Below, in pieces: positions 1 to 64,000 of a stretch of 64,000 nucleotides of DNA. Each line of letters opens with the position of its first letter. Positions within the stretch are counted from its first letter, which is position 1. Location of the stretch: positions 1 to 64,000 of the forward strand of contig PBLA01000027.1 of the NCBI GenBank assembly GCA_002722245.1, given 5' to 3'. Made by a program: the position numbers and the translations under genes. The notes beneath the pieces were generated by a model. The model was not told the DNA's origin. It searched no databases and saw only the letters and a list, made by a program, of their open reading frames with translations. The stretch comes from Flavobacteriales bacterium. GTDB lineage: Bacteria; Bacteroidota; Bacteroidia; Flavobacteriales_C; GCA-002722245.

Positions 1-1
1 T

Positions 2-2020
2 CTATATTACTCTGGTGTATCACATAAAATAGGTGAGGTGCATGATGGTGGTGCTACAATGGATTGGATGGAGCAAGAACAAGAAAGAGGAATCACAATC
101 ACCTCTGCTGCAACCACTGTGTTTTGGCCTTATAGAGGAGATAAATACCAAGTGAATATTATTGATACTCCTGGTCACGTAGACTTTACAGTAGAAGTAA
201 ATAGATCTTTACGAGTTTTAGATGGCCTAGTATTTTTGTTTTCTGCAGTTGACGGTGTTGAACCTCAATCAGAAACAAACTGGAGATTAGCCGATAATTA
301 TAACGTATCCAGAATCGGATTTGTAAATAAAATGGACCGTCAAGGTGCCGACTTCTTAAACGTATGTAAGCAGGTAGAAGAAATGTTAGGTTCCAAGGCA
401 GTTCCTTTGCAATTGCCAATTGGTGCTGAAGACGATTTTAAAGGAGTAGTTGATTTAATCAACAACAGAGGAATCGTTTGGAATGAAGATGATATGGGTA
501 TGACCTTCGAAGAAGTTGACATACCAGCTGAAATGGCAGATGAAGTTGAGGAGTACAGAGAAAAATTATTGGAGGCGATTGCTGAATATGATGAGTCCTT
601 AATGGAGAAGTTCTTTGAAGATCCTGATTCAATCACAGAACGAGAAGTTTTAGATGCGTTAAGAGGAGCGACATTGGATGCTAAATTTGTTCCAATGATG
701 TGTGGTTCAGCTTTTAAGAATAAAGGTGTTCAGGCCATGTTGGATGTGGTAATGGAAATACTTCCATCTCCTTTAGACCAAAAAGCAATTGAAGGAGTTA
801 ATCCAAAAACAGAAGAACCTGCTTCAAGAAAACCTTCTGCAGATGAACCATTTTCTGCATTAGCATTTAAAATCGCTACTGACCCATTCGTAGGTCGTTT
901 ATGTTTCACGAGAGCTTATTCTGGAACATTGCCTTCAGGTTCTTATGTGTTAAACACAAGAACAATGAAGAAAGAAAGAATTTCTAGAATTTTCCAAATG
1001 CATGCCAATTCTCAAAATCAAATTGATGAATTACATGCAGGAGATATAGCAGCATTAGTTGGATTCAAAGACATCCGAACAGGGGATACTCTATGTGCTG
1101 AAAATGCACCAATTGTATTAGAATCAATGGATTTCCCAGATCCTGTAATTGGAGTAGCTATTGAGCCAAAGTCCCAAGCTGATGTTGACAAATTAGGATT
1201 AGCGTTAGGAAAGCTAGCAGAGGAAGATCCTACATTCCAAGTTAAAACAGATGAAAATTCTGGTCAGACAATAATTTCAGGAATGGGAGAGTTACACTTG
1301 GATATTATTATTGATCGATTGAAGAGAGAATTCAAAGTAGAATGTAACCAAGGTGAACCACAAGTAAACTATAAAGAAACAATTACTAATGCTGTTCAGC
1401 ATAGAGAAGTTTATAAAAAGCAATCTGGTGGACGAGGTAAGTTTGCCGATATTCAAGTTACTATTGGTCCAAGAGAAGATGATAAAGATGGACTTGAATT
1501 TGTGAATGAGGTGAAAGGAGGAAACGTTCCAAAGGAATTCATTCCTTCAGTTGAAAAAGGGTTCAAACAAGCGATGGAAGCTGGTGTATTAGCTGGATTT
1601 AATGTTGATTCGTTAAAAGTTACTTTACATGATGGTTCATACCATCAAGTAGATTCCGATCAATTATCCTTTGAGGTTGCTGCTAAAATGGCCTTCAAAA
1701 ATGCATGTCCTCAAGCGAACCCAGTTTTACTTGAACCAATGATGAAGTTAGAAGTCATCACACCGGAAGAAAACATGGGTGATGTTGTAGCTGATTTAAA
1801 TAAGCGAAGAGGGTTGATGGAAGGAATGGATGATAAGAATGGAGCAAAAGTTGTTAAGGCAAAAGTTCCGTTATCTGAAATGTTTGGATACGTTACTTCA
1901 TTGAGAACAATAACTTCAGGAAGAGCAACATCAACGATGGAATTTAGTCATTTTGCGGAAGCGCCTGCTGCGGTTTCAAAAGTAGTTATAGCAGCTGCTA
2001 AAGGACAAGTTGAAGCATAA
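2..2020 (+). CDS. fusA: Elongation factor G, 5' end cut off by the window
   Basis: EF-G is the ribosomal translocase, a GTPase that moves tRNA and mRNA after peptide transfer. The frame is open from base 2. Its first residues ([17 protein letters not shown]) match the EF-G segment just after the P-loop, so only about 35 N-terminal residues with the G1 motif are missing. A GTG at 38 is internal, not the start. Visible motifs are RGITI (switch II approach), DTPGH (G3) and NKMD (G4), followed by domains II to V. The C-terminal end near [20 protein letters not shown] is typical. rpsJ follows after 29 nt, so this is the tail of a str-type cluster; rpsL and rpsG would lie upstream, outside the window. 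Confidence 0.97.
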
Positions 2021-2049
2021 TTATAAAAAGAGTTTAAGGTACATTAGAT

Positions 2050-2355
2050 ATGAGCCAGAAAATTAGAATAAAATTAAAGTCTTTCGACCACAACTTAGTT
2101 GATAAATCAGCTGAGAAGATTGTTAAAACTGTAAAATCTACAGGTGCTGTTGTAAGTGGACCAATTCCACTTCCAACAAACAAGAGAATATTTACAGTAT
2201 TAAGATCGACTCATGTTAACAAAAAAGCTCGAGAGCAATTTCAAGTGAGTTCTTACAAGAGATTAATGGACATTTACAGTTCCTCTTCTAAGACCGTTGA
2301 TGCATTAATGAAGCTAGAATTGCCTTCAGGTGTTGAAGTTGAAATTAAGGTATAG
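2050..2355 (+). CDS. rpsJ: Small ribosomal subunit protein uS10
   Basis: S10 is a component of the 30S head and, as NusE, also joins transcription antitermination complexes. The 101 residues match the usual length of about 102. The motif GPIPLPT and the following region [16 protein letters not shown] are characteristic of the family. It is the first gene of the S10 cluster and sits between fusA and rplC, with gaps of 29 and 39 nt. The start is an ATG with A/T-rich upstream sequence and no Shine-Dalgarno site. Confidence 0.97.
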
Positions 2356-2394
2356 TAATTAAATAGATAAGATAACTTTTAAAACTGTTATTCG

Positions 2395-3012
2395 ATGTCA
2401 GGATTGATAGGAAAAAAGATCGGTATGACGAGCATGTTCGATGAGAATGGTAAAAACATTCCTTGTACTGTTATTGAGGCTGGTCCATGCGTAGTTACTC
2501 AGGTAAAAACTGAGGAGACTGACGGTTATTCAGCGCTTCAATTAGCGTTTGATGAAAAAACCGAGAAGAACATTTCAGGGCCAATGAAAGGGCACTTCAA
2601 AAAAGCAGGTGTAACGCCACGAGCTAAACTAGTTGAATTCCAAGGGTTTCAAGAAGAAAAAGCATTGGGTGATGAAATTACTGTTGAGCTTTTTGCTGAG
2701 GGTGAATTTGTTGATGTTGCTGGAACTTCTAAAGGAAAAGGATTCCAAGGTGTTGTTAAAAGACACGGATTTGGAGGTGTTGGAGGTCAAACTCATGGTC
2801 AGCACAACAGATTAAGAGCTCCTGGTTCAATAGGTGGTGCTTCTACTCCTTCTAAAGTATTTAAAGGAATGAGAATGGCCGGAAGAATGGGTGGAGACAC
2901 TGTGAAAACTCAAAACTTAAAGGTTTTAAAAGTTTTTGCTGATAGGAATTTATTAGTTGTTTCAGGGAATATTGCTGGAGCAAAAGGGTCTTACGTTGTA
3001 ATTGAGAAATAA
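2395..3012 (+). CDS. rplC: Large ribosomal subunit protein uL3
   Basis: L3 is an early-assembling 50S protein whose long loop reaches toward the peptidyl transferase centre. The 205 residues begin with [15 protein letters not shown], a hallmark of bacterial L3. The loop [18 protein letters not shown], which carries the glutamine methylated in E. coli L3, is present around residues 123-140. The following segment [20 protein letters not shown] is also typical. It is separated from rplD by a single nucleotide, which suggests translational coupling. Confidence 0.97.
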
Positions 3013-3013
3013 G

Positions 3014-3640
3014 ATGGAATTAGCAGTATTAGATAAAACAGGAAAAGACACCGGTAGAAAAGTTACTTTGAGTGATGCTGTTTTTGGTGTTGAGCCAAGC
3101 GAGCATACAGTGTACTTAGATGTGAAGCAATATTTAGCTAATCAAAGACAAGGTACTCATAAATCCAAGGAAAGAAACGAAATTGTTGGGAGTACTAAGA
3201 AATTGAAAAAGCAAAAAGGATCTGGTGCAGCTAGATACGGTGATGTTAAATCCCCAGTATTTAGAGGTGGAGGTAGAATTTTTGGTCCTAAACCAAGATA
3301 CTACGGATTCAAATTGAATAAAAAAGTAAAGGCTGTTGCTAAAAAGTCAGTTCTTTCATCTTCGTTAAAGGAAGATAAATTAATTGTTTTAGAGGATTTG
3401 AAGTTTGATGCTCCTAAAACACAAGATTTTTTAGCTGTATTAAAGGGTCTTGACTTAGAAGGAAAGAGAGTTACTTTAGTGACTGCTGCGAATGATAAGA
3501 ATGTTTATTTGTCTTCAAGAAATATTCAAAAAGTAAAAGTAGTAGCTACCTCTGAGGTAAATACATACGATTTAATCAACTGCAGTAAGCTTGTGCTTTC
3601 TGAAAGTTCAGTGAAAGAAATTGAAAACAGTTTAAGCTAG
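3014..3640 (+). CDS. rplD: Large ribosomal subunit protein uL4
   Basis: L4 is a 50S protein whose extended loop lines the peptide exit tunnel. The ATG at 3014 gives 208 residues beginning MELAVLDKTGKDTGRKV. An upstream in-frame TTG at 3002 lies inside rplC and is unlikely to be the start. The basic loop QKGSGAARYGDVKSPVFRGG is clearly L4. In E. coli L4 represses its own operon through the S10 leader. No such leader can be seen here, because this cluster runs straight on from fusA. Confidence 0.96.
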   Translation: MELAVLDKTGKDTGRKVTLSDAVFGVEPSEHTVYLDVKQYLANQRQGTHKSKERNEIVGSTKKLKKQKGSGAARYGDVKSPVFRGGGRIFGPKPRYYGFKLNKKVKAVAKKSVLSSSLKEDKLIVLEDLKFDAPKTQDFLAVLKGLDLEGKRVTLVTAANDKNVYLSSRNIQKVKVVATSEVNTYDLINCSKLVLSESSVKEIENSLS

Positions 3641-3646
3641 TAAGAG

Positions 3647-3934
3647 ATGAGTGTTATTGTTAAACCAATTATAACAGAAAAGATGTCCAACCTAGAAGAA
3701 AAGCTAGGAAGATATGGATTCATCGTAAACAACGCTGCCAATAAGGTGCAAATCAAAAAGGCGGTTGAATCAACTTACGGTGTAACAGTTGAATCAGTGA
3801 ACACAATGCGTTACGCTGGTAAAGCAAAAAGAAATAGAAAAACTTGGGCGATGGATGGTAGAACAGCTTCTTTTAAGAAAGCTATCATCACTCTTAAGGA
3901 AGGTGAAGTAATAGATATTTACGGTAATATTTAA
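3647..3934 (+). CDS. rplW: Large ribosomal subunit protein uL23
   Basis: L23 lies at the tunnel exit and is the docking site for trigger factor and signal recognition particle. The 95 residues begin [13 protein letters not shown], the standard L23 opening. The segment [21 protein letters not shown] with its adjoining basic loop is also typical. It lies 6 nt after rplD and 4 nt before rplB, in the conserved order L3-L4-L23-L2. Confidence 0.97.
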
Positions 3935-3938
3935 GAAG

Positions 3939-4763
3939 ATGGGTTTAAAGAAATTAAAACCAAATACGCCGGGACAAAGACATAAGGTAGCTGATACATT
4001 TGAAGATGTTACTAAAGGGAGTCCTGAGAAGAGCTTGATTGCAAAAAAGAAAAGTTCAGGAGGTAGAAATTCCTCTGGAAGAATGACTGTTCGTAATATT
4101 GGAGGAGGTCACAAGAAGAAATTTCGAGTGATTGATTTCAAAAGAACTAAAGTAAGTGTTCCAGCTATTGTAAAAGGAATTGAATACGATCCAAACAGAA
4201 CTGCTCGAATTGCATTGTTGTATTATGCTGATGGAGAGAAATCTTATATCATAGCACCCAATGGATTGGAAGTTGGTGCTACAGTTCAAGCAGGGAAGGG
4301 AGCTCCGATTGAGGTAGGTAATTCATTACCACTAACGGACATTCCATTAGGAACAGTAGTTCATAATGTTGAATTTCAACCTGGTCAAGGAGGTAAATTA
4401 GCGAGATCTGCTGGGTCATACGTTCAGTTAGCAGCAAAAGAAGGTAGATATGCTACATTAAAATTGCCTTCTGGTGAAACACGTCAAGTATTGGTTACTT
4501 GCTCTGCTACAATTGGAGCTGTATCTAACTCAGATCACCAACTTGTTGTTTCTGGAAAAGCAGGTAGAAGTAGATGGCTAGGTCGTAGACCACGTGTTAG
4601 AGGAGTAGCGATGAACCCAGTTGATCACCCAATGGGAGGTGGAGAAGGACGTTCATCAGGAGGACATCCAAGATCTAGAAAAGGATTACCTGCTAAAGGG
4701 TATAAGACTAGAGCTCCGAAAAAATATTCTGATAAGTACATTATTGAAAAGCGTAAAAAATAA
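3939..4763 (+). CDS. rplB: Large ribosomal subunit protein uL2
   Basis: L2 is needed for subunit association and supports the peptidyl transferase centre. The 274 residues equal the usual bacterial length. The conserved C-terminal segment [20 protein letters not shown] is present and keeps the His of the VDHP motif. The second His seen in E. coli (HPHGG) is Met here. The protein ends in a basic KYIIEKRKK tail. rpsS starts 7 nt downstream. Confidence 0.98.
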
Positions 4764-4770
4764 TTAAGAT

Positions 4771-5043
4771 ATGGCTAGATCACTTAAAAAACCACCCTTT
4801 GTGCATTACAAGTTACAAAAGCGTGTTGAAGAAGCTCAAGAGTCAGGAAAAAAGAATGTAATTAAAACTTGGTCTCGAGCATCAATGATTACTCCTGATT
4901 TTTTAGGATTGACCATAGGCGTTCACAATGGAAATAAATTTATTCCTGTGTATGTAACAGAGAATATGATCGGACATAAGTTAGGTGAATTCGCTCCAAC
5001 AAGAACCTACAGAGGACACGGAGCTGATAAGAAGAAAAAATAA
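4771..5043 (+). CDS. rpsS: Small ribosomal subunit protein uS19
   Basis: S19 sits in the head of the 30S subunit near the A-site finger and pairs with S13. The 90 residues carry the family start [19 protein letters not shown] and the motif [15 protein letters not shown]. The ending [15 protein letters not shown] is typical. The upstream bases TAATTAAGAT directly before ATG illustrate the A/T-rich start context used throughout this operon. Confidence 0.97.
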
Positions 5044-5064
5044 TTAATTAAAGCATTTTAAAAC

Positions 5065-5457
5065 ATGGGTGCTAGGAAAAGAAATACAGCAGAGGCAGCA
5101 AAAGAAGCGAAGAAGTCACAATACTTCGCCAAGTTGAACAACTGTCCAACTTCTCCTCGAAAGATGAGACTAGTTGCTGATTTAGTAAGAGGAATGGAAG
5201 TATACAAAGCGCTTGGGGTACTTCAGTTTTCGAATAAAGAGGCCGCAAGTAAAGTTGAAAAGTTGTTGAAGTCGGCTATTCATAACTATGAAGCTAAAAC
5301 GGGTGATGCGCCAGAAAGTGGAGAGCTATTCGTGACAAATATCACTGTTGATTCAGCGAGAATGTTAAAAAGAATTCAACCAGCTCCTCAAGGAAGAGCT
5401 CACCGAATTAGAAAACGTTCGAATCATGTAACCTTGTTTGTAGATAAAATTAATTAA
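5065..5457 (+). CDS. rplV: Large ribosomal subunit protein uL22
   Basis: L22 contacts all 23S rRNA domains, and its beta-hairpin lines the narrow part of the exit tunnel. The 130 residues include the core [20 protein letters not shown] and the hairpin [20 protein letters not shown], both diagnostic. An N-terminal extension of about 20 basic and alanine-rich residues makes it longer than the 110-residue E. coli form. Gaps to rpsS and rpsC are 21 and 15 nt. Confidence 0.97.
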
Positions 5458-5472
5458 GAAAGAATTTAAGTA

Positions 5473-6177
5473 ATGGGACAAAAAACTAACCCTATAGGAA
5501 ATAGATTAGGAATTATTCGCGGATGGGACTCTAATTGGTATGGAGGTAAAAAATATGCGGATAAAATTCATGAAGATTCTAAAATTAGAGACTACATAAG
5601 AGCACGTTTGGCAAAAGCTTCAGTGTCTAAAATTGTTATTGAGAGAACACTTAAATTAATCTCGATTACAATACATACTGCCAGACCAGGTATTATCATT
5701 GGTAAAGGTGGTCAAGAGGTTGACAAGTTAAAGGAGGAAATTAAGAAACTAACAGGTAAGGAAGTTCAAATTAATATCTTCGAAATTAAAAGACCTGAAT
5801 TAGACGCTAAACTCGTAGCGGATAGCATTTGTCGTCAGATTGAAGGTAGAATATCTTTCCGTAGAGCGATGAAAATGGCTGTAGCCTCATCAATGAGAAT
5901 GGGTGCTGAAGGAATTAAAGTTCAAGTAGCAGGTCGTTTAAATGGTGCTGAAATGGCTCGTACTGAAATGAAGAAAGAAGGAAGAATTCCATTACATACA
6001 TTTCGTGCAGATGTTGATTATTGTTGGTCTGAAGCACATACAACTTATGGTCGTTTAGGTGTTAAAGTATGGATTTGTAAAGGTGAGATCTATGGAAAAG
6101 TAGATTTAACTCCAACCGCTTTGAACCAAAAACAAGGATCTAAAGGTGGTAAATTTAAAGGAAAGAAGAGACGTTAA
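5473..6177 (+). CDS. rpsC: Small ribosomal subunit protein uS3
   Basis: S3 forms part of the mRNA entry tunnel on the 30S subunit. The 234 residues begin [26 protein letters not shown]-binding domain follows with the GxxG loop in [14 protein letters not shown], near residues 74-87. The C-terminal half contains the conserved [20 protein letters not shown] segment. The C-terminus ends in a lysine-rich tail ([10 protein letters not shown]). Confidence 0.97.
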
Positions 6178-6202
6178 TTATTCATTGAAAAATCATTAAG
6201 AG

Positions 6203-6631
6203 ATGTTATCTCCAAAAAGAGTAAAATATAGAAAGGTTCAAAAAGGGAAAGGAAATGAGAAGGGTATTTCTCACAGAGGATCTCAAATAGCATTTGGATC
6301 TTTCGGTATAAAAACCTTGGATCAAGGTTGGATTACAAGTAGACAAATAGAAGCTGCTCGTGTTGCTGTAACTAGATACATGAAGAGAGAAGGTCAAATT
6401 TGGATTCGAATTTTTCCTGATAAACCTGTAACCAAAAAGCCTGCTGAAGTTAGGATGGGTAAAGGTAAAGGATCTCCGGAGTATTGGGTAGCTCCTGTAA
6501 AACCAGGTAAAATATTATTTGAGGCAGATGGTGTTCCTTTGGATATTGCGCAAGAGGCGCTTAGATTAGCGGCCCAAAAGCTACCTGTGAAAACGAAGTT
6601 TATTGTAAGAAGAGATTATTCAGAAGCTTAA
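6203..6631 (+). CDS. rplP: Large ribosomal subunit protein uL16
   Basis: L16 organises the A-tRNA site of the 50S subunit. The 142 residues begin [20 protein letters not shown]. The segment [20 protein letters not shown] is present; the Arg of VRMG corresponds to the Arg hydroxylated in E. coli. Length is slightly above the usual 136-140. rpmC follows after 12 nt. Confidence 0.97.
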
Positions 6632-6643
6632 AAATAATTAAAG

Positions 6644-6835
6644 ATGAAAGCTGCAGAAATTAGAGAATTATCGGTTGAGGATTTGAAGGCTAAAATTGTG
6701 GAACACACAAAAGCATTGGAAACGTTACAGCTAAATCATGCTGTTTCACCAATTGAAAATCCAATAGTAATTAAAGATACAAGAAGATTAGTTGCTAGAT
6801 TAAAAACTGTTCTTAATCAAAAAGAGCAAGCTTAA
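6644..6835 (+). CDS. rpmC: Large ribosomal subunit protein uL29
   Basis: L29 is a small helical hairpin protein at the tunnel exit beside L23. The 63 residues carry the family start MKAAEIRELSVEDLKAKIVE and the second-helix motif IKDTRRLVARLKTVLNQKE. The start codon lies in the context AATTAAAGATG. It sits in the expected order L16-L29-S17. Confidence 0.95.
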   Translation: MKAAEIRELSVEDLKAKIVEHTKALETLQLNHAVSPIENPIVIKDTRRLVARLKTVLNQKEQA

Positions 6836-6855
6836 TCTTTATAAAATTTTAAACT

Positions 6856-7113
6856 ATGTCAACAAGAAATTTAAGAAAAGAGAGAGTAGGCGTTGTTACC
6901 AGTACATCTATGAACAAATCAATCGTTGTATCTATCGAAAGAAGACAGAAGCACGATAAGTACGGTAAATTCGTGAAGAAAACCAATAAATTCGTTGCTC
7001 ATGATGAAAAAGAGGAATGTAATGTTGGTGATACTGTGAAAATCATGGAAACTAAACCATTAAGCAAGACAAAGAACTGGCGTTTGGTTGAAGTCGTTGA
7101 GAAAGCAAAATAA
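6856..7113 (+). CDS. rpsQ: Small ribosomal subunit protein uS17
   Basis: S17 is a primary 16S rRNA-binding protein with an OB fold. The 85 residues show the family motifs [19 protein letters not shown] and [18 protein letters not shown]. The closing region [20 protein letters not shown] matches the S17 C-terminus. It sits between rpmC and rplN with gaps of 20 and 28 nt. Confidence 0.97.
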
Positions 7114-7141
7114 TTTTGATTAAGAAGATTAATATTTAGTC

Positions 7142-7510
7142 ATGATACAACAAGAATCTAGGTGTAAAGTTGCAGATAACAGTGGTGCTAAAGAAGCATT
7201 ATGTATCCGAGTTTTAGGAGGTACTAAAAAGAGATATGCTTCAATTGGTGATAAGATTGTAGTTTCTGTTAAGAAAGCAATGCCTGCAGGAAATATTAAA
7301 AAAGGTGCTGTGGCAAAAGCTGTAGTAGTAAGAACCGCGAAGGAAGTTAGAAGACCAGATGGATCATACATTCGGTTTGACGATAATGCAGTTGTTCTAT
7401 TGAACGCCGCAGGCGAAATGAGAGGTACACGTATTTTCGGGCCTGTTGCCAGAGAGTTGCGTGAAAAAGATTTTATGAAAATTGTTTCATTAGCACCTGA
7501 GGTACTATAA
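7142..7510 (+). CDS. rplN: Large ribosomal subunit protein uL14
   Basis: L14 lies at the subunit interface, contacts L19 and is the binding site of the silencing factor RsfS. The 122 residues equal the standard length. They begin [20 protein letters not shown] and contain [20 protein letters not shown] near the C-terminus. It is the first gene of the spc-type part of the cluster, which is continuous with the S10 part. Confidence 0.98.
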
Positions 7511-7521
7511 ATTATTTAACA

Positions 7522-7833
7522 ATGGCGAAGTTAAAATTAAAAAAAGGAGATACAGTTAAGGTTATAGCTGGAAATGACAAAGGATCAACAGGTGAAATCT
7601 TGAAGATTTTAGTTGGTGAAAATAAAGTTATTATAGCTGGTGTTAACAAAGTAAAAAAACACACGAAACCTTCTGCACAAAATCCACAAGGAGGAATTGT
7701 TGAAAGTGAGGCACCAATTCAAATCTCCAACGTGATGCTATTAGATGGTGATGCTGCCACTAGAGTTGGAAGAAAAGTTGTGGATGGACAAATTAAGAGA
7801 TACGCTAAAAAAACTGATAAGATTTTAGACTAA
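7522..7833 (+). CDS. rplX: Large ribosomal subunit protein uL24
   Basis: L24 is an assembly-initiator protein with a KOW motif. The KOW signature is seen in [20 protein letters not shown] near residues 8-27, followed by [20 protein letters not shown]. The 103 residues match the family. Its TAA stop overlaps the ATG of rplE by one base (TAATG), so the two are probably translationally coupled. Confidence 0.97.
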
Positions 7834-8390
7834 TGGAACAGTACGTACCAAATTTTAGAAAGCAATATGACGAAAAAGTAGCTCCTGCCCTCAAAGAGCA
7901 GTTTGGTTATAAAAACGTTATGCAGGTACCTAAGTTGGAGAAAATTATAATTAACCAAGGAATAGGAGCCGGTGTTGCAGACAAGAGATTAGTAGAAAAT
8001 GCCGTGAAGCAATTATCTACAATCGCAGGTCAAAAGGCAGTAACATGTTACTCTAAAAAGGATGTTTCTACTTTTAAATTAAGAAAGAACATGCCTATTG
8101 GAGCTAAAGTGACTTTAAGAGGAGAAGGAATGTATGAATTCTTCGAAAGATTAGTAGCAATAGCTCTTCCTCGTGTTAGAGACTTTAGAGGAGTTAATTT
8201 TAAATTTGACTCAAGAGGTAATTATACTTTAGGTATTAAAGAGCAAATTATCTTCCCTGAAATTGATATTGATAAAGTTGATAAAATTTTGGGTATGGAT
8301 ATTACTTTTGTTACATCTGCCCAAACTGATGAAGAAGGATATGCATTATTAAAAGAATTTGGAGTTCCATTTAAAAACATTAAAAACTAA
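7833..8390 (+). CDS. rplE: Large ribosomal subunit protein uL5
   Basis: L5 binds 5S rRNA and forms the central protuberance. The 185 residues contain [20 protein letters not shown] and the [18 protein letters not shown] segment. The conserved closing motif [15 protein letters not shown] is also present. It starts on the last base of the rplX stop codon and is followed by rpsN after 7 nt. Confidence 0.97.
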
Positions 8391-8397
8391 TTGAGTC

Positions 8398-8667
8398 ATG
8401 GCAAAGGAATCAATGAAAGCCAGAGAGGTTAAAAGAGCTAAACTGGTTGCTAAATACGCTGAGAAAAGAAAAGCTTTAAAAGAGGCTGGAGATTACGAAG
8501 CATTACAAAAACTTCCTAGAAACTCTATGCCGATCAGAATGCATAATAGATGTAAGATTACTGGTCGTCCAAAGGGTTACATGAGACAATTCGGTTTGTC
8601 GAGAATTCAGTTTAGAGAAATGGCCAACAATGGTTTGATTCCAGGTGTTAAGAAGGCAAGTTGGTAA
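8398..8667 (+). CDS. rpsN: Small ribosomal subunit protein uS14, zinc-free form
   Basis: S14 is a protein of the 30S head. The 89-residue length and the absence of paired CxxC motifs identify the long, zinc-independent form; only one Cys is left, in [20 protein letters not shown]. The C-terminus [10 protein letters not shown] is typical. It lies between rplE and rpsH in the standard spc order. Confidence 0.97.
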
Positions 8668-8695
8668 TTATTGTTTAAGAGAAAAAGATTAAGTT

Positions 8696-9097
8696 ATGAA
8701 TACGGATCCTATAGCAGATTATTTAACAAGACTAAGAAACGCTATTGCTGCAAAGCATAGAGTAGTTGATGTACCTGCTTCAAATTTGAAGAAGGAGATT
8801 ACAAAAATCTTGTTCGATAAAGGATACATTTTGAACTATAAGTTCGAAGATGAGAATGGGCCACAAGGTAATATCAAAATCGCGTTAAAATACGATTTGA
8901 AAACAAAAAACCCAGCGATAAAAGTATTGAAAAGAGTTTCTACTCCAGGTTCACGAACCTATACTGGTGCCAAAGAGTTACCAAGAGTATTAAACGGTTT
9001 GGGAATTGCGATTCTTTCCACTTCAAAAGGTGTTATTACCGATAAAGAAGCAAGAAATGAAAACGTAGGTGGAGAAGTATTGTGTCACGTTTACTAA
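8696..9097 (+). CDS. rpsH: Small ribosomal subunit protein uS8
   Basis: S8 is a primary 16S rRNA binder and, in E. coli, the translational repressor of the spc operon. The 133 residues begin [16 protein letters not shown] and end with [15 protein letters not shown], both diagnostic. The central [20 protein letters not shown] region is also typical. Whether S8 autoregulates here cannot be judged from the sequence. Confidence 0.97.
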
Positions 9098-9109
9098 AGA
9101 TTTAGAACA

Positions 9110-9655
9110 ATGTCAAGAATAGGAAATGCGCCAGTAGCTTTGCCTCAAGGAGTTGAAGTATCCTTCAATAATGGAGAGGTTACTGTTAAAGGAAAATTAG
9201 GAGAACTGAAACAGGACGTTGCAGAAGGAATTACAGTTGAAGTAGTTGATAATGATGTGATTGTTAAAAGAGCGTCAGATACTAAAGAGCTAAAATCGAA
9301 ACACGGATTATATCGATCTTTAATCAATAACATGGTTATAGGTGTATCACAAGGATATTCCATTAAGCAAGAGTTGATTGGAGTTGGTTTTAGAGCAAAA
9401 GTTAGTGGTCAACAGCTGGAGATGAATCTTGGGTTTTCCCACAATGTTGTTTTCGCTTTACCACCTGAAGTTAAGGTAGAAGCAGAGCAATCTAAAGGAC
9501 AACCTCCAATCGTAACTTTTACATCTGTAGATAAACAGTTAGTTGGTCAGGTTGCTGCAAAGTTGAGATCATTAAGAAAACCTGAGCCTTATAAAGGTAA
9601 AGGAATTAAATATGTTGGTGAACAAATTAGAAGAAAGGCTGGTAAGTCTGCTTAA
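9110..9655 (+). CDS. rplF: Large ribosomal subunit protein uL6
   Basis: L6 is built of two repeated domains and sits near the factor-binding site of the 50S subunit. The 181 residues begin [17 protein letters not shown]. The second domain ends in the conserved [20 protein letters not shown] motif. It is placed between rpsH and rplR, with gaps of 12 and 14 nt. Confidence 0.98.
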
Positions 9656-9669
9656 TAAGAAAGTTAGTT

Positions 9670-10023
9670 ATGGCAACTAGTAAAGAAGCAAGAAGAGCTC
9701 GAATTAAAGCGAGTATTAGAAAAAATGTTGAGGGTACTGCTGATAGACCTAGAATGTCTGTTTTCAGAAGTAACAAAGAAATTTATGTTCAATTCATTGA
9801 TGACGCATCAGGAAAGACATTAATCTCTACTTCCTCTAGTGATAAAGACTTCAAGGAGAATGGTTCCAAAGTTGAATTGGCCAATGCTGTTGGTAAAAAG
9901 GCTGCAGAAAAGGCAATCGAGGCGGGAATCGCACAAGTAGTTTTTGATAGAAATGGATACTTATACCACGGAAGAATTAAAGCTTTAGCAGAAGGAGCTA
10001 GAGAAGGTGGATTAAAATTCTAA
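9670..10023 (+). CDS. rplR: Large ribosomal subunit protein uL18
   Basis: L18 binds 5S rRNA together with L5. The 117 residues carry the pattern [20 protein letters not shown] and the closing [20 protein letters not shown], both clear L18 signatures. It sits 4 nt before rpsE, so coupling is likely. Confidence 0.97.
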
Positions 10024-10027
10024 TAAG

Positions 10028-10546
10028 ATGGCAAATAATAACGAAAATAAAGTTAGATCCAGCGAAATCGAATTAAAAGATCGTTTAGTAGCTATAAATC
10101 GAGTAACTAAAGTAACTAAGGGTGGTAGACACTTCTCTTTTGCAGCAATAGTTGTTGTAGGAAATGAGGATGGTATTGTAGGTCATGGTTTAGGAAAAGC
10201 AAATGAAGTTACTGAAGCTATTACTAAAGCGATAGATGAAGGTAAAAAGAATTTAGTTCAGGTTCCTATCTACAATGGGACAATTCCACATGAGCAAGAA
10301 AGTACTTTCTCGGGAGCTCGAGTATTTATGAAGCCTGCATCATCCGGTACGGGAGTTATTGCGGGTGGAGCAATGAGAGCCGTACTAGAATCTGCTGGAG
10401 TTAAAAATGTACTCGCTAAATCTAAAGGTTCTTCAAATCCTCACAACGTAGTAAAGGCTACTATGTTAGCACTTAAGGAATTAAGATCTCCTTTGGTTGT
10501 CGCTCATAACAGAGGTGTTAAATTAGAAAAGGTATTCAACGGTTAA
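10028..10546 (+). CDS. rpsE: Small ribosomal subunit protein uS5
   Basis: S5 lies at the mRNA entry site and affects decoding fidelity. The 172 residues contain the double-stranded RNA-binding region [17 protein letters not shown] and the S5 loop [20 protein letters not shown]. The C-terminal domain includes [20 protein letters not shown]. The context TAATAAGATG at the start is typical of the operon. Confidence 0.97.
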
Positions 10547-10556
10547 TTAAAAAAAG

Positions 10557-10733
10557 ATGGCGAAGATTAAAATCACACAGGTAAGAAGCGCTATTAATTA
10601 TCCAAAAAAACAAAAGGATACATTAAAAGCTTTAGGAATTTCAAAGCTTAACCAAACAGTTGAAAAAGAGGAAAATCCTCAAATTTTAGGTATGGTTAGA
10701 GCAGTAGAGCATTTAGTAAAAGTTGAAAAATAA
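10557..10733 (+). CDS. rpmD: Large ribosomal subunit protein uL30
   Basis: This short gene encodes 58 residues, the usual size of bacterial L30, a small 50S protein. It begins MAKIKITQVRSAINYPKKQK. The segment TLKALGISKLNQTV follows, and the protein ends in GMVRAVEHLVKVEK. These match the L30 fold pattern in which a conserved Gly-Met-hydrophobic motif follows the second helix. It fits the expected S5-L30-L15 order, with gaps of 10 and 15 nt. Confidence 0.95.
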   Translation: MAKIKITQVRSAINYPKKQKDTLKALGISKLNQTVEKEENPQILGMVRAVEHLVKVEK

Positions 10734-10748
10734 TAAAGATATTGTACA

Positions 10749-11195
10749 ATGCAACTTAATAACTTAAAACCAGCAAGTGGAGCTACCAAGTCTCAAAAAA
10801 GAATAGGTAGAGGACAAGGATCAGGAAGAGGTGGAACCTCTACAAGAGGTCATAAAGGAGCAAAATCTCGTTCTGGATATTCTAGAAAGGTTGGTTTCGA
10901 AGGTGGGCAGCAGCCTATTCAAAGAAGACTTCCTAAATTCGGATTTAAAAACCCGAATAGAGTTGAATATAAAGCTGTTAATATAGGATTGCTTCAAGCA
11001 CTTTCAACCACAAAAGGTATATCTGATATAACACCTGATGTGTTGGTTGAAAATGGATTAGCTTCCAAAACCGAATTAATCAAGATTTTAGGATCAGGTG
11101 AGTTGAGCGATAAGATTAACGTTACTGCACATGCCTTTTCTGCTTCAGCAAAAGAAGCGATTGAAGGTAAGGGTGGTACTGCAACCATTGCATAA
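10749..11195 (+). CDS. rplO: Large ribosomal subunit protein uL15
   Basis: L15 is a late-assembly 50S protein with a long basic N-terminal arm. The 148 residues begin MQLNNLKPASGATKSQKRIG. The Gly/Arg-rich stretch GRGQGSGRGGTSTRGHKGAK and the FEGGQQPIQRRLPKFGF motif follow. secY begins only 5 nt downstream, as in most spc-type clusters. Confidence 0.97.
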   Translation: MQLNNLKPASGATKSQKRIGRGQGSGRGGTSTRGHKGAKSRSGYSRKVGFEGGQQPIQRRLPKFGFKNPNRVEYKAVNIGLLQALSTTKGISDITPDVLVENGLASKTELIKILGSGELSDKINVTAHAFSASAKEAIEGKGGTATIA

Positions 11196-11200
11196 AAATT

Positions 11201-12574
11201 ATGAATAATATTATTCAAAAATTAAAGAATATTTGGGCTATTGAGGATTTGCGAACGCGAATCCTCAATACTGTTTTATTCTTAACGGTATACGTTGCGG
11301 GAACTCAGATTCTTTTGCCTGGAATAGATAGCGATGTGCTCCAAGATGCAGTCAATAAACGTTCAGGTTCAGATTGGACTGATTTAATCAATCAGTTTTC
11401 AGGAGGCGCCTTCTCTAATGCCTCTATATTTGCATTAGGGATTATGCCTTACATAACTGCCTCTATTGTGATCCAACTCTTGGGTATGGCTGTTCCACAA
11501 TTTCAAAAATTAAAAAAAGAAGGTGAGAGCGGACGAAAGAAAATGGAAACGTACACGAAGTTTCTAACGATGGCTGTAACCGTTGTTCAAGCTCCATCTT
11601 ATTTAAAACTTTATGTTGGTTCAAAAGGAGCAATTGTACAAGAAAATACATTGTTTTATGTGACCTCTGTAGCCATAATGGTTTCTGCAACCCTATTCTT
11701 GATGTGGTTAGGTGAGAAAATCACTGAAAAGGGAGTTGGTAATGGAGTTTCTCTTTTGATTACAATAGGTATCCTTACGAAATTACCTACCTCAATTTTA
11801 GGAGAATTTAAGGAAGCTTTTTCTGGTGATGCATCAGGAGGTCGATCAGTTTTTCTTATTGTTGAGTTTATTGGATGGTTCTTTATAGTACTCTTTACTA
11901 TTCTAATTGTAAAGGGTGTTAGAAAGGTTCCGTTAGAGTATCCAAAACAAATGGTTGCAGGTGGTGCCATTAACAAAGTTCAAGGTGGAGGTAGAAGATA
12001 TCTTCCTCTTAAAATTGCCATGGCAGGTGTTATGCCAATTATTTTTGCTCAAGCAATTATGTTTTTACCTACTGGTTTGGCCAGCTCTGACTTTTTAGGT
12101 GAAGGAGCAAAGGGTGTAATGACTGAAATTGGTAACCCTAATTCTATTTGGTATAATATTACCACAGCTGTACTTATTGTGGTGATGACGTATTTTTACA
12201 CTGCTATGGTTGTAAATCCTCGTCAAATGGCAGAAGACTTTAAAAAGCAAGGTGCCTTTATTCCTGGAGTAAAACCAGGGAATGAAACCGCAGATTATAT
12301 TGACGGAATTATGTCCAAGATTATGTTTCCTGGTTCATTGTTCTTAGCATTGATCGCTATTCTTCCAGTTTTTGCTAGAATGGCTGATGTAGGAGAGTCC
12401 TTTTCGTACTTCTTTGGAGGTACATCACTTCTTATTATGGTAAGTGTAGTGTTGGATACTCTTCAACAAATTGACAGTTATTTATTAATGAGTCATTATG
12501 ATGGATTAATGAAAACTGGAAAAGTAAGAGGAGAATCTTCTTTAAGTGAATCTTCCTCAGTGGGTATGATTTAG
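11201..12574 (+). CDS. secY: Protein translocase channel subunit SecY
   Basis: SecY is the pore of the general secretion channel in the inner membrane and works with SecE, SecG and SecA. The 457 residues contain about ten hydrophobic membrane spans. The plug-adjacent segment has GIMPYITASIVIQLLG, and the cytosolic loops include GVGNGVSLLITIGI and GGGRRYLPLKIAMAGVMPII. All are SecY signatures. It lies between rplO and map, and the position in the ribosomal cluster agrees with other Bacteroidota. Confidence 0.98.
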   Translation: MNNIIQKLKNIWAIEDLRTRILNTVLFLTVYVAGTQILLPGIDSDVLQDAVNKRSGSDWTDLINQFSGGAFSNASIFALGIMPYITASIVIQLLGMAVPQFQKLKKEGESGRKKMETYTKFLTMAVTVVQAPSYLKLYVGSKGAIVQENTLFYVTSVAIMVSATLFLMWLGEKITEKGVGNGVSLLITIGILTKLPTSILGEFKEAFSGDASGGRSVFLIVEFIGWFFIVLFTILIVKGVRKVPLEYPKQMVAGGAINKVQGGGRRYLPLKIAMAGVMPIIFAQAIMFLPTGLASSDFLGEGAKGVMTEIGNPNSIWYNITTAVLIVVMTYFYTAMVVNPRQMAEDFKKQGAFIPGVKPGNETADYIDGIMSKIMFPGSLFLALIAILPVFARMADVGESFSYFFGGTSLLIMVSVVLDTLQQIDSYLLMSHYDGLMKTGKVRGESSLSESSSVGMI

Positions 12575-12581
12575 TCATATT

Positions 12582-13379
12582 ATGGGGAGAGAGATTTATA
12601 AAACTAAAGAAGAGATTGAATTAATTAGAGAAAGTTCTTTGCTTGTTGCTAAAACTCATGGCGCAATTGCAGGATTAATAAAGCCGGGTGTTACTACACT
12701 TGAATTGGATAAAATAGCGGAAGAATTCATACGGGATCATGATGCTATTCCTGCTTTTAAAGGTTACGCTGGTTTTCCAAATACATTATGTATGTCTCCT
12801 AACGAGGAAGTAGTACATGGAATACCACAGGATAAACCTCTAAAGGATGGTGATATTATTTCAGTGGATTGTGGCGTTTTGAAAAATGAATTTTATGGCG
12901 ATTCTGCTTATACCTATACTGTTGGAGAGGTTGCAGAAGAAACAAAACAGCTTCTTAGAGTTACTAAAGATTGTCTTTATTTGGGTATAGAGGCTGCAAA
13001 AATTGGTAATCGACTTGGAGACATAAGCTATGCTATTCAACAAAAAGCGCATGAGTTTAACTATGGTGTGGTTCGTGAGTTAGTTGGGCATGGCGTTGGA
13101 AGAGAACTACACGAGGAACCTCAGGTGCCTAATTATGGATCTCGAGGTAGGGGTATACAATTAAAGGAGGGATTGGTATTGGCAATCGAACCGATGATTA
13201 ATATGGGTACTCAGAAAGTTCGCTTTTTAAATGATGGTTGGAGTGTAATTACACAGGATGGAAAACCTAGTGCACACTTTGAACATACTGTTGCGATTAT
13301 GAAATCTGGTCCAGAAGTGTTATCTTCGTTCGCCTTTATTGAGGAGGAGCTCAAAAAAAACAAAATAGAAATATTGTAA
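12582..13379 (+). CDS. map: Methionine aminopeptidase, type I
   Basis: This enzyme removes the N-terminal Met from nascent proteins after deformylation. The 265 residues match type I. The metal ligands can be seen in order: Asp in SVDCGV, Asp in FYGDSAYTY, His in VGHGVGRELHEEP, Glu in LAIEPMINMG and Glu in HFEHTVAIM. The gene lies between secY and infA, a placement common in several phyla including Bacteroidota. The ATG is 7 nt after the secY stop. Confidence 0.97.
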   Translation: MGREIYKTKEEIELIRESSLLVAKTHGAIAGLIKPGVTTLELDKIAEEFIRDHDAIPAFKGYAGFPNTLCMSPNEEVVHGIPQDKPLKDGDIISVDCGVLKNEFYGDSAYTYTVGEVAEETKQLLRVTKDCLYLGIEAAKIGNRLGDISYAIQQKAHEFNYGVVRELVGHGVGRELHEEPQVPNYGSRGRGIQLKEGLVLAIEPMINMGTQKVRFLNDGWSVITQDGKPSAHFEHTVAIMKSGPEVLSSFAFIEEELKKNKIEIL

Positions 13380-13382
13380 AGC

Positions 13383-13601
13383 ATGGCTAAACAACCATCT
13401 ATAGAGCAAGACGGAACAATTATCGAAGCATTGTCAAATGCAATGTTTAGAGTAGAACTTGAGAATGGGCACGTAATTACTGCTCATATCTCTGGAAAAA
13501 TGAGAATGCATTATATAAAGATTTTACCCGGTGATCGTGTGAAGGTAGAAATGTCTCCATATGATTTAACAAAAGGTAGAATCACCTTTAGATACAAATA
13601 G
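13383..13601 (+). CDS. infA: Translation initiation factor IF-1
   Basis: IF-1 is a single OB-fold protein that covers the A site during initiation. The 72 residues are exactly the usual length. The motifs [33 protein letters not shown] and [20 protein letters not shown] are diagnostic. It starts 3 nt after map and precedes rpmJ. Confidence 0.98.
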
Positions 13602-13616
13602 AAAACTTGATTAAAC

Positions 13617-13733
13617 ATGAAAGTTAGAGCATCTGTTAAAAAAAGAAGTGCCGATTGTAAAATCGTCAAGAGAAAAGGAAAAGTTTACGTAATTAACAAA
13701 AAGAACCCGAAGTTTAAACAGAGACAGGGGTAA
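13617..13733 (+). CDS. rpmJ: Large ribosomal subunit protein bL36, zinc-free form
   Basis: L36 is a tiny 50S protein. The 38 residues run from [17 protein letters not shown] to NPKFKQRQG, which fixes the identity. Zinc-binding L36 has three Cys and one His. Here position 11 is Ser and position 27 is Asn, the usual His is Lys, and only Cys14 is left. This is therefore the C-minus type, known in other Bacteroidota. The position between infA and rpsM is standard. Confidence 0.95.
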
Positions 13734-13767
13734 ACTAATTGAATTAAGAATAAATTAAAATTTTATT

Positions 13768-14145
13768 ATGGCAAGGATTGCAGGTGTAGATATACCAGAT
13801 AATAAAAGAGGAGAGATTTCATTAACCTATATTTTTGGGATTGGAAAATCCTCTGCTCAGGCTATTTTAGATCAGGCTGGTGTAGATAGAAACGCTAAAG
13901 TTCAAGATTGGTCAGATGACCAAACTAAAAAAGTTCGAGATTTAATTTCGGATGAATTTACTGTTGAAGGTGAATTAAGATCTGAGGTTCAATTAAACAT
14001 TAAACGATTAATGGATATTGGATCTTACAGAGGTATTCGACATAGAGCTGGATTACCGTTAAGAGGACAGCACACGAAAAATAACTCGAGAACAAGAAAA
14101 GGTAGAAGAAAAACTGTTGCAAATAAGAAGAAGGCTACTAAATAA
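13768..14145 (+). CDS. rpsM: Small ribosomal subunit protein uS13
   Basis: S13 is in the 30S head and forms bridges to the 50S subunit. The 125 residues begin [20 protein letters not shown]. The C-terminal tail [20 protein letters not shown] reaches toward the P-site tRNA in known structures. It opens the alpha-type part of the cluster (S13-S11-S4-rpoA-L17). Confidence 0.98.
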
Positions 14146-14177
14146 TAGTATTCTTCCGATCATATAAATCATAAGTT

Positions 14178-14564
14178 ATGGCAAAAGCTACAAAGAAAAG
14201 TTCGTATAAAGTGAAAGTTGATCCGATTGGAGAAGCTCACATTAAAGCCTCTTTTAACAACATTATTATCTCTTTAACCAATGCTACCGGTCAAGTAATT
14301 TCTTGGTCATCAGCTGGTAAAATGGGGTTTAGAGGATCTAAAAAGAACACTCCTTATGCTGCTCAAATGGCTGCTGAAGATTGTTCTAAAGTCGCTCAAG
14401 AAAGAGGGCTTAGAAAAGTAAAAGTATATGTGAAGGGTCCAGGAGGAGGAAGAGAATCAGCTATTAGAGCGATTCATAACTCTGGAATAGAAGTAATGGA
14501 AATTATTGATGTTACACCTCTACCTCATAATGGATGTAGACCTCCAAAGAGAAGAAGAGTTTAA
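14178..14564 (+). CDS. rpsK: Small ribosomal subunit protein uS11
   Basis: S11 is on the 30S platform and contacts mRNA near the E site. The 128 residues include [20 protein letters not shown] and the closing [16 protein letters not shown], both strongly conserved. The N-terminus has a short lysine-rich extension. Gaps to neighbours are 32 and 24 nt. Confidence 0.98.
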
Positions 14565-14588
14565 TATTTACTTTTAAAGAAATTAATT

Positions 14589-15194
14589 ATGGCACGTTAT
14601 ACAGGTCCTAAATCAAAAATTGCACGTAAATTTCGTGAGCCAATATTTGGCCCAGATAAAGCATTAGAAAAAAAGCCGTATGCACCAGGTATGCACGGTA
14701 ATGGTAAGCGAAGAGCAAAGAAATCTGACTATGCTATTCAATTACAAGAAAAGCAAAAAGCAAAATACACATACGGTATTCTTGAAAGACAATTCTTAAA
14801 TTTATTTAAGGAAGCATCAAGAAGAAGTGGTATTACAGGAGAGAACTTATTGATGTTATGTGAGTCTCGTCTTGACAATACTGTATTCCGTTTGGGAATT
14901 TCTCCCTCAAGAAGAGGTGCAAGACAATTGGTTTCCCACAAGCACATCACAGTGAATGGAGAGGTTGTAAATATTCCTTCTTTCCAGCTTAAAGCAGGTG
15001 ATATTGTTGCAGTAAGAGAGAAATCTAAATCGTTAGATGTTGTGAAATCTTCTGTTGAAGTAAATACGCGTACTTTTCCTTGGTTAGAATTTGATAAAGG
15101 AGCAGTTGCAGGTAAGTTTTTACAATCACCAATCAGAGAGGATATTCCTGAGAATATCAATACTCAACTTATCGTTGAATTATACTCTAAATAA
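14589..15194 (+). CDS. rpsD: Small ribosomal subunit protein uS4
   Basis: S4 nucleates assembly of the 30S body and, in E. coli, represses the alpha operon. The 201 residues begin [20 protein letters not shown]. The S4 RNA-binding domain follows around [20 protein letters not shown] and [19 protein letters not shown]. No Cys cluster is present in the N-terminal region, so it is the zinc-free version. It lies directly upstream of rpoA. Confidence 0.97.
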
Positions 15195-15224
15195 TTAATT
15201 GAATATTTTATAAAAAATTATATC

Positions 15225-16214
15225 ATGGCAATTTTAGCATTTCAAAAACCTGACAAAGTTATAATGATCGAATCGGATGATTACGAAGGTCAATTTGAAT
15301 TTAGACCTTTAGAGCCTGGGTTCGGTTTAACTGTCGGAAATGCATTGAGAAGAATATTATTATCTTCCTTGGAAGGTTTTGCAATTACTTCTGTAAAAAT
15401 TGAAGGTGTTGATCATGAGTTTTCTACTATCAAAGGAGTAGTAGAAGATGTAACGGAAATCATCTTGAACTTAAAACAAGTTCGATTCAAAAAGCAGATT
15501 GAGGATGCAGAAACTGAGAAAGTGTCCATTTCAGTATCAGGTAAGGAGCAACTAACCGCAGGAGATCTAGGTACATTTATTTCTGGGTATCAGGTTCTCA
15601 ATCCTGACCACGTTATTGCAAATATGGAGTCTTCCGTTAAAATAGATATGGACATTACCATAGAAAAAGGAAGAGGATATGTTCCTGCTGAGGAAAATAA
15701 ACAAGCAAATGCTAGTATAGGTACGATTGCGGTAGATTCAATATTCACACCAATTAAGAATGTAAACTACAGCATCGAAAACTATAGAGTTGAACAAAAG
15801 ACAGATTACGAAAAATTAGTTTTTAATATTAAAACTGATGGTTCTATTCATCCAAAAGATGCGTTGAAAGAATCCGCTAAGATTTTGATTCATCATTTCA
15901 TGTTGTTTTCTGATGAAAAGATTACACTGGACACTGAAGTGAAATCTGCTGCTGAAGAATTCGATGAAACCTCATTACATATGAGACAGTTATTGAAATC
16001 GAAGCTTGTAGATATGGATCTTTCTGTTAGAGCCCTTAATTGCTTAAAGGCTGCTGATGTTGAGACTCTAGGAGATCTAGTTTCGTACAACAAGAATGAT
16101 TTATTGAAATTTAGAAATTTCGGTAAAAAATCACTTACTGAATTAGAAGAATTGGTAATTAGTAAAGGATTATCATTTGGAATGAACGTTTCAAAGTATT
16201 TAGATAAAGAATAA
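15225..16214 (+). CDS. rpoA: RNA polymerase alpha subunit
   Basis: The alpha subunit dimerises to scaffold RNA polymerase and contacts promoters and activators through its C-terminal domain. The 329 residues show the N-terminal domain motif [20 protein letters not shown] near residues 27-46. A linker follows, and the C-terminal domain contains [20 protein letters not shown] and [16 protein letters not shown], the helix-hairpin-helix region. It is placed between rpsD and rplQ as in most bacteria. Confidence 0.98.
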
Positions 16215-16251
16215 TTAATATCACGGGTGAATACCCATAATACTCATAGAC

Positions 16252-16908
16252 ATGAGACACGGTAAAAAGTTCAATCATTTAGGAAGACAGAAGGGTCATA
16301 GAAAGGCTTTGTTAGCTAATATGGCGGTGAGTTTAATTGAACACAAAAAGATTAGTACAACAGTTGCAAAGGCCAGAGCCTTAAGACAATTTGTAGAGCC
16401 ATTAATTACAAAGGCCAAAACAGACGATATGAATTCGAGAAGAACAGTATTTAGATACCTTCAAAAGAAGGAGGCTGTTCAGGAACTATTTGGAGAGGTA
16501 GCTGCGAAAGTTGCAGATCGTCCAGGTGGATACACAAGAATTCTTAAAACAGGTAACCGTTTAGGTGATAATGCTGATACGTGCATTATCGAATTGGTTG
16601 ACTTTAATGAAAACCTCCTTTCTGCTGCGAAGCCAAAGAAAAAACGAAGAAGAAAATCAACAAAAAAAGCATCTCCTAAGGCAGAAGTTGCTGTTGAAGT
16701 TCAAGAAGAATCTGCGGCTGTAGAAGATGCTACCGTTGTAGAAGAAGTGAAAGTTGACTCTACAGAAGTAGAAGGGTCTAGCAAGGAAGAGGTAAAAGCA
16801 CAAGAAGATGTTGCTGAAACTTCGGAAGCTGAAGAATCTTCGAATGAAGAGCCTAAAGCTGAGGGAGAATCTACCGAAGAAAAAAAAGACGAAGATAAAT
16901 CAGAGTAA
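16252..16908 (+). CDS. rplQ: Large ribosomal subunit protein bL17 with long charged tail
   Basis: L17 lies near the tunnel exit. Residues 1-120 are a normal L17 core, starting [20 protein letters not shown] and including the [18 protein letters not shown] region. A basic stretch (about 128-143, [11 protein letters not shown]) follows. The last 75 residues are very rich in Glu, Ser, Ala, Val and Lys, with no predicted fold. Total length is 218, against about 120-130 in E. coli. Tailed L17 proteins occur in other Bacteroidota. The gene closes the ribosomal run and a terminator follows. Confidence 0.96.
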
Positions 16909-16935
16909 TGTTGATGATTCGTTAATAAAATTGAT

Positions 16936-16968
16936 AAAGGGTAATGGTTAAATCATTATCCTTTTTTT
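16936..16968 (+). terminator. Intrinsic terminator after rplQ
   Basis: The stem GGGTAATG pairs with CATTATCC (one G-T pair) around a short A/T-rich loop and is followed by seven T residues. It lies 28 nt after the rplQ stop and probably ends the whole fusA-rplQ transcription run. Confidence 0.8.
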
Positions 16969-16975
16969 ATGTTTG
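16968..16975 (+). promoter_or_regulatory. Possible -7 box for carA
   Basis: TATGTTTG fits the Bacteroidota -7 consensus TAnnTTTG and lies 48 nt upstream of the carA ATG, at the edge of the preceding terminator. No clear TTG/TTTG -33 element is found at the expected 19-20 nt spacing, so the call is tentative. Confidence 0.35.
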
Positions 16976-17023
16976 CACGCGATTAAATTATATGCCTGAA
17001 AAGGGCACTTACAAATAAATAGC

Positions 17024-18145
17024 ATGAAATACGAAGCGAAGAAGAAAGCGGTTATTGTTTTAGAAGACGGTAAAGTATTTTACGGGAAAGCTGCCGGAAA
17101 AGTTGGTACTACAACGGGAGAAATTTGTTTTAACACGGGTATGACTGGGTATCAAGAAATCTTTACAGATCCATCATACTACAAACAAATTGTTATCATG
17201 ACAACCTCCCATATTGGAAATTATGGTTCAGCTGAAAATGAAATAGAGTCAAATGGGATGAAAATAGCTGGGATGGTATGTAAGAGTTTTTCTCCATACT
17301 ATAGTAGACCTGCTGGAAACTCATCGATTCAAGATTATTTTGAAAGTGAAGATATGGTTGCCATTTCCGATGTAGATACAAGAGCTCTTGTTCGCTACAT
17401 TCGAGATAAAGGAGCGATGAATGCTATTATTTCATCAGAAGAGCTTGATGTGGATAAGTTGAAAGCGCAATTGTCTGAAATTCCTTCAATGGCAGGATTA
17501 GAATTGGCGTCAAAGGTTTCATGTACTGAGCCTTATTTAATTGGAAGTGAATCTTCTGATATTAGAGTTGCTGTTCTCGATTTAGGTGTGAAAAAGAATA
17601 TCTTGAGATGTTTGGAAGAACGAGGAGTGCACATGAAGGTTTTTCCTCACAACACTTCTTATGAAGAATTGGTTTCCTGGAACCCAGACGGAATTTTTCT
17701 TTCAAATGGTCCTGGGGATCCTGCGGCTATGAAAGATGTTCAAGAAGAAGTGAAGAAAGTCATTGCTTCTAATTACCCTGTTTTTGGAATTTGTTTAGGT
17801 CATCAAATGATCTGTACAGCTCTTGGATTATCAACCTATAAAATGCATAATGGTCATAGAGGTTGTAATCATCCAGTTAGAAATGAAGAAACGACAAAAT
17901 GTGAGGTGACTTCACAAAATCATGGGTTTGTTGTGAAAATGGATGATGCTAAGGCGCATGATAATGTTGTAGTGACGCATCTTCATTTAAATGATAATAC
18001 ATTAGCCGGAATTAGAATTAAGGATAAGCCAGTTTTCTCGGTACAATTCCATCCAGAAGCTTCGCCAGGTCCACATGATTCACGATATTTGTTCGACACA
18101 TTCGTGGAAAATATTAAGAAGGTAAAGAAAACACAAACAGTCTAA
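17024..18145 (+). CDS. carA: Carbamoyl-phosphate synthase small subunit
   Basis: This glutaminase subunit supplies ammonia to the large subunit for carbamoyl phosphate, used in pyrimidine and arginine synthesis. The 373 residues have the N-terminal CPSase domain (VFYGKAAGKVGTTTGEICFN, FNTGMTGYQEIFTDPSY). A class I glutamine amidotransferase domain follows, with nucleophile Cys257 in FGICLGHQM and the His343/Glu345 pair in QFHPEAS. The catalytic triad is therefore complete. No carB is in this window. The gene stands between its own possible promoter and eno, 16 nt downstream. Confidence 0.97.
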   Translation: MKYEAKKKAVIVLEDGKVFYGKAAGKVGTTTGEICFNTGMTGYQEIFTDPSYYKQIVIMTTSHIGNYGSAENEIESNGMKIAGMVCKSFSPYYSRPAGNSSIQDYFESEDMVAISDVDTRALVRYIRDKGAMNAIISSEELDVDKLKAQLSEIPSMAGLELASKVSCTEPYLIGSESSDIRVAVLDLGVKKNILRCLEERGVHMKVFPHNTSYEELVSWNPDGIFLSNGPGDPAAMKDVQEEVKKVIASNYPVFGICLGHQMICTALGLSTYKMHNGHRGCNHPVRNEETTKCEVTSQNHGFVVKMDDAKAHDNVVVTHLHLNDNTLAGIRIKDKPVFSVQFHPEASPGPHDSRYLFDTFVENIKKVKKTQTV

Positions 18146-18152
18146 AAAATAA

Positions 18153-19448
<1,296 letters not shown>

Positions 19449-19463
19449 TTGGTTAAAATATAT

Positions 19464-19498
19464 AAAAAAGGGCCGTTCTTTGATCGGCCCTTTTTTTG
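19464..19498. terminator. Bidirectional terminator between eno and lhgO
   Basis: The perfect GC stem GGGCCG/CGGCCC with a nine-base loop is preceded by six A residues and followed by seven T residues, so it can stop transcription from both sides. It separates the converging eno (+) and lhgO (-) genes. Confidence 0.9.
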
Positions 19499-19534
19499 TT
19501 TTTATTGCAGCCTTTACAATCCTATATTGATTTT

Positions 19535-20734
19535 CTAAGGTTCAATTTGATCAGTAATATATTTACCTATACTCAAGCAAGCTGTTGCTGCAGGAGATGG
19601 GGCGTTTAGTACATGGTAGTGATTTCGATTTTTTTCAATCTTAAAATCGTACACTAAGTTTCCATCGAGATCTAAAGCTTGTGCTCTAACTCCCGATCTT
19701 GCAGGCGTAATATCTTCTTGATCTAATGAAGGAATCATTTTTTGTAAAGATTGAAGAAAAAGTCTTTTTGAGAAAGCTCTTTTGTATTCTTTTAATCCTT
19801 GTGTCCAGTGGCGTTGAAATAGTTTCCAGGTTCCTTTGAAACTGAGGGCATCAATACTGTCGGATAAATCAAAGTCGGTTCGATTATATCCTTCCCTTTT
19901 AAAGCTGAAAACAGCATTAGGACCGCATTCTATTCCCCCGTTAATCATTCTTGTAAAATGTACTCCTAAAAAGGGGAAATTGGGATTAGGGACAGGATAT
20001 ATTAGATTCTTTACTTTATGTTTCCCTTTTTCTGTTAAATCATAATAGTCACCTCGGAAAGGAACTATTTTCATATCAAGGTTTAGTTGGTCTTTTAGAG
20101 CGAGTTTATCCGCAAATAGTCCGCCACAGAAAATGGCTTTTTTGGCTAAGAAAGTATGCTTATTTACACTAATATAACTTTGATTTTCAGTTTGATTTAC
20201 TGTTGAAACTTTATGACTTAATAAGATTTTAGATGAGGGATTTATTTTGAGAATTTGTTCAGATAAAACAAACGATACTTTTTTGTAATCGATAATACCT
20301 GAAGTTGGAATCCAGATTCCTTTCACTCCTTTTACAAATGGTTCAATTTCTTGAATTCCCTTGGTGTCTATTAATTCGATTCCCTCACATTGGTTTGCTT
20401 TACCATTATGGAATATCTTTTCAAGATGTGGGACTTCTGATTGCTCAGTTGCCACAACAACTTTACCGCATAATTCATGTGGAATACTAAATTCGTTCGC
20501 AAACCTAATGAGTTCGTGTTTTCCTTCATGACATAACTTGGCTTTTTTACTTCCTGGTTTATAATACAGTCCAGAGTGAATAACTCCAGAGTTATTTCCT
20601 GATTGATGAAAAGCAAGTGATTTTTCTTTTTCAAAAAGGACGATACTTGATTTTGGGAATTTTAATTGAAGTTTATATGCAGTTGATAAACCAAGTATAC
20701 CTCCTCCAACGATAGCAAAATCAAAATTTACCAT
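19535..20734 (-). CDS. lhgO: L-2-hydroxyglutarate oxidase (FAD-dependent)
   Basis: This flavoenzyme oxidises L-2-hydroxyglutarate to 2-oxoglutarate, a metabolite repair reaction. The 399 residues open with a dinucleotide-binding motif AIVGGGILGLSTAYKL at residues 7-22. The LhgO-specific sequence HQSGNNSGVIHSGLYYKPGS follows. The family motif PTSGIIDYKKV and the late ITPARSGVRAQALDLDGNLV segment support it over other DAO-family oxidases. It follows the MFS gene after 3 nt, so the two form an operon. The homologous E. coli gene ygaF passes electrons to the quinone pool. Confidence 0.9.
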   Translation of the reverse strand: MVNFDFAIVGGGILGLSTAYKLQLKFPKSSIVLFEKEKSLAFHQSGNNSGVIHSGLYYKPGSKKAKLCHEGKHELIRFANEFSIPHELCGKVVVATEQSEVPHLEKIFHNGKANQCEGIELIDTKGIQEIEPFVKGVKGIWIPTSGIIDYKKVSFVLSEQILKINPSSKILLSHKVSTVNQTENQSYISVNKHTFLAKKAIFCGGLFADKLALKDQLNLDMKIVPFRGDYYDLTEKGKHKVKNLIYPVPNPNFPFLGVHFTRMINGGIECGPNAVFSFKREGYNRTDFDLSDSIDALSFKGTWKLFQRHWTQGLKEYKRAFSKRLFLQSLQKMIPSLDQEDITPARSGVRAQALDLDGNLVYDFKIEKNRNHYHVLNAPSPAATACLSIGKYITDQIEP

Positions 20735-20737
20735 TAT

Positions 20738-22042
20738 CTAAAAGGTTGGGGAAAGATTTTTGAATTTATTGAGCCTTTTCAGTAGTATAAGACCACATAT
20801 AAAAAACACTCCAAGAGTAGCAACACCCAATCGCTCTGAATATCCAGCTTCCATTTCTGAGGCAATAAGCTCAACACCTGAATAAGTGAATAATCCAATT
20901 ACAATTGCAACTTTTTCGGTGATGTCAAAAAAGCTAAAAAATGAAGCGTGGTCCTTTGTTTCTGGTAATAACTTAGAATAAGTTGATCGGAATAGAGACT
21001 GGATACCTCCCATGGCAAACCCAATCAATCCTGCAATTAGATATACCATCCATTTTTGATTTGCTACACAAGCGACAATACATAAAATTAAATAGATTAA
21101 TGTAGCTGCTCTTAAACCAAAAACATTACCATATCGACTTGAAATTTTCGAGAATATTAAAGCTCCTCCTATTCCTACGAATTGCATAATTAAAACAATT
21201 AATGTTAATTCATTTGCTTTCATTCCAAAGACTTTTATTGCAAATAATGGTGCAATAATTACGATTGTCTGTACGCCCAGATCAATAATAAAAAAAGAAG
21301 AAAGAAATCTTTTTAAACTCGGTAATTCTTTAATTTGTTTCCAAACTTTTTTAAGTTCTGAAAATCCTTTTTTTGCTAACTCTGCTTTTGGTAAAAGGCT
21401 TTTATTTCCTTTTGGTAAAACAGAAAAAGTCCATCTTGCCCAACCAAACCACCATAGACCTACCAAAATGAATCCAAATCGGAAAATACCCGGTCCTTCA
21501 ACTCCAAAGAATGATTTTGAAGCATCTAGTATAATAATTAAAATTAGTAATAACGATGATCCTAAATAGCCATAGGAGAAACCTTTTGCACTTACCTTAT
21601 CATGAAACTTTTTAGGGACAATTTCTGATAGAAAGCCGTTGTAAAAAACAAGACTACCACTAAATCCTATACTGGCTATAATTGCACCAAAAACTCCTAT
21701 CCAGACATTGTCTTTATCGAAAAAGTAAAGGCTTACACAAGCCATTGAACCCATAGTACTAAAAAATTGCATATATTTTTTCTTGTATCCTCCAAAATCA
21801 GCTATTCCAGAAAGTATTGGAGTTATAATGCTTATAATTAAGTAAGAAAAACATATTGCATAAGTGTATAAAGAATCAGATGATTTAAATTCTATTCCAA
21901 GAAAATTTACACCATTAGGTAAAAAGTATTTGAAAATACCAGGAAAAACAGTGGAAACGATAACCAGATTATAAGCTGAGTTGGCCCAGTCAAATATTAT
22001 CCACCCCGTAATTTGCTTTTTTCTTGTTATTTGTTTTTCCAT
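20738..22042 (-). CDS. MFS transporter, UMF1/Atg22-like family
   Basis: This is a membrane transporter of the major facilitator superfamily with about 12 hydrophobic spans in 434 residues. The opening KKQITGWIIFDWANSAYNLV is characteristic of the UMF1 (Atg22-like) branch. The later GFAMGGIQSLFRSTYSKLLP loop is typical of the same group, which includes vacuolar amino-acid effluxers in yeast. The substrate in bacteria is not known. It sits just upstream of lhgO in one operon, so a role with organic or amino acids is possible but not shown. Confidence 0.85.
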   Translation of the reverse strand: MEKQITRKKQITGWIIFDWANSAYNLVIVSTVFPGIFKYFLPNGVNFLGIEFKSSDSLYTYAICFSYLIISIITPILSGIADFGGYKKKYMQFFSTMGSMACVSLYFFDKDNVWIGVFGAIIASIGFSGSLVFYNGFLSEIVPKKFHDKVSAKGFSYGYLGSSLLLILIIILDASKSFFGVEGPGIFRFGFILVGLWWFGWARWTFSVLPKGNKSLLPKAELAKKGFSELKKVWKQIKELPSLKRFLSSFFIIDLGVQTIVIIAPLFAIKVFGMKANELTLIVLIMQFVGIGGALIFSKISSRYGNVFGLRAATLIYLILCIVACVANQKWMVYLIAGLIGFAMGGIQSLFRSTYSKLLPETKDHASFFSFFDITEKVAIVIGLFTYSGVELIASEMEAGYSERLGVATLGVFFICGLILLKRLNKFKNLSPTF

Positions 22043-22212
22043 AATGATAAATGTAAAAATTTATGGCACGAAGTTCTAATGTAAGGCATGAATAGAAAAA
22101 CACAATTTTATGGTAAACGGACTTTTTCGTTCTAAGTTTCTTTATGGGTTTTCTTTCTTTAGATAAGGGTGAGTTATGGCATAGTTCTTGAAAAAAATCA
22201 ATAAACTGAATA

Positions 22213-22494
22213 ATGAAGAAGATTTATTTAGAAGCTGTTGTTTTAGCGCTTATTTATTTAATTGTTTCCCTTATAATTATTGACATGAATATGTCCAAAG
22301 GGATTGTATTTCAGATTTTACTTTACCCCGCGAAAATCTGTTTGGCACCTTTCAGGGAAGATAAATTAATGATAGAGCACTTTAATCTCGGTCTTTTTGC
22401 GCTCTATTTACTTTGGTTACATTGTTATGTGTATTTAAAAATGTTGAAAAGGGCTTTTAAAAATAAAGAAGACGTTTCTATGAATAAGTCTTAA
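22213..22494 (+). CDS. Small membrane protein of unknown function
   Basis: The 93-residue product is not recognised. It begins [20 protein letters not shown]. It has a first hydrophobic span at about residues 6-24, a middle amphipathic region and a second span at about 60-77, then a lysine-rich tail, suggesting two membrane passes. The ATG is normal. Its last 17 bases overlap the 3' end of hemE on the opposite strand. It could be spurious, but the length, start codon and membrane pattern argue for a gene. Confidence 0.55.
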
Positions 22495-23503
22495 CAGTAT
22501 CAATAAAACATCTCACAGCATCAGGTTTAATATCTGGATAAACACCATGTCCAAGATTAGCAATGTGGGGGCCTCCTTTAAACTTATCAAGCATTTCTTT
22601 TGTCTTTTTTTCAATTGTCCTAAAATCAGAGTAAAGGACACAGGGATCAAGATTTCCCTGTAAGGTTTTATTTGATCCAATTAATTCTCTGGAGTGTATT
22701 GGGTCCATATTCCAGTCTAAACCAATTGTTCTACAATTTAATTGACCAATTTCTCTTCGAACAAAATAAGCTCCTTTGGCGAAAACAGTTACGGGTACTT
22801 CTTCTATTGAATCACATATTTTAGCGATGTAGGGTAATGCAAATTCTTTATATTGTTCTTCTGATAAAATTCCTGCCCAACTATCAAATACTTGAACAAT
22901 TTCAACACCACATTCAATTTGGGCCTTTAAGTATTTTATGGTGGTGTCTGAGATCATTTCCAATAATTTATGCGACAACATTGGATTTGTGTACAGCATT
23001 TTTTTTGCCTTTGAGAACGTTTTGCTTCCACCACCTTCAATCATATAGGAAAAAATCGTCCAAGGGGCTCCTGCAAACCCTATAATAGGAACCCTACCTG
23101 CAAGTTCTTTCTTAGTAATTTTTATCGCATCTAATGTATAGGCTAAACCTTCGTATGCGTCTGGAATAATGAGGTTTGTTAAATCCGATTCAGTTTCAAT
23201 TGTTTTTGGAAAGTGTGGTCCTTTTTTTTCAACCATTTCATAGGTTAATCCCATTGCTTCTGGGACAACAAGGATATCACTGAAAATAATGGCGGCATCT
23301 ACATTGAGTAAATCAACAGGTTGAATGGTCACTTCTGCCGCTAATTCTGGAGTTTCCACCAACTCTTTAAATCCAGAGAGACGAGCTCTTACTTCACGAT
23401 ATTCTTTCAATATTCGTCCAGCCTGACGCATTAACCATACTGGTGTTCTTTCTACTTGTTCACCCTTAGCTGCTCGTATAATCAAATCGTTTTGATAACT
23501 CAT
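22478..23503 (-). CDS. hemE: Uroporphyrinogen decarboxylase
   Basis: HemE removes four carboxyl groups from uroporphyrinogen III to give coproporphyrinogen III in heme synthesis. The preferred start is the ATG at 23503, giving 341 residues. An upstream in-frame start at 23533 adds ten unlikely residues. Signatures are [59 protein letters not shown] and the closing [16 protein letters not shown]. It stands alone on this strand; hemH lies about 22 kb further on. Confidence 0.97.
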
Positions 23504-23623
23504 AACCTTCTTATTTAACGTAAAACTACCCAATATTCCGTTATTATGAGGTCATAAAATTGTAAACTTCATCGAAGCGGAATTTAAATTTTATTGATCA
23601 GTTTAAATTGACGGGCGTTAGGA

Positions 23624-23653
23624 TTGATTTCATTAAATAAAAAGGTTAATTTG
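23624..23653 (+). promoter_or_regulatory. Predicted promoter of the DinB-like gene
   Basis: TTG at 23624-23626 and TTAATTTG at 23646-23653 are separated by 19 nt, matching the Bacteroidota pattern TTG-N19-TAnnTTTG with one mismatch. The start codon follows 22 nt after the -7 box. Confidence 0.45.
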
Positions 23654-23675
23654 CGGAAAGCAAAATTATAGAGCT

Positions 23676-24119
23676 ATGAAAGACTTGTTTTTGTACAACA
23701 AAAAATCCAACGATCTAATTATTCATTCTATGTTGGAGGCTGGCTTTGCCCATAAGCGTGTAATTGAGGAAATATCTCATATATTAAATACGCATTACAT
23801 GTGGATTGCTCAACTGAAAGGAGAACGTTATAATAAAAATTTATGGCAACCTATTTCTACTGACGATTTGTTTAAAGCAAACAACCTAGTTCATCAAAAA
23901 ACGGAAGAGTTTTTAGCACAAGAAATGGATCAACTGTTTTTAATTGAAAAAGGAGATGATCAAATAAAGAAACCGCTTAAAGCTATTCTTTATGAAATTA
24001 TCTTATTTTCAAATCAGCATCGTGCAAAAGTGGAGGTGTTGTTTAAAAAATTTAACATTTACTCACCTAGTTTAAGTTATTTAGATGTGAAACAACTTGA
24101 CGTTCTCGAAGAATTTTAG
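23676..24119 (+). CDS. DinB-like four-helix protein
   Basis: The 147-residue protein resembles the DinB/YfiT superfamily of small four-helix-bundle proteins, many of which bind a metal through three His. Visible features are ISHILNTHYMWIAQLKG at about residues 34-50 and FSNQHRAKVEVLFKKF near the C-terminal end. Both carry His at positions where the family binds metal. The function is not known; some relatives act in thiol transfer or stress responses. Its last 4 bases overlap the 3' end of the next gene, which runs in the opposite direction. Confidence 0.65.
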   Translation: MKDLFLYNKKSNDLIIHSMLEAGFAHKRVIEEISHILNTHYMWIAQLKGERYNKNLWQPISTDDLFKANNLVHQKTEEFLAQEMDQLFLIEKGDDQIKKPLKAILYEIILFSNQHRAKVEVLFKKFNIYSPSLSYLDVKQLDVLEEF

Positions 24120-24544
24120 TCGTCACTTGGAATCCCAAAATCAATGATCTCAGATTTTCCTGGGAATACATGGACTAGTGTATAATATTCTATTTCATTG
24201 ATTTCTATTAGGATGTAATATTGTTTTGGCGTTTGACGAGGAAGAGTTAAATCATGCATAAACTCAACATCACCGTCTTTTAATGCATGGGTAACCTCAA
24301 GTTGGGTTAATTTTAATTTCTCAAGTTCATCTTGTGCTTTTTCTAAAAAGATGATTTTTTTCGGGTAGGTTTCATTCACTGCGTTTCTCCACTCAAGTAC
24401 CATAGAGATGACCTTGTTATTAGGAAGCCATGACATATATTTTTCTAGAGGCTTATCTTTACGTAAAGACAGAGTGAAAAGTAGAAAAAAAGTCATTATT
24501 CCAGCGCTTGAAAAAAATATAAAAAAACGTCTACCTCTTGTCAT
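24116..24544 (-). CDS. Hypothetical single-pass membrane protein
   Basis: The 142 residues are not recognised. Basic residues (MTRGRR) are followed by one hydrophobic segment (about 7-26, FFIFFSSAGIMTFFLLFTLS). A soluble domain of about 110 residues follows with a helical part and then short strands (KQYYILIEINEIEYYTLVHV). This suggests an inner-membrane anchor with a periplasmic domain. It lies 36 nt after the cyclo-ligase gene on the same strand and could be expressed with it. Confidence 0.6.
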   Translation of the reverse strand: MTRGRRFFIFFSSAGIMTFFLLFTLSLRKDKPLEKYMSWLPNNKVISMVLEWRNAVNETYPKKIIFLEKAQDELEKLKLTQLEVTHALKDGDVEFMHDLTLPRQTPKQYYILIEINEIEYYTLVHVFPGKSEIIDFGIPSDD

Positions 24545-24580
24545 GTAACAAAGTTAGAATTTTTGAATGGAATTCATTTT

Positions 24581-25147
24581 TTAGAACGTGTAAATATTAA
24601 TTGGAGTTATGCATTGATCAAGTTTAACGTCCATATCCTGTAAATCATCAATTTTAGGAATGGCTTCAAATACACAAACACCTACTTTAAGGATATTTTG
24701 AGATAATGTTTTGAAGAATTTATCATAAAATCCTTTGCCGTAACCAACACGATAACCGGATTGATCAAATGCTAGTAAGGGAGTAATTACAAAATCAATT
24801 TCAGACTCTTTAATCCATTGAGGCGATTCAGGTTCAGGAATGTTAAAGGCTCCCTTTACTATTTTTGTATTTTGTGTAATTAATGCTGATTTCATTGTTT
24901 GAGTAGAAAAATCACTTACTGGTGCAGCAATGTTGATTTGATTCCTCCAGCAATAGTCAAAGATTACTTGTGTATTAATTTCCTTCATTGCTTTTATTGG
25001 TAAAAAGCAATGAATCATTTTAGGCTCTAACGCCTCAATTTTTTGAATTAATTGTTGATTAATTAAGGTTGATTTGACTTCAAGATCCTCTTCACTCAAT
25101 TTATCGCGTAAATTTTTAAATCTTATTCTAAGGGCATCTTTTTTCAA
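24581..25147 (-). CDS. 5-formyltetrahydrofolate cyclo-ligase
   Basis: This enzyme uses ATP to convert 5-formyl-THF to 5,10-methenyl-THF and returns the storage folate to one-carbon metabolism. The 188 residues begin KKDALRIRFKNLRDKLS, a typical start. The substrate-binding signature PLLAFDQSGYRVGYGKGFYD is at about residues 130-150. The only plausible start codon is TTG at 25147; no in-frame ATG lies nearby. The intergenic region to the divergent peroxiredoxin gene is 125 nt and must hold both promoters. Confidence 0.9.
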   Translation of the reverse strand: MKKDALRIRFKNLRDKLSEEDLEVKSTLINQQLIQKIEALEPKMIHCFLPIKAMKEINTQVIFDYCWRNQINIAAPVSDFSTQTMKSALITQNTKIVKGAFNIPEPESPQWIKESEIDFVITPLLAFDQSGYRVGYGKGFYDKFFKTLSQNILKVGVCVFEAIPKIDDLQDMDVKLDQCITPINIYTF

Positions 25148-25231
25148 AATCGTATTTTCTGTAAAAATATTACAAAAATTCTTTAAGAATATTTGTTAGA
25201 TTGATTCTTCTTTTCTTACATTATAGAAAGA

Positions 25232-25239
25232 TAGTTTTG
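25232..25239 (+). promoter_or_regulatory. Predicted -7 box of the bcp-recA unit
   Basis: TAGTTTTG is a perfect match to TAnnTTTG and lies 33 nt before the bcp ATG. The upstream -33 region is T-rich but has no exact TTG at the right distance. Confidence 0.45.
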
Positions 25240-25272
25240 ACAAAAAAACTGTCAATTAAAAAAAAGTAGAAA

Positions 25273-25734
25273 ATGACAGCATTAAAAGAAGGAGATAAGG
25301 CTCCAGATTTCAAGGGAATTATTGAAAATGGTAGTGAAATAACATTATCAGATTATAAAGGTAAAAAGTTGGTATTGTATTTTTACCCCAAGGATAATAC
25401 CCCTGGATGCACTGCTCAGGCCTGTAATTTAACAGAAAACCAAACTATTTTAAAAGAAGCAGGGTTTGAAATATTAGGAGTTAGTGCGGATTCAGCAAAG
25501 AAGCATACAAATTTCATCCAAAAATATAGTTTAGGTTTTTCTCTTATTGCGGATGAAGAAAAAGAGGTGATTAAAGCCTATCAAGTGTGGGGTCCAAAAA
25601 AATTTATGGGAAAAGAATTTGATGGAATTCACAGAACTACTTTTGTAATTAATGAGGAGGGTGTAATTGAACGTGTTTTTACAAAGGTGAAAACAAAAGA
25701 GCATGCAAATCAAATTTTAGAATCATATAAATAA
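25273..25734 (+). CDS. bcp: Thioredoxin-dependent peroxiredoxin, Bcp/PrxQ type
   Basis: This peroxiredoxin reduces hydrogen peroxide and alkyl hydroperoxides using thioredoxin. The 153 residues contain the active-site motif [20 protein letters not shown]. The peroxidatic Cys46 and resolving Cys51 are spaced CxxxxC, typical of the PrxQ subfamily. The conserved Arg is present in [13 protein letters not shown]. recA starts 8 nt downstream, so both are probably on one transcript, linking peroxide defence and DNA repair. Confidence 0.95.
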
Positions 25735-25742
25735 GCAATAAA

Positions 25743-26744
25743 ATGGCTGAAGTAAATCAGGAAAAGTTGAAAGCTTTACAAATGACAATGGATCGTTTGG
25801 ATAAAGCGTACGGCAAAGGAACAGTAATGAGACTAGGTGATGATTCAACGCAAGATGTTGAGGTGATTTCTACTGGTTCAATTTCATTAGATTTGGCGTT
25901 AGGAATAAAGGGATTGCCCAAAGGAAGAATTGTAGAGGTTTATGGTCCAGAATCTTCCGGTAAAACAACGTTAGCTATTCATGCTATCGCAGAAGCTCAA
26001 AAGAAAGGAGGGATTTGTGCTATTATTGATGCTGAGCACGCTTTTGATCGATTTTATGCTGAGTCTTTAGGGGTGAATACTGAGGAGCTATTAATATCTC
26101 AACCTGATAATGGTGAGCAAGCATTGGAAATTGCGGATAATCTTATTAGTTCTGGCGCAATTGATTTGTTAGTGGTAGATTCTGTTGCTGCATTAACACC
26201 AAAAGCCGAAATTGAGGGTGAGATGGGAGATTCTAGAATGGGACTTCAAGCGCGTTTGATGTCTCAAGCATTGAGAAAGCTAACCGCTACAATTAAAAAG
26301 AGTGGATCGTGTGTTATTTTTATTAACCAGTTGAGGGAAAAAATAGGGGTTATGTTTGGTAACCCAGAAACTACCACTGGTGGTAACGCGCTTAAATTTT
26401 ATGCATCGATTAGAATTGACATTCGAAGAATTAGTCAAATTAAATCTGGTGATGAGGTTATCGGTAACCGAACAAGAGTGAAAGTGATTAAAAATAAACT
26501 AGCTCCACCATTTAGAAAAGCTGAATTTGATATTATGTTTGGAGAAGGCTTCTCTAAAGCTGGAGAAATTATTGATCTCGGTGTTGATAAAGGTATCATT
26601 AAGAAGTCTGGATCTTGGTTTAGCTATGGAGATACTAAACTTGGTCAAGGAAGAGATGCTGTAAAAGCTTTAATTAAGGATAATGAGGAATTATCTCTTG
26701 AGTTAGAAGAAAAGATTTTTACTGCTATAGAAACTGAGGAATAA
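25743..26744 (+). CDS. recA: Recombinase RecA
   Basis: RecA forms filaments on single-stranded DNA, promotes strand exchange and triggers LexA-type cleavage where that system exists. The 333 residues have Walker A GPESSGKT at 68-75, the [20 protein letters not shown] segment and the L2-region motif [20 protein letters not shown]. The C-terminal acidic tail is short. No SOS-box-like sequence was recognised upstream, where bcp is in front. Confidence 0.98.
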
Positions 26745-26770
26745 TACAGTTTATGATTGAATATAGACCA

Positions 26771-26799
26771 AAAGGGCTTCTGTTAAGAAGCCCTTTTTT
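26771..26799 (+). terminator. Intrinsic terminator after recA
   Basis: GGGCTTC pairs with GAAGCCC (seven bp) around TGTTAA? loop bases, with three A residues before and six T residues after. It lies 26 nt after the recA stop and only 11 nt before the next ORF. Confidence 0.9.
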
Positions 26800-26810
26800 A
26801 TCTTTAATAA

Positions 26811-27719
26811 ATGACGCATAAACGTTTGACTATGACGGTTTTTATACAGAAATACGTGTCTTTTTTTTTCGTGCTTTGTATTTTATTTTCTTGTTCCTCT
26901 AAGCATCAAGTAAAAGATTTGATTCAAGAGGGAGAACAGTTTCTTTCGGAAAATATGCTTGATTCCGCCCAGAGACGGTTTGAAATGATTTGCCGATTGG
27001 ATTCGTTCAATCTTAAGGCACTTAATCACCTTGGTGATATTCATTTTAAAAAGGTTGAAATAGGAAAATCCTTCCGCTATTTTACACGCTCTATACGAGC
27101 GGATTCAATTCAACCAGATGTTTACTTAAAATTAGCAGAGATTAAACTGATGTTAGGGAAGTATCGTGAAGTTTTTCAAACGATTAACAAAGCGTTCAAA
27201 ATAAATTCGCAACTGCCACACGGATATTTTATGAAAGGTGTTGCGTACAAACATATCGGAGATACTACAAAAGCAATATCAAGTTTTAAAACGGCAATTG
27301 AATTACGTCACGATTTTTCTCCAGTGTATTATGAGCTTGGGTTACTTTTAACGTTAAAAAATGATTCCCTTGCTCTTCCGTATTATGAAAACGGATTACG
27401 TCTTACTCCAAATGATGTTGGATTAAAGGCAAGTTTTGCATGGGCACTTGATCAATTTAACCGACCAATACAGGCCAATAAAATTTATTTTGAAACGGTG
27501 AGAGATTTTCCAAATTATATGGAGGTTAAGTCAAACTACGCTGTGTTTAAAAATAAGATCGGAGAAATTGATACTGCGTTAATATTGTGTAATCAGCTTT
27601 TGAATAAAGCTCCACGTAATGAAAAGATACTTAATTTAAAAGGAATTATACTAAAGCGTAAGGGACACTTCAACGAAGCGCAGAAGATCTATGATTTACT
27701 TCATGGGATTAACCAGTAA
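26811..27719 (+). CDS. TPR-repeat lipoprotein
   Basis: The protein has a lipoprotein signal peptide ending LFSC (Cys28 from this start) and then roughly seven degenerate tetratricopeptide repeats. Examples are FNLKALNHLGDIHFKKVEI, GYFMKGVAYKHIGDTTKAIS and PVYYELGLLLTLKNDSLALP. TPR domains mediate protein contacts, so it is probably an envelope scaffold of unknown role. The ATG at 26832 gives a more usual 20-residue signal and may be the real start, because the first ATG is only 12 nt from the recA terminator. Nine T residues at 26861-26869 encode the Phe-rich core of the signal. Confidence 0.8.
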   Translation: MTHKRLTMTVFIQKYVSFFFVLCILFSCSSKHQVKDLIQEGEQFLSENMLDSAQRRFEMICRLDSFNLKALNHLGDIHFKKVEIGKSFRYFTRSIRADSIQPDVYLKLAEIKLMLGKYREVFQTINKAFKINSQLPHGYFMKGVAYKHIGDTTKAISSFKTAIELRHDFSPVYYELGLLLTLKNDSLALPYYENGLRLTPNDVGLKASFAWALDQFNRPIQANKIYFETVRDFPNYMEVKSNYAVFKNKIGEIDTALILCNQLLNKAPRNEKILNLKGIILKRKGHFNEAQKIYDLLHGINQ

Positions 27720-27750
27720 AACAGAATGTTAATTACCACGGATTAAAGTG

Positions 27751-29241
27751 CTATTGAACGGGAGCCTCCCAAGCATCTTTTGTGATCATTAAGGCCTCTT
27801 GCACAGTTATGCGACTTCCTGCGTTATATGCAGTGACAAACGGTCCTTTAATATTATAGTTTTCTTTGGCTAGTGTTCTGTGTGCACTAGCACTCATATA
27901 TTGTTTAAAGTCACCAACGGTATATTTATGCCATCCTTCATGCATGTTTTTGTATATCTTTTCATTGACATTATGGTTCTTAACAAAATGGTTTGTAGAC
28001 ACTTCTTTTTTAAGTGCACATATCTGAACTCTGTAATTTACTTCATGATTTGCATTTTCAGTTGGCTCTTGTCCTAATGGCACTAAACTATTCCCATTAT
28101 CATCTACTTTTGGACCATTTGAATCGTATGTATTAGAGGCTGTAGAGGCTTCGGTATTATCTGATGAGGCCGTTTCTTGTGTGTCTTTTTCGCTCGGTTG
28201 ATCAGTTGTGGCTATTTGATCGGTTGGCATGTCTTTCTGAGGTTTATTACCTTCTGGCGTATTGTTTTCTGTATCTGTTACCTCATCTTCTTTTTGGATT
28301 TCGTCAGGGTTCTCTGGTGTTGATTCAGCGTTTGTTTGCTCTGTTGTATTTACTGCTAAAGTTTCGTCAGAGGTTTTATTGATTGAAATAGAGGTTCCAT
28401 CAATTAAATATTGCTTTGTGTCACTTCCGTCTAAATATGAAATTTTTCCATCAATGACTTTATTTCCACTAAGGGTTGGGTCCACAGCGACTTTATAACT
28501 TACCGTAAAGTCATCCTCTGCAGGAAGTGTCATCCACAAGAATTTAACTTGAGATCCTTTTTGACTAAAAATTGCACCATTTGCCTCTACTTCTTGCGCC
28601 GTAAATCCTTCTGGAACATTCTCAATGATTTTTCCTACACCCGATACGTTTGATTTTTTAATATTAAGTTTAACTACGAATGTACCTCCGGATACAATTT
28701 GGGAGGCATCAAACGTTCTTGTGCAGCTTAAGTCTGTTGAACTCTTTCCAGATGCGACATTAATTCCTGTTCCAGATGTTTCTGCATTTGCTTGGTTTGG
28801 AGCTCCAGTATTTGTATTTGGAGAGACGTTGATATTACTTGTTACTAAATCCTTGCTCATTCTTTCACCATCCTTGACAAAAGATATTTTACCACTGAAA
28901 TTGAAATCACCTGCAATGGATCGATCTGTGGCTACTTTTAATTTTACTGTAAATTCTGGATCTGATGGCAATGAAATCCAAATTAATTTCATTTTTTGAT
29001 CATAGAATGTGAATGTACCTCCTTTTCCTTCTAACAATTCAGCTGTAAATCCCTCTGGAAAGTTTAACTGTAATTTTGCGAAATTAGAAATCTCACCCTT
29101 ATTGATCTTTACATCCATAATAAATGATTCTCCTGCTGCGATTTCGTTTGGAGTCTCAAACGAGATATTCATTTCTGATTGGGTGAAAAAACTTGCTATA
29201 CTTAAAATTAGAATTGATGAAGCCGCAAAAATACTTTTCAT
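27751..29241 (-). CDS. Secreted protein with duplicated beta domain and SPOR-like C-terminus
   Basis: The 496-residue protein starts with a signal peptide (residues 1 to about 22). Two homologous domains follow at about 24-140 and 172-288. Each carries a PEGFTA motif, a W-containing ISLP or MTLP turn, FTV-x3-KVA, and a closing GKIS strand. A Thr/Glu/Asn-rich disordered linker fills about 290-400. The C-terminal region (about 403-496) begins YRVQICALKKEV, contains HEGWHKYTVGDFKQY and ends with SRITVQEALMITKDAW. This resembles SPOR-type domains, which in other proteins bind denuded peptidoglycan. The exact family is not recognised. The gene is alone, with a 239-nt upstream gap. Confidence 0.75.
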   Translation of the reverse strand: MKSIFAASSILILSIASFFTQSEMNISFETPNEIAAGESFIMDVKINKGEISNFAKLQLNFPEGFTAELLEGKGGTFTFYDQKMKLIWISLPSDPEFTVKLKVATDRSIAGDFNFSGKISFVKDGERMSKDLVTSNINVSPNTNTGAPNQANAETSGTGINVASGKSSTDLSCTRTFDASQIVSGGTFVVKLNIKKSNVSGVGKIIENVPEGFTAQEVEANGAIFSQKGSQVKFLWMTLPAEDDFTVSYKVAVDPTLSGNKVIDGKISYLDGSDTKQYLIDGTSISINKTSDETLAVNTTEQTNAESTPENPDEIQKEDEVTDTENNTPEGNKPQKDMPTDQIATTDQPSEKDTQETASSDNTEASTASNTYDSNGPKVDDNGNSLVPLGQEPTENANHEVNYRVQICALKKEVSTNHFVKNHNVNEKIYKNMHEGWHKYTVGDFKQYMSASAHRTLAKENYNIKGPFVTAYNAGSRITVQEALMITKDAWEAPVQ

Positions 29242-29398
29242 AATAGCCTGTTTAGACCATATACACCTCTAAACGACTCGCTACACACAACCAACAATTA
29301 ACAAGTATTTAAAATTGCATATGGATATATTGATCCTAAACAAATCTAACTGATGGATGTTATCAAGGTTTTGTGTATTGTCCTTTTCTATTCACAGA

Positions 29399-29414
29399 AT
29401 GTTGTGAACAACAT
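29399..29414. repeat. 16-bp inverted repeat in the leader region
   Basis: ATGTTGT and ACAACAT form perfect 7-bp arms around GA. The site lies about 158 nt upstream of the secreted-protein start and 67 nt past the end of the cold-shock-domain gene. It could be an operator for a dimeric regulator or a small hairpin at the end of the upstream transcript. No T-run follows, so it is a poor terminator. Confidence 0.4.
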
Positions 29415-29480
29415 GTTAATATTAAGCGTTAAAAGGTTACCGTGATCATTAGCCAGAAAGTCTAATGTCATATGAGAATT

Positions 29481-29927
29481 TTATATTTTGGTAACATTGG
29501 ATGCTACAAATCCTTTTGGTCCTTTTTCTATTTCAAAACTCACTTTGTCTCCTTCATGTATCTCCCCATTTATTTTATTAACATGCACAAAATATGACTC
29601 GTTTGAATCAAGGTCTTTGATAAAACCATAGCCTTTTTCGTCGTTAAAAAAGGTTACCTTACCATTTAATAGAGAGTCAGTGGGTTCGGATTCAATTTTA
29701 GAATAATCTAGATTAATTGATTCAGCCTTGATTTTCTTCTTTTTGCTCTCATCGGGAGGAGTGTCTACAATTTGCCCATTTTCATCAACATAGGCTAACA
29801 TGTCTTCGAATTTCCCACTCGATGCATTCTCTTTCCTTTGTTGCTTTCGAAGTGCTTTTTCTTCTCGCTTTTTGATTCTTTTTTTTTCGCGATCTTTTTT
29901 CCCAAAAGTTTCTTGTGACCTTCCCAT
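29481..29927 (-). CDS. Cold-shock-domain protein with charged N-terminal extension
   Basis: The 148-residue protein ends in a cold-shock domain (about 85-148). RNP1 is seen in GKVTFFNDEKGYGFIKD and RNP2 in SYFVHVNKI. The first 35 residues are almost all Lys, Arg, Glu and Gln (KKDREKKRIKKREEKALRKQ), followed by an acidic segment FEDMLAYVDENGQIVDTPPD. This architecture is widespread in Bacteroidota and probably binds RNA or single-stranded DNA. The gaps on both sides exceed 100 nt, so it is likely expressed alone. Confidence 0.88.
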   Translation of the reverse strand: MGRSQETFGKKDREKKRIKKREEKALRKQQRKENASSGKFEDMLAYVDENGQIVDTPPDESKKKKIKAESINLDYSKIESEPTDSLLNGKVTFFNDEKGYGFIKDLDSNESYFVHVNKINGEIHEGDKVSFEIEKGPKGFVASNVTKI

Positions 29928-30046
29928 GTTTAAAGTTTGTTTTTTTAAATAGACCTAATGTTCAACAAACTTTAACAGAATGCTTATATAAAGACCGATA
30001 TAAATAATATGAAATAAAGGTACTTATTTAATGGAGTAAGTACAAG

Positions 30047-30790
30047 TTAATTTCGTTGTCTTACTACTTCATAAAGAATAATTCCTGCAGCAACTGATAC
30101 ATTAAGACTGTCTGTTTTACCTTGAAGGGGTAGCTTTGCGCTTGAGTCGCATTTGGTAATATTTGAACGTGCAATTCCTGATTCTTCACTACCCATAATA
30201 ATTCCTACAGGTACCGTATAATCAATATCTGTATAAGGAGTAGGCGTTTTTTCCGTACAAGCGATTAAATGAATACCGGATTCTTTTAAGTAAGGAATGA
30301 CTGAATCTATACCAGGAACTTTACAGATTGGAATGTTAAAAATTGCTCCGGTTGATGTTTTTATTGTTTCTCCATTAATTTGAGCAGCACCTTTTTTAGG
30401 AATTATTATCGCATCTACTCCTGCACATTCTGCGGTTCGAACGATTGCGCCAAAATTTCTAACATCCGAAATTCTGTCTAATAAAAGTAAAAAGGGAGTT
30501 TTTCCTTCAGAAAATAAATTAGGGATGATTTCTTCTATATTTTGGAATTCTACAGGGGCAATAAAACCAATCACACCTTGATGATTTTTTCGAGTAATCC
30601 GATCAAGCTTTTGTTGAGGAACTTTATTCAACGAAATACCTCGTTCTCTAGCATGTGTCATGATTTCTTTTGCTAGTGGTGTCCTTAATGTGTTTAAAAT
30701 TAGAATTTTATCAAAATTTTTTCCTGATTCTAAACCTTCCAAGATTGGGTGAATACCAAATACTAAATCTGATTTTTGTTCAAATTCCAT
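30047..30790 (-). CDS. rlmB: 23S rRNA (guanosine-2'-O)-methyltransferase, TrmH/SpoU family
   Basis: The 247-residue protein has a substrate-binding N-terminal domain (VFGIHPILEGLESGKNFDKI) and a SPOUT methyltransferase domain. Motif 1 is seen in LDRISDVRNFGAIVRTAECA, motif 2 in VGIIMGSEESGIARSNI and motif 3 in LPLQGKTDSLNVSVAAGIIL. RlmB methylates G2251 in E. coli 23S rRNA. It is the last gene of the lpxK operon, 11 nt after lpxH. Confidence 0.9.
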   Translation of the reverse strand: MEFEQKSDLVFGIHPILEGLESGKNFDKILILNTLRTPLAKEIMTHARERGISLNKVPQQKLDRITRKNHQGVIGFIAPVEFQNIEEIIPNLFSEGKTPFLLLLDRISDVRNFGAIVRTAECAGVDAIIIPKKGAAQINGETIKTSTGAIFNIPICKVPGIDSVIPYLKESGIHLIACTEKTPTPYTDIDYTVPVGIIMGSEESGIARSNITKCDSSAKLPLQGKTDSLNVSVAAGIILYEVVRQRN

Positions 30791-30801
30791 TGTTCTCTTA
30801 T

Positions 30802-31563
30802 TTACTGTTGAACAGGTTGTAAAGTTAATTCATCTCCATCGAACCATGCAAAATGCGGATTTCCTGTTACCCATTCGCCAAGATTAATATATCGGGCGTT
30901 TTTATTTTTGATCTTTAGGTCTAGTACTAAGTGTCTGTGACCGAAAATAAAGTAATCAAAATGCTCTTTTTTTAAGATGTTTTGAGCATAGATGTATAGC
31001 CATTCTTTTTCGTCGCCCAAGAATTCCTCTCCTTTTTTAATGTTCGATATACGCGATTTTTTACTCCAAAAGTTTGCGATTCCCATACCAAGGTTGGGAT
31101 GTAATCTCGCAAAAAACCATTGACAAACTTTAGATTGAAAAAAGGTTTTAATGAATTTATAAAACCGATCTCCAGGTCCTAATCCATCTCCATGTCCTAT
31201 GAAAAATTTTTTTCCATTCCATTCTCTCTGAATAGAGTCCCTATGAATCGTTATTCCTAATTCTTGAGGCAGGTAGTCAAACATCCACATATCATGATTC
31301 CCTGTGAAAAAATGAATAGGAATTCCAGAATCATTTAATTCTGCAATTTTCCCTAGAAATCGAGTATATCCTTTCGGAATTGTGTGTTTATATTCAAACC
31401 AGAAATCAAATAGATCTCCAACAAGGTATATTTCCTGTGCGTCTGAACGAATAGATTCTAGCCAGTTTACTAATGTTTTTTCACGTTCTCTACTTTTTTC
31501 ATAGTTGGGGACACCTAAATGAAAATCAGAAGCAAAGTATATTTTTTTACCTTTTTGTATCAT
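30802..31563 (-). CDS. lpxH: UDP-2,3-diacylglucosamine hydrolase-like metallophosphoesterase
   Basis: LpxH cleaves UDP-2,3-diacylglucosamine to lipid X and UMP in lipid A synthesis. The 253 residues show calcineurin-like motifs: Asp13 and His15 in FASDFHLG, then LVGDLFDFWFEYKH, FFTGNHDMW, FFIGHGDGLG and FGHRHLVLDLK. The insertion YKFIKTFFQSKVCQWFFARLH is typical of the lipid-binding cap. It overlaps the M1 peptidase gene by 4 nt and shares its operon with lpxK, which supports a lipid A role. Confidence 0.9.
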   Translation of the reverse strand: MIQKGKKIYFASDFHLGVPNYEKSREREKTLVNWLESIRSDAQEIYLVGDLFDFWFEYKHTIPKGYTRFLGKIAELNDSGIPIHFFTGNHDMWMFDYLPQELGITIHRDSIQREWNGKKFFIGHGDGLGPGDRFYKFIKTFFQSKVCQWFFARLHPNLGMGIANFWSKKSRISNIKKGEEFLGDEKEWLYIYAQNILKKEHFDYFIFGHRHLVLDLKIKNKNARYINLGEWVTGNPHFAWFDGDELTLQPVQQ

Positions 31564-34505
31564 TTTAATAACTTATACAATTGGTCAACGTGAATCATAA
31601 ATTTAATCCGGTTGAAGAAATTAAATTCATTTTCAGCTGTTAAAGGATTATTCCCTAAACCAGAAATGTTATAATCCTCATCAATAGCATCGGAATAACC
31701 AAAAGGAAAGTATATTTCAAAATAGTTCTTCTTTATGTTTAGTTGAAGACCATAGTCATAAAGGAAGGGAACACTTCCTGGATTATTTAAGTAGTTTTCA
31801 ATAATTCTTTCCGAAGAGGCAATATCAGAGAAAAAGGAAATGTATTTAATTGGAAAAGGGACAACAATATTTAAACTAGCCATCCAAATAGTTGATGATA
31901 TTGTACTCATCCCGCTTTTAAATCCGGCATCCTGAATAAAGATTTGTTGACGAGCTAAACTCGTACCTTCGGATATAAATCGACCGTATGTTGAATGCTC
32001 CAATAAGTAATCTGGGGTAGTATAGTTAAAGTTTTCAAGATCACTAGAGGCGATTAGTGTACCATTATTACCGCTTAGATTGAAACGTTCCGTGTACGCA
32101 TTTACGCTCTGTAAAAAACAGCCAGCAAAAGTTCTTATATCTATAGTTTGTTTTTTAGAATTTAGTGTGATGCCATAATTGAATTCGGTAGATAACTTCC
32201 AGTTTTGATCAAATGCCTGGAGCCTAATGTTTCCAGAATAGGGGTTTATGGCTTTTTTATTTGTTGCCGAATACTGAAAAGTGATGTAATTTTTTTTGAT
32301 GGATTCTCTTCTATCAAAACCAATTTCTATTGCGGAAAGTTTAGCTTCAATACTAGATTTAAACGAAGATCGAGCATTGGGTTGGTGAATTTTAAAATCT
32401 AACCCTGCTTCAATTTTCTCTATTTGCCCAGGTACAATTCCCAGATCAAGTCCCTGTCTCTTAAGGTTGATATTGACATTAATTTTATCAAAGTACTCTC
32501 CAGGGTAAATGGAGTAAATAAATTGTCCATTTCCAACCAGTTTGTTCGTTCCAAAAGAGAATTGCGGTAGTACAAGAAATCTAAATTTACGTTCCTGAAT
32601 ATTTAAATTAGTTGCTGCTACTCCCAATTGCAAATCGTCATGTAAATTATACCCCATAATGGGTGAAAAGAAGATTTGAGTTTTATCGGGTTTTTCAAAA
32701 TCAAAGGGAAAAGAAGCTTCCAAAGGCTCTATATTTCCAATGAAGCTAAACAACGTAAAAGAGTTGTTTTTTCTATTTATTTCGGGCATATCATGGTAAA
32801 AATCAATTACAACTTTATCGTAATCCCCATAAGGGAAAGATAGTTTTTGAGTACCCCAAAAGCCTTCATACCAGGCTGTATTTATTACTTTTCCGCGTTT
32901 AAGTGCAGTGATTACTAAAGGTCCAGCGATTTCACCAACATTCGTTACCACAACATCAAATTCTTTGTTGTCCCAAGAGTAACCTGCATTATTGATTTTA
33001 TAATCAAGAGTATAGGTTGTAGTGAGTAGGTCATCGAAAAACCAATCTAAATTTTTAGAGGTATGTTTTTTAAATATAGCCTGAAAGTCTTTTGGTTGTG
33101 GATGTTTAAATTTCCAAGTTTCGAAGTAGTCTTGCATAATTTGATCGAAAAAGGGTTTTCCTAGATATTTTTCTAAGTAATTTAAAATAACCGCTGATTT
33201 ACTGTAAACGACAGCACCATAATTTATATTAGAGTATTGATCAGCCGATAGATTTAAGGGCTGACTACTGTTTCGCGTATTGACAAAGTCGTGGAGATAG
33301 TGGTGGTATTCTGTATGTTTTGGTGTTTGGCTTTTAACAAATTTTCGCAAAACAGGAATGAAATCATCAAATCTTTCCTCCGTTTTCACTTCTTCATAAT
33401 ACCTTCGCTCATAGTAAGAATTCATACCTTCATCCATCCAAGGGTGTTTTCTTTCGTTTGATCCTAAAACACCATAAAACCAATTATGCCCTATTTCATG
33501 AAGTATGACTTCTTCATGAAATTTTCGTGAGTCACCGGGTCCTAAAACGGTTATTGTTGGATATTCCATTCCTGCTCCGGCAGTTAATCCACCATCTACA
33601 GCTCCACATATGCTGTATGGGTAATCACCCACCCATAAACTGTAGTAGTAAATTGCGCTATCCACATATTTTACCGAATTTTCATAGATATTTTTGTTTT
33701 CAGGTCTATATTTTATGTATGTTTTAACGGTTCTGCCTGAATAGGGCAAAACAACTTCACTAACCTCTTCTTGCCAAGTAGTGTCGGCAAACCAAGCAAA
33801 ATCGTGAACGTTATCTAATTGATAACGAACTGTTTTTTTTCCTTCATGTAACAATGTGTTTTCAATTTGATTTCCTGATGCTGCAATTTTATATTTTGAA
33901 GGTACGGTTACAGTGACATCAAACTTACCGTATTCAGAGTAAAACTCTCCCGTGGTTAAATAAGGCATTACATTCCATCCATTATGATCATAAACAGCAG
34001 GTTTAGGATACCACTGAGTAATTTGATAGGAATCATCTAAATGTCCCATTCTTGAAACTTCCCCATAAGGAACTTTTACTCGAAAAGGAGTTGTGATTTC
34101 AATGGAGCCTCCTGGAAGAAGATGATTGGGTAAATTAAACCATGCTACTTCGTTTCCTAGTGCATGATTTTTCAATTGAACAGCTGTTCCATCCACTTTT
34201 AATGACAGACTATCTAGCCTTCCGATATATTTAGAATCACCAAAATATAGAAGCGTGTTGTTGTCTTCAAGTATTTGCTTTGCTAGTGGAGTACCGGATT
34301 GATACGCATTTGGCCAGAGATGAAAAAACATTTCATGGAGCGTATCAGGCGAGTTATTTACATAAATTATTTTCTCATAGGCATGTAGTAGGTGGTTTTG
34401 ATCTTCTAATTCAACATGAATGTCGTAATTGACTTCCTGTTGCCAGTAAGCGTTAACTTGCAGATGTATAAAAACCAGAAGGACTACTGAAATGAGTTTA
34501 TTCAT
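31560..34505 (-). CDS. M1 family metallopeptidase with probable beta-barrel C-terminal region
   Basis: The 981-residue protein has a signal peptide (about 1-19) and an N-terminal beta-saddle domain. The catalytic zinc site His336, His340 and Glu359 forms an HExxH-x18-E pattern in HEIGHNWFYG and WMDEGMNSYY. The exopeptidase-like AGAGMEYPT motif precedes it. From about residue 600 onward there is no peptidase homology; alternating hydrophobic and polar strands with aromatic girdles continue to the end (FFNRIKFMIHVDQLYKLLK). This looks like an outer-membrane beta-barrel or a related beta structure. It overlaps the neighbouring genes by 4 and 8 nt. Confidence 0.85.
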   Translation of the reverse strand: MNKLISVVLLVFIHLQVNAYWQQEVNYDIHVELEDQNHLLHAYEKIIYVNNSPDTLHEMFFHLWPNAYQSGTPLAKQILEDNNTLLYFGDSKYIGRLDSLSLKVDGTAVQLKNHALGNEVAWFNLPNHLLPGGSIEITTPFRVKVPYGEVSRMGHLDDSYQITQWYPKPAVYDHNGWNVMPYLTTGEFYSEYGKFDVTVTVPSKYKIAASGNQIENTLLHEGKKTVRYQLDNVHDFAWFADTTWQEEVSEVVLPYSGRTVKTYIKYRPENKNIYENSVKYVDSAIYYYSLWVGDYPYSICGAVDGGLTAGAGMEYPTITVLGPGDSRKFHEEVILHEIGHNWFYGVLGSNERKHPWMDEGMNSYYERRYYEEVKTEERFDDFIPVLRKFVKSQTPKHTEYHHYLHDFVNTRNSSQPLNLSADQYSNINYGAVVYSKSAVILNYLEKYLGKPFFDQIMQDYFETWKFKHPQPKDFQAIFKKHTSKNLDWFFDDLLTTTYTLDYKINNAGYSWDNKEFDVVVTNVGEIAGPLVITALKRGKVINTAWYEGFWGTQKLSFPYGDYDKVVIDFYHDMPEINRKNNSFTLFSFIGNIEPLEASFPFDFEKPDKTQIFFSPIMGYNLHDDLQLGVAATNLNIQERKFRFLVLPQFSFGTNKLVGNGQFIYSIYPGEYFDKINVNINLKRQGLDLGIVPGQIEKIEAGLDFKIHQPNARSSFKSSIEAKLSAIEIGFDRRESIKKNYITFQYSATNKKAINPYSGNIRLQAFDQNWKLSTEFNYGITLNSKKQTIDIRTFAGCFLQSVNAYTERFNLSGNNGTLIASSDLENFNYTTPDYLLEHSTYGRFISEGTSLARQQIFIQDAGFKSGMSTISSTIWMASLNIVVPFPIKYISFFSDIASSERIIENYLNNPGSVPFLYDYGLQLNIKKNYFEIYFPFGYSDAIDEDYNISGLGNNPLTAENEFNFFNRIKFMIHVDQLYKLLK

Positions 34506-35655
34506 TTCCTACAAGTTTTTTTACCAATTGATGAGCTACTTCACCTCTTATATGATCTCCTTCGTCGAGAATGTTTCCATTGGGGTCAATAATCATTAAT
34601 GTTGGATAATGTTCAATTTTATATTGTTTGGATGTGCCTTCTCCATTTGCATCAAATAATTGAATCCAGTTGGTTTGGAATTTTTCATTAATTCTTTTCC
34701 AAGAGTTAATTGTTGATGGATTACCACGGTCAATACATACACTAATAACTTCAAACTGATCACCTCCGAAGTCTGATTTAATTCGTTTTAGATTTGGGAT
34801 TTCGGCAATACATGGTCGGCACCAAGTTGCCCAAAAATCAAGAAGAACATATTTTCCTTTGAAGTCGGATAAGCTAACGCTATTATTATTCACATCCATT
34901 AGCGTGAAGTTATAGGCTGGTTGTCCAATAGAGTTGGCGTATAATGATTCTATTTTATTGTGGAAGTTCATTACATCCTCATTGCCGTTGTAATTAATTA
35001 TTATTGCGCTATCTACCAATTGATAAATCGATTTATATCTTTTTTGATCGAGCGAACTTAGGGCGACTAAATTTGAAAACTGCCCTGGGTGTTTTTTAAT
35101 GTAACGCAATACAATACTCTCCTCTTTCTTTTTTGCTTGTGCGTAAAGTACTTGAAATTCCTTGAGAAGTGCGTGATGAAGTTGTTTTGATTTTGCTTTT
35201 TCAAAAACATAACTTAACGAGTCGGTATAATATTTTGACGCTTTTAAAAAGGTGATTAAGGAATCTAATCGAGCAATCTCTGGTGTTCCTTCAATTTTGC
35301 TAGTTGCATATAAGGAACGCGCATTTCCGGTTATTTTGATTCGATCACCAGGTTCAGCCATAAACATAACTCCTCCATTACCTTCTTTTTCTTCTGGAAG
35401 ATAAATGGAGTAAAATGAAGTTTTGGATTGATTTATAAGAAATTGGGCTTCTCCTTTATTATTTGCCTCTACCGTGTCTAATTGTATAGTTTTTGTTTTC
35501 GAGGTGGATAACAGCTCCAGAACAACTTTTTTAGAAAACATGCTGTCCAATTGTACGTTTACTTGAATATCTTTTTCACTGGAGAATGATTGTTTTTTTT
35601 CTCCACATCCAACTAGAAGAGGAAGAGTAAATAGTGTATACCAAAAATATTTCAT
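34498..35655 (-). CDS. TlpA-like thioredoxin lipoprotein
   Basis: The 385-residue protein has a lipoprotein signal ending LVGC at residue 17. A beta-rich N-terminal domain of the DUF4369 type follows (about 28-120), with DRIKITGNARSLYATSKIEG, then a helical segment. The thioredoxin domain begins near residue 247 with FKGKYVLLDFWATWCRPCIA. The WCRPC active site is intact, so a thiol-disulfide exchange role outside the inner membrane is expected. It begins 1 nt after the purine nucleoside phosphorylase stop and overlaps the M1 peptidase start by 8 nt. Confidence 0.88.
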   Translation of the reverse strand: MKYFWYTLFTLPLLVGCGEKKQSFSSEKDIQVNVQLDSMFSKKVVLELLSTSKTKTIQLDTVEANNKGEAQFLINQSKTSFYSIYLPEEKEGNGGVMFMAEPGDRIKITGNARSLYATSKIEGTPEIARLDSLITFLKASKYYTDSLSYVFEKAKSKQLHHALLKEFQVLYAQAKKKEESIVLRYIKKHPGQFSNLVALSSLDQKRYKSIYQLVDSAIIINYNGNEDVMNFHNKIESLYANSIGQPAYNFTLMDVNNNSVSLSDFKGKYVLLDFWATWCRPCIAEIPNLKRIKSDFGGDQFEVISVCIDRGNPSTINSWKRINEKFQTNWIQLFDANGEGTSKQYKIEHYPTLMIIDPNGNILDEGDHIRGEVAHQLVKKLVGNE

Positions 35656-35656
35656 A

Positions 35657-36469
35657 CTAAATATGATAAATTAATTCTTTAAAAAGTAAGGTTAACCGAG
35701 GTTCGGCTTCCATAGCTGTGTTGATAATGTCCTGAATATCTACAGGTTTAATTTCTCCAAAGCAAATATCGGTAATTATTGAGCATGCAAAACAATTAAT
35801 ATTAGCATGTTTGGCAGCAATTACTTCAGGAACAGTGCTCATACCCACGGCGTCTGCACCGATAATTCTTAAATAGTTATATTCAGCAGGTGTTTCTAAC
35901 ATGGGTCCCGGAAGCCCAACATAAACACCTTTTTGTATTGTGAATTCGTGTTTGTTTGCCGCTGCCTCAGCTTTTGAAATTAGTGTATTGGCATATGGTT
36001 CATACATGTCTACAAATCGCGGGCCTATTTCTTCTATATTTTCACCAATCAAAGGGTTCCCTGGGAAGTGATTTATATGGTCTTTTATAACCATTAAGTC
36101 ACCTTTTTTATACGATGAATTTAAACCTCCAGCTGCATTAGATATTAAAAGTGTTTTTACCCCTAAAAATTTCATGACTTGCACAGGAAATGCAACCTCT
36201 TTGAGAGAGTAACCTTCATAATAGTGAAATCGCCCCTGCATTATAATCACTTTCTTCCCTGATAATTCGCCAAAAATTAATTTTCCTTTATGAGATTCCA
36301 CTGTGGAAATAGGAAATGACGGAATATCTTCATATTCAATTTCATGTTCAATATTTACGTCATTAACTAACCCCCCGAGACCCGTGCCTAGTATAATTCC
36401 TATTTGAGGTTGAAATTGATTTGTACTATCCTGAATAAATTCAGCAGTATTTTTAATTTTCTTGAGCAT
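35657..36469 (-). CDS. punA: Purine nucleoside phosphorylase, trimeric type
   Basis: This enzyme phosphorolyses inosine and guanosine to free base and ribose-1-phosphate in purine salvage. The 270 residues contain the phosphate loop GIILGTGLGGLV, STVESHKGKLIFGELSGKKV, MQGRFHYYEGYS, ISNAAGGLNSSYKKGDLMVI and the base-binding DAVGMSTVPEVIAAKH segment. These are typical of the PNP-I/XapA family. Its start lies inside the last 17 nt of lpxK, so it belongs to that operon. The gene_symbol is by family match. Confidence 0.9.
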   Translation of the reverse strand: MLKKIKNTAEFIQDSTNQFQPQIGIILGTGLGGLVNDVNIEHEIEYEDIPSFPISTVESHKGKLIFGELSGKKVIIMQGRFHYYEGYSLKEVAFPVQVMKFLGVKTLLISNAAGGLNSSYKKGDLMVIKDHINHFPGNPLIGENIEEIGPRFVDMYEPYANTLISKAEAAANKHEFTIQKGVYVGLPGPMLETPAEYNYLRIIGADAVGMSTVPEVIAAKHANINCFACSIITDICFGEIKPVDIQDIINTAMEAEPRLTLLFKELIYHI

Positions 36470-37520
36470 AGGTTAAAATAGTTTCGTCAAAAGTAGGGTC
36501 ATCCTCTTGTCCTTTATGGAATTTCACCTCAATGGGGATGTAAAATAACGGCACTTCCTCTAACAAAGGATATAAACGCTCATCCTTTAACCGCATGGCA
36601 TCTTTTTCCGTGGTGATTAATATTTTTTTGGAGGATATTATCTCTTTGAATTGATTAATTAAACGAACGATGTCAACAGGTTGAAAATTGTGATGATCAC
36701 TAAACTCAGTAACAATAACATCTTTTGCGGTTTGTTTCACATAATCAATTAGCGGATTTATTTTTGCAATTCCGGCAAACACAATGGTTTTATACTCTTG
36801 GAGTTTAAATTGATCGGAAAGTAAGTGCTTTGCCATATCATTAAATGCGCAAATTGGTTTGTAATCAATGTAACTAAAGAATAAATTTTGATCATGATGT
36901 GGTTTAATTAAGCCACTTATTCTTCTGTGTTCAATAGGTGAGTATAACTTTGGTGATTTTGTGACAACAATAATATTAGCTCGTTTTTTTCCAGATTTCC
37001 ATTCTCTCAATTCTCCCGAGGGCATCATAAATTGCTTTTTTCCAATAGAAGAATAATCGATTAAGAGAATATTAATTTGTGGTTTTACCCAACGATGCTG
37101 ATAACAATCGTCCAATAAAATGATATCTGGATGTATTTCTTTTTCAATATTTGTGAAACCTCTTCGTCTATTTTCATCCACTACAACAGTTACGTCAGTA
37201 AATTTAGAATGGAATTGCATGGGCTCGTCCCCAATTTCAGCATATGTTGATTTTTCATTTGCAACATAATAACCTTTCGTTTTTCTTAAGTATCCTCGGC
37301 TTAATGTTGCCAACGAATATTTGGGGTTTAACAGTGTGATTAAATATTCAATATGAGGAGATTTTCCCGTGCCACCCACGGTTATATTCCCTACCGAAAT
37401 AGATTTTGTTTCAAATTCTTGTGATCTAAAAATTCCAAGATCAAAAAGAAGATTTCTTGCCTTGGTGATGATTCCAAATAAAAAAGCAAACGGTAGTAAA
37501 AGAACCCGTAGAAAAAACAT
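36453..37520 (-). CDS. lpxK: Tetraacyldisaccharide 4'-kinase
   Basis: LpxK phosphorylates the 4' position of the lipid A disaccharide precursor at the inner membrane. The 355 residues begin with a hydrophobic membrane-associated segment (FFLRVLLLPFAFLFGIITKA). The family motif SVGNITVGGTGKSPHIEYLI contains the Walker A loop near residues 49-54. The mid-region ILLDDCYQHRWVKPQINILL matches the substrate-binding motif. It is the first gene of an operon continuing into punA. The 134-nt upstream gap probably holds its promoter. Confidence 0.93.
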   Translation of the reverse strand: MFFLRVLLLPFAFLFGIITKARNLLFDLGIFRSQEFETKSISVGNITVGGTGKSPHIEYLITLLNPKYSLATLSRGYLRKTKGYYVANEKSTYAEIGDEPMQFHSKFTDVTVVVDENRRRGFTNIEKEIHPDIILLDDCYQHRWVKPQINILLIDYSSIGKKQFMMPSGELREWKSGKKRANIIVVTKSPKLYSPIEHRRISGLIKPHHDQNLFFSYIDYKPICAFNDMAKHLLSDQFKLQEYKTIVFAGIAKINPLIDYVKQTAKDVIVTEFSDHHNFQPVDIVRLINQFKEIISSKKILITTEKDAMRLKDERLYPLLEEVPLFYIPIEVKFHKGQEDDPTFDETILTYAQEN

Positions 37521-37654
37521 AGACTAAATTTACTAAAATATGTGGCTTTTAGGGAGGCAATTATTGAGAGTTGTTAAGATAAATAGGTTAATACTATTGA
37601 TCTGGATTAAAGAGTCTTAAATGTTAGATTTTGAATTAAATAAGAATAATACAT

Positions 37655-38800
37655 TTATTCGCAACTTTCATTCAATAAAATGGCATTTAGTGGGGTGACA
37701 TCGATTAGTTTTTGAAACAATTGATTGCTGTTTTTTGATAAGTGTTTTTTTATTTTTTTGTGCTCATAGACTCGCCATTCAACCACGCAACCATAACGAG
37801 AAATCCAACCCCATAAATTTTTATCGATGTGCACCAGGTAGTTATTGACACCATCTCGAACATCCCAGTAATCTGCATTCGAAAACGCATCTAATTGGTT
37901 AAGTGAATCCTTAAATATATCACATCCTCGATTTAAATTACTCACATAAACCATGGAATCGTTCTCAATATAAACATATCTTCTGGACTTATAATAAACA
38001 ACATCCGGACCGTTGATATTCACAAGAACATCTGAAGGTAAACGCTCTGTCCACTCTCGCTCTTTACGATAAACAGCAGTGTCGTTAAGATTTAGGGTTC
38101 TTGTGGTAGTGACACCATTCCAATATAATTTCCTTTCACATGAATTTGAATTTGCAAGTACAAAATGAACAGGGTATGTACGAACTATATTTAGTGGTAA
38201 ATCAACAGAATTTTTATTTTCATCATAAAGATCATTGGAAAAAAAGCCTAGTTTTATCCTATTGCTAAGTTTTAGAGCTTCTTCAATTTCAGGATGATTA
38301 GTTGCCTCTTTTTTACTTAAATCAGCAAGTATTATTCGTTTTTTATTATAATCGAAAAAGAATTCTATCCTTTTCTCACGGTCATCAGGTGGACCTACTT
38401 CATATTTTCTTTTTTGAACTAATGGTTCCTCTGCCATGGTAAACATATTGTATGTTTTTTCAAAAAAAGGAAAGGTGAATTTCATTCCTTCATTTTTAGA
38501 TCGAATTAATTTTCCAGCATAGGTCAAAGAATCTCTTAATAAGTAATCCAGTTTTGTATTAGCCTCTTTTAATTTCCAGTGACTCCATCGAATTAAAAAC
38601 GTATCATTATCATAAACTTGTAAATAAAGTCGCATTGGAAAAATGCGCGCTTCATTTGTTTTTTTATTCAAATTATGGTTTGAGAATTCGTCTGCAAAAA
38701 CAAAATATTTGAGCTCTGGAACTTTTCTTATTTTAAAGGTAAAAAGTTGAGCACTTACATTAACCTGGAGAGAAAGGAAAAGAATTAAAGTTCTAACCAT
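37655..38800 (-). CDS. Unrecognised secreted protein of the sigma-factor module
   Basis: The 381-residue protein is not recognised. It has an N-terminal signal peptide (about 1-17, LILFLSLQVNVSAQ) and is rich in aromatic and charged residues. Short strand-like repeats such as DTAVYRKEREWTERL and VYIENDSMVYVSNLNRG are seen. Three Cys are present (in NSCERKLYW, RGCDIF and SRYGCVVEW), so disulfides are possible. Its start overlaps the end of the upstream membrane protein by 16 nt, placing it third in an operon with the ECF sigma factor. Confidence 0.65.
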   Translation of the reverse strand: MVRTLILFLSLQVNVSAQLFTFKIRKVPELKYFVFADEFSNHNLNKKTNEARIFPMRLYLQVYDNDTFLIRWSHWKLKEANTKLDYLLRDSLTYAGKLIRSKNEGMKFTFPFFEKTYNMFTMAEEPLVQKRKYEVGPPDDREKRIEFFFDYNKKRIILADLSKKEATNHPEIEEALKLSNRIKLGFFSNDLYDENKNSVDLPLNIVRTYPVHFVLANSNSCERKLYWNGVTTTRTLNLNDTAVYRKEREWTERLPSDVLVNINGPDVVYYKSRRYVYIENDSMVYVSNLNRGCDIFKDSLNQLDAFSNADYWDVRDGVNNYLVHIDKNLWGWISRYGCVVEWRVYEHKKIKKHLSKNSNQLFQKLIDVTPLNAILLNESCE

Positions 38801-40488
38801 TTTGCTAAATCCGATTTTGATCGAGGCTTACCCATGACCTTAAAAACCATTTGCCCATTATCAATTTGTTGAAGTATCCCGATTTGGTTGTTTACAAGAC
38901 CAATTGTTCTCTTACTGTTTTCAAACCCTTCATAGGCTTCGTTGATGATTGCTTGATGCGAAAAAATACCATTTAATTCAGGGAAAACATCAATAATCAA
39001 TGCTTCATTTACATCCTTTTTAAAATGAATTGTAGTTAAGAACTCGGGCTCCTTTTTTTGCATTTTTTTCATTCGATCGCAATTATAGACACCAAAATTC
39101 TCAACTTGAAAAAATCGGATTACCTCTGCCTTTATTTTTTTATTTGTAAACTGCGCTTTTTCGAGTGTTGCAATTCGCTCAAGACGTTCCAGTTTTGCTT
39201 TAACCAATCCTTCGTCAATTTTTTGTGATCGAATTTGCTTTGCAAAGAACTTTATTTTTTTTTCTACTTCCTTTAGGGCCTTTTTGTGATTTTGGAGTTT
39301 GCTTTGCATGTTCAAATATTCTTCATGCGCTTTTTCATAAGCCAACCCTTCTAAAACAGGAATAACTTTATATTTAACCTCCTCTGCTGAATTGGTTTTA
39401 GAAAAGGTAACCATCAATTGCTCTCCTTCTAGTTTTTTTAAATCTACCTTGTTCCAATTTGTATTTGCATGAATTGGATTAATTGTTTCGCCAGGAGCAA
39501 GTTGAAATTGAACATCTTTGTAAGGGCTCAGTTCTGGATTTTCTTTCTCTATAATGTCTAAACTAAATTTTTGTGTATTTTCATCGGCCTTTCTTGGAGG
39601 GGAGGGAATAGCAAGGCTTAATTCATCAATTTGAGCTTGAATTTGAATACGCTTTCTTTTTCTTTTCTGGTATTCTGGAGCCTTTTGTAATTCAGCGTCA
39701 ATTTGATCTTTAGGAATTACAATATCCTCTTTCTTAATAATTGGGATTTTAGCGTTGATTTCCTCTTGAGTTAACTTTTTAGGCTCTGGTTTGCTTACAC
39801 TGTCTTTACCTAAATATTCCCATTTCTTATTCTTTTCATCTAAACAGTAAAAGTTGTATTCTGTAATGCTGTAATTAGATTTCATTTCAACCTCAATGGG
39901 TTTTTCAGGATTTAAATTTACAGCAGAGTCTCCTATGTATCCTCTTACTTCAACCATTCCAGCTGAAGAAAACATATATTTTATTCCAGCTGAATCATAG
40001 GTCATTGGAATTCCCGAGATAATTTGATCCGCTACATCTTTATATTCAGTAAATTTTAGATCGACGGTTTGATTAGTTATCGTTTTACCTTTTTTATTAA
40101 AGAAAGCGAATGCTGGAATTCTTAAAATACTTCCATGTCTACTTTTAAAAATTCCACCTTTGTTTGCATCAACCTGAAATACATCGGATTCAACTCTTAA
40201 ATCATCAAATGGCGGGTTAATAAATGGTTTCTCTGTTAAATTATCCGGTGCAACAGGATCTGTTTTTGATTGTTCATTTAAAGTAGTATTAAGATCACCA
40301 ATGTTTGCAATTAAAAGAGTTCCAAGTACTATAGTAGCTAATCCTGTACTAGCCCAAAACCATCCTTTTTGATAAAAGGCTTTGCCTTTGGCTTGGACGC
40401 CTTTATAAAAGGAGTCGAAATCTTTTTTGGCATTAATCTCTTTGGAAGAGAATTTTTTGCCGTCTATGTCGAATTTATAATCGGTCAT
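38785..40488 (-). CDS. Membrane-anchored protein paired with ECF sigma factor, possible anti-sigma
   Basis: The 567-residue protein starts with about 42 cytoplasmic-type residues, followed by one membrane span (about 43-64, GWFWASTGLATIVLGTLLIA). The remainder would be periplasmic. Residues about 95-215 form a beta domain, with GSILRIPAFAF, IISGIPMTYDSAGIKYMFSS and AGMVEVRGYIGDS. A similar domain occurs in many Bacteroidota surface proteins. A Lys/Glu-rich coiled-coil region spans about 385-450. It begins 2 nt after the sigma factor stop. A short cytosolic N-terminus plus one span fits an anti-sigma regulator, but no known anti-sigma motif is seen. Confidence 0.7.
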   Translation of the reverse strand: MTDYKFDIDGKKFSSKEINAKKDFDSFYKGVQAKGKAFYQKGWFWASTGLATIVLGTLLIANIGDLNTTLNEQSKTDPVAPDNLTEKPFINPPFDDLRVESDVFQVDANKGGIFKSRHGSILRIPAFAFFNKKGKTITNQTVDLKFTEYKDVADQIISGIPMTYDSAGIKYMFSSAGMVEVRGYIGDSAVNLNPEKPIEVEMKSNYSITEYNFYCLDEKNKKWEYLGKDSVSKPEPKKLTQEEINAKIPIIKKEDIVIPKDQIDAELQKAPEYQKRKRKRIQIQAQIDELSLAIPSPPRKADENTQKFSLDIIEKENPELSPYKDVQFQLAPGETINPIHANTNWNKVDLKKLEGEQLMVTFSKTNSAEEVKYKVIPVLEGLAYEKAHEEYLNMQSKLQNHKKALKEVEKKIKFFAKQIRSQKIDEGLVKAKLERLERIATLEKAQFTNKKIKAEVIRFFQVENFGVYNCDRMKKMQKKEPEFLTTIHFKKDVNEALIIDVFPELNGIFSHQAIINEAYEGFENSKRTIGLVNNQIGILQQIDNGQMVFKVMGKPRSKSDLAKWLEL

Positions 40489-40490
40489 TT

Positions 40491-41075
40491 TTACTTTTTT
40501 TGAAGTGAAACTTTTAGTTTTTCTAGAATTCGGTACACCTTCATCTTAATCGCTGACTCTTTTTTATTCATGATTTCTGCAATTTCTTTAAAAGGCCGCT
40601 CTTCAAAGAAGCGCATTTCAATGAGTTGCATATCTTCTATTTTTAACTTTTTTAATGCATTCATTAAAACAGGTTTAAAATCCTCTAAATAATTTGTTTC
40701 CTCCTCTTGGGTTAGGTTTTGCAGATGTTCAGTTTGCAATTTTACTACGCGAGACTTACTTACTTTTCTGTAGTGTTTTATGGTTTCATTGTGTGCTATC
40801 CTTAATAGCCAGCTCGAAAAAGGTAGGCCTCTAAATTCATACTTTTTTAAATTGTGTAGTGCTCTGTAAAATACCTCCGATACAATGTCAGTTGTAATTT
40901 GTTCGTCTCCTATCCTTTGGAAAATAAAACGAAAAACTATTTCATAATACTGATTATAGATTGGACGGAAATTTTTAGCATCTTTTTTTGCCTCTTCAAT
41001 TAACTGTTGTTCAGAATTAATCTGATTTTTAGTTTTATGATATTGAGGATTGATATTCACTGCTATTGTTTTCAA
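40491..41075 (-). CDS. ECF-type RNA polymerase sigma factor
   Basis: The 194-residue protein has sigma region 2 (NQYYEIVFRFIFQRIGDEQI, then DIVSEVFYRALHNLKKYEFR and the FSSWLLRIAHNETIKHYRK segment). Region 4 carries a helix-turn-helix (LIEMRFFEERPFKEIAEIMN, KKESAIKMKVYRILEKLK). The start is a TTG at 41075; a GTG five codons further in is also possible. It heads a three-gene operon with a membrane protein and a secreted protein, so it likely responds to an envelope signal. The upstream gap is 256 nt. Confidence 0.93.
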   Translation of the reverse strand: MKTIAVNINPQYHKTKNQINSEQQLIEEAKKDAKNFRPIYNQYYEIVFRFIFQRIGDEQITTDIVSEVFYRALHNLKKYEFRGLPFSSWLLRIAHNETIKHYRKVSKSRVVKLQTEHLQNLTQEEETNYLEDFKPVLMNALKKLKIEDMQLIEMRFFEERPFKEIAEIMNKKESAIKMKVYRILEKLKVSLQKK

Positions 41076-41241
41076 CTTATCCCGGTTTTATAAGTATAAC
41101 ACATAAAAAAGGAAACGTCACATTTTTTTATTTCTTAAAGGTATTTTGAATTCGATATATCATGTTTTATCAAAATTGGAGGTGAAGAGTTAATTTTGAT
41201 CTACTTACTTGACTGAATCAATTATAAAATCATATTAAAAC

Positions 41242-41258
41242 AAAAGTCGGACTTTTTT
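41242..41258 (-). terminator. Weak hairpin after the 236-residue secreted protein
   Basis: AAAAGT and ACTTTT can pair around a three-base loop and lie 74 nt past the stop of the secreted-protein gene on the - strand. The following bases on that strand are TG then a TTTT run. The stem is A/T-rich and only 6 bp, so the terminator call is weak. Confidence 0.3.
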
Positions 41259-41331
41259 AAAAGTTCATCTGCGTTTGAGTTACTTCCAACAAGTTTTGTC
41301 ATCGAGTTAAAAATTAAGAATATTTGTTTTT

Positions 41332-42042
41332 CTACCATCTAAAAAAACCTATTCCCAATTTGCCTCTAATAATGGGGTGCCATTTATTGTCTTTGTTTTC
41401 AAAGTCACGTGAAGTACCATTTATTGTGTTTAAATCAATTGTGAGTTTTTTATTGGATACTCTACCAAGTCCAATGAGTATTTCGGGGGTAAAGAAAACT
41501 TTTGAGCGAGGGCCTACAATAATATCATTGAAAACAGATAATCCGCCTGAGAAAAACCAGCCTACTTCATTAGCTTTATAATATACAGTCCATTCATTCT
41601 CAACTACTAAGTTCTCATTAAATTGCCAAAAGTGTGAGTTTTCATCTCTAAGTCTTGTTCGGTACCCCATTTCTAGAAAAGTAAACTTTAAACCTTCGTT
41701 TTTCAACCAAAACAATGGATAAACTCTAAAACCTCCATAAAAATCTTTCGTAGATGTTCCTGTGAGTAATTGACTCTCATAGAGTTCAGAATAGGCTAAT
41801 TTCATCCCGATATTTTCAAATTTATGCCATCCAAAACCATTTTGGAAAACACCATATATAGGTCCAAATAGCCTAGCTTGAATTTGGTAATCGAAATAGT
41901 AAGACTTGGGAACAATTTGCATTAGGACAGGAGATAATAATTCAGACTTAAATTGAAACCTTGAAAATCCTTCTTTTTTTTGAGCTACTGAAGAAAAAAA
42001 AACTGAAAAAGTTAATGTAAGAATTAAAAGCAATCTTTTCAT
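41332..42042 (-). CDS. Unrecognised exported protein, possibly outer-membrane
   Basis: The 236-residue protein has a clear signal peptide (about 1-20, LLLILTLTFSVFFSSVAQ). It contains many alternating aromatic and hydrophobic strands, including YYFDYQIQARLFGPIYGVFQ and LKFTFLEMGYRTRLR, and ends in IIRGKLGIGFFRW. The C-terminal aromatic residue pattern is compatible with a small beta-barrel. The family is not recognised. It lies between dnaX and the sigma-factor operon with gaps of 107 and 256 nt, so it is probably a single-gene unit. Confidence 0.65.
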   Translation of the reverse strand: MKRLLLILTLTFSVFFSSVAQKKEGFSRFQFKSELLSPVLMQIVPKSYYFDYQIQARLFGPIYGVFQNGFGWHKFENIGMKLAYSELYESQLLTGTSTKDFYGGFRVYPLFWLKNEGLKFTFLEMGYRTRLRDENSHFWQFNENLVVENEWTVYYKANEVGWFFSGGLSVFNDIIVGPRSKVFFTPEILIGLGRVSNKKLTIDLNTINGTSRDFENKDNKWHPIIRGKLGIGFFRW

Positions 42043-42149
42043 GGAATAAAATTAAATTAAATAATAAATCATAAGCGCAGATATTAGTTTTCAAATGAAA
42101 TTAATCAGAGAGAACAATGGTGACTTAAAGATGTTTTAATTGTAATCGA

Positions 42150-43870
42150 TTAAAAAGAAAGTCCAAATTTCTTCCTCAACGCATCAATCTTGGGATTCTT
42201 CTCAACCAGCTTTTTGTACTTATCCTTCTCTGTAAAAACTCCCTTCGGTGCTTTAGAATTATCAATTACCAAATCCAGATCAAGAATTGTATTATTCAGC
42301 TGTTTTCTCAAGTAGCTTAACAACTCCGCTTTTCGGTTATTAATATCCGCTTCTTGAGCTGAATTATAGATAGGTAGTTCAATTTTCCAATCATTTTTTA
42401 AAACAGGGTCATTTGCACTCAAAGTGGAGTATAGATCTAAGTCTTTCAATTTAACAGAGTAGGCGAATTTTCTCCATTTTTCAACCAATTCCTCTTGTGA
42501 AAAGGACTCGGTTTTAACTTCTAATTGAACTTCTTTTTCTTTACCTTGATTAGGATCTAGTAATTTCTTCAAGGAAAGATTACCTTGAGATTGCGGACGA
42601 TCAACAACTTTAATTTTTCTCGTTGCAGGTATAGTTTCCTCTTCTTTTAATCGGACTCGTATTGGTGTTATGGGTTTCTTAGCTGTTTTATGGGGAGTTG
42701 GGTTTGCAACAGATTTTTTACCCCAGATTTCAGGAATAGGAAGAATTATTCTACGAGACTTTTTTTTTTAGTCTCTACTAAATCCTCCGAGCAAAGTTGC
42801 ATTAATGTAACTTCGGTTAAGAGGCGTTTGTTTTTAGATGTTTTATACTGAACATCATAATTACTCAAGACTTCTAATCCTAAAATTAAGAATGCCAGAT
42901 CATTATCGGCCGATTGAGTTTTGTACTTCTCTCTAATATTTTCTCCTACATCTAATAATTGAAGGGTGCTCTCATCCTTACTTACTAATAAGTTACGGAA
43001 GTGAGAGGCTAGTCCATTCATGAATAAATTATCCTCGAACCCTTTTTCAATAATCTGATTCAATAAAATAAGCAGTCCACTCAAGTCTTTCTTCTTAATT
43101 AAGTCCGTCGTCTGAAAATAGTAGTCGTAATCAAGAATATTTAAGTTTTTAATGACATTATCATAAGTGAGTTGGCCTCCTGAAAAAGAAATTAATTGAT
43201 CGAAAATTGAAAGAGCATCTCGTAAACCTCCATCAGCTTTTTGGCCAATAATATGTAATGCATCAGGCTCAGCATTTACATTCTCCTTCAACGCAATCCC
43301 GGTTAAATGCTGGGCAATATCCTCTGAAGTAATTCGATTAAAATTGAAAATCTGACAACGAGAAAGAATAGTAGGTAACACTTTATGCTTCTCCGTTGTT
43401 GCTAAAATGAAAACAGCATGCTTCGGAGGTTCTTCTAATGTTTTAAGAAATGCATTAAATGCAGCCTGCGATAACATATGTACCTCGTCAATGATGTAGG
43501 CTTTCTTCGTTCCAATTGTTGGAGCAATTCTTACTTGATTGATTAGGTTTCTTATATCATCAACAGAATTGTTTGATGCAGCATCTAATTCAAACACATT
43601 TAATGAATTACCTTCTGCAAATGAAGTACAGCTTTCGCACTTTCCACAAGCCTCACCCTCTTTAGTAAGATCGGTACAGTTGATTGTTTTAGCTAGGATT
43701 CTTGCACATGTTGTTTTACCAACTCCACGAGGTCCACAAAATAAAAACGCTTGAGCGACCTGATTAGATAAAATAGAATTTTTTAGCGTTGATGTAATGG
43801 CCGATTGCCCAACAACAGTATCAAAACTGTCGGGACGATATTTTCTGGCAGAAACAACGAAATTTTCCAT
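42150..43870 (-). CDS. dnaX: DNA polymerase III tau subunit, encoded by slippage (-1) at an A10 tract
   Basis: Tau is the clamp-loader ATPase that also couples polymerase and helicase. The ATG at 43870 begins MENFVVSARKYRPDSFDTVV. Walker A GPRGVGKT is at 46-53, zinc Cys lie at 65, 75, 78 and 81, and DEVH is at 128-131; the SRC motif is in ILSRCQIF. The zero frame stops at 42746. If one base is re-read in the A10 tract (42760-42769), the -1 frame is open to 42150 without a stop, giving 573 residues. Beyond the junction come a basic Pro-rich linker (RIILPIPEIWGKKSVANPTP) and a C-terminal domain. The domain ends DKYKKLVEKNPKIDALRKKF, as in other Bacteroidota DnaX proteins. An open reading frame from 42572 is part of this tail, not a separate gene. 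Confidence 0.85.
42746..43870 (-). CDS. dnaX: Gamma-like short form of the clamp-loader subunit (zero frame)
   Basis: Without slippage the ribosome meets TAA soon after the A tract. This yields 374 residues ending ETKKKSLVE, with the AAA+ domains and collar domain III but no tau-specific C-terminal part. This is the same relation as gamma to tau in E. coli and Thermus. An in-frame start at 43927 adds 19 unlikely residues. The upstream gap to lpdA is 243 nt and should hold divergent promoters. Confidence 0.8.
   Translation of the reverse strand: MENFVVSARKYRPDSFDTVVGQSAITSTLKNSILSNQVAQAFLFCGPRGVGKTTCARILAKTINCTDLTKEGEACGKCESCTSFAEGNSLNVFELDAASNNSVDDIRNLINQVRIAPTIGTKKAYIIDEVHMLSQAAFNAFLKTLEEPPKHAVFILATTEKHKVLPTILSRCQIFNFNRITSEDIAQHLTGIALKENVNAEPDALHIIGQKADGGLRDALSIFDQLISFSGGQLTYDNVIKNLNILDYDYYFQTTDLIKKKDLSGLLILLNQIIEKGFEDNLFMNGLASHFRNLLVSKDESTLQLLDVGENIREKYKTQSADNDLAFLILGLEVLSNYDVQYKTSKNKRLLTEVTLMQLCSEDLVETKKKSLVE
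42755..42775 (-). promoter_or_regulatory. Slippery A10 tract inside a perfect hairpin in dnaX
   Basis: On the coding strand GAGACT (42775-42770) is followed by ten A residues (42769-42760) and GTCTC (42759-42755). GAGACT pairs perfectly with AGTCTC, so nine A residues form the loop. In the zero frame the tract reads AAA AAA AAA A, which contains an in-frame A AAA AAA heptamer for -1 slippage. GGAGG lies 16 nt upstream of that heptamer (42788-42784). Confidence 0.75.
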
Positions 43871-44113
43871 CAAGAACAAATTTAGAGAAAAAGAGGTTTT
43901 GTGGGATGTGAAGTGAGGGTTTAACAAGAAAAGTTATCAAGAATCCGTGGAAAACTTTTGTTTTTTCTTGCTGTCGGAAGAACCTAAAGCGAGAAATCTG
44001 AATAATCGACCTAGGAATATGAAGAAAAATATAAATTCATCGTTTCATTTTCTTAATAACTCAATGTTTCAAAGAATTCTTTTCGTTATTTTAGTACTCC
44101 AAATTTTTTACAA

Positions 44114-45523
44114 ATGAGCAATTACGATGTAGTAGTTATTGGATCGGGTCCTGGAGGTTATGTTGCAGCGATTAGATGCGCGCAACTAGGGATGAAAACA
44201 GCGATCGTTGAAAAATATAATACTCTTGGAGGTACATGTTTAAATGTAGGATGTATTCCATCAAAAGCACTATTAGATTCTTCAGAGCATTTTCATAATG
44301 CCTCTCACTCTTTTAAAGAACATGGAATTGATATCAAAGATTTGAAAGTTAATTTCAAACAAATGATTGAAAGAAAACGAGGGGTTGTGGAGCAAACCTG
44401 CGCAGGAATCGATTTTTTAATGAAAAAGAATAAAATTGATGTTCATAACGGTTTTGGTTCTTTTAAAGATAAAAATACGATTCAAGTCACTCCAGAAAAA
44501 GGAGATTCAGTTGAGTTGAAAACTAAAAACACGATTATTGCCACAGGGTCTAAACCCGCTTCATTTCCGTTTATTCAATTAGACAAAAAACGTGTTATAA
44601 CATCAACAGAGGCGTTAGAACTGGATGAGGTTCCAAAACATATGATAATTGTTGGTGGAGGTGTAATTGGATTAGAATTAGGTTCTGTTTATGCACGTTT
44701 AGGATCTAAAATATCGGTTGTGGAATATATGGATGGTATTATTCCGACTATGGATAAATCTTTGGGAAAGGAATTACAAAAAAACTTAAAAAAAGAATTA
44801 GGTTTTGAGTTTTATATGTCCCACAAAGTAACTGAGGTGAAAGGAGAAGCTAAAAAAGCGACTTTAAAAGCTGAAAATAAAAAAGGTGAGTTGGTAGAAT
44901 TAGAGGCAGATTATGCCTTGGTTTCAGTAGGAAGAAGACCTTATACAGATAATTTGGGATTGGAGAACGCTGGAGTTAAAGTTGACGATAGAGGTAGAGT
45001 TGATGTAGATGGTCACTTACAAACAAACGTGCCTGGAATTTACGCAATTGGAGATGTTGTTAAAGGGGCGATGTTAGCACATAAAGCGGAAGAAGAAGGC
45101 GTTTTTGTTGCAGAAGCTTTGGCAGGACAAAAGCCTCATATTGATCATAATTTAATTCCAGGTGTTGTTTATACATGGCCAGAGGTGGCTGCTGTTGGAA
45201 AAACAGAAGAAGAATTAAAGGCTGCTGGTGCAAAATATAAATCAGGTATGTTTCCATTTAAGGCCTCTGGTAGAGCGAGAGCAAGTATGGATGAAAAATA
45301 TGGTTTTGTAAAGATTTTATCAGACGAAGTAACCGATGAGGTTTTAGGTGTTCATATGATTGGTCCACGTTGTGCAGATCTAATTATTGAAGCCGTTGTT
45401 GCCATGGAATATAGAGCAACTGCTGAGGATATTTCAAGGATTTGCCATCCTCACCCAACATTTACAGAAGCCTTTAAAGAGGCTGCTTTAGATGCCACTG
45501 AGAAAAGAGCATTACACATATAA
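44114..45523 (+). CDS. lpdA: Dihydrolipoyl dehydrogenase (E3)
   Basis: E3 re-oxidises dihydrolipoamide for the pyruvate, 2-oxoglutarate and branched-chain dehydrogenase complexes and for glycine cleavage. The 469 residues have the FAD motif VVIGSGPGGYVAAIRCAQLG and the redox disulfide Cys42/Cys47 in GGTCLNVGCIPSK. The NAD motif is IIVGGGVIGLELGSVYARLG. The C-terminal active-site His-Glu pair is in CHPHPTFTEAFKEA. No E1 or E2 genes are nearby. A terminator follows directly. Confidence 0.97.
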   Translation: MSNYDVVVIGSGPGGYVAAIRCAQLGMKTAIVEKYNTLGGTCLNVGCIPSKALLDSSEHFHNASHSFKEHGIDIKDLKVNFKQMIERKRGVVEQTCAGIDFLMKKNKIDVHNGFGSFKDKNTIQVTPEKGDSVELKTKNTIIATGSKPASFPFIQLDKKRVITSTEALELDEVPKHMIIVGGGVIGLELGSVYARLGSKISVVEYMDGIIPTMDKSLGKELQKNLKKELGFEFYMSHKVTEVKGEAKKATLKAENKKGELVELEADYALVSVGRRPYTDNLGLENAGVKVDDRGRVDVDGHLQTNVPGIYAIGDVVKGAMLAHKAEEEGVFVAEALAGQKPHIDHNLIPGVVYTWPEVAAVGKTEEELKAAGAKYKSGMFPFKASGRARASMDEKYGFVKILSDEVTDEVLGVHMIGPRCADLIIEAVVAMEYRATAEDISRICHPHPTFTEAFKEAALDATEKRALHI

Positions 45524-45528
45524 AAATT

Positions 45529-45551
45529 AAGCCCCTTTGAGGGGCTTTTTT
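45529..45551 (+). terminator. Intrinsic terminator after lpdA
   Basis: GCCCC pairs with GGGGC around TTTGA, with A/T extension of the stem and six T residues following. It starts 6 nt after the lpdA stop. Confidence 0.88.
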
Positions 45552-45606
45552 CTTGATCAGCTTTTATTTAGTAGTGATAGTTAAAATAGAATGTTTGTTG
45601 TTTGTA

Positions 45607-45636
45607 TTGTCAATATTTAACGATAAACTAGACTTG
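45607..45636 (+). promoter_or_regulatory. Predicted hemH promoter
   Basis: TTG at 45607-45609 and TAGACTTG at 45629-45636 are separated by 19 nt, matching TTG-N19-TAnnTTTG with one mismatch. The start codon is 13 nt downstream of the -7 box, so the leader would be very short. Confidence 0.4.
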
Positions 45637-45649
45637 TAAAGTTATAATC

Positions 45650-46669
45650 ATGAAAACAGCTATTCTTATTATCAATTTAGGAACTCCTGATGCTCCTGAT
45701 ACTGCTCCTGTGAGACGATATTTACGTGAGTTTTTAGGAGACGGCAGGGTAATTGATATAAATCCTGTTGGGCGATATGTGCTTGTAAATGGAATTATCG
45801 CTCCATTTAGAGCGCCTAAATCCGCAAAGGCTTACAAGGATGTATGGACAGAAAAAGGTTCGCCTTTGAAGATTTATTTGCATGAACTTGTAGATAAGTT
45901 ACAAGCGAAATATAATGATGATGTAGATGTATATGGAGCAATGCGGTATCAAAATCCGGGATTACCGGAGGTAATGGGTGAAATAGAAAAGAAAGCTTAC
46001 GCTCAAGTGATCGTGTTGCCCTTGTATGCTCAATATGCTTCGTCAACAACCGGGTCAACAGCGCAAAAGGTGATGGAGATAATGAGTAAATGGGAGGTAA
46101 TTCCTTCAGTAAATTTCATCAATAATTTTGTTTTAGAGGAGGCCTATATTAACGCTGTGGTTGAAACAGCCAAACAATATGATTTTAGTGAATTTGATAA
46201 GGTTGTTTTTAGTTACCATGGTGTGCCAGTAAGGCATATTAAAAAATCGTGTAAGGTTCCGGGTTGCGAAGAAAAAGGATGTATTTCGGAATATTCAAAT
46301 GAAAGAATGTATTGTTATCGTTCTGCATGTTATGAAACTACGAGGCAAATAGTAGCTCGAATAGGTATTCCTGAAGAAAAATGGTTGCAAGTCTTTCAAA
46401 GTCGTTTAGGGAGAGATCCCTGGCTCCAGCCATATGCTGAAGAAACAGTTATTCAGCTTGCTAAGGATGGGATGAAAAAGTTATTGTTTTTTTCTCCAGC
46501 ATTTGTAGCCGATTGTTTAGAAACTACTGTAGAGATTGGTGAGGAGTATCAAGAGGTATTTGAAGAAAATGGAGGGGAAAAAATTCAACTTGTTCCGAGT
46601 TTAAATAGTAATGATTTTTGGGTTGACGCTGTCCAATCCATTGTGGAAAAAAACAGATTGTACAAGTAA
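45650..46669 (+). CDS. hemH: Ferrochelatase
   Basis: Ferrochelatase inserts iron into protoporphyrin IX, the last step of heme b synthesis. The 339 residues begin TAILIINLGTPDAPDTAPVR. The active-site His is in VVFSYHGVPVRHIKK and the catalytic Glu is in ADCLETTVEIGEEY. A Cys-rich insertion (CKVPGCEEKGCISE) could ligate an iron-sulfur cluster, as in some bacterial ferrochelatases. pabB starts on the next base after its stop, in the same frame. Confidence 0.96.
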   Translation: MKTAILIINLGTPDAPDTAPVRRYLREFLGDGRVIDINPVGRYVLVNGIIAPFRAPKSAKAYKDVWTEKGSPLKIYLHELVDKLQAKYNDDVDVYGAMRYQNPGLPEVMGEIEKKAYAQVIVLPLYAQYASSTTGSTAQKVMEIMSKWEVIPSVNFINNFVLEEAYINAVVETAKQYDFSEFDKVVFSYHGVPVRHIKKSCKVPGCEEKGCISEYSNERMYCYRSACYETTRQIVARIGIPEEKWLQVFQSRLGRDPWLQPYAEETVIQLAKDGMKKLLFFSPAFVADCLETTVEIGEEYQEVFEENGGEKIQLVPSLNSNDFWVDAVQSIVEKNRLYK

Positions 46670-47935
46670 TTGGAGACAATAGCATTTCATACGCGTGAAA
46701 TCCCCCAGTTTAGAGAGCGGCTTTTACTATTAACGCGCCAATACAATTACGCCACGATTCTTGATTCTAATGAATATCAAAATACGCCTTACAAGGAATA
46801 TGATCTTTTGGCTGGTTTTGGAGCAAAGTCAATAATACGATCTAATCGGTTTTATGAGTTAGCTGCGCTGATTAAAAAAGGTTCTTGGCTTTTTGGGTAT
46901 TTGAGTTATGATTTGAAAAACGAATTGGAATCCTTAAAAAGTGAAAATTACGATGGGTTAGAATTCTCAGATCTGTGTTTTTTTGAACCAGAAATCTTGG
47001 TGGAAGTTCAAAATAGTGTTGTTAAAATAACGGGTGAACACGCAAAAAACTTTAAAGAGTTAGTTTGTAATGTTAATGTCCGTTTTGAGCCTTTACAACA
47101 GGTGAATATAAAATCTAGAATAACGAAAGAAAAATATATAAAAAATGTTCTTCAGTTACTTTCTCATATTCAACTAGGTGATATTTTTGAAGTGAATTTC
47201 TGTCAAGAGTTTTATGCTGAAAATGTAGTGTGCAGTCCTGAAAGTATCTATGCTCTTTTAAATCAGAAATCGCCCGTGCCATTTGGTTCTTTTCTTAAGG
47301 TTGACCAAAAGTATTGTTTGGGAGCAAGCCCTGAACGATTTATAAAAAAGTCAAAATTAAAAGTGGTGAGTCAGCCTATCAAAGGGACGGTAAAAAGAGG
47401 ACGTACGATTACGGAAGACAACGAGGTTAAAAAAAGACTTTTATTAAGTGATAAAGAAAAGTCCGAAAATGTAATGATTGTTGATTTAGTAAGAAACGAT
47501 CTGAGTAGGTTTGCCAAGGAGGGAACAGTAAAAGTAGAGGAGTTATTCGGTGTTTATTCTTTTCCACAAGTTCATCAGATGATTAGTACCATTAGCTGTG
47601 AAGTGGATCAAGCTCTGTCTTCTGTTGAAATACTCAAAAATTCTTTTCCCATGGGAAGTATGACTGGAGCTCCAAAGGTTCGTGCTATGAAACTTATTGA
47701 GGAATATGAATCAACGAAAAGAGGATTGTATAGTGGAGCAATAGGTTACATAAAACCCAATGGAGATTTCGACTTTAATGTTGTTATTCGCAGTGTGCTT
47801 TACAATGAAAAATCGAAATATTTATCATTTATGGTTGGGGGAGCAATCACCAGTCAATCTCAACCTCAAGATGAATATGAGGAGTCTCTTCTCAAAGCAA
47901 AAGCTATCTTTGAAATTTTTGACGCAGTTCACTAA
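46670..47935 (+). CDS. pabB: Aminodeoxychorismate synthase component I
   Basis: PabB converts chorismate to 4-amino-4-deoxychorismate for folate synthesis. The 421 residues carry the motif VVSQPIKGTVKRGRTI, whose Lys in PIKGT distinguishes PabB from TrpE. IVDLVRNDLSRFAKEGTVKV, GSMTGAPKVRAMKLIEEYES and RGLYSGAIGYIKPNGDFDFN are also seen. The only possible start is TTG at 46670, directly after the hemH stop, because the frame is closed upstream. No pabA or pabC is in the window. Confidence 0.9.
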   Translation: METIAFHTREIPQFRERLLLLTRQYNYATILDSNEYQNTPYKEYDLLAGFGAKSIIRSNRFYELAALIKKGSWLFGYLSYDLKNELESLKSENYDGLEFSDLCFFEPEILVEVQNSVVKITGEHAKNFKELVCNVNVRFEPLQQVNIKSRITKEKYIKNVLQLLSHIQLGDIFEVNFCQEFYAENVVCSPESIYALLNQKSPVPFGSFLKVDQKYCLGASPERFIKKSKLKVVSQPIKGTVKRGRTITEDNEVKKRLLLSDKEKSENVMIVDLVRNDLSRFAKEGTVKVEELFGVYSFPQVHQMISTISCEVDQALSSVEILKNSFPMGSMTGAPKVRAMKLIEEYESTKRGLYSGAIGYIKPNGDFDFNVVIRSVLYNEKSKYLSFMVGGAITSQSQPQDEYEESLLKAKAIFEIFDAVH

Positions 47936-47968
47936 AAAGGTTGATCTTTTCAAGATGGTTAATAGGTT

Positions 47969-49252
47969 ATGTTAAAAAAAATAGAACAATTCATTCGAGA
48001 AGAATCATTAATTGATTCAAACGATAAAATACTCGTTGCGGTTAGTGGTGGACGTGATTCAATTGTCCTTCTTTTGTTGCTTCATCGTTTAAAGTTTTAT
48101 GTTGAGGTAGCCCATTGTAATTATCAGTTGAGGGCACATGCGTCAGAAGAAGACGAATCTTTTGTAAAAAAGTTATGTGATGAATTAAAGATTCCTTTTC
48201 ATGTTAAAAGGTTTCAAACGAGCGTATCGGCAAAAGAAGAAGGGGTCAGCATCCAAATGAAAGCAAGAGCGTTGCGATACTCATGGTTTAATGAGTTGTT
48301 AAAGACAAATAAATTATCCAAAATTGCAACAGCACACCATTTAGATGATCAACTGGAAACTATTCTGATTAATTTAACGCGGGGTACGGGATTAAAGGGG
48401 TTGAGAGGAATGAAGGTAAAACGTGATAATATTATTAGACCATTACTTTGTGTGACTAGAGATGAGATCAATGATTTTATTTATGCAAATCAAATTGCTT
48501 TTCGAGAAGATAATAGCAATGCGTCTACTAAATATCTGAGGAATAAAATTAGGCATCACGTAGTCCCTGTTTTAAAAGAGTTAAATCCATCGGTGTTTCA
48601 TGCTGTTCATAATACCACAAAACGAATAAAGGCAATTGAGGATAACTGGGAATTGCAGTATGCTGAATGGGTGAAAAATAGAACGTTCATTGGCTATGAA
48701 GATATTTATCCTTCTACACGTTCCTTTGTTCAACAATTTTTACGTTCAAAAGGATTTACTTACTCTGATATTGAAGATGCATTAAGTTCGCGAAAAAAAG
48801 GAAGGATATTCAGAGGGACAGATAATTTGATATTGGTTGCAAGTGATAAAGGTTTTGAGTTGTGTAGTGACATAGAATCGGATGAAAGGGTATATTTCTT
48901 TAATGAGGAGCTGCCTATTGATCTCAATTTAGAGGTTATGACTGCGCCTGTTGAAATTGAATCTTCACCCGATAAAGTATACATCAATGCCGATAAAATA
49001 AAAGGAAAACTTCGTGTTCGAAAATGGAAGAAAGGAGATTGGTTTATTCCTTTTGGTATGCAGGGGAAGCAAAAATTGAGTGATTATTTCATAAATAACA
49101 AGTTTAATATAAAGCAAAAAAAAGACGCCTGGTTACTGTGTGACGAAGAAAAAGTCGTTTGGATTATTGGTCATCGATTGGATAATAGGTGCAGAATTGA
49201 ATCAGGAACGAAAAATATTTTTGTTCTGGAATATGTTCATCAACCGGAGTAG
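47969..49252 (+). CDS. tilS: tRNA(Ile)-lysidine synthase
   Basis: TilS adds lysine to C34 of the CAU-anticodon tRNA-Ile so that it reads AUA codons. The 427 residues start with the PP-loop SGGRDS at 26-31. VEVAHCNYQLRAHASEEDE and TAHHLDDQLETILINLTRGT follow. The C-terminal domain contains VRKWKKGDWFIPFGMQGKQK and closes with IGHRLDNRCRIESGTK, both typical. It is 33 nt after pabB. Confidence 0.95.
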   Translation: MLKKIEQFIREESLIDSNDKILVAVSGGRDSIVLLLLLHRLKFYVEVAHCNYQLRAHASEEDESFVKKLCDELKIPFHVKRFQTSVSAKEEGVSIQMKARALRYSWFNELLKTNKLSKIATAHHLDDQLETILINLTRGTGLKGLRGMKVKRDNIIRPLLCVTRDEINDFIYANQIAFREDNSNASTKYLRNKIRHHVVPVLKELNPSVFHAVHNTTKRIKAIEDNWELQYAEWVKNRTFIGYEDIYPSTRSFVQQFLRSKGFTYSDIEDALSSRKKGRIFRGTDNLILVASDKGFELCSDIESDERVYFFNEELPIDLNLEVMTAPVEIESSPDKVYINADKIKGKLRVRKWKKGDWFIPFGMQGKQKLSDYFINNKFNIKQKKDAWLLCDEEKVVWIIGHRLDNRCRIESGTKNIFVLEYVHQPE

Positions 49253-49309
49253 GTGATTACTGAACATCAAAATTTGTATCTTTCCACACACAAGTTGGTT
49301 AATTTAATT

Positions 49310-49786
49310 ATGGAATTTGAGGAGAAGCAATATTTAGGGTATAATAAGTTCAATTTATTCATTCGGTTATTCATCGCCTTAGGAGCATTTGGTAGTTATT
49401 TTGTTTCTGAATCGAATGTCAAAGATGAAACAGCTGATTTATTTTTATTTATCGGTTTAGGAATTTTAGTGATCAGTCTCTTATCTTTTTTTGTTTTGCA
49501 TTTAAAAACTCAAATATTTGGAAATATTTTAGAACTCGATGGATTTTGGACGACTCGAAAAGTGAAAATTGATTTGAATAATATTGTGAAATGTGAAACA
49601 TTAAAGTATAGTAAAATGTTGTTTAATCGTCCTGTATATAATTTACATTTGAGAGGAAAAATAAAGTTTTTTACACATGGTAATTGGGCGGTAGAATTAA
49701 CAGATAAAGATGGGTTAAAATATAAGGTTGGTTCCCAGCGATATAAGGAATTAAATCAACTCATTAATCAAAAAATTACCAATTAA
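49310..49786 (+). CDS. Hypothetical membrane protein
   Basis: The 158-residue product from the ATG at 49310 has two hydrophobic spans (about 18-36, FIRLFIALGAFGSYFVS; and about 47-66, LFLFIGLGILVISLLSFFVL). A soluble domain of about 85 residues with beta-strand character follows. The longest ORF starts with a GTG at 49253 directly after tilS, but that gives an unlikely N-terminus. No family is recognised. Confidence 0.6.
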   Translation: MEFEEKQYLGYNKFNLFIRLFIALGAFGSYFVSESNVKDETADLFLFIGLGILVISLLSFFVLHLKTQIFGNILELDGFWTTRKVKIDLNNIVKCETLKYSKMLFNRPVYNLHLRGKIKFFTHGNWAVELTDKDGLKYKVGSQRYKELNQLINQKITN

Positions 49787-49835
49787 TTGGAACGATTTGT
49801 ATTTTTACCCCGTAGTTAACCAAAATTTTTGATAT

Positions 49836-50138
49836 ATGTCCCAATCAACAAGCACTCAACCAATAGAAATACCAAAAGAAGATCTTAAAAAAATCAAGTT
49901 TGGTGAAGATGATGTGCTCACTCAAAAGGAAGATATTTTTCAAAGAAAGGTTGACTTAAATAGAGCCTCTGCACTTGGTGCCCAAAGTAAATCAAACATA
50001 AAGATCTACTTTGAGGATGCTGAAGGGACAAAATATAAAGTCATTGCAACAGTTTGGGCAGCTACAGAGAAAAATGTAACGCTAAAAAAGGAAATAATGA
50101 TTCCTTTGCGATCGGTTTATAAAGTAGGGTTTTTCTAA
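49836..50138 (+). CDS. Conserved hypothetical protein
   Basis: The 100-residue soluble protein is not recognised by function. A flexible N-terminus (STSTQPIEIPKEDLKK) precedes a small domain that contains LNRASALGAQSKSNIKIYFE and TEKNVTLKKEIMIPLRSVYK. Similar short proteins occur in Bacteroidota, and the ending resembles a five-strand barrel. It lies 49 nt after the membrane protein and its stop overlaps a possible ATT start of the next gene. Confidence 0.65.
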   Translation: MSQSTSTQPIEIPKEDLKKIKFGEDDVLTQKEDIFQRKVDLNRASALGAQSKSNIKIYFEDAEGTKYKVIATVWAATEKNVTLKKEIMIPLRSVYKVGFF

Positions 50139-50176
50139 TTAAAACAACAAAAAATAATACATCAAATGCCGTCCTT

Positions 50177-50830
50177 TTGTATGTTTTTCTAGGCGGTGTT
50201 TTTATTGCCTTCTTGGTGGTTTGCAATCTTATTGCGAATAAATTTATCTCCGTTCAAACGCCCTTTAGGAAATCACCTTTTATTTTGTCCGCTGGTGTGC
50301 TTCCATACCCTATAACCTTTCTGCTTACTGATTTACTATCAGAGTTTTATGGCGTAAAAAAAACAGCTAAAATTATATTTACTGGTTTTATTGCATCCAT
50401 TTTTATTGTGGCTGTGCTTTATTTGGGAGGTTTATTTCCTGCGATAGACGGAAGTCCTGTTACCGATGGTGATTATGATCGTGTTTTTGGTAACTCCTGG
50501 CGAGTAATATCAGCTAGTATGATGGCGTACTTGTCTGCTCAATTTATTGATGTTTATCTGTATGAATTTTGGAAAAAGTTAACGAAAGGGAAAATGCTTT
50601 GGTTGCGTAACAACGGCTCCACAATATTTTCTCAGTTGTTTGATACGACTCTAGTTGTTCTTGTTCTTTTTTTGGGCGTTAAAACGTTGAGTGAAATTGG
50701 AAAACTGATACTTGATGGATGGACTTTTAAGGTGATTTGCGCTTTAATTGACACCCCAATTATTTATGTTTCTGTATTTTTGATTCGAAAATATTTTAAA
50801 CTCGCTCCTGGGGAGGAAATTCAGATTTAA
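50177..50830 (+). CDS. Queuosine precursor transporter, YhhQ/QPTR family
   Basis: This integral membrane protein imports a queuosine precursor such as preQ0 or preQ1 in characterised relatives. The 217 residues have about six spans. The family motifs VLPYPITFLLTDLLSEFYGV, ASMMAYLSAQFIDVYLYEFW and RNNGSTIFSQLFDTTLVVLV are present. The start is uncertain. TTG at 50177 is used here, but the frame is open upstream to 50123, and an ATT at 50138 would add IKTTKNNTSNAVL, a natural polar N-terminus. Confidence 0.85.
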   Translation: MYVFLGGVFIAFLVVCNLIANKFISVQTPFRKSPFILSAGVLPYPITFLLTDLLSEFYGVKKTAKIIFTGFIASIFIVAVLYLGGLFPAIDGSPVTDGDYDRVFGNSWRVISASMMAYLSAQFIDVYLYEFWKKLTKGKMLWLRNNGSTIFSQLFDTTLVVLVLFLGVKTLSEIGKLILDGWTFKVICALIDTPIIYVSVFLIRKYFKLAPGEEIQI

Positions 50831-50887
50831 TGTATTTTAACTTTTACTCGAGTTACTTTTATAGTTTGAGTTTGTTCAATTACTAGT

Positions 50888-52936
50888 ATGAAACGATATA
50901 TTGCTTTATTATTTATCATCTTCTTTTCGCTTGTTCTTAAAGCCCAGTTAGGTGATCTTGCTACGGTTGATTTTTTAATTCAACATGATAAAGAGGATCT
51001 TTATCAACTAACGTTTAAATTAAAATTAAAGGAAGGCGCGATCGTTTATGGAGATCCTGTAGAAGGAGCTATGATTTCACCTCCTGAATTGATTATAAAT
51101 ATAGATTCCTCCAATGCATTTCAGTTTACAGGTGATTGGATTAAACCTCCTTTTAAAACGAAATTTATTAAAGAATTTGAAGGCGATGTAAGTTATTATC
51201 AAGGAGAAGAGCTCATTATGACTCGGGCTTTAAAAGGCTTTAAAAAAGATTTTACTGTTTCAGGAAATTACCAAGCTCAAGTATGCGAGGAAGGAAGGTG
51301 TATTACTACACCTTATCCTAATCCTACGTTTTCAGTTTTGGTGGGTGAGGGGAAAAAAGATTTGACAATGCAATCGACAACTTTATCCTTGGAAAGGAAA
51401 GAGTCTTCAGGTAATCAGTGTGGTTATAATTTTTCAAAAGAAAAAAAAGAATTAAAAACATTCAATGGTTTGTCCATAGATGAAGGTCAAAATGAGTCTT
51501 ACTTTTGGTTTTTCATTTTTGCATTTGTGTCGGGATTAGTGGCTTTATTAACCCCATGTGTGTTTCCTATGATTCCTATGACAGTATCCTTTTTTTTAAA
51601 GGAATCTGAGAATAAATCGAAAGGAAAGTTTACCGCTTTGATTTTTGGTTTATCCATTATTGTAATATACATGTTAATTGGTTCTGTAATTAATTTAATT
51701 GCTGGTCCAGACGCTGCTAATTATATTGCTACACATTGGTTACCTAACCTATTGTTTTTTAGTGTGTTTTTGTTTTTTGCAGCTAGCTTTTTTGGCATGT
51801 TTGAACTCACTTTACCTAGTAATTGGGGGAATATTTCTGATCGAAAAGCAGAGAAAGGTGGTTTAGCGGGTGCTTTTTTTATGGCTCTTACATTATCAAT
51901 TGTATCATTTTCATGTACAGGTCCAATTGTAGGTAATGTTCTTGTTGAATCTGTAGCAACTGGTGGTATAAAACCACTCATAGGGATGTTTGGATTTAGT
52001 CTTGCATTTGCTTTACCGTTTACATTTTTCGCGTTTTTTCCTTCGTTACTAAATAAGTTGCCAAAGTCTGGAGGGTGGTTGAATTCGGTAAAAGTCGTTT
52101 TAGGATTTATTGAATTGGCACTTGCATTAAAATTTTTAAGCGTTGCAGATCAAACTGCCCATTGGAATATTCTTGACAGAGAAGTTTATATAGCGCTTTG
52201 GATTGCTATATTTTCTTTGATGACTTTATATCTTATTGGCAAAATAAAATTTGCTCATGATTCAGATCTTAAGTTTATCAAAGTACCCAGATTAATTGTT
52301 GCTATCGTGACTTTTGCATTTGTGGTATACTTATTGCCTGGAATGTGGGGAGCCCCACTTAAAGGATTAAGCGGGTATTTGCCACCAACCAGTACTATGG
52401 ATTTTAATATACCGCAATTAATACAAGGAAAAGGAGGAGTGATTTGTTCTGAATCTAATTATTCAGAAAAGCTACACTTACCTCATGGCATTCAAGGTTA
52501 TTTTGATTATGAGCAAGGAATGTGCTGTGCAAAAGAACAGAACAAACCTGTTTTTATTGATTTTACCGGTCATGGCTGCGTAAATTGCAGAAAAATTGAA
52601 GATGGTATTTGGAGTGATTCAGATATTCTACAACTTTTAAAAGAAGAGTTTGTTGTTATTTCATTGTACATTGATGAACACACAATTGATCTTCCTGTTT
52701 CTCAACAATATACTTCGGTTTTTGATGGAAATACTCAAATAAAAACCTTAGGCCAAAAAAATGCCGATATTCAGAAGTCTTGGTTTAATAAAATATCACA
52801 ACCTTATTATGTAACTTTTGATAATGATCAGAATTTATTAAATATTCCTATCGCCTTCCAGCAAGCAAGTGATAAGGTAAAATTTAGAAAATTTTTAATG
52901 AGCTCAATAGCGGCATACAAAAAACGCAATCCATGA
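50888..52936 (+). CDS. dsbD: DsbD-type thiol:disulfide interchange protein
   Basis: The protein carries electrons from cytosolic thioredoxin across the inner membrane to periplasmic thiol proteins. The 682 residues have a signal peptide and a periplasmic DsbD-alpha-like domain (about 25-160, with Cys pair CEEGRC). The eight-span membrane core has Cys in LTPCVFPMIPMTVSFF and SFSCTGPIVGNVLVES. A thioredoxin-like gamma domain closes the protein (FIDFTGHGCVNCRKIEDGIW). All three redox Cys pairs are present. It overlaps the next gene by 4 nt. Confidence 0.92.
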   Translation: MKRYIALLFIIFFSLVLKAQLGDLATVDFLIQHDKEDLYQLTFKLKLKEGAIVYGDPVEGAMISPPELIINIDSSNAFQFTGDWIKPPFKTKFIKEFEGDVSYYQGEELIMTRALKGFKKDFTVSGNYQAQVCEEGRCITTPYPNPTFSVLVGEGKKDLTMQSTTLSLERKESSGNQCGYNFSKEKKELKTFNGLSIDEGQNESYFWFFIFAFVSGLVALLTPCVFPMIPMTVSFFLKESENKSKGKFTALIFGLSIIVIYMLIGSVINLIAGPDAANYIATHWLPNLLFFSVFLFFAASFFGMFELTLPSNWGNISDRKAEKGGLAGAFFMALTLSIVSFSCTGPIVGNVLVESVATGGIKPLIGMFGFSLAFALPFTFFAFFPSLLNKLPKSGGWLNSVKVVLGFIELALALKFLSVADQTAHWNILDREVYIALWIAIFSLMTLYLIGKIKFAHDSDLKFIKVPRLIVAIVTFAFVVYLLPGMWGAPLKGLSGYLPPTSTMDFNIPQLIQGKGGVICSESNYSEKLHLPHGIQGYFDYEQGMCCAKEQNKPVFIDFTGHGCVNCRKIEDGIWSDSDILQLLKEEFVVISLYIDEHTIDLPVSQQYTSVFDGNTQIKTLGQKNADIQKSWFNKISQPYYVTFDNDQNLLNIPIAFQQASDKVKFRKFLMSSIAAYKKRNP

Positions 52937-53382
52937 AAAGAATAACTGCAATATTAGCTGCTTTACTGATTGTATGCTCTGTTAAAGGGCAGAATACAAA
53001 AGAGCCAGTAGCTATTCAATCAGAATCTTTAGTTTCGGGAGACACCTTAACTGTTGTTATTGATTTTAAAGTTGAAAATGATTGGATGGTTTATGATTCG
53101 CTTGGTGGAGAAGTTGGACCAATTCCTCTTTCGTTTACTTATGATGATTTGAAAGGACTTGAATTAATTAGTATTCATAAGCCAAAAACGAAACATAAGT
53201 TTGATGATATATTTGAAGTTGATCTTTGGTACTTCTTAAAAGAAGCCAAGTATGAACTTAAGTTCAAGATTTCAGATGCTAACGCGTATTCTGGAAGTAT
53301 TTCTGCAGAGTATATGAGTTGTAATTTGACTTCTGGTGTATGTTTACCACCGCAGATATTTGATTATACTATTTCCAAGTAG
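52933..53382 (+). CDS. Separate DsbD-alpha-like periplasmic protein
   Basis: The 149-residue protein has a signal peptide (about 1-19, ITAILAALLIVCSVKGQ) and a single immunoglobulin-like domain. The closing Cys pair in YMSCNLTSGVCLPPQIFDYT sits at the same place as the Cys pair of the N-terminal domain of the preceding DsbD protein. It is therefore probably a free-standing copy of the alpha domain that receives electrons from DsbD. The ATG overlaps the dsbD stop (ATGA). Confidence 0.75.
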   Translation: MKRITAILAALLIVCSVKGQNTKEPVAIQSESLVSGDTLTVVIDFKVENDWMVYDSLGGEVGPIPLSFTYDDLKGLELISIHKPKTKHKFDDIFEVDLWYFLKEAKYELKFKISDANAYSGSISAEYMSCNLTSGVCLPPQIFDYTISK

Positions 53383-53480
53383 TGTATATAATCCTAACTG
53401 AGTCACGTAAGGAACTTTAAGTATTAAATTAATTCGGTACCTGAAGATTTTTCGTTTACGCTATGGATTGAATTACTTGT

Positions 53481-53819
53481 TTAAAATAACTCCTCAACAT
53501 TTTGAGGTGGTCTTCCCAAAACAGCTTCATCTCCCTTTACCACAATTGGTCTCTCAATTAACTTTGGATTCTCAACCATAGCTTTAATCCATTCATCTTC
53601 CGATAAATTTTTGCCTTTATAGTTTTCCTTAAAAATAGCCTCACCTTTTCTAAGTAATTTATCAGCTGGAATACCAAGTTTCCTTAAAACATCTTTAAGT
53701 TCAGCTTCAGTTGGGGCATCTTCTAAGTATTTTACAATTTCAACTTCAATTCCAGCATCTTGGATAATTTGAAGTGTTTCTCTACTTTTTCTGCAACGAG
53801 GATTATGATATATTTTCAT
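53481..53819 (-). CDS. arsC: Glutaredoxin-type arsenate reductase family protein (ArsC/YfgD)
   Basis: The 112 residues from the ATG at 53819 carry the motif MKIYHNPRCRKSRETLQIIQ with active-site Cys9. The proline-rich closing segment RPIVVKGDEAVLGRPPQNVE is typical. It belongs to the ArsC/Spx superfamily branch that includes YfgD; arsenate reduction is the family function but not proven, as no other ars genes are near. It follows prfB after 4 nt on the same strand. A longer start at 53846 would overlap prfB. Confidence 0.85.
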   Translation of the reverse strand: MKIYHNPRCRKSRETLQIIQDAGIEVEIVKYLEDAPTEAELKDVLRKLGIPADKLLRKGEAIFKENYKGKNLSEDEWIKAMVENPKLIERPIVVKGDEAVLGRPPQNVEELF

Positions 53820-53823
53820 GTTT

Positions 53824-54921
53824 TTATTTTTGTCCAGACTTTCCAAATTCCATTAAATAAGACTTAATAAATGGCATTAAACCTCCATCCATGACAGTTC
53901 CAATATTTCCTGTTTCGTGCCCTGTTCTCACATCCTTGATTAATTTATATGGATGGAAAACGTAATTTCTAATTTGTGATCCCCATTCAATATTCATTTT
54001 TGATCCTTCGATTGCATCGATTTCTTTTTGACGCTCTCGCATTTCCAACTCATACAATTGAGATTTTAAAAGCTGCATTGCTTTTTCTTTATTCGCCAAT
54101 TGAGAACGAGATTCGGTATTTCTAATGATTATTCCTGATGGTTTATGGGTAAGTCGCACACCTGTTTCAACTTTATTTACGTTTTGTCCACCTGCACCAC
54201 CAGATCGAAATGTGTCCCATTCAATATCCGATGGAGGAACAACAATTTCAATAGTATCATCAATCACAGGGTAGGCATAGATAGAGGCGAAAGATGTATG
54301 ACGCTTGTTAGCGGAATCAAATGGTGATAAACGAACCAATCTATGCACACCATTTTCGCCCTTTAAATAACCATAGGCAAATTCTCCTTCAAATTCTAAG
54401 GTGCATGATTTGATTCCAGCAGTTTCGCCGTCTGTTAATTCAACCTCTCGTACTTTAAAACCGTTTTTTTCACCCCACATTATATACATTCGCATTAACA
54501 TTGATGCCCAGTCTTGCGATTCTGTTCCGCCCGCTCCAGAATTAATTTCTACAATGCAGTTGAGTGCATCTTCTTTCTCTCCTAACATGTTTTTTAATTC
54601 CAAATTTTCAAGAAGCTCTATAGCTTTGCTTTCTGCTTCGTCCACCTCTTCTTGCGTAGATTCCTCCAATTCCATAAACTCTCTTAGTACAGAGACATCA
54701 TCAAAGGCTGATTTTACTATTTCATATTCTTCAATCCATGTTTTTTTACCTTTGATCAACTTTAAAATTTGTTCAGCTTTTTTGGGATCATCCCAAAACT
54801 CAGGAGCTTGCGTTTTTTCTTCCTCCTCTTGAATTTCGATTGCCTTTTTGTCAAGTTCCAGATATCCTTTCAGCGCTTCGAGTCGATTTAGCAACTCTTT
54901 AAGTTGTTCAGCTGTTACCAT
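53824..54921 (-). CDS. prfB: Peptide chain release factor 2 (no frameshift)
   Basis: RF2 reads UAA and UGA and triggers peptide release. The 365 residues include the codon-recognition motif Ser199-Pro200-Phe201 and the catalytic Gly244-Gly245-Gln246 in [19 protein letters not shown]. In many bacteria prfB needs a +1 frameshift near codon 25, at a CTT TGA C site. Here the equivalent region reads GYLELDKK in one open frame (CTG GAA CTT GAC), with no UGA. The gene is followed by arsC after 4 nt. Confidence 0.96.
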
Positions 54922-54984
54922 TAGTTTATTTTTGTAGTATACAATGTGTAGACTCCCAAAAATACTTAATTCGATTCAGTTGTA

Positions 54985-55950
54985 ATGGCGAAATTGATAA
55001 AAACTAAACCGGAGGATTTATTGAATTTACAAAGTGGTGATTTTGCCCATTTTGTTGAGGACGGTATTGGAATTAATGATGTGAAAACCTTTGAACCTCG
55101 TCATCGCATGAATAACATTCATAAAACCATTAATGTTCGTGTTTTGAGGTTAACATTGAATACGGTGTTTTCCATTGCTGTTTTTGTTAGTGCAATTGTT
55201 ACGGGATTCTATCCACTTAGTCTTCTATTGTTTTTATCCCTCTTTGATTTAAGAAGTGTGCAAAGGATTGATCTGCCTTTGAATAAAAGTGATTTTATTC
55301 CGTATCGAAATATTGAAGAGGTGAAATTAATTAAAGGTAGATTAGGGTTTAATTATGCCCATATTATCATTGTAGATGATCAAGGAACAAAATCATTAAA
55401 AAAGATAAAACTTTACGATAGTAGGTCGGGTTGGGATAGAGCTGTTTTTTTATTTAGGAGGATAGGAAAATTAAATTACAATGAAAAACAGTTGAAGCCA
55501 ATTAATGATTTGCAAAGAATAACCGTTGGAAACGGTATTGAGTATGCCGTTGATGGCGATCAGCTGTTGATCGTTGAAAACAATCGATTTAATGAAGAAA
55601 GAATAGATCCATTTAAGTATTTTAGATTCGTAGCTCTGGTTGGGTTTATAGGTGTTTTTGGAGCCTCTTTAATCAAGATTTACAATATTGTTGTTAATCA
55701 TCAATATTATATTATCGATTTCATGGTTGTTCTATTTTTTATACTTCTTGCGCTCATCCCCTTAAGGTTTGTTCGAAAGACTAAACCGACTGTGCTAAAG
55801 AAAAGTGATGTGAAAGGTTTTCAGATTACAAAAAAGCGATTTATTATAAGAATAAGAGGTTGGAAAGGATTTACATTGCATGTTGAACATCATTTGAAGT
55901 TTTTTACCCAAGAAGGGATTAAGGAACTCAAGCAATTTTTAGAATCATGA
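54985..55950 (+). CDS. Hypothetical membrane protein upstream of DUF4286 gene
   Basis: The 321 residues are not recognised. A soluble N-terminus of about 50 residues is followed by two close hydrophobic spans (about 53-90, LNTVFSIAVFVSAIVTGFYP and on). A PH-like beta region (VKLIKGRLGFNYAHIIIVDD) comes next, then two more spans (about 212-255) and a final domain ending EGIKELKQFLES. It resembles bacterial PH-domain membrane proteins in layout. It overlaps the next gene by 4 nt and so forms an operon with it and rsmA. Confidence 0.65.
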   Translation: MAKLIKTKPEDLLNLQSGDFAHFVEDGIGINDVKTFEPRHRMNNIHKTINVRVLRLTLNTVFSIAVFVSAIVTGFYPLSLLLFLSLFDLRSVQRIDLPLNKSDFIPYRNIEEVKLIKGRLGFNYAHIIIVDDQGTKSLKKIKLYDSRSGWDRAVFLFRRIGKLNYNEKQLKPINDLQRITVGNGIEYAVDGDQLLIVENNRFNEERIDPFKYFRFVALVGFIGVFGASLIKIYNIVVNHQYYIIDFMVVLFFILLALIPLRFVRKTKPTVLKKSDVKGFQITKKRFIIRIRGWKGFTLHVEHHLKFFTQEGIKELKQFLES

Positions 55951-56264
55951 TCGTTTATAGTATCACTTCCGCATTAGATAGTAGTATTGAGCAAAAATGG
56001 GTTGAATTCATGGTTGCTGGCCATATCGCTCTTATTATGGAAACAGGTTGTTTTATAGATTATCGATTTGTTCGGATTATACCCGGTCAAGGGGTTGATG
56101 TTTCCTATAATCTTCAACTAAGATGTGAAGGGCATCCTCAACTTTCTGAGTTTCGTTCAAAGTATGAGAAAGAGCTTGAGCAAATTTTAAATCGTAATTT
56201 CGAAGGTAAATATGCATCTTTTCAAAGTGTATTGGAACAAGTGGAGGAAGGTGTGCGAAAATGA
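55947..56264 (+). CDS. DUF4286 family protein
   Basis: The 105 residues match the DUF4286 family found in Bacteroidota, small proteins of unknown function. Family traits seen are the opening MIVYSITSALDSSIEQKWVE, VAGHIALIMETGCFIDYRFV and the late LEQILNRNFEGKYASFQSVL segment. Its start overlaps the gene before by 4 nt and its end overlaps rsmA by 4 nt, so the three are translated together. Nearby conservation with rsmA suggests a link to translation, unproven. Confidence 0.8.
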   Translation: MIVYSITSALDSSIEQKWVEFMVAGHIALIMETGCFIDYRFVRIIPGQGVDVSYNLQLRCEGHPQLSEFRSKYEKELEQILNRNFEGKYASFQSVLEQVEEGVRK

Positions 56265-57028
56265 AAGATGTACGAGCAAAAAAACATTTAGGGCAGCATT
56301 TTTTAACAGATGAGGCCATTGCTCAAAGGATAGGAGAGTCCCTTATACACCCCAACAAATATCAAGGGATTCTAGAGGTAGGACCTGGTATGGGAGTGAT
56401 GACAAAGTACACTCTTGAAAAGTATTCTAATCATGATTTTCGATTAATTGAGTTAGATAAAGAAAGTGTTCTTTATTTAGAGAAACATTATCCATCAGTT
56501 AAGGTGTATAATGAAGATTTTTTAACCTTGGATTTCACGCGTATTTTTGATCATGAGTTTGCTGTGATTGGTAATTACCCTTACAATATCTCTTCACAGA
56601 TTGTTTTTAAAGTAATTGATAACAGACATTTGATTCCAGAGATGAGTGGAATGTTTCAAAAAGAGGTTGCGGAGAGAATATGTGAGGTCCCAGGAAGTAA
56701 AGCGTATGGAGTTATTAGTGTTTTGACCCAAGCTTTCTTCAATGCTGAATACCTTTTTACTGTTCCTGAAAATGTATTTAACCCTCCTCCAAAGGTGAAA
56801 AGTGGTGTTTTAAGATTGGTTCGAAGAGATGACCCTATTGATTGTGATTATGGTGTGTTTAAACATATTGTAAAAACAGCGTTCAATCAACGAAGAAAGA
56901 TGTTAAGAAAGAGTCTAAAACCACTTTTTGATCCTAAAACACTCACACAAGAAATTTTCACCAAACGTCCTGAGCAACTTTCGGTGGACGATTTTGTTTC
57001 ATTGGTGAACATGAGGCAACCACGATAA
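56261..57028 (+). CDS. rsmA: 16S rRNA (adenine-1518/1519-N6)-dimethyltransferase
   Basis: RsmA (KsgA) dimethylates two adjacent adenines near the 3' end of 16S rRNA, a late check in 30S assembly. The 255 residues carry KKHLGQHFLTDEAIAQRI, the SAM loop LEVGPGMGVMT, VYNEDFLTLDF and the catalytic motif VIGNYPYNISSQIVFKVI. The C-terminal region FNQRRKMLRKSLKPLF is also typical. The start overlaps the DUF4286 stop (ATGA). Confidence 0.96.
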   Translation: MKDVRAKKHLGQHFLTDEAIAQRIGESLIHPNKYQGILEVGPGMGVMTKYTLEKYSNHDFRLIELDKESVLYLEKHYPSVKVYNEDFLTLDFTRIFDHEFAVIGNYPYNISSQIVFKVIDNRHLIPEMSGMFQKEVAERICEVPGSKAYGVISVLTQAFFNAEYLFTVPENVFNPPPKVKSGVLRLVRRDDPIDCDYGVFKHIVKTAFNQRRKMLRKSLKPLFDPKTLTQEIFTKRPEQLSVDDFVSLVNMRQPR

Positions 57029-57117
57029 AGATCGTTTTTTGCAAAAAATGCAAATACGTTAATTCGTTTTGCAATGATTAATTGGACAGGTTTCCATTGA
57101 TCGTGTTTCTTTGTAAT

Positions 57118-57705
57118 ATGAGATGGATCGTTTTTATCATTCTATTCTTATCAGCCCAGCTATATGCGTCCAATGAAAAGGTGTATTTGTTGGTTTGGGG
57201 AAGTACACAAACGTATACTGGTGCAGGTCATATGGCTGTTGCTTTTTATGATTCAAATGAGATTCATTATATTTCGCATTATCCCAAAAGCGTAGGATCA
57301 ATAGACACGGTTATCCATAATTTTGAACATCTGTTATCAATTGATTCTTTGATGGGAATTCAAGCCTATAATGCTCAGTTGATTATTGAGTTTTCGGTGT
57401 CCTCTAAGGCGTTTAAAAAAATGAAAAAAGCGGCGAAACGAAATGTTAAAAAATCATGGTCACTTTTTAATTTAAATTGTGCTGATTTAGTAAAAAAATC
57501 ATTTAGAGCTTCAACGTTTGATTTGGGGTATGCATTTTTAATTAGTACTCCTTATGAATTGATCAATGACTTGCGTGACCATAATACTGAAGCTTTTCAT
57601 ACTGGAAAAGTAAAAACGATTAAAGGTGGGATTCATCCTTATTTAATGAAACAACCTAGAGCTGTCCCTTATGTATTAAAAAGGTTCTTTTTCAGAGGAA
57701 AATAA
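57118..57705 (+). CDS. Secreted protein with possible permuted NlpC/P60-like fold
   Basis: The 195 residues from the ATG at 57118 have a signal peptide (about 1-17, WIVFIILFLSAQLYAS). His38 lies in GAGHMAVAFYD and Cys121 lies in FNLNCADLVKKSF. A His-before-Cys order with these flanks resembles permuted NlpC/P60 proteins of the YiiX/LRAT type. If so it could be a thiol hydrolase, but no overall family is recognised. The TTG at 57082 gives a longer ORF without a good signal start. It converges with rnhB. Confidence 0.65.
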   Translation: MRWIVFIILFLSAQLYASNEKVYLLVWGSTQTYTGAGHMAVAFYDSNEIHYISHYPKSVGSIDTVIHNFEHLLSIDSLMGIQAYNAQLIIEFSVSSKAFKKMKKAAKRNVKKSWSLFNLNCADLVKKSFRASTFDLGYAFLISTPYELINDLRDHNTEAFHTGKVKTIKGGIHPYLMKQPRAVPYVLKRFFFRGK

Positions 57706-57730
57706 CGATTTCAATTCTTCCTGAAGGATT

Positions 57731-58336
57731 TTAAAACAAGGATAATTGCTTCGCGTCAGGGAGTAATTTAAATGATTGCCTGTGGTATTCCGTGGATCCA
57801 TACTTTGCAATTGCTTCTCGATGTGGGGAAGTGGGGTATCCTTTATTTTTTTTCCAATGATAATGGGGATGCTCTTCATGAATATTTTCCATGTATTCAT
57901 CTCGATAAGTTTTTGCCAAGATGGAAGCTGCGGCAATGGATTTATATTTTCCATCTCCTTTAATAACGCATTCGTGTGGAATATCTTCTGTTGGTTTAAA
58001 TTTATTGCCATCAACAAGAATATATTCAGGTCTTTTTTTTAAACCTAAAACAGCTTCCTGCATTCCTAAAATAGAGGCGTTTAAAATATTTATTTCGTCA
58101 ATTTTTTTGGGAGAAATCTTTACTACTTTAAAGGCAATGGCTTTTTCCTCAATAAAATCTCTTAATTCCTTCCGTTTTTTTTCGGATAATTTTTTTGAGT
58201 CGTCTAGTTCAGGAGCCTTTAAATGTTTTGGTAAAATAACTGCTGCAGCAAAAACAGGCCCTGCTAAACATCCTCTGCCCGCTTCATCGCACCCGGCCTC
58301 AATTAAATCAATATGTTTGTAGTTTTTTAAACTCAT
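57731..58336 (-). CDS. rnhB: Ribonuclease HII
   Basis: RNase HII removes ribonucleotides misincorporated in DNA and RNA primers. The 201 residues carry the first two acidic ligands, Asp17 and Glu18, in [15 protein letters not shown]. The third is in YILVDGNKF and the fourth region is [18 protein letters not shown]. The closing HREAIAKYG motif is present. The ATG at 58336 overlaps the TGA of the glycosyltransferase gene by 4 nt, which supports this start over the one ten codons upstream. Confidence 0.95.
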
Positions 58337-59454
58337 GAGTGAATGGTTTTTTGGATACTTTCCCAAAGTAATTTTGCAGATTTATCCCAACTAAAATCTT
58401 TTAAGCGCTCCTTTCCTTTTTTAATTAATATAGCTCTTAAATCTGGCTCTTCAGCAATTCGTATCATCCCTTTCGTGATTTCTGGTATAGAATAAGGGTC
58501 TACATAAATGGCAGCTTCGGCACCAACTTCGGGTAAGGATGTAATGTTACTGGTTAAAATAGGTGTTTCACACTTCATAGCCTCTATTAATGGGATGCCA
58601 AAACCTTCAAAATAAGGGATGTATGTTAAGGCTATCGCTCCAGAAAGCCACGTGTTTAGGTCCTTGTCTGATAATCTTCCTGTAAGAATGATATCTTTTT
58701 TGCAAGTTAATGAATTCACCAATTTCTTAATTTCTTCTGAACGAAATAAGAAGTCGCCTCCAAGGACTAATTTGATTTCATTTTTTGTCTGAGTCTTGAA
58801 TGCTTCGAAGCCTTTAACAAGATTTAGAATGTTTTTCCTTGGATGCAGTGATCCAATGTAAAAAAAATATAATTGGCCTTGGGTAAGGCGCTGAATTTCT
58901 TCCTGATTTGCAGGGTAAAAAGAATTTTTAATCCCGTTGTATACAACATCTATTTTTTCATTGGGTATGCCATAAGTTTCGCAAATATCTTTTTTGGAAT
59001 ACTCCGAAACAGTAGCTATTCTTTTGGATTTTTCAGCAAACCTTTTACTGTACTTGTTGTAAAATTTTGACCAGGTCTTGGGTAAATCTTGAGGACGATG
59101 AACAAATCCAAGGTCGTGCATAACAGTAAGCATTTTTACATTTGTTGTGAGTGATGTAATCGCATCGGGGCTTATGAAAACATCTGGTTCAATCTTTTTA
59201 AGTAATCGTTTCAAACTGAAGTTGTACCAAATTTTCACCAATATGGGGTGTTTAGCAGGGGGTGGGATTACATGCGTTATTACATTCTCACCATACTTAA
59301 AGGAAGGGTCAAAAGGATAATTGAAAATGAAATGGAATTCATAATCTGGATGCCATTCAACAAGACGTTTGAAAATTTCAGCGGTAAAATTTCCAATACC
59401 CTCTAATTTTCCAGAAACTAAAATTCGGGTGTTCACCGCAATTACCTTCTTCAT
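58333..59454 (-). CDS. Glycosyltransferase, GT4 family
   Basis: The 373-residue protein has two Rossmann domains of the GT-B fold. The N-terminal loop [17 protein letters not shown] matches acceptor-binding loops of GT4 enzymes. The C-terminal domain shows [20 protein letters not shown], the EX7E motif in [20 protein letters not shown], and [18 protein letters not shown]. Sugar and acceptor cannot be told. It is divergent from the Wzx-like gene, so it probably works in the same surface polysaccharide locus. The ATG at 59454 is preferred to a TTG at 59472. Confidence 0.9.
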
Positions 59455-59495
59455 TTTAGTAATTTTACTCAAAATTAACGTTTACAAACCAAAGT

Positions 59496-60989
59496 TTGAA
59501 AAAGTCTTTTCTATTCAATTTAATAATACTTTTTACACTTAACATTATTGTTAAGCCTGTTTGGCTTTTTTTGGATATGCAAATCCAAAAGGAAGTAGGA
59601 GAGGATTATGGACTTTATTTTGCGCTTCTTAACTCCACATTAATTTTAAATATCATCTTGGATTTTGGGATAAGCAATTATAATAATCGAAAAGTGTCGA
59701 TAAACAACAATCGATTTTCTCGGTATTTCAAAAACATTTTGATTATCAGGTTGCTTTTATCGGTATTGTATCTCTTTATACTTCAGCTTTGGGGCGTTTT
59801 GGGTGGGTATTCCGGAAATGAAAAATGGATGCTTTTCCTTCTTGGTTTAACACAGGTTTTTCTTTCTTCAATACTCTATGTTCGATCGAATTTTACAGCG
59901 TTTGGAAGGTTTAAGTTGGATAGTTTGTTTTCCGTACTGGATCGTCTTTTTATGATTGGAGGGGTACTATATCTTTTGGTCAATAAAGGTGATTATGGTG
60001 TTACAATTAAAAATTTCATTTATGTTCAAGTTCTTGGGTATGGAATAAGTTTTATTATTGGGCTATTCACTCTTTTACTTTTGGGTAGGCCTGGTTTGCC
60101 AAAATTAGAGAAGCGTTTTGCTAAAATGCTTTTAATAAAGAGCGCACCCTATGCATTAATTGTAATTCTTATGGCTGCTTACCATAGTGTTGATTCCGTT
60201 ATGATTGAAAGAATTCTATCGGATGGAAAACAGGAAGCTTCTTATTATGCTCAAGGAATGAGGATTTTAATGGCGCTTAATAATTACGCTTATCTCTTTG
60301 CTGTTCTTCTTCTGCCAATGTTTTCAAAAATTCTAGCTAAAAAAGAGCGTGTTCAGTCCTTAATCTCTACCTCATCAGCTTTATTAATATATGGTGTTTC
60401 TTCTTTATCTATTCTTCTAGCATACTATTCTGAGGATGTCATCGCGTTATGTTATGGTAAATTTAATGGTGGTGAATATTTCATCAACAGTGAACTAAAC
60501 ATTGATGCGGTTACCAATATGGATGACATTTATTATTCTTCGGATATTTTTAAACTCCTCATTTTTGGAATAATTCCGATGAGTATTAATTATTGCTTTG
60601 GAACATTAATAACTGCTTCAGGGAACATGAAATTATTAAATAAAATTGCTGCAAGTTCACTTACACTTAATGTAATACTAAATTTAGTTTTAATTCCTTC
60701 TTATGGGGCTTATGGTGCAGCTTTTGCCAGTTTGATCACGCAATCATTTAGTGGTGTTTTTCAAATCGGGTTTGCGGTTAAATTATTTCATTTAGACCTT
60801 AGGATTATGGGGCTGATACGGTTCTTTCTTGGTATTGTCTTTTTGCTATTTAGTGTATTGTTAATCAATGAATTAGCGTTAGTTTTACGTTTGTTTTCCC
60901 TTTTGGTATGTTTGCTTATTGGCCTCCTTATTTCGGTTGATCTGAAAGGTGCGGCGAGCATAGCCAAAGGCTTTAGATCAAATGCTTAG
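59496..60989 (+). CDS. Wzx-like polysaccharide flippase
   Basis: The 497-residue protein has about 14 hydrophobic spans, typical of the MOP superfamily that flips lipid-linked oligosaccharides. Family-like segments are LNIILDFGISNYNNRKVS near residue 50, KSAPYALIVILMAAYHSVDS, and the late LIPSYGAYGAAFASLITQSF. The start is a TTG at 59496; the next ATG is residue 28, inside the first span, so it is unlikely. It opens the polysaccharide locus with two Wzz-like genes behind it. Confidence 0.85.
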   Translation: MKKSFLFNLIILFTLNIIVKPVWLFLDMQIQKEVGEDYGLYFALLNSTLILNIILDFGISNYNNRKVSINNNRFSRYFKNILIIRLLLSVLYLFILQLWGVLGGYSGNEKWMLFLLGLTQVFLSSILYVRSNFTAFGRFKLDSLFSVLDRLFMIGGVLYLLVNKGDYGVTIKNFIYVQVLGYGISFIIGLFTLLLLGRPGLPKLEKRFAKMLLIKSAPYALIVILMAAYHSVDSVMIERILSDGKQEASYYAQGMRILMALNNYAYLFAVLLLPMFSKILAKKERVQSLISTSSALLIYGVSSLSILLAYYSEDVIALCYGKFNGGEYFINSELNIDAVTNMDDIYYSSDIFKLLIFGIIPMSINYCFGTLITASGNMKLLNKIAASSLTLNVILNLVLIPSYGAYGAAFASLITQSFSGVFQIGFAVKLFHLDLRIMGLIRFFLGIVFLLFSVLLINELALVLRLFSLLVCLLIGLLISVDLKGAASIAKGFRSNA

Positions 60990-61008
60990 CAATCCCGTTT
61001 ATTTTTAC

Positions 61009-61016
61009 TACTTTTG
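61009..61016 (+). promoter_or_regulatory. Predicted -7 box upstream of the Wzz pair
   Basis: TACTTTTG is a perfect match to TAnnTTTG, 17 nt before the ATG of the first Wzz-like gene. The -33 position has TTAG (60986-60989) at 19-nt spacing, a partial match. Confidence 0.4.
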
Positions 61017-61033
61017 AGCCCTAAATTTTTAGG

Positions 61034-62062
61034 ATGAATAAGGAAATTAATGAGGTGAACGAGCGTTATTTTGATTCCTCCAGTTTATATGTGTTTCTCT
61101 TTAAGTATAAACTTCAATTGTTGGTGATCTTTTTGATGAGTTTCATAATTAGCGCAACGATTTCCCTTTACATCCAAGAAAAATATAAATCTACAGCTGT
61201 TATATATCCATCCAATACAAGTTCCGTTGCTAAAGCATTAATCAGTACAAAATTTGGCGGTAAAACGGATATTATGGAGTTTGGAGAAGAGGAAAAATCA
61301 GAACAATTGCTGGAGATTTTGAATTCTGATAAAGTAAAGGCGAAGGTTATTGAGCAGTTTAATTTGATGGCTCATTATGGAATTCATCCAGAGGAAACAG
61401 AAACACCTAATTACGATTTACATGAACTGTTTGAAGAAAATATTTCGTTCAAGCAAAACAAAAATATGGCCGTAGAGATCGTTGTGTTGGATCATTCTCC
61501 TGATACCGCTGCGCTTATTGCGAAGTCCATTTTAACCATATTAGATGATGTGGTGAATAATATTCAAAAAGAGCGTGCACAACAGGGATATCAAGTCGTT
61601 GAACAGGCGTATTTTGATTTGTTGGCTGATTTGAAAATTTTAGAGGATTCACTCGCGTATATAATGAGCAAAGGTGTTTTAGATTTAGAATCCCAAGCTG
61701 AGGTTTATGGGGATGCTTATGCACAGGCAATTGCCAAGGGAAATGAGAAGGCCGTACAGGCATTGGAAGAAAAGTTAGCCGTATTGTCAAAATATGGTGC
61801 AGCTTCCATTAGTTTGAGTGAAAAATTAGAAAATGAACGTATTCGATTATCGGAATTAAAAGGAAAGTATGAAGAAGCTAAGGTGGATGCTGAATCTAGA
61901 ATTCAAAACTTTTTTCTCGTTACTAATCCATTTGCAGCGGAGAAGAAAAGTTACCCCATTCGATGGCTTATTGTAGTGGTAAGTGTTTTTGGAGCTCTAT
62001 TAACTGGAATCATTGCGATCTTTTTCTTTGAACAAGCTCAAAGAGTAAAGGCGCAACTTTAA
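61034..62062 (+). CDS. Wzz-like chain-length protein, first copy
   Basis: The 342-residue protein has one span near the N-terminus (about 28-48, LQLLVIFLMSFIISATISLY). A long periplasmic coiled-coil region follows, then a second span near the C-terminus (about 306-330, RWLIVVVSVFGALLTGIIAI). This is the Wzz/PCP layout that controls the length of surface polysaccharides. There is no cytosolic tyrosine kinase domain. The C-terminal NPFAAEKKSYPIRWLIVVVS is nearly identical to the next gene, which follows after 10 nt. Confidence 0.85.
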   Translation: MNKEINEVNERYFDSSSLYVFLFKYKLQLLVIFLMSFIISATISLYIQEKYKSTAVIYPSNTSSVAKALISTKFGGKTDIMEFGEEEKSEQLLEILNSDKVKAKVIEQFNLMAHYGIHPEETETPNYDLHELFEENISFKQNKNMAVEIVVLDHSPDTAALIAKSILTILDDVVNNIQKERAQQGYQVVEQAYFDLLADLKILEDSLAYIMSKGVLDLESQAEVYGDAYAQAIAKGNEKAVQALEEKLAVLSKYGAASISLSEKLENERIRLSELKGKYEEAKVDAESRIQNFFLVTNPFAAEKKSYPIRWLIVVVSVFGALLTGIIAIFFFEQAQRVKAQL

Positions 62063-62072
62063 AAAAGAAAGC

Positions 62073-63032
62073 ATGAAAAAGTATTTTGAAAATGATGAAA
62101 TTCTTGGTTTGCTCTGGAGGTGGAGAAAACCATTACTTATAGTTTTTGTTGTTTCGTTTCTTGGCGCAGCAATTTTTTCCTCTCCTATTTTCATAAAACC
62201 AAAATTCAAATCTTTCGCCAGAGTTTATCCTACAAACCTGAAAAAATATTCTGAAGAGTCGCCTACCGAGCAGATGATTCAGTTGTTAGAGTCTGATGCA
62301 ATTAGAGATAAAGTATGTGAAAAATTTCAGCTGGATACAATTTTTGATATTGAAAAGGATGATCCTCATTATCGAGATTTAATGTATAAAGAATATTCAG
62401 ATCATGTTCAATTTCAAAAAACAAAGTTTGAGTCTGTGGAAATCGAGGTGTTGAGTACAAATCCTAAGGTAGCTTATGAGGCGGTGAAATCTATTATTGA
62501 TTTGTACAATGTGGAGGTAAAGCGACTACAAGATGAAAAGTTGATAGAGGCTGTTAATACAGTAAAGGAGATGATGGAGCAAAAAAGAGAGGAGAGAGAT
62601 CGTTTGGAAGAAAGATTAGGTGTTTTACGAAAAGAGTATGGTATACTTGATTATAAAAGTCAGGTTAAAAATTTATCGAAAGAATACTATAAAATGTTAG
62701 CGAAAGGAAATTCTTCTCCTGGAAAGGTTCAAAAAGTAAAAGATGAGCTAGATAATTTAAAGCAAAAGGGAGTTGAATATGAAAATTTATCTGGACGATT
62801 ATGGAGTGCTCGAGATTCCTATAACAGTTATAAATTAAAGTATGAAGAACATGTTAAAGAATTAAATAGAAAGAAGGAATACGCTGTAAATATTGTAAAC
62901 CCATATGAAGCAGATAAAAAAACGTATCCGATTCGATGGCTTATTGTGGTAGTGTCTGTTGCTATCTCTTTGTTTGGTGCACTAGGATTAGTTTCCTTTT
63001 TAGATAGACTTGAGCGTAAAAAAGTAGCTTAG
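62073..63032 (+). CDS. Wzz-like chain-length protein, second copy
   Basis: The 319-residue protein has the same layout: a first span (about 22-40, LLIVFVVSFLGAAIFSS), a periplasmic coiled coil rich in Glu, Lys and Arg, and a last span (about 287-311). The motif NPYEADKKTYPIRWLIVVVS matches the first copy. Otherwise the two periplasmic parts are only loosely alike, so the duplication is old or under strong drift. It may make a mixed oligomer with the first copy. The ligase gene begins directly after. Confidence 0.85.
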   Translation: MKKYFENDEILGLLWRWRKPLLIVFVVSFLGAAIFSSPIFIKPKFKSFARVYPTNLKKYSEESPTEQMIQLLESDAIRDKVCEKFQLDTIFDIEKDDPHYRDLMYKEYSDHVQFQKTKFESVEIEVLSTNPKVAYEAVKSIIDLYNVEVKRLQDEKLIEAVNTVKEMMEQKREERDRLEERLGVLRKEYGILDYKSQVKNLSKEYYKMLAKGNSSPGKVQKVKDELDNLKQKGVEYENLSGRLWSARDSYNSYKLKYEEHVKELNRKKEYAVNIVNPYEADKKTYPIRWLIVVVSVAISLFGALGLVSFLDRLERKKVA

Positions 63033-63033
63033 T

Positions 63034-64000
63034 TTGTTAGATTCTGCAAAAAAAATATGGTTTTACAGTCTTAGTATTCTTTTTATTGTTGCTAATGGTG
63101 CTTTGTTGTATAATGAACGATATGAATTATTAGGTTTTCCTGTTTTAATTTTTCTTGTTTATCTCGCTGTTTTTAAGTTGGATGTGTTGTATTACATTGT
63201 TATGTTCCTTGTGCCTTTGTCGGTTAATCTCGATGATGCGGGAATAGATTTGGGGATCGGTATTGCTTTACCTACTGAGCCGCTCATAGTAGGGATGATG
63301 ATTATGTTCATTTTAAAACTTTTTTTTGATGGTGGTTTTGAAAAATCGGTCATTAAACATCCTGTTTCTCAATTAATTCTCTTTCATATTGCTTGGATTG
63401 CATTAACTGCTATCACGAGTTCAGACCCTATTGTTTCGATAAAGTTTCTACTTAGTAGAATATGGTTTGTGAGTGTTTTTTATTTCATAGCCTCCCAAGT
63501 ATTAAAATCGCCTGAGAATCAACGTAAAATGGTTTGGTTATATATTTTAGGATTTTTACCCGTGTTAATATATACCTTCAGTGAGCATGCTGTCCGAAAT
63601 TTTGATCAGGCTAGCGCCAATTGGGTAATGAATCCATTTTTTAATGATCATACTTCCTATGGTGCCTGTTTAGCAATGGTGATTCCTTTCCTTCTATGGC
63701 AGTGTTTTTCGCCTCGTATAGAGGGAGTTAAACGACTATTGATTTTTGTGTTAACCATTATATTTGCGGTTGCATTAATTTTATCTTACACGCGAGCTGC
63801 ATGGGTAAGTTTGGTAGGAGCTTTAGGAGTGTTTATAATTTTAAGGTTTAAAATAAAATCTTGGATTGTGTTATCGAGTGCGTTTACTGTATTTGTATTG
63901 TTGTATTCAACGCTTGATTCTTTATTAATTAATATGGAACAAAACAAGCAAGATTCATCTTCAAACCTAACCGAACATGTGGAGTCGATTTCTAATGTAA
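63034..64000 (+). CDS. O-antigen ligase/polymerase family protein, 3' end outside the window
   Basis: The frame is open from a TTG at 63034 to the window end (322 codons). It has about nine hydrophobic spans, and LILSYTRAAWVSLVGALGVF near residues 248-267 is the hallmark of the Wzy/WaaL O-antigen ligase family. Whether it is a ligase or polymerase cannot be told. TTG lies one base after the second Wzz stop, so the genes are likely co-transcribed. An ATG at about residue 60 is too far in. Confidence 0.85.
   Translation, partial: MLDSAKKIWFYSLSILFIVANGALLYNERYELLGFPVLIFLVYLAVFKLDVLYYIVMFLVPLSVNLDDAGIDLGIGIALPTEPLIVGMMIMFILKLFFDGGFEKSVIKHPVSQLILFHIAWIALTAITSSDPIVSIKFLLSRIWFVSVFYFIASQVLKSPENQRKMVWLYILGFLPVLIYTFSEHAVRNFDQASANWVMNPFFNDHTSYGACLAMVIPFLLWQCFSPRIEGVKRLLIFVLTIIFAVALILSYTRAAWVSLVGALGVFIILRFKIKSWIVLSSAFTVFVLLYSTLDSLLINMEQNKQDSSSNLTEHVESISNV

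Follow-up and report, generated by a model that had tools for sequence, protein, structure and literature searches.

Omp85 proteins are described as inserting other proteins into outer membranes or moving them across (PMC4104836, PMC11116518), and ten families are recognised in these two accounts. POTRA domains are usual in them but not universal, as a 'noNterm' group exists (PMC4104836). The patatin-like Omp85 protein PlpD consists of an N-terminal enzyme domain and a C-terminal 16-strand Omp85 barrel; its enzyme domain is reported to remain periplasmic, and the Omp85 proteins studied before it are reported all to promote the assembly or translocation of outer-membrane proteins (PMC11116518). 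An early secretion model has also been described for PlpD (PMC4104836). The 'Metallo' subfamily of Heinz and Lithgow 2014 likewise joins the barrel to an N-terminal metal-dependent domain, namely the calcineurin-type PF00149, termed a metalloprotease in that paper (PMC4104836). The BAM machinery of Bacteroidota has only recently been reported to be unusual (PMC12611786).

The protein analysed here is encoded in a window of 64,000 nucleotides from a Flavobacteriales bacterium and shares with PlpD the order of enzyme domain and predicted 16-strand barrel. It differs from PlpD as described (PMC11116518) in having an M1 metallopeptidase fold instead of a patatin one, in lacking a detectable POTRA domain and in representing a type of fusion that is widespread in one Bacteroidota class; from the 'Metallo' proteins it differs in carrying Peptidase_M1 (PF01433) in place of PF00149. 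The Pfam scan of the window protein returned only M1 above the cut-off and detected no patatin domain, no PF00149 and no POTRA, the model having a β-sandwich at residues 502–567 instead. No description of an M1-Omp85 fusion was found in the open-access literature searched (titles and the beginnings of abstracts). The preferred explanation, to which we assign a probability of roughly 0.7, is that of an exported M1 peptidase mounted on an Omp85-fold barrel with the M1 domain in the periplasm.

Gene, putative export signal and M1 domain

The gene occupies positions 31560..34505 on the minus strand, as do all features and genes given below on theirs, and is an open frame of 981 amino acids plus stop, exactly where the original prediction had placed an M1 peptidase. 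Residues 1–19 (34449..34505) form a putative signal peptide, as judged from the sequence and from a helix at residues 2–17 of the AlphaFold model, with cleavage presumably at residue 19; no cysteine occurs within residues 1–35, and therefore there is no lipobox. The M1 core follows at residues 20–500 (33006..34448) and is documented by the Pfam Peptidase_M1 match at residues 327–491 (E 1.1e-18; 68.1 bits against a cut-off of 27.7) and by the Foldseek search with the full-length model, in which all 50 matches listed were M1 aminopeptidases. This core, which had been expected to end near residue 600, is real but somewhat shorter: in the model the catalytic domain extends to about residue 500, followed by the β-sandwich (residues 502–567; 32805..33002; DSSP), probably in the position of M1 domain III, then by a linker and by the barrel strands from residue 609.

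Of the relatives in the genome collection, 80 were retained, and 54 of them were aligned with the window protein to assess conservation (n = 55). The segment GMEYP (residues 312–316; 33558..33572), with Gly312, Met313, Glu314 and Tyr315 each invariant (55/55), lies where M1 enzymes are taken to have their exopeptidase motif (GAMEN, here GxMEY). Equally invariant are His336, Glu337 and His340 of the zinc motif HEIGH (residues 336–340; 33486..33500), Glu359 (33429..33431) at the position of the third zinc ligand, x18 after HExxH, and Tyr434 (33204..33206), presumably the catalytic tyrosine. The sequence features of family M1, i.e. HExxH-x18-E, GxMEY and the catalytic tyrosine, are thus present, together with the M1 fold and PF01433. 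Judged from these features, the protein is likely to be an active aminopeptidase in this organism.

The gene overlaps its upstream neighbour, encoding a thioredoxin-like protein with DUF4369 (34498..35655), by 8 bases and its downstream neighbour, a calcineurin-type phosphoesterase gene that we take to be LpxH-like (30802..31563), by 4 bases. The same gene run contains a phosphorylase-superfamily gene resembling purine nucleoside phosphorylase (PNP; 35657..36469) and lpxK of the lipid A 4'-kinase family (36453..37520; PF02606, E 2.4e-66). Among the 80 relative loci, LpxH-like proteins were found as neighbours in 15, LpxK in 14, PNP in 14 and thioredoxin-like proteins in 17. The lpxK-pnp-thioredoxin-M1-lpxH arrangement is retained in only part of the relatives, other clades having different housekeeping neighbours, and gene context therefore does not fix the function.

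The predicted C-terminal barrel

The C-terminal region is conserved across the 80 relatives kept and in the 55-sequence alignment. AlphaFold modelled the full-length protein with a mean pLDDT of 88.7 and a pTM of 0.88, and DSSP assigned 16 strands to the tail between residues 609 and 971 (31593..32681); the tail modelled alone (pLDDT 85.9, pTM 0.85) yielded strands in agreement with these. The last strand is short (968–971), adjoins a stretch with pLDDT below 50 (950–960) and precedes a C-terminal helix (973–980; 31566..31589). The barrel of 12–16 strands that had been anticipated is thus borne out by the models, and a soluble tail of Ig-like or HEAT domains appeared in neither of them. Two of the cues from which the barrel had been deduced did not hold, since the chain ends in ...VDQLYKLLK, the final residue being non-aromatic, and hydrophobic alternation did not distinguish 15 barrel strands from 13 strands of the soluble core (means 2.33 and 2.28; p = 0.16 in a one-sided Mann-Whitney test for stronger alternation in the barrel), for which reason alternation was not used as evidence for a barrel. 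The earlier interpretation, an M1 domain with an outer-membrane barrel tail, is therefore supported as largely right, for reasons that were partly wrong. The type of barrel, the probable periplasmic side, a second fusion and relatives without the active site lie beyond what it covered.

A Foldseek search of the PDB with the tail gave 610 matches at E ≤ 10, of which all 50 listed belong to the Omp85 superfamily (best E 2.6e-8), with modest TM-scores of 0.35–0.48 and rmsd values of 7.9–14.6. When the matches made by Foldseek were re-examined with VIA-align, the 50 rows listed were again all Omp85 entries (Z 15.1–18.0; 255–287 residues aligned; rmsd 3.8–5.9). The matches listed include BamA, Sam50, TamA, FhaC and CdiB, and the BamA of F. 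johnsoniae (9n2e, Z 16.2) and TamA are among those of VIA-align. Like BamA, Sam50, TamA and FhaC, the window protein has a 16-strand barrel fold, here predicted, in which a long loop joins strands 11 and 12, but it carries the M1 core in place of their POTRA domains. The loop (residues 798–873; 31887..32114) is in the model at the L6 position of Omp85 proteins; it was modelled at low confidence (block pLDDT 51–67 over residues 811–850) and contains Arg842 and Gln854, each conserved in 55/55 sequences. The literal VRGF/Y motif is missing from the window family, in contrast to BamA-type barrels, although Arg842 (31980..31982) is invariant and, by its position rather than by superposed coordinates, is a candidate counterpart of the arginine of that motif. 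In strand 13, an FxDxG-like segment contains Asp894 (31824..31826), with Asp in 45, Ser in 9 and Gly in 1 of the 55 sequences. On the strength of these models, the tail is very probably an Omp85-fold barrel.

Sequence comparison speaks less plainly, and the similarity of the window tail to Omp85 is marginal. No Pfam match fell in the C-terminal 400 residues of the window protein, PF01103 (Omp85) did not appear among the Pfam families that the 55 tails were listed as matching with E up to 10, and the tail profile matched no PDB sequence up to E 10. Alignment of this profile with Omp85 barrels by hhalign scored 31.5–32.3 at a probability of only 6–8%, the maximum over 29 column shuffles of the window-tail comparison being 26.0. 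Control barrels (FadL, PorP) scored 25.2–29.1 against Omp85 or DUF5686, not far under that value, and low hhalign scores therefore carry little weight. FadL and PorP/SprF were rejected as relatives of the window tail (17.1 and 18.8, inside the shuffled range), and a tail-versus-core score of 406.8 was discarded because the core rows contained tail sequence. DUF5686 (PF18939) scored higher than Omp85 (36.5–37.3; probability 15–26%), with only 53–54 columns aligned to the window-tail profile; in Pfam it did not match the window tail and matched 4 of the 55 tails weakly (best E 6.3e-6).

The same genome encodes a second M1 fusion, a paralogue with a canonical LRGY motif in L6. The Arg and Gly of this motif are invariant in all 20 aligned members of the paralogue family, and [VIL]RG[YF] is matched by 19 of them. 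The paralogue tail profile aligned with Omp85 barrels at scores of 46–48 (E 2.5e-5 to 1e-4, probability 57–75%), and with PorP at 27.3, which adds to the caution towards low scores. Pfam gave single weak matches over the 20 paralogue tails, none to Omp85, and the search against PDB sequences one irrelevant match (E 0.41). The weakness of the sequence profiles, taken on their own, would suit a tail that is soluble or an outer-membrane barrel unrelated to Omp85; this is very improbable given that all listed Foldseek and VIA-align matches are Omp85 proteins, that strand count and loop position fit Omp85 and that the paralogue retains LRGY. The lack of VRGF/Y, of POTRA and of a Pfam Omp85 match, together with the marginal similarity, points to an Omp85-fold barrel that is divergent and belongs to none of the named subfamilies.

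Relatives with and without the active site

The M1-Omp85 fusion is common in this bacterial group, and one sub-group has no peptidase active site. In a sample of 295 genomes of the class, presumably Bacteroidia, at most 212 matched a tail of the window type, this being an upper count because weak matches (such as genomes G363, E 1e-3, and G377, E 4e-4) may be non-members. One weak match (locus L262 of genome G047, E 1e-4) was dropped as a non-member. An M1 core was present in all 28 members fetched from the phylum sample. In two families, f24 and f21, which we guess to correspond to Flavobacteriaceae and Weeksellaceae, Glu314, His336, Glu337, Glu359 and Tyr434 are lost in 16 of the 16 members examined (four genomes among the 18 f24 matches, G053, G144, G168 and G180, lie outside this set). 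Profile comparison nevertheless showed that they keep both parts, a full-length M1-type domain (E 1.7e-65 to the active core, over 531 columns at probability 100) and the barrel (E 4.7e-61). The DUF5686 N-terminal part has no similarity to this dead domain (score 21.0). The loss appears as one change on a quick tree; locus L240 is missing from another, equally quick tree, with sequences picked by HExxH. Since the active site was lost and core and barrel were kept, the M1 fold must serve a role other than this catalysis in the clade, and peptidase activity is not the universal role of the family. The catalytic residues are intact in the 12 loci outside f24 and f21 of the same comparison, including that of the window, and catalysis thus seems to be under selection there.

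Such relatives, together with reports that all Omp85 proteins studied before PlpD assemble or translocate outer-membrane proteins (PMC11116518), lend some credit to a role as an Omp85 translocase or assembly factor, with the M1 fold acting mainly as a POTRA-like substrate-binding module and cleavage being secondary or accessory. The architecture kept in 16/16 members and the single loss on the quick tree fit this, but the 55/55 conservation of the catalytic residues and their integrity in the 12 loci do not, and an Omp85-profile match near the fusion gene was found in only 1 of 80 relative loci (L014) and in 0 of 10 further stretches; on balance it is rather unlikely. A related and still tentative proposal, somewhat better placed, is that an Omp85 lineage, so far unrecognised, extends through the class and has an M1 gluzincin fold instead of POTRA as periplasmic client-handling module. 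The fold would be primarily a receptor for the N-termini of outer-membrane clients and catalysis optional; one clade would then have given up catalysis but retained the architecture in full. Relatives with and without the active site form a natural pair, by which the question of enzyme or fold becomes directly testable. Family databases conceal the fusion: M1 is the only hit above the cut-off for the window protein, and the three dead relatives scanned matched nothing in Pfam or NCBIfam at E values up to 1. A peptidase-fold-headed Omp85 family whose tail matches up to 212 of 295 genomes would be a large unstudied component of the envelope in this phylum.

Probable side and possible role of the M1 domain

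In the preferred explanation of a periplasmic peptidase on a barrel, the protein would be exported by Sec, as its signal-peptide-like start suggests, and its 16-strand barrel would insert into the outer membrane, holding the M1 domain at the periplasmic mouth, the place taken by POTRA domains in other Omp85 proteins. By analogy, the M1 domain is probably periplasmic, because it occupies the usual POTRA place, because the N-terminal domains of Omp85 proteins lie in the periplasm and because PlpD is reported to keep its enzyme domain there as well. The barrel might instead expose the M1 domain on the cell surface as an extracellular aminopeptidase for nutrition, in the style of the early PlpD secretion model, which has the same order of enzyme and barrel (PMC4104836). 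An autotransporter with arginine-specific aminopeptidase activity also joins such an enzyme to an outer-membrane transporter domain, but is from another phylum and not an Omp85 protein (PMC3426542). Surface display is improbable in view of the periplasmic location reported for the PlpD enzyme domain (PMC11116518) and of the predicted two-domain arrangement (as judged by pTM, 0.88). Slightly less probable again is a peptide entry pore, with the M1 domain degrading incoming peptides to amino acids: the exopeptidase motifs are intact at the presumed periplasmic mouth, but in BamA proteins L6 is described as entering the barrel lumen (PMC12611786), the corresponding loop here is long (798–873), and members of the dead clade are hard to reconcile with a digestive pore.

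For the periplasmic peptidase preferred here, handling of outer-membrane proteins rather than nutrition is a tentative suggestion, and the protein may have a role in outer-membrane assembly. Most speculatively, the M1 domain would trim or hold the N-termini of peptides or of outer-membrane proteins that are still unfolded. Handling of N-termini at the outer membrane would loosely resemble the action of the metallopeptidase BepA, which we take to be a member of family M48 without a barrel. The likeness is one of analogy only, BepA being described as a periplasmic zinc metallopeptidase that acts on an outer-membrane protein while this is being assembled (PMC8423444).

The fusion gene and the predicted fold of its tail

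The gene at 31560–34505 on the minus strand is an open frame of 981 residues whose N-terminus, judging from the sequence, resembles a signal peptide and lacks a lipobox cysteine. Pfam detected Peptidase_M1 at residues 327–491, with 68.1 bits against a cut-off of 27.7, and matched no family in the last 400 residues; an NCBIfam scan of the protein yielded sub-threshold matches only. To collect relatives, 84,980 species, each represented by one genome, were scanned with a pattern; this gave 123 stretches encoding a relative, of which the best 80, all from Bacteroidota taxa by their titles, were kept. Alignment of the window protein with 54 of these 80 (26 were dropped as truncated, near-copies or because of size) demonstrated that G312, M313, E314, H336, E337, H340, E359 and Y434 are each identical in all 55 rows, as are R842, Q854 and G919 of the tail; position 894 is D in 45 rows, S in nine and G in one.

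The full-length AlphaFold2 model, computed from the 55-row alignment, has a mean pLDDT of 88.7 and a pTM of 0.88. It predicts the tail as sixteen strands (609–620, 624–632, 641–650, 655–666, 672–687, 692–706, 715–730, 736–749, 756–765, 768–780, 787–797, 874–883, 889–898, 915–925, 929–937 and 968–971, the last one short), with a 76-residue loop separating strands 11 and 12. Confidence is low in the loop around R842 (pLDDT 51–67 by block across 811–850) and at 950–960 (below 50), preceding the closing strand. The tail modelled alone (pLDDT 85.9, pTM 0.85) has strands matching those of the full-length model, and the barrel would be evident to any viewer of an AlphaFold model. With the full model, the 50 matches listed by Foldseek were M1 aminopeptidases. 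With the tail, the best 50 of 610 matches (E ≤ 10) all belonged to the Omp85 superfamily (BamA, CdiB, Sam50/SAM, TamA and FhaC); the best E-value was 2.6e-8, with TM-scores of just 0.35–0.48 among the matches listed. VIA-align, a re-alignment of matches supplied by Foldseek, likewise listed 50 matches, all Omp85, with Z of 15.1–18.0, rmsd of 3.8–5.9 and 255–287 aligned residues; the top one among those listed was the SAM-Tom40 complex chain 7vku_A, and BamA of F. johnsoniae (9n2e) reached a Z of 16.2.

Sequence comparisons and the paralogous fusion

The sequence signals for the window tail are far weaker than the fold signals. Its profile found no match among PDB sequences, and DUF5686 was matched by individual tails (4 of 55, best E 6.3e-6). 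In hhalign the tail scored 31.5–32.3 against Omp85 barrels (E 0.004–0.006), 36.5–37.3 against DUF5686 (E 0.0007–0.0018), 17.1 against FadL, 18.8 against PorP/SprF and 14.6 against the M1 core, and 29 column shuffles reached at most 26.0 (Omp85) and 19.5 (DUF5686). Control pairs came near these scores (PorP/Omp85 29.1, FadL/Omp85 25.2, FadL/DUF5686 28.9, PorP/DUF5686 28.2), with alignments spanning 8–23 columns. Since the hhalign probabilities for the window tail are 6–26%, sequence by itself would not establish kinship. DUF5686 proteins (L098–L127), weakly similar to the window tail, are frequent in the same genomes.

The host genome contains four M1 genes, two with a barrel tail and two matching neither tail profile. 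The second fusion, a paralogue of 1064 residues, lies outside the window on the same contig (G000:C29, about 168029–171220; L195:130–3321 in the fetched stretch). Its tail contains GGGLNLRGY in a loop, together with a FADAG stretch, and ends in RAF. According to PMC12611786, the L6 motif of Omp85 proteins is VRGF/Y, with LRGY in F. johnsoniae BamA. Across 20 aligned paralogue members the R and G are invariant, [VIL]RG[YF] is present in 19 (L199 has MRGF) and the C-terminal Phe in 19. The paralogue tail matched Omp85 barrels with E 2.5e-5 (probability 75%), the full-length Omp85 profile with E 1e-4 (57%) and the window tail with E 0.00035 (37%, 52 columns); a Pfam scan of it named no Omp85. On these comparisons, a better sequence link to Omp85 is supplied by the paralogue than by the window tail. 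In a quick tree of M1 cores, comprising the two barrel types and 21 M1 proteins matching neither tail profile up to E 1, each barrel type is separated from the rest by a single branch (support 100 and 99). The base order of that tree is not settled, and therefore the M1-barrel fusion may have arisen by one event or by two.

Distribution and relatives with a lost active site

The window-type tail profile matched 35 of 198 genomes of the phylum sample. One match (G047) was judged a non-member; the 34 further ones all fall in the window's class, with frames of 927–1055 residues except for one of 501 with a stop, and the M1-core profile matched all 28 of those fetched (weakest E 1.2e-39). In a denser class sample this tail profile matched 212/295 genomes and 108/156 genera (E ≤ 0.001), most frames among the matches listed being about 1000 residues long and at least eight under 900. 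The paralogue-type profile also matched 35 of the 198 phylum-sample genomes, namely the window's own and 34 from other classes, with frames mostly of about 400–470 residues and some of about 1000. Seven stretches around such matches were fetched from other classes of the phylum: five (L281–L285) encode the barrel by itself, in frames of about 400–470 residues that keep [LI]RGY, and the M1-core profile matched nothing within their 10 kb; two (L286, L287) hold M1 fusions of about 1007 residues outside the window's class, whose tails match the paralogue profile and in which a search for [VIL]RG[YFAS] found no motif. The stand-alone barrel may be the POTRA-less source from which the fusion arose.

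A group of relatives (families f24 and f21) lacks the catalytic residues. In 14 of the 18 f24 matches of the phylum sample and both f21 matches (L240, L243–L256, L261), the alignment shows E314, H336, E337, E359 and Y434 missing from all 16, and H at position 340 in one (L255). The 14 f24 members retain R842, Q854, G860 and D894; the two f21 members retain the last three, with Q and E at position 842. Against the active M1 core, the dead domain scored 519.5 in hhalign (E 1.7e-65, 531 columns; maximum 22.2 in 15 shuffles), and up to E 1 the three dead proteins scanned all lacked a Pfam or NCBIfam match. By alignment, the dead domain remains a full M1-type core and the barrel is also kept. In a quick tree excluding active-site columns, the 16 form one side of a branch with support 100, consistent with one change. 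This clade shows that the M1 fold itself is retained without this catalysis.

Putative role and gene neighbourhood

According to PMC11116518, the POTRA domains of Omp85 proteins are N-terminal and periplasmic, and PlpD is the prototype enzyme-headed Omp85 protein, its enzyme staying in the periplasm. By analogy with both, the M1 domain of the fusion would sit in the periplasm. Our leading guess for its role is outer-membrane protein handling; nutrition and surface display are weaker proposals. The survey by Heinz and Lithgow distinguishes ten Omp85 subfamilies, and words beginning 'peptidase' or 'aminopeptidase' are absent from its main text; its 'Metallo' group carries PF00149, whereas the window fusion carries M1 (PMC4104836). 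In searches of an open-access library, which leaves out most subscription papers, titles and abstract openings yielded no description of an M1-Omp85 fusion.

The fusion gene overlaps its two neighbours by 8 and 4 bases. It lies in a run of lpxK, a purine nucleoside phosphorylase-like gene, a thioredoxin-like gene (DUF4369), the fusion, and genes that we take to be LpxH-like and rlmB-like. From lpxK to the LpxH-like gene (30802–37520) the genes overlap or are closely spaced, and the run is partly conserved in relatives. Among the 80 relative loci, an LpxH-like gene occurs in 15, ten of which have it no more than 80 bases downstream; LpxK occurs in 14 and the thioredoxin-like gene in 17. About 30 other loci, mostly Chitinophagaceae by title, have different neighbours in common. 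Only in some lineages does the neighbourhood hint at envelope biosynthesis. Seven of ten further stretches are of the dead type, with presumably uvrA-like and LOG-like genes upstream in five of the seven and a presumed oxoacid dehydrogenase-like gene downstream in six. One of the 80 relative loci (L014) has an Omp85-profile match adjoining the fusion gene; the ten further stretches have none. Elsewhere in the window, and free of Pfam matches, are an exported-looking protein of 496 residues (27751–29241), whose sequence combines a repeated domain with an acidic low-complexity stretch, and an overlapping gene pair (37655–40488) encoding 381 and 567 residues.
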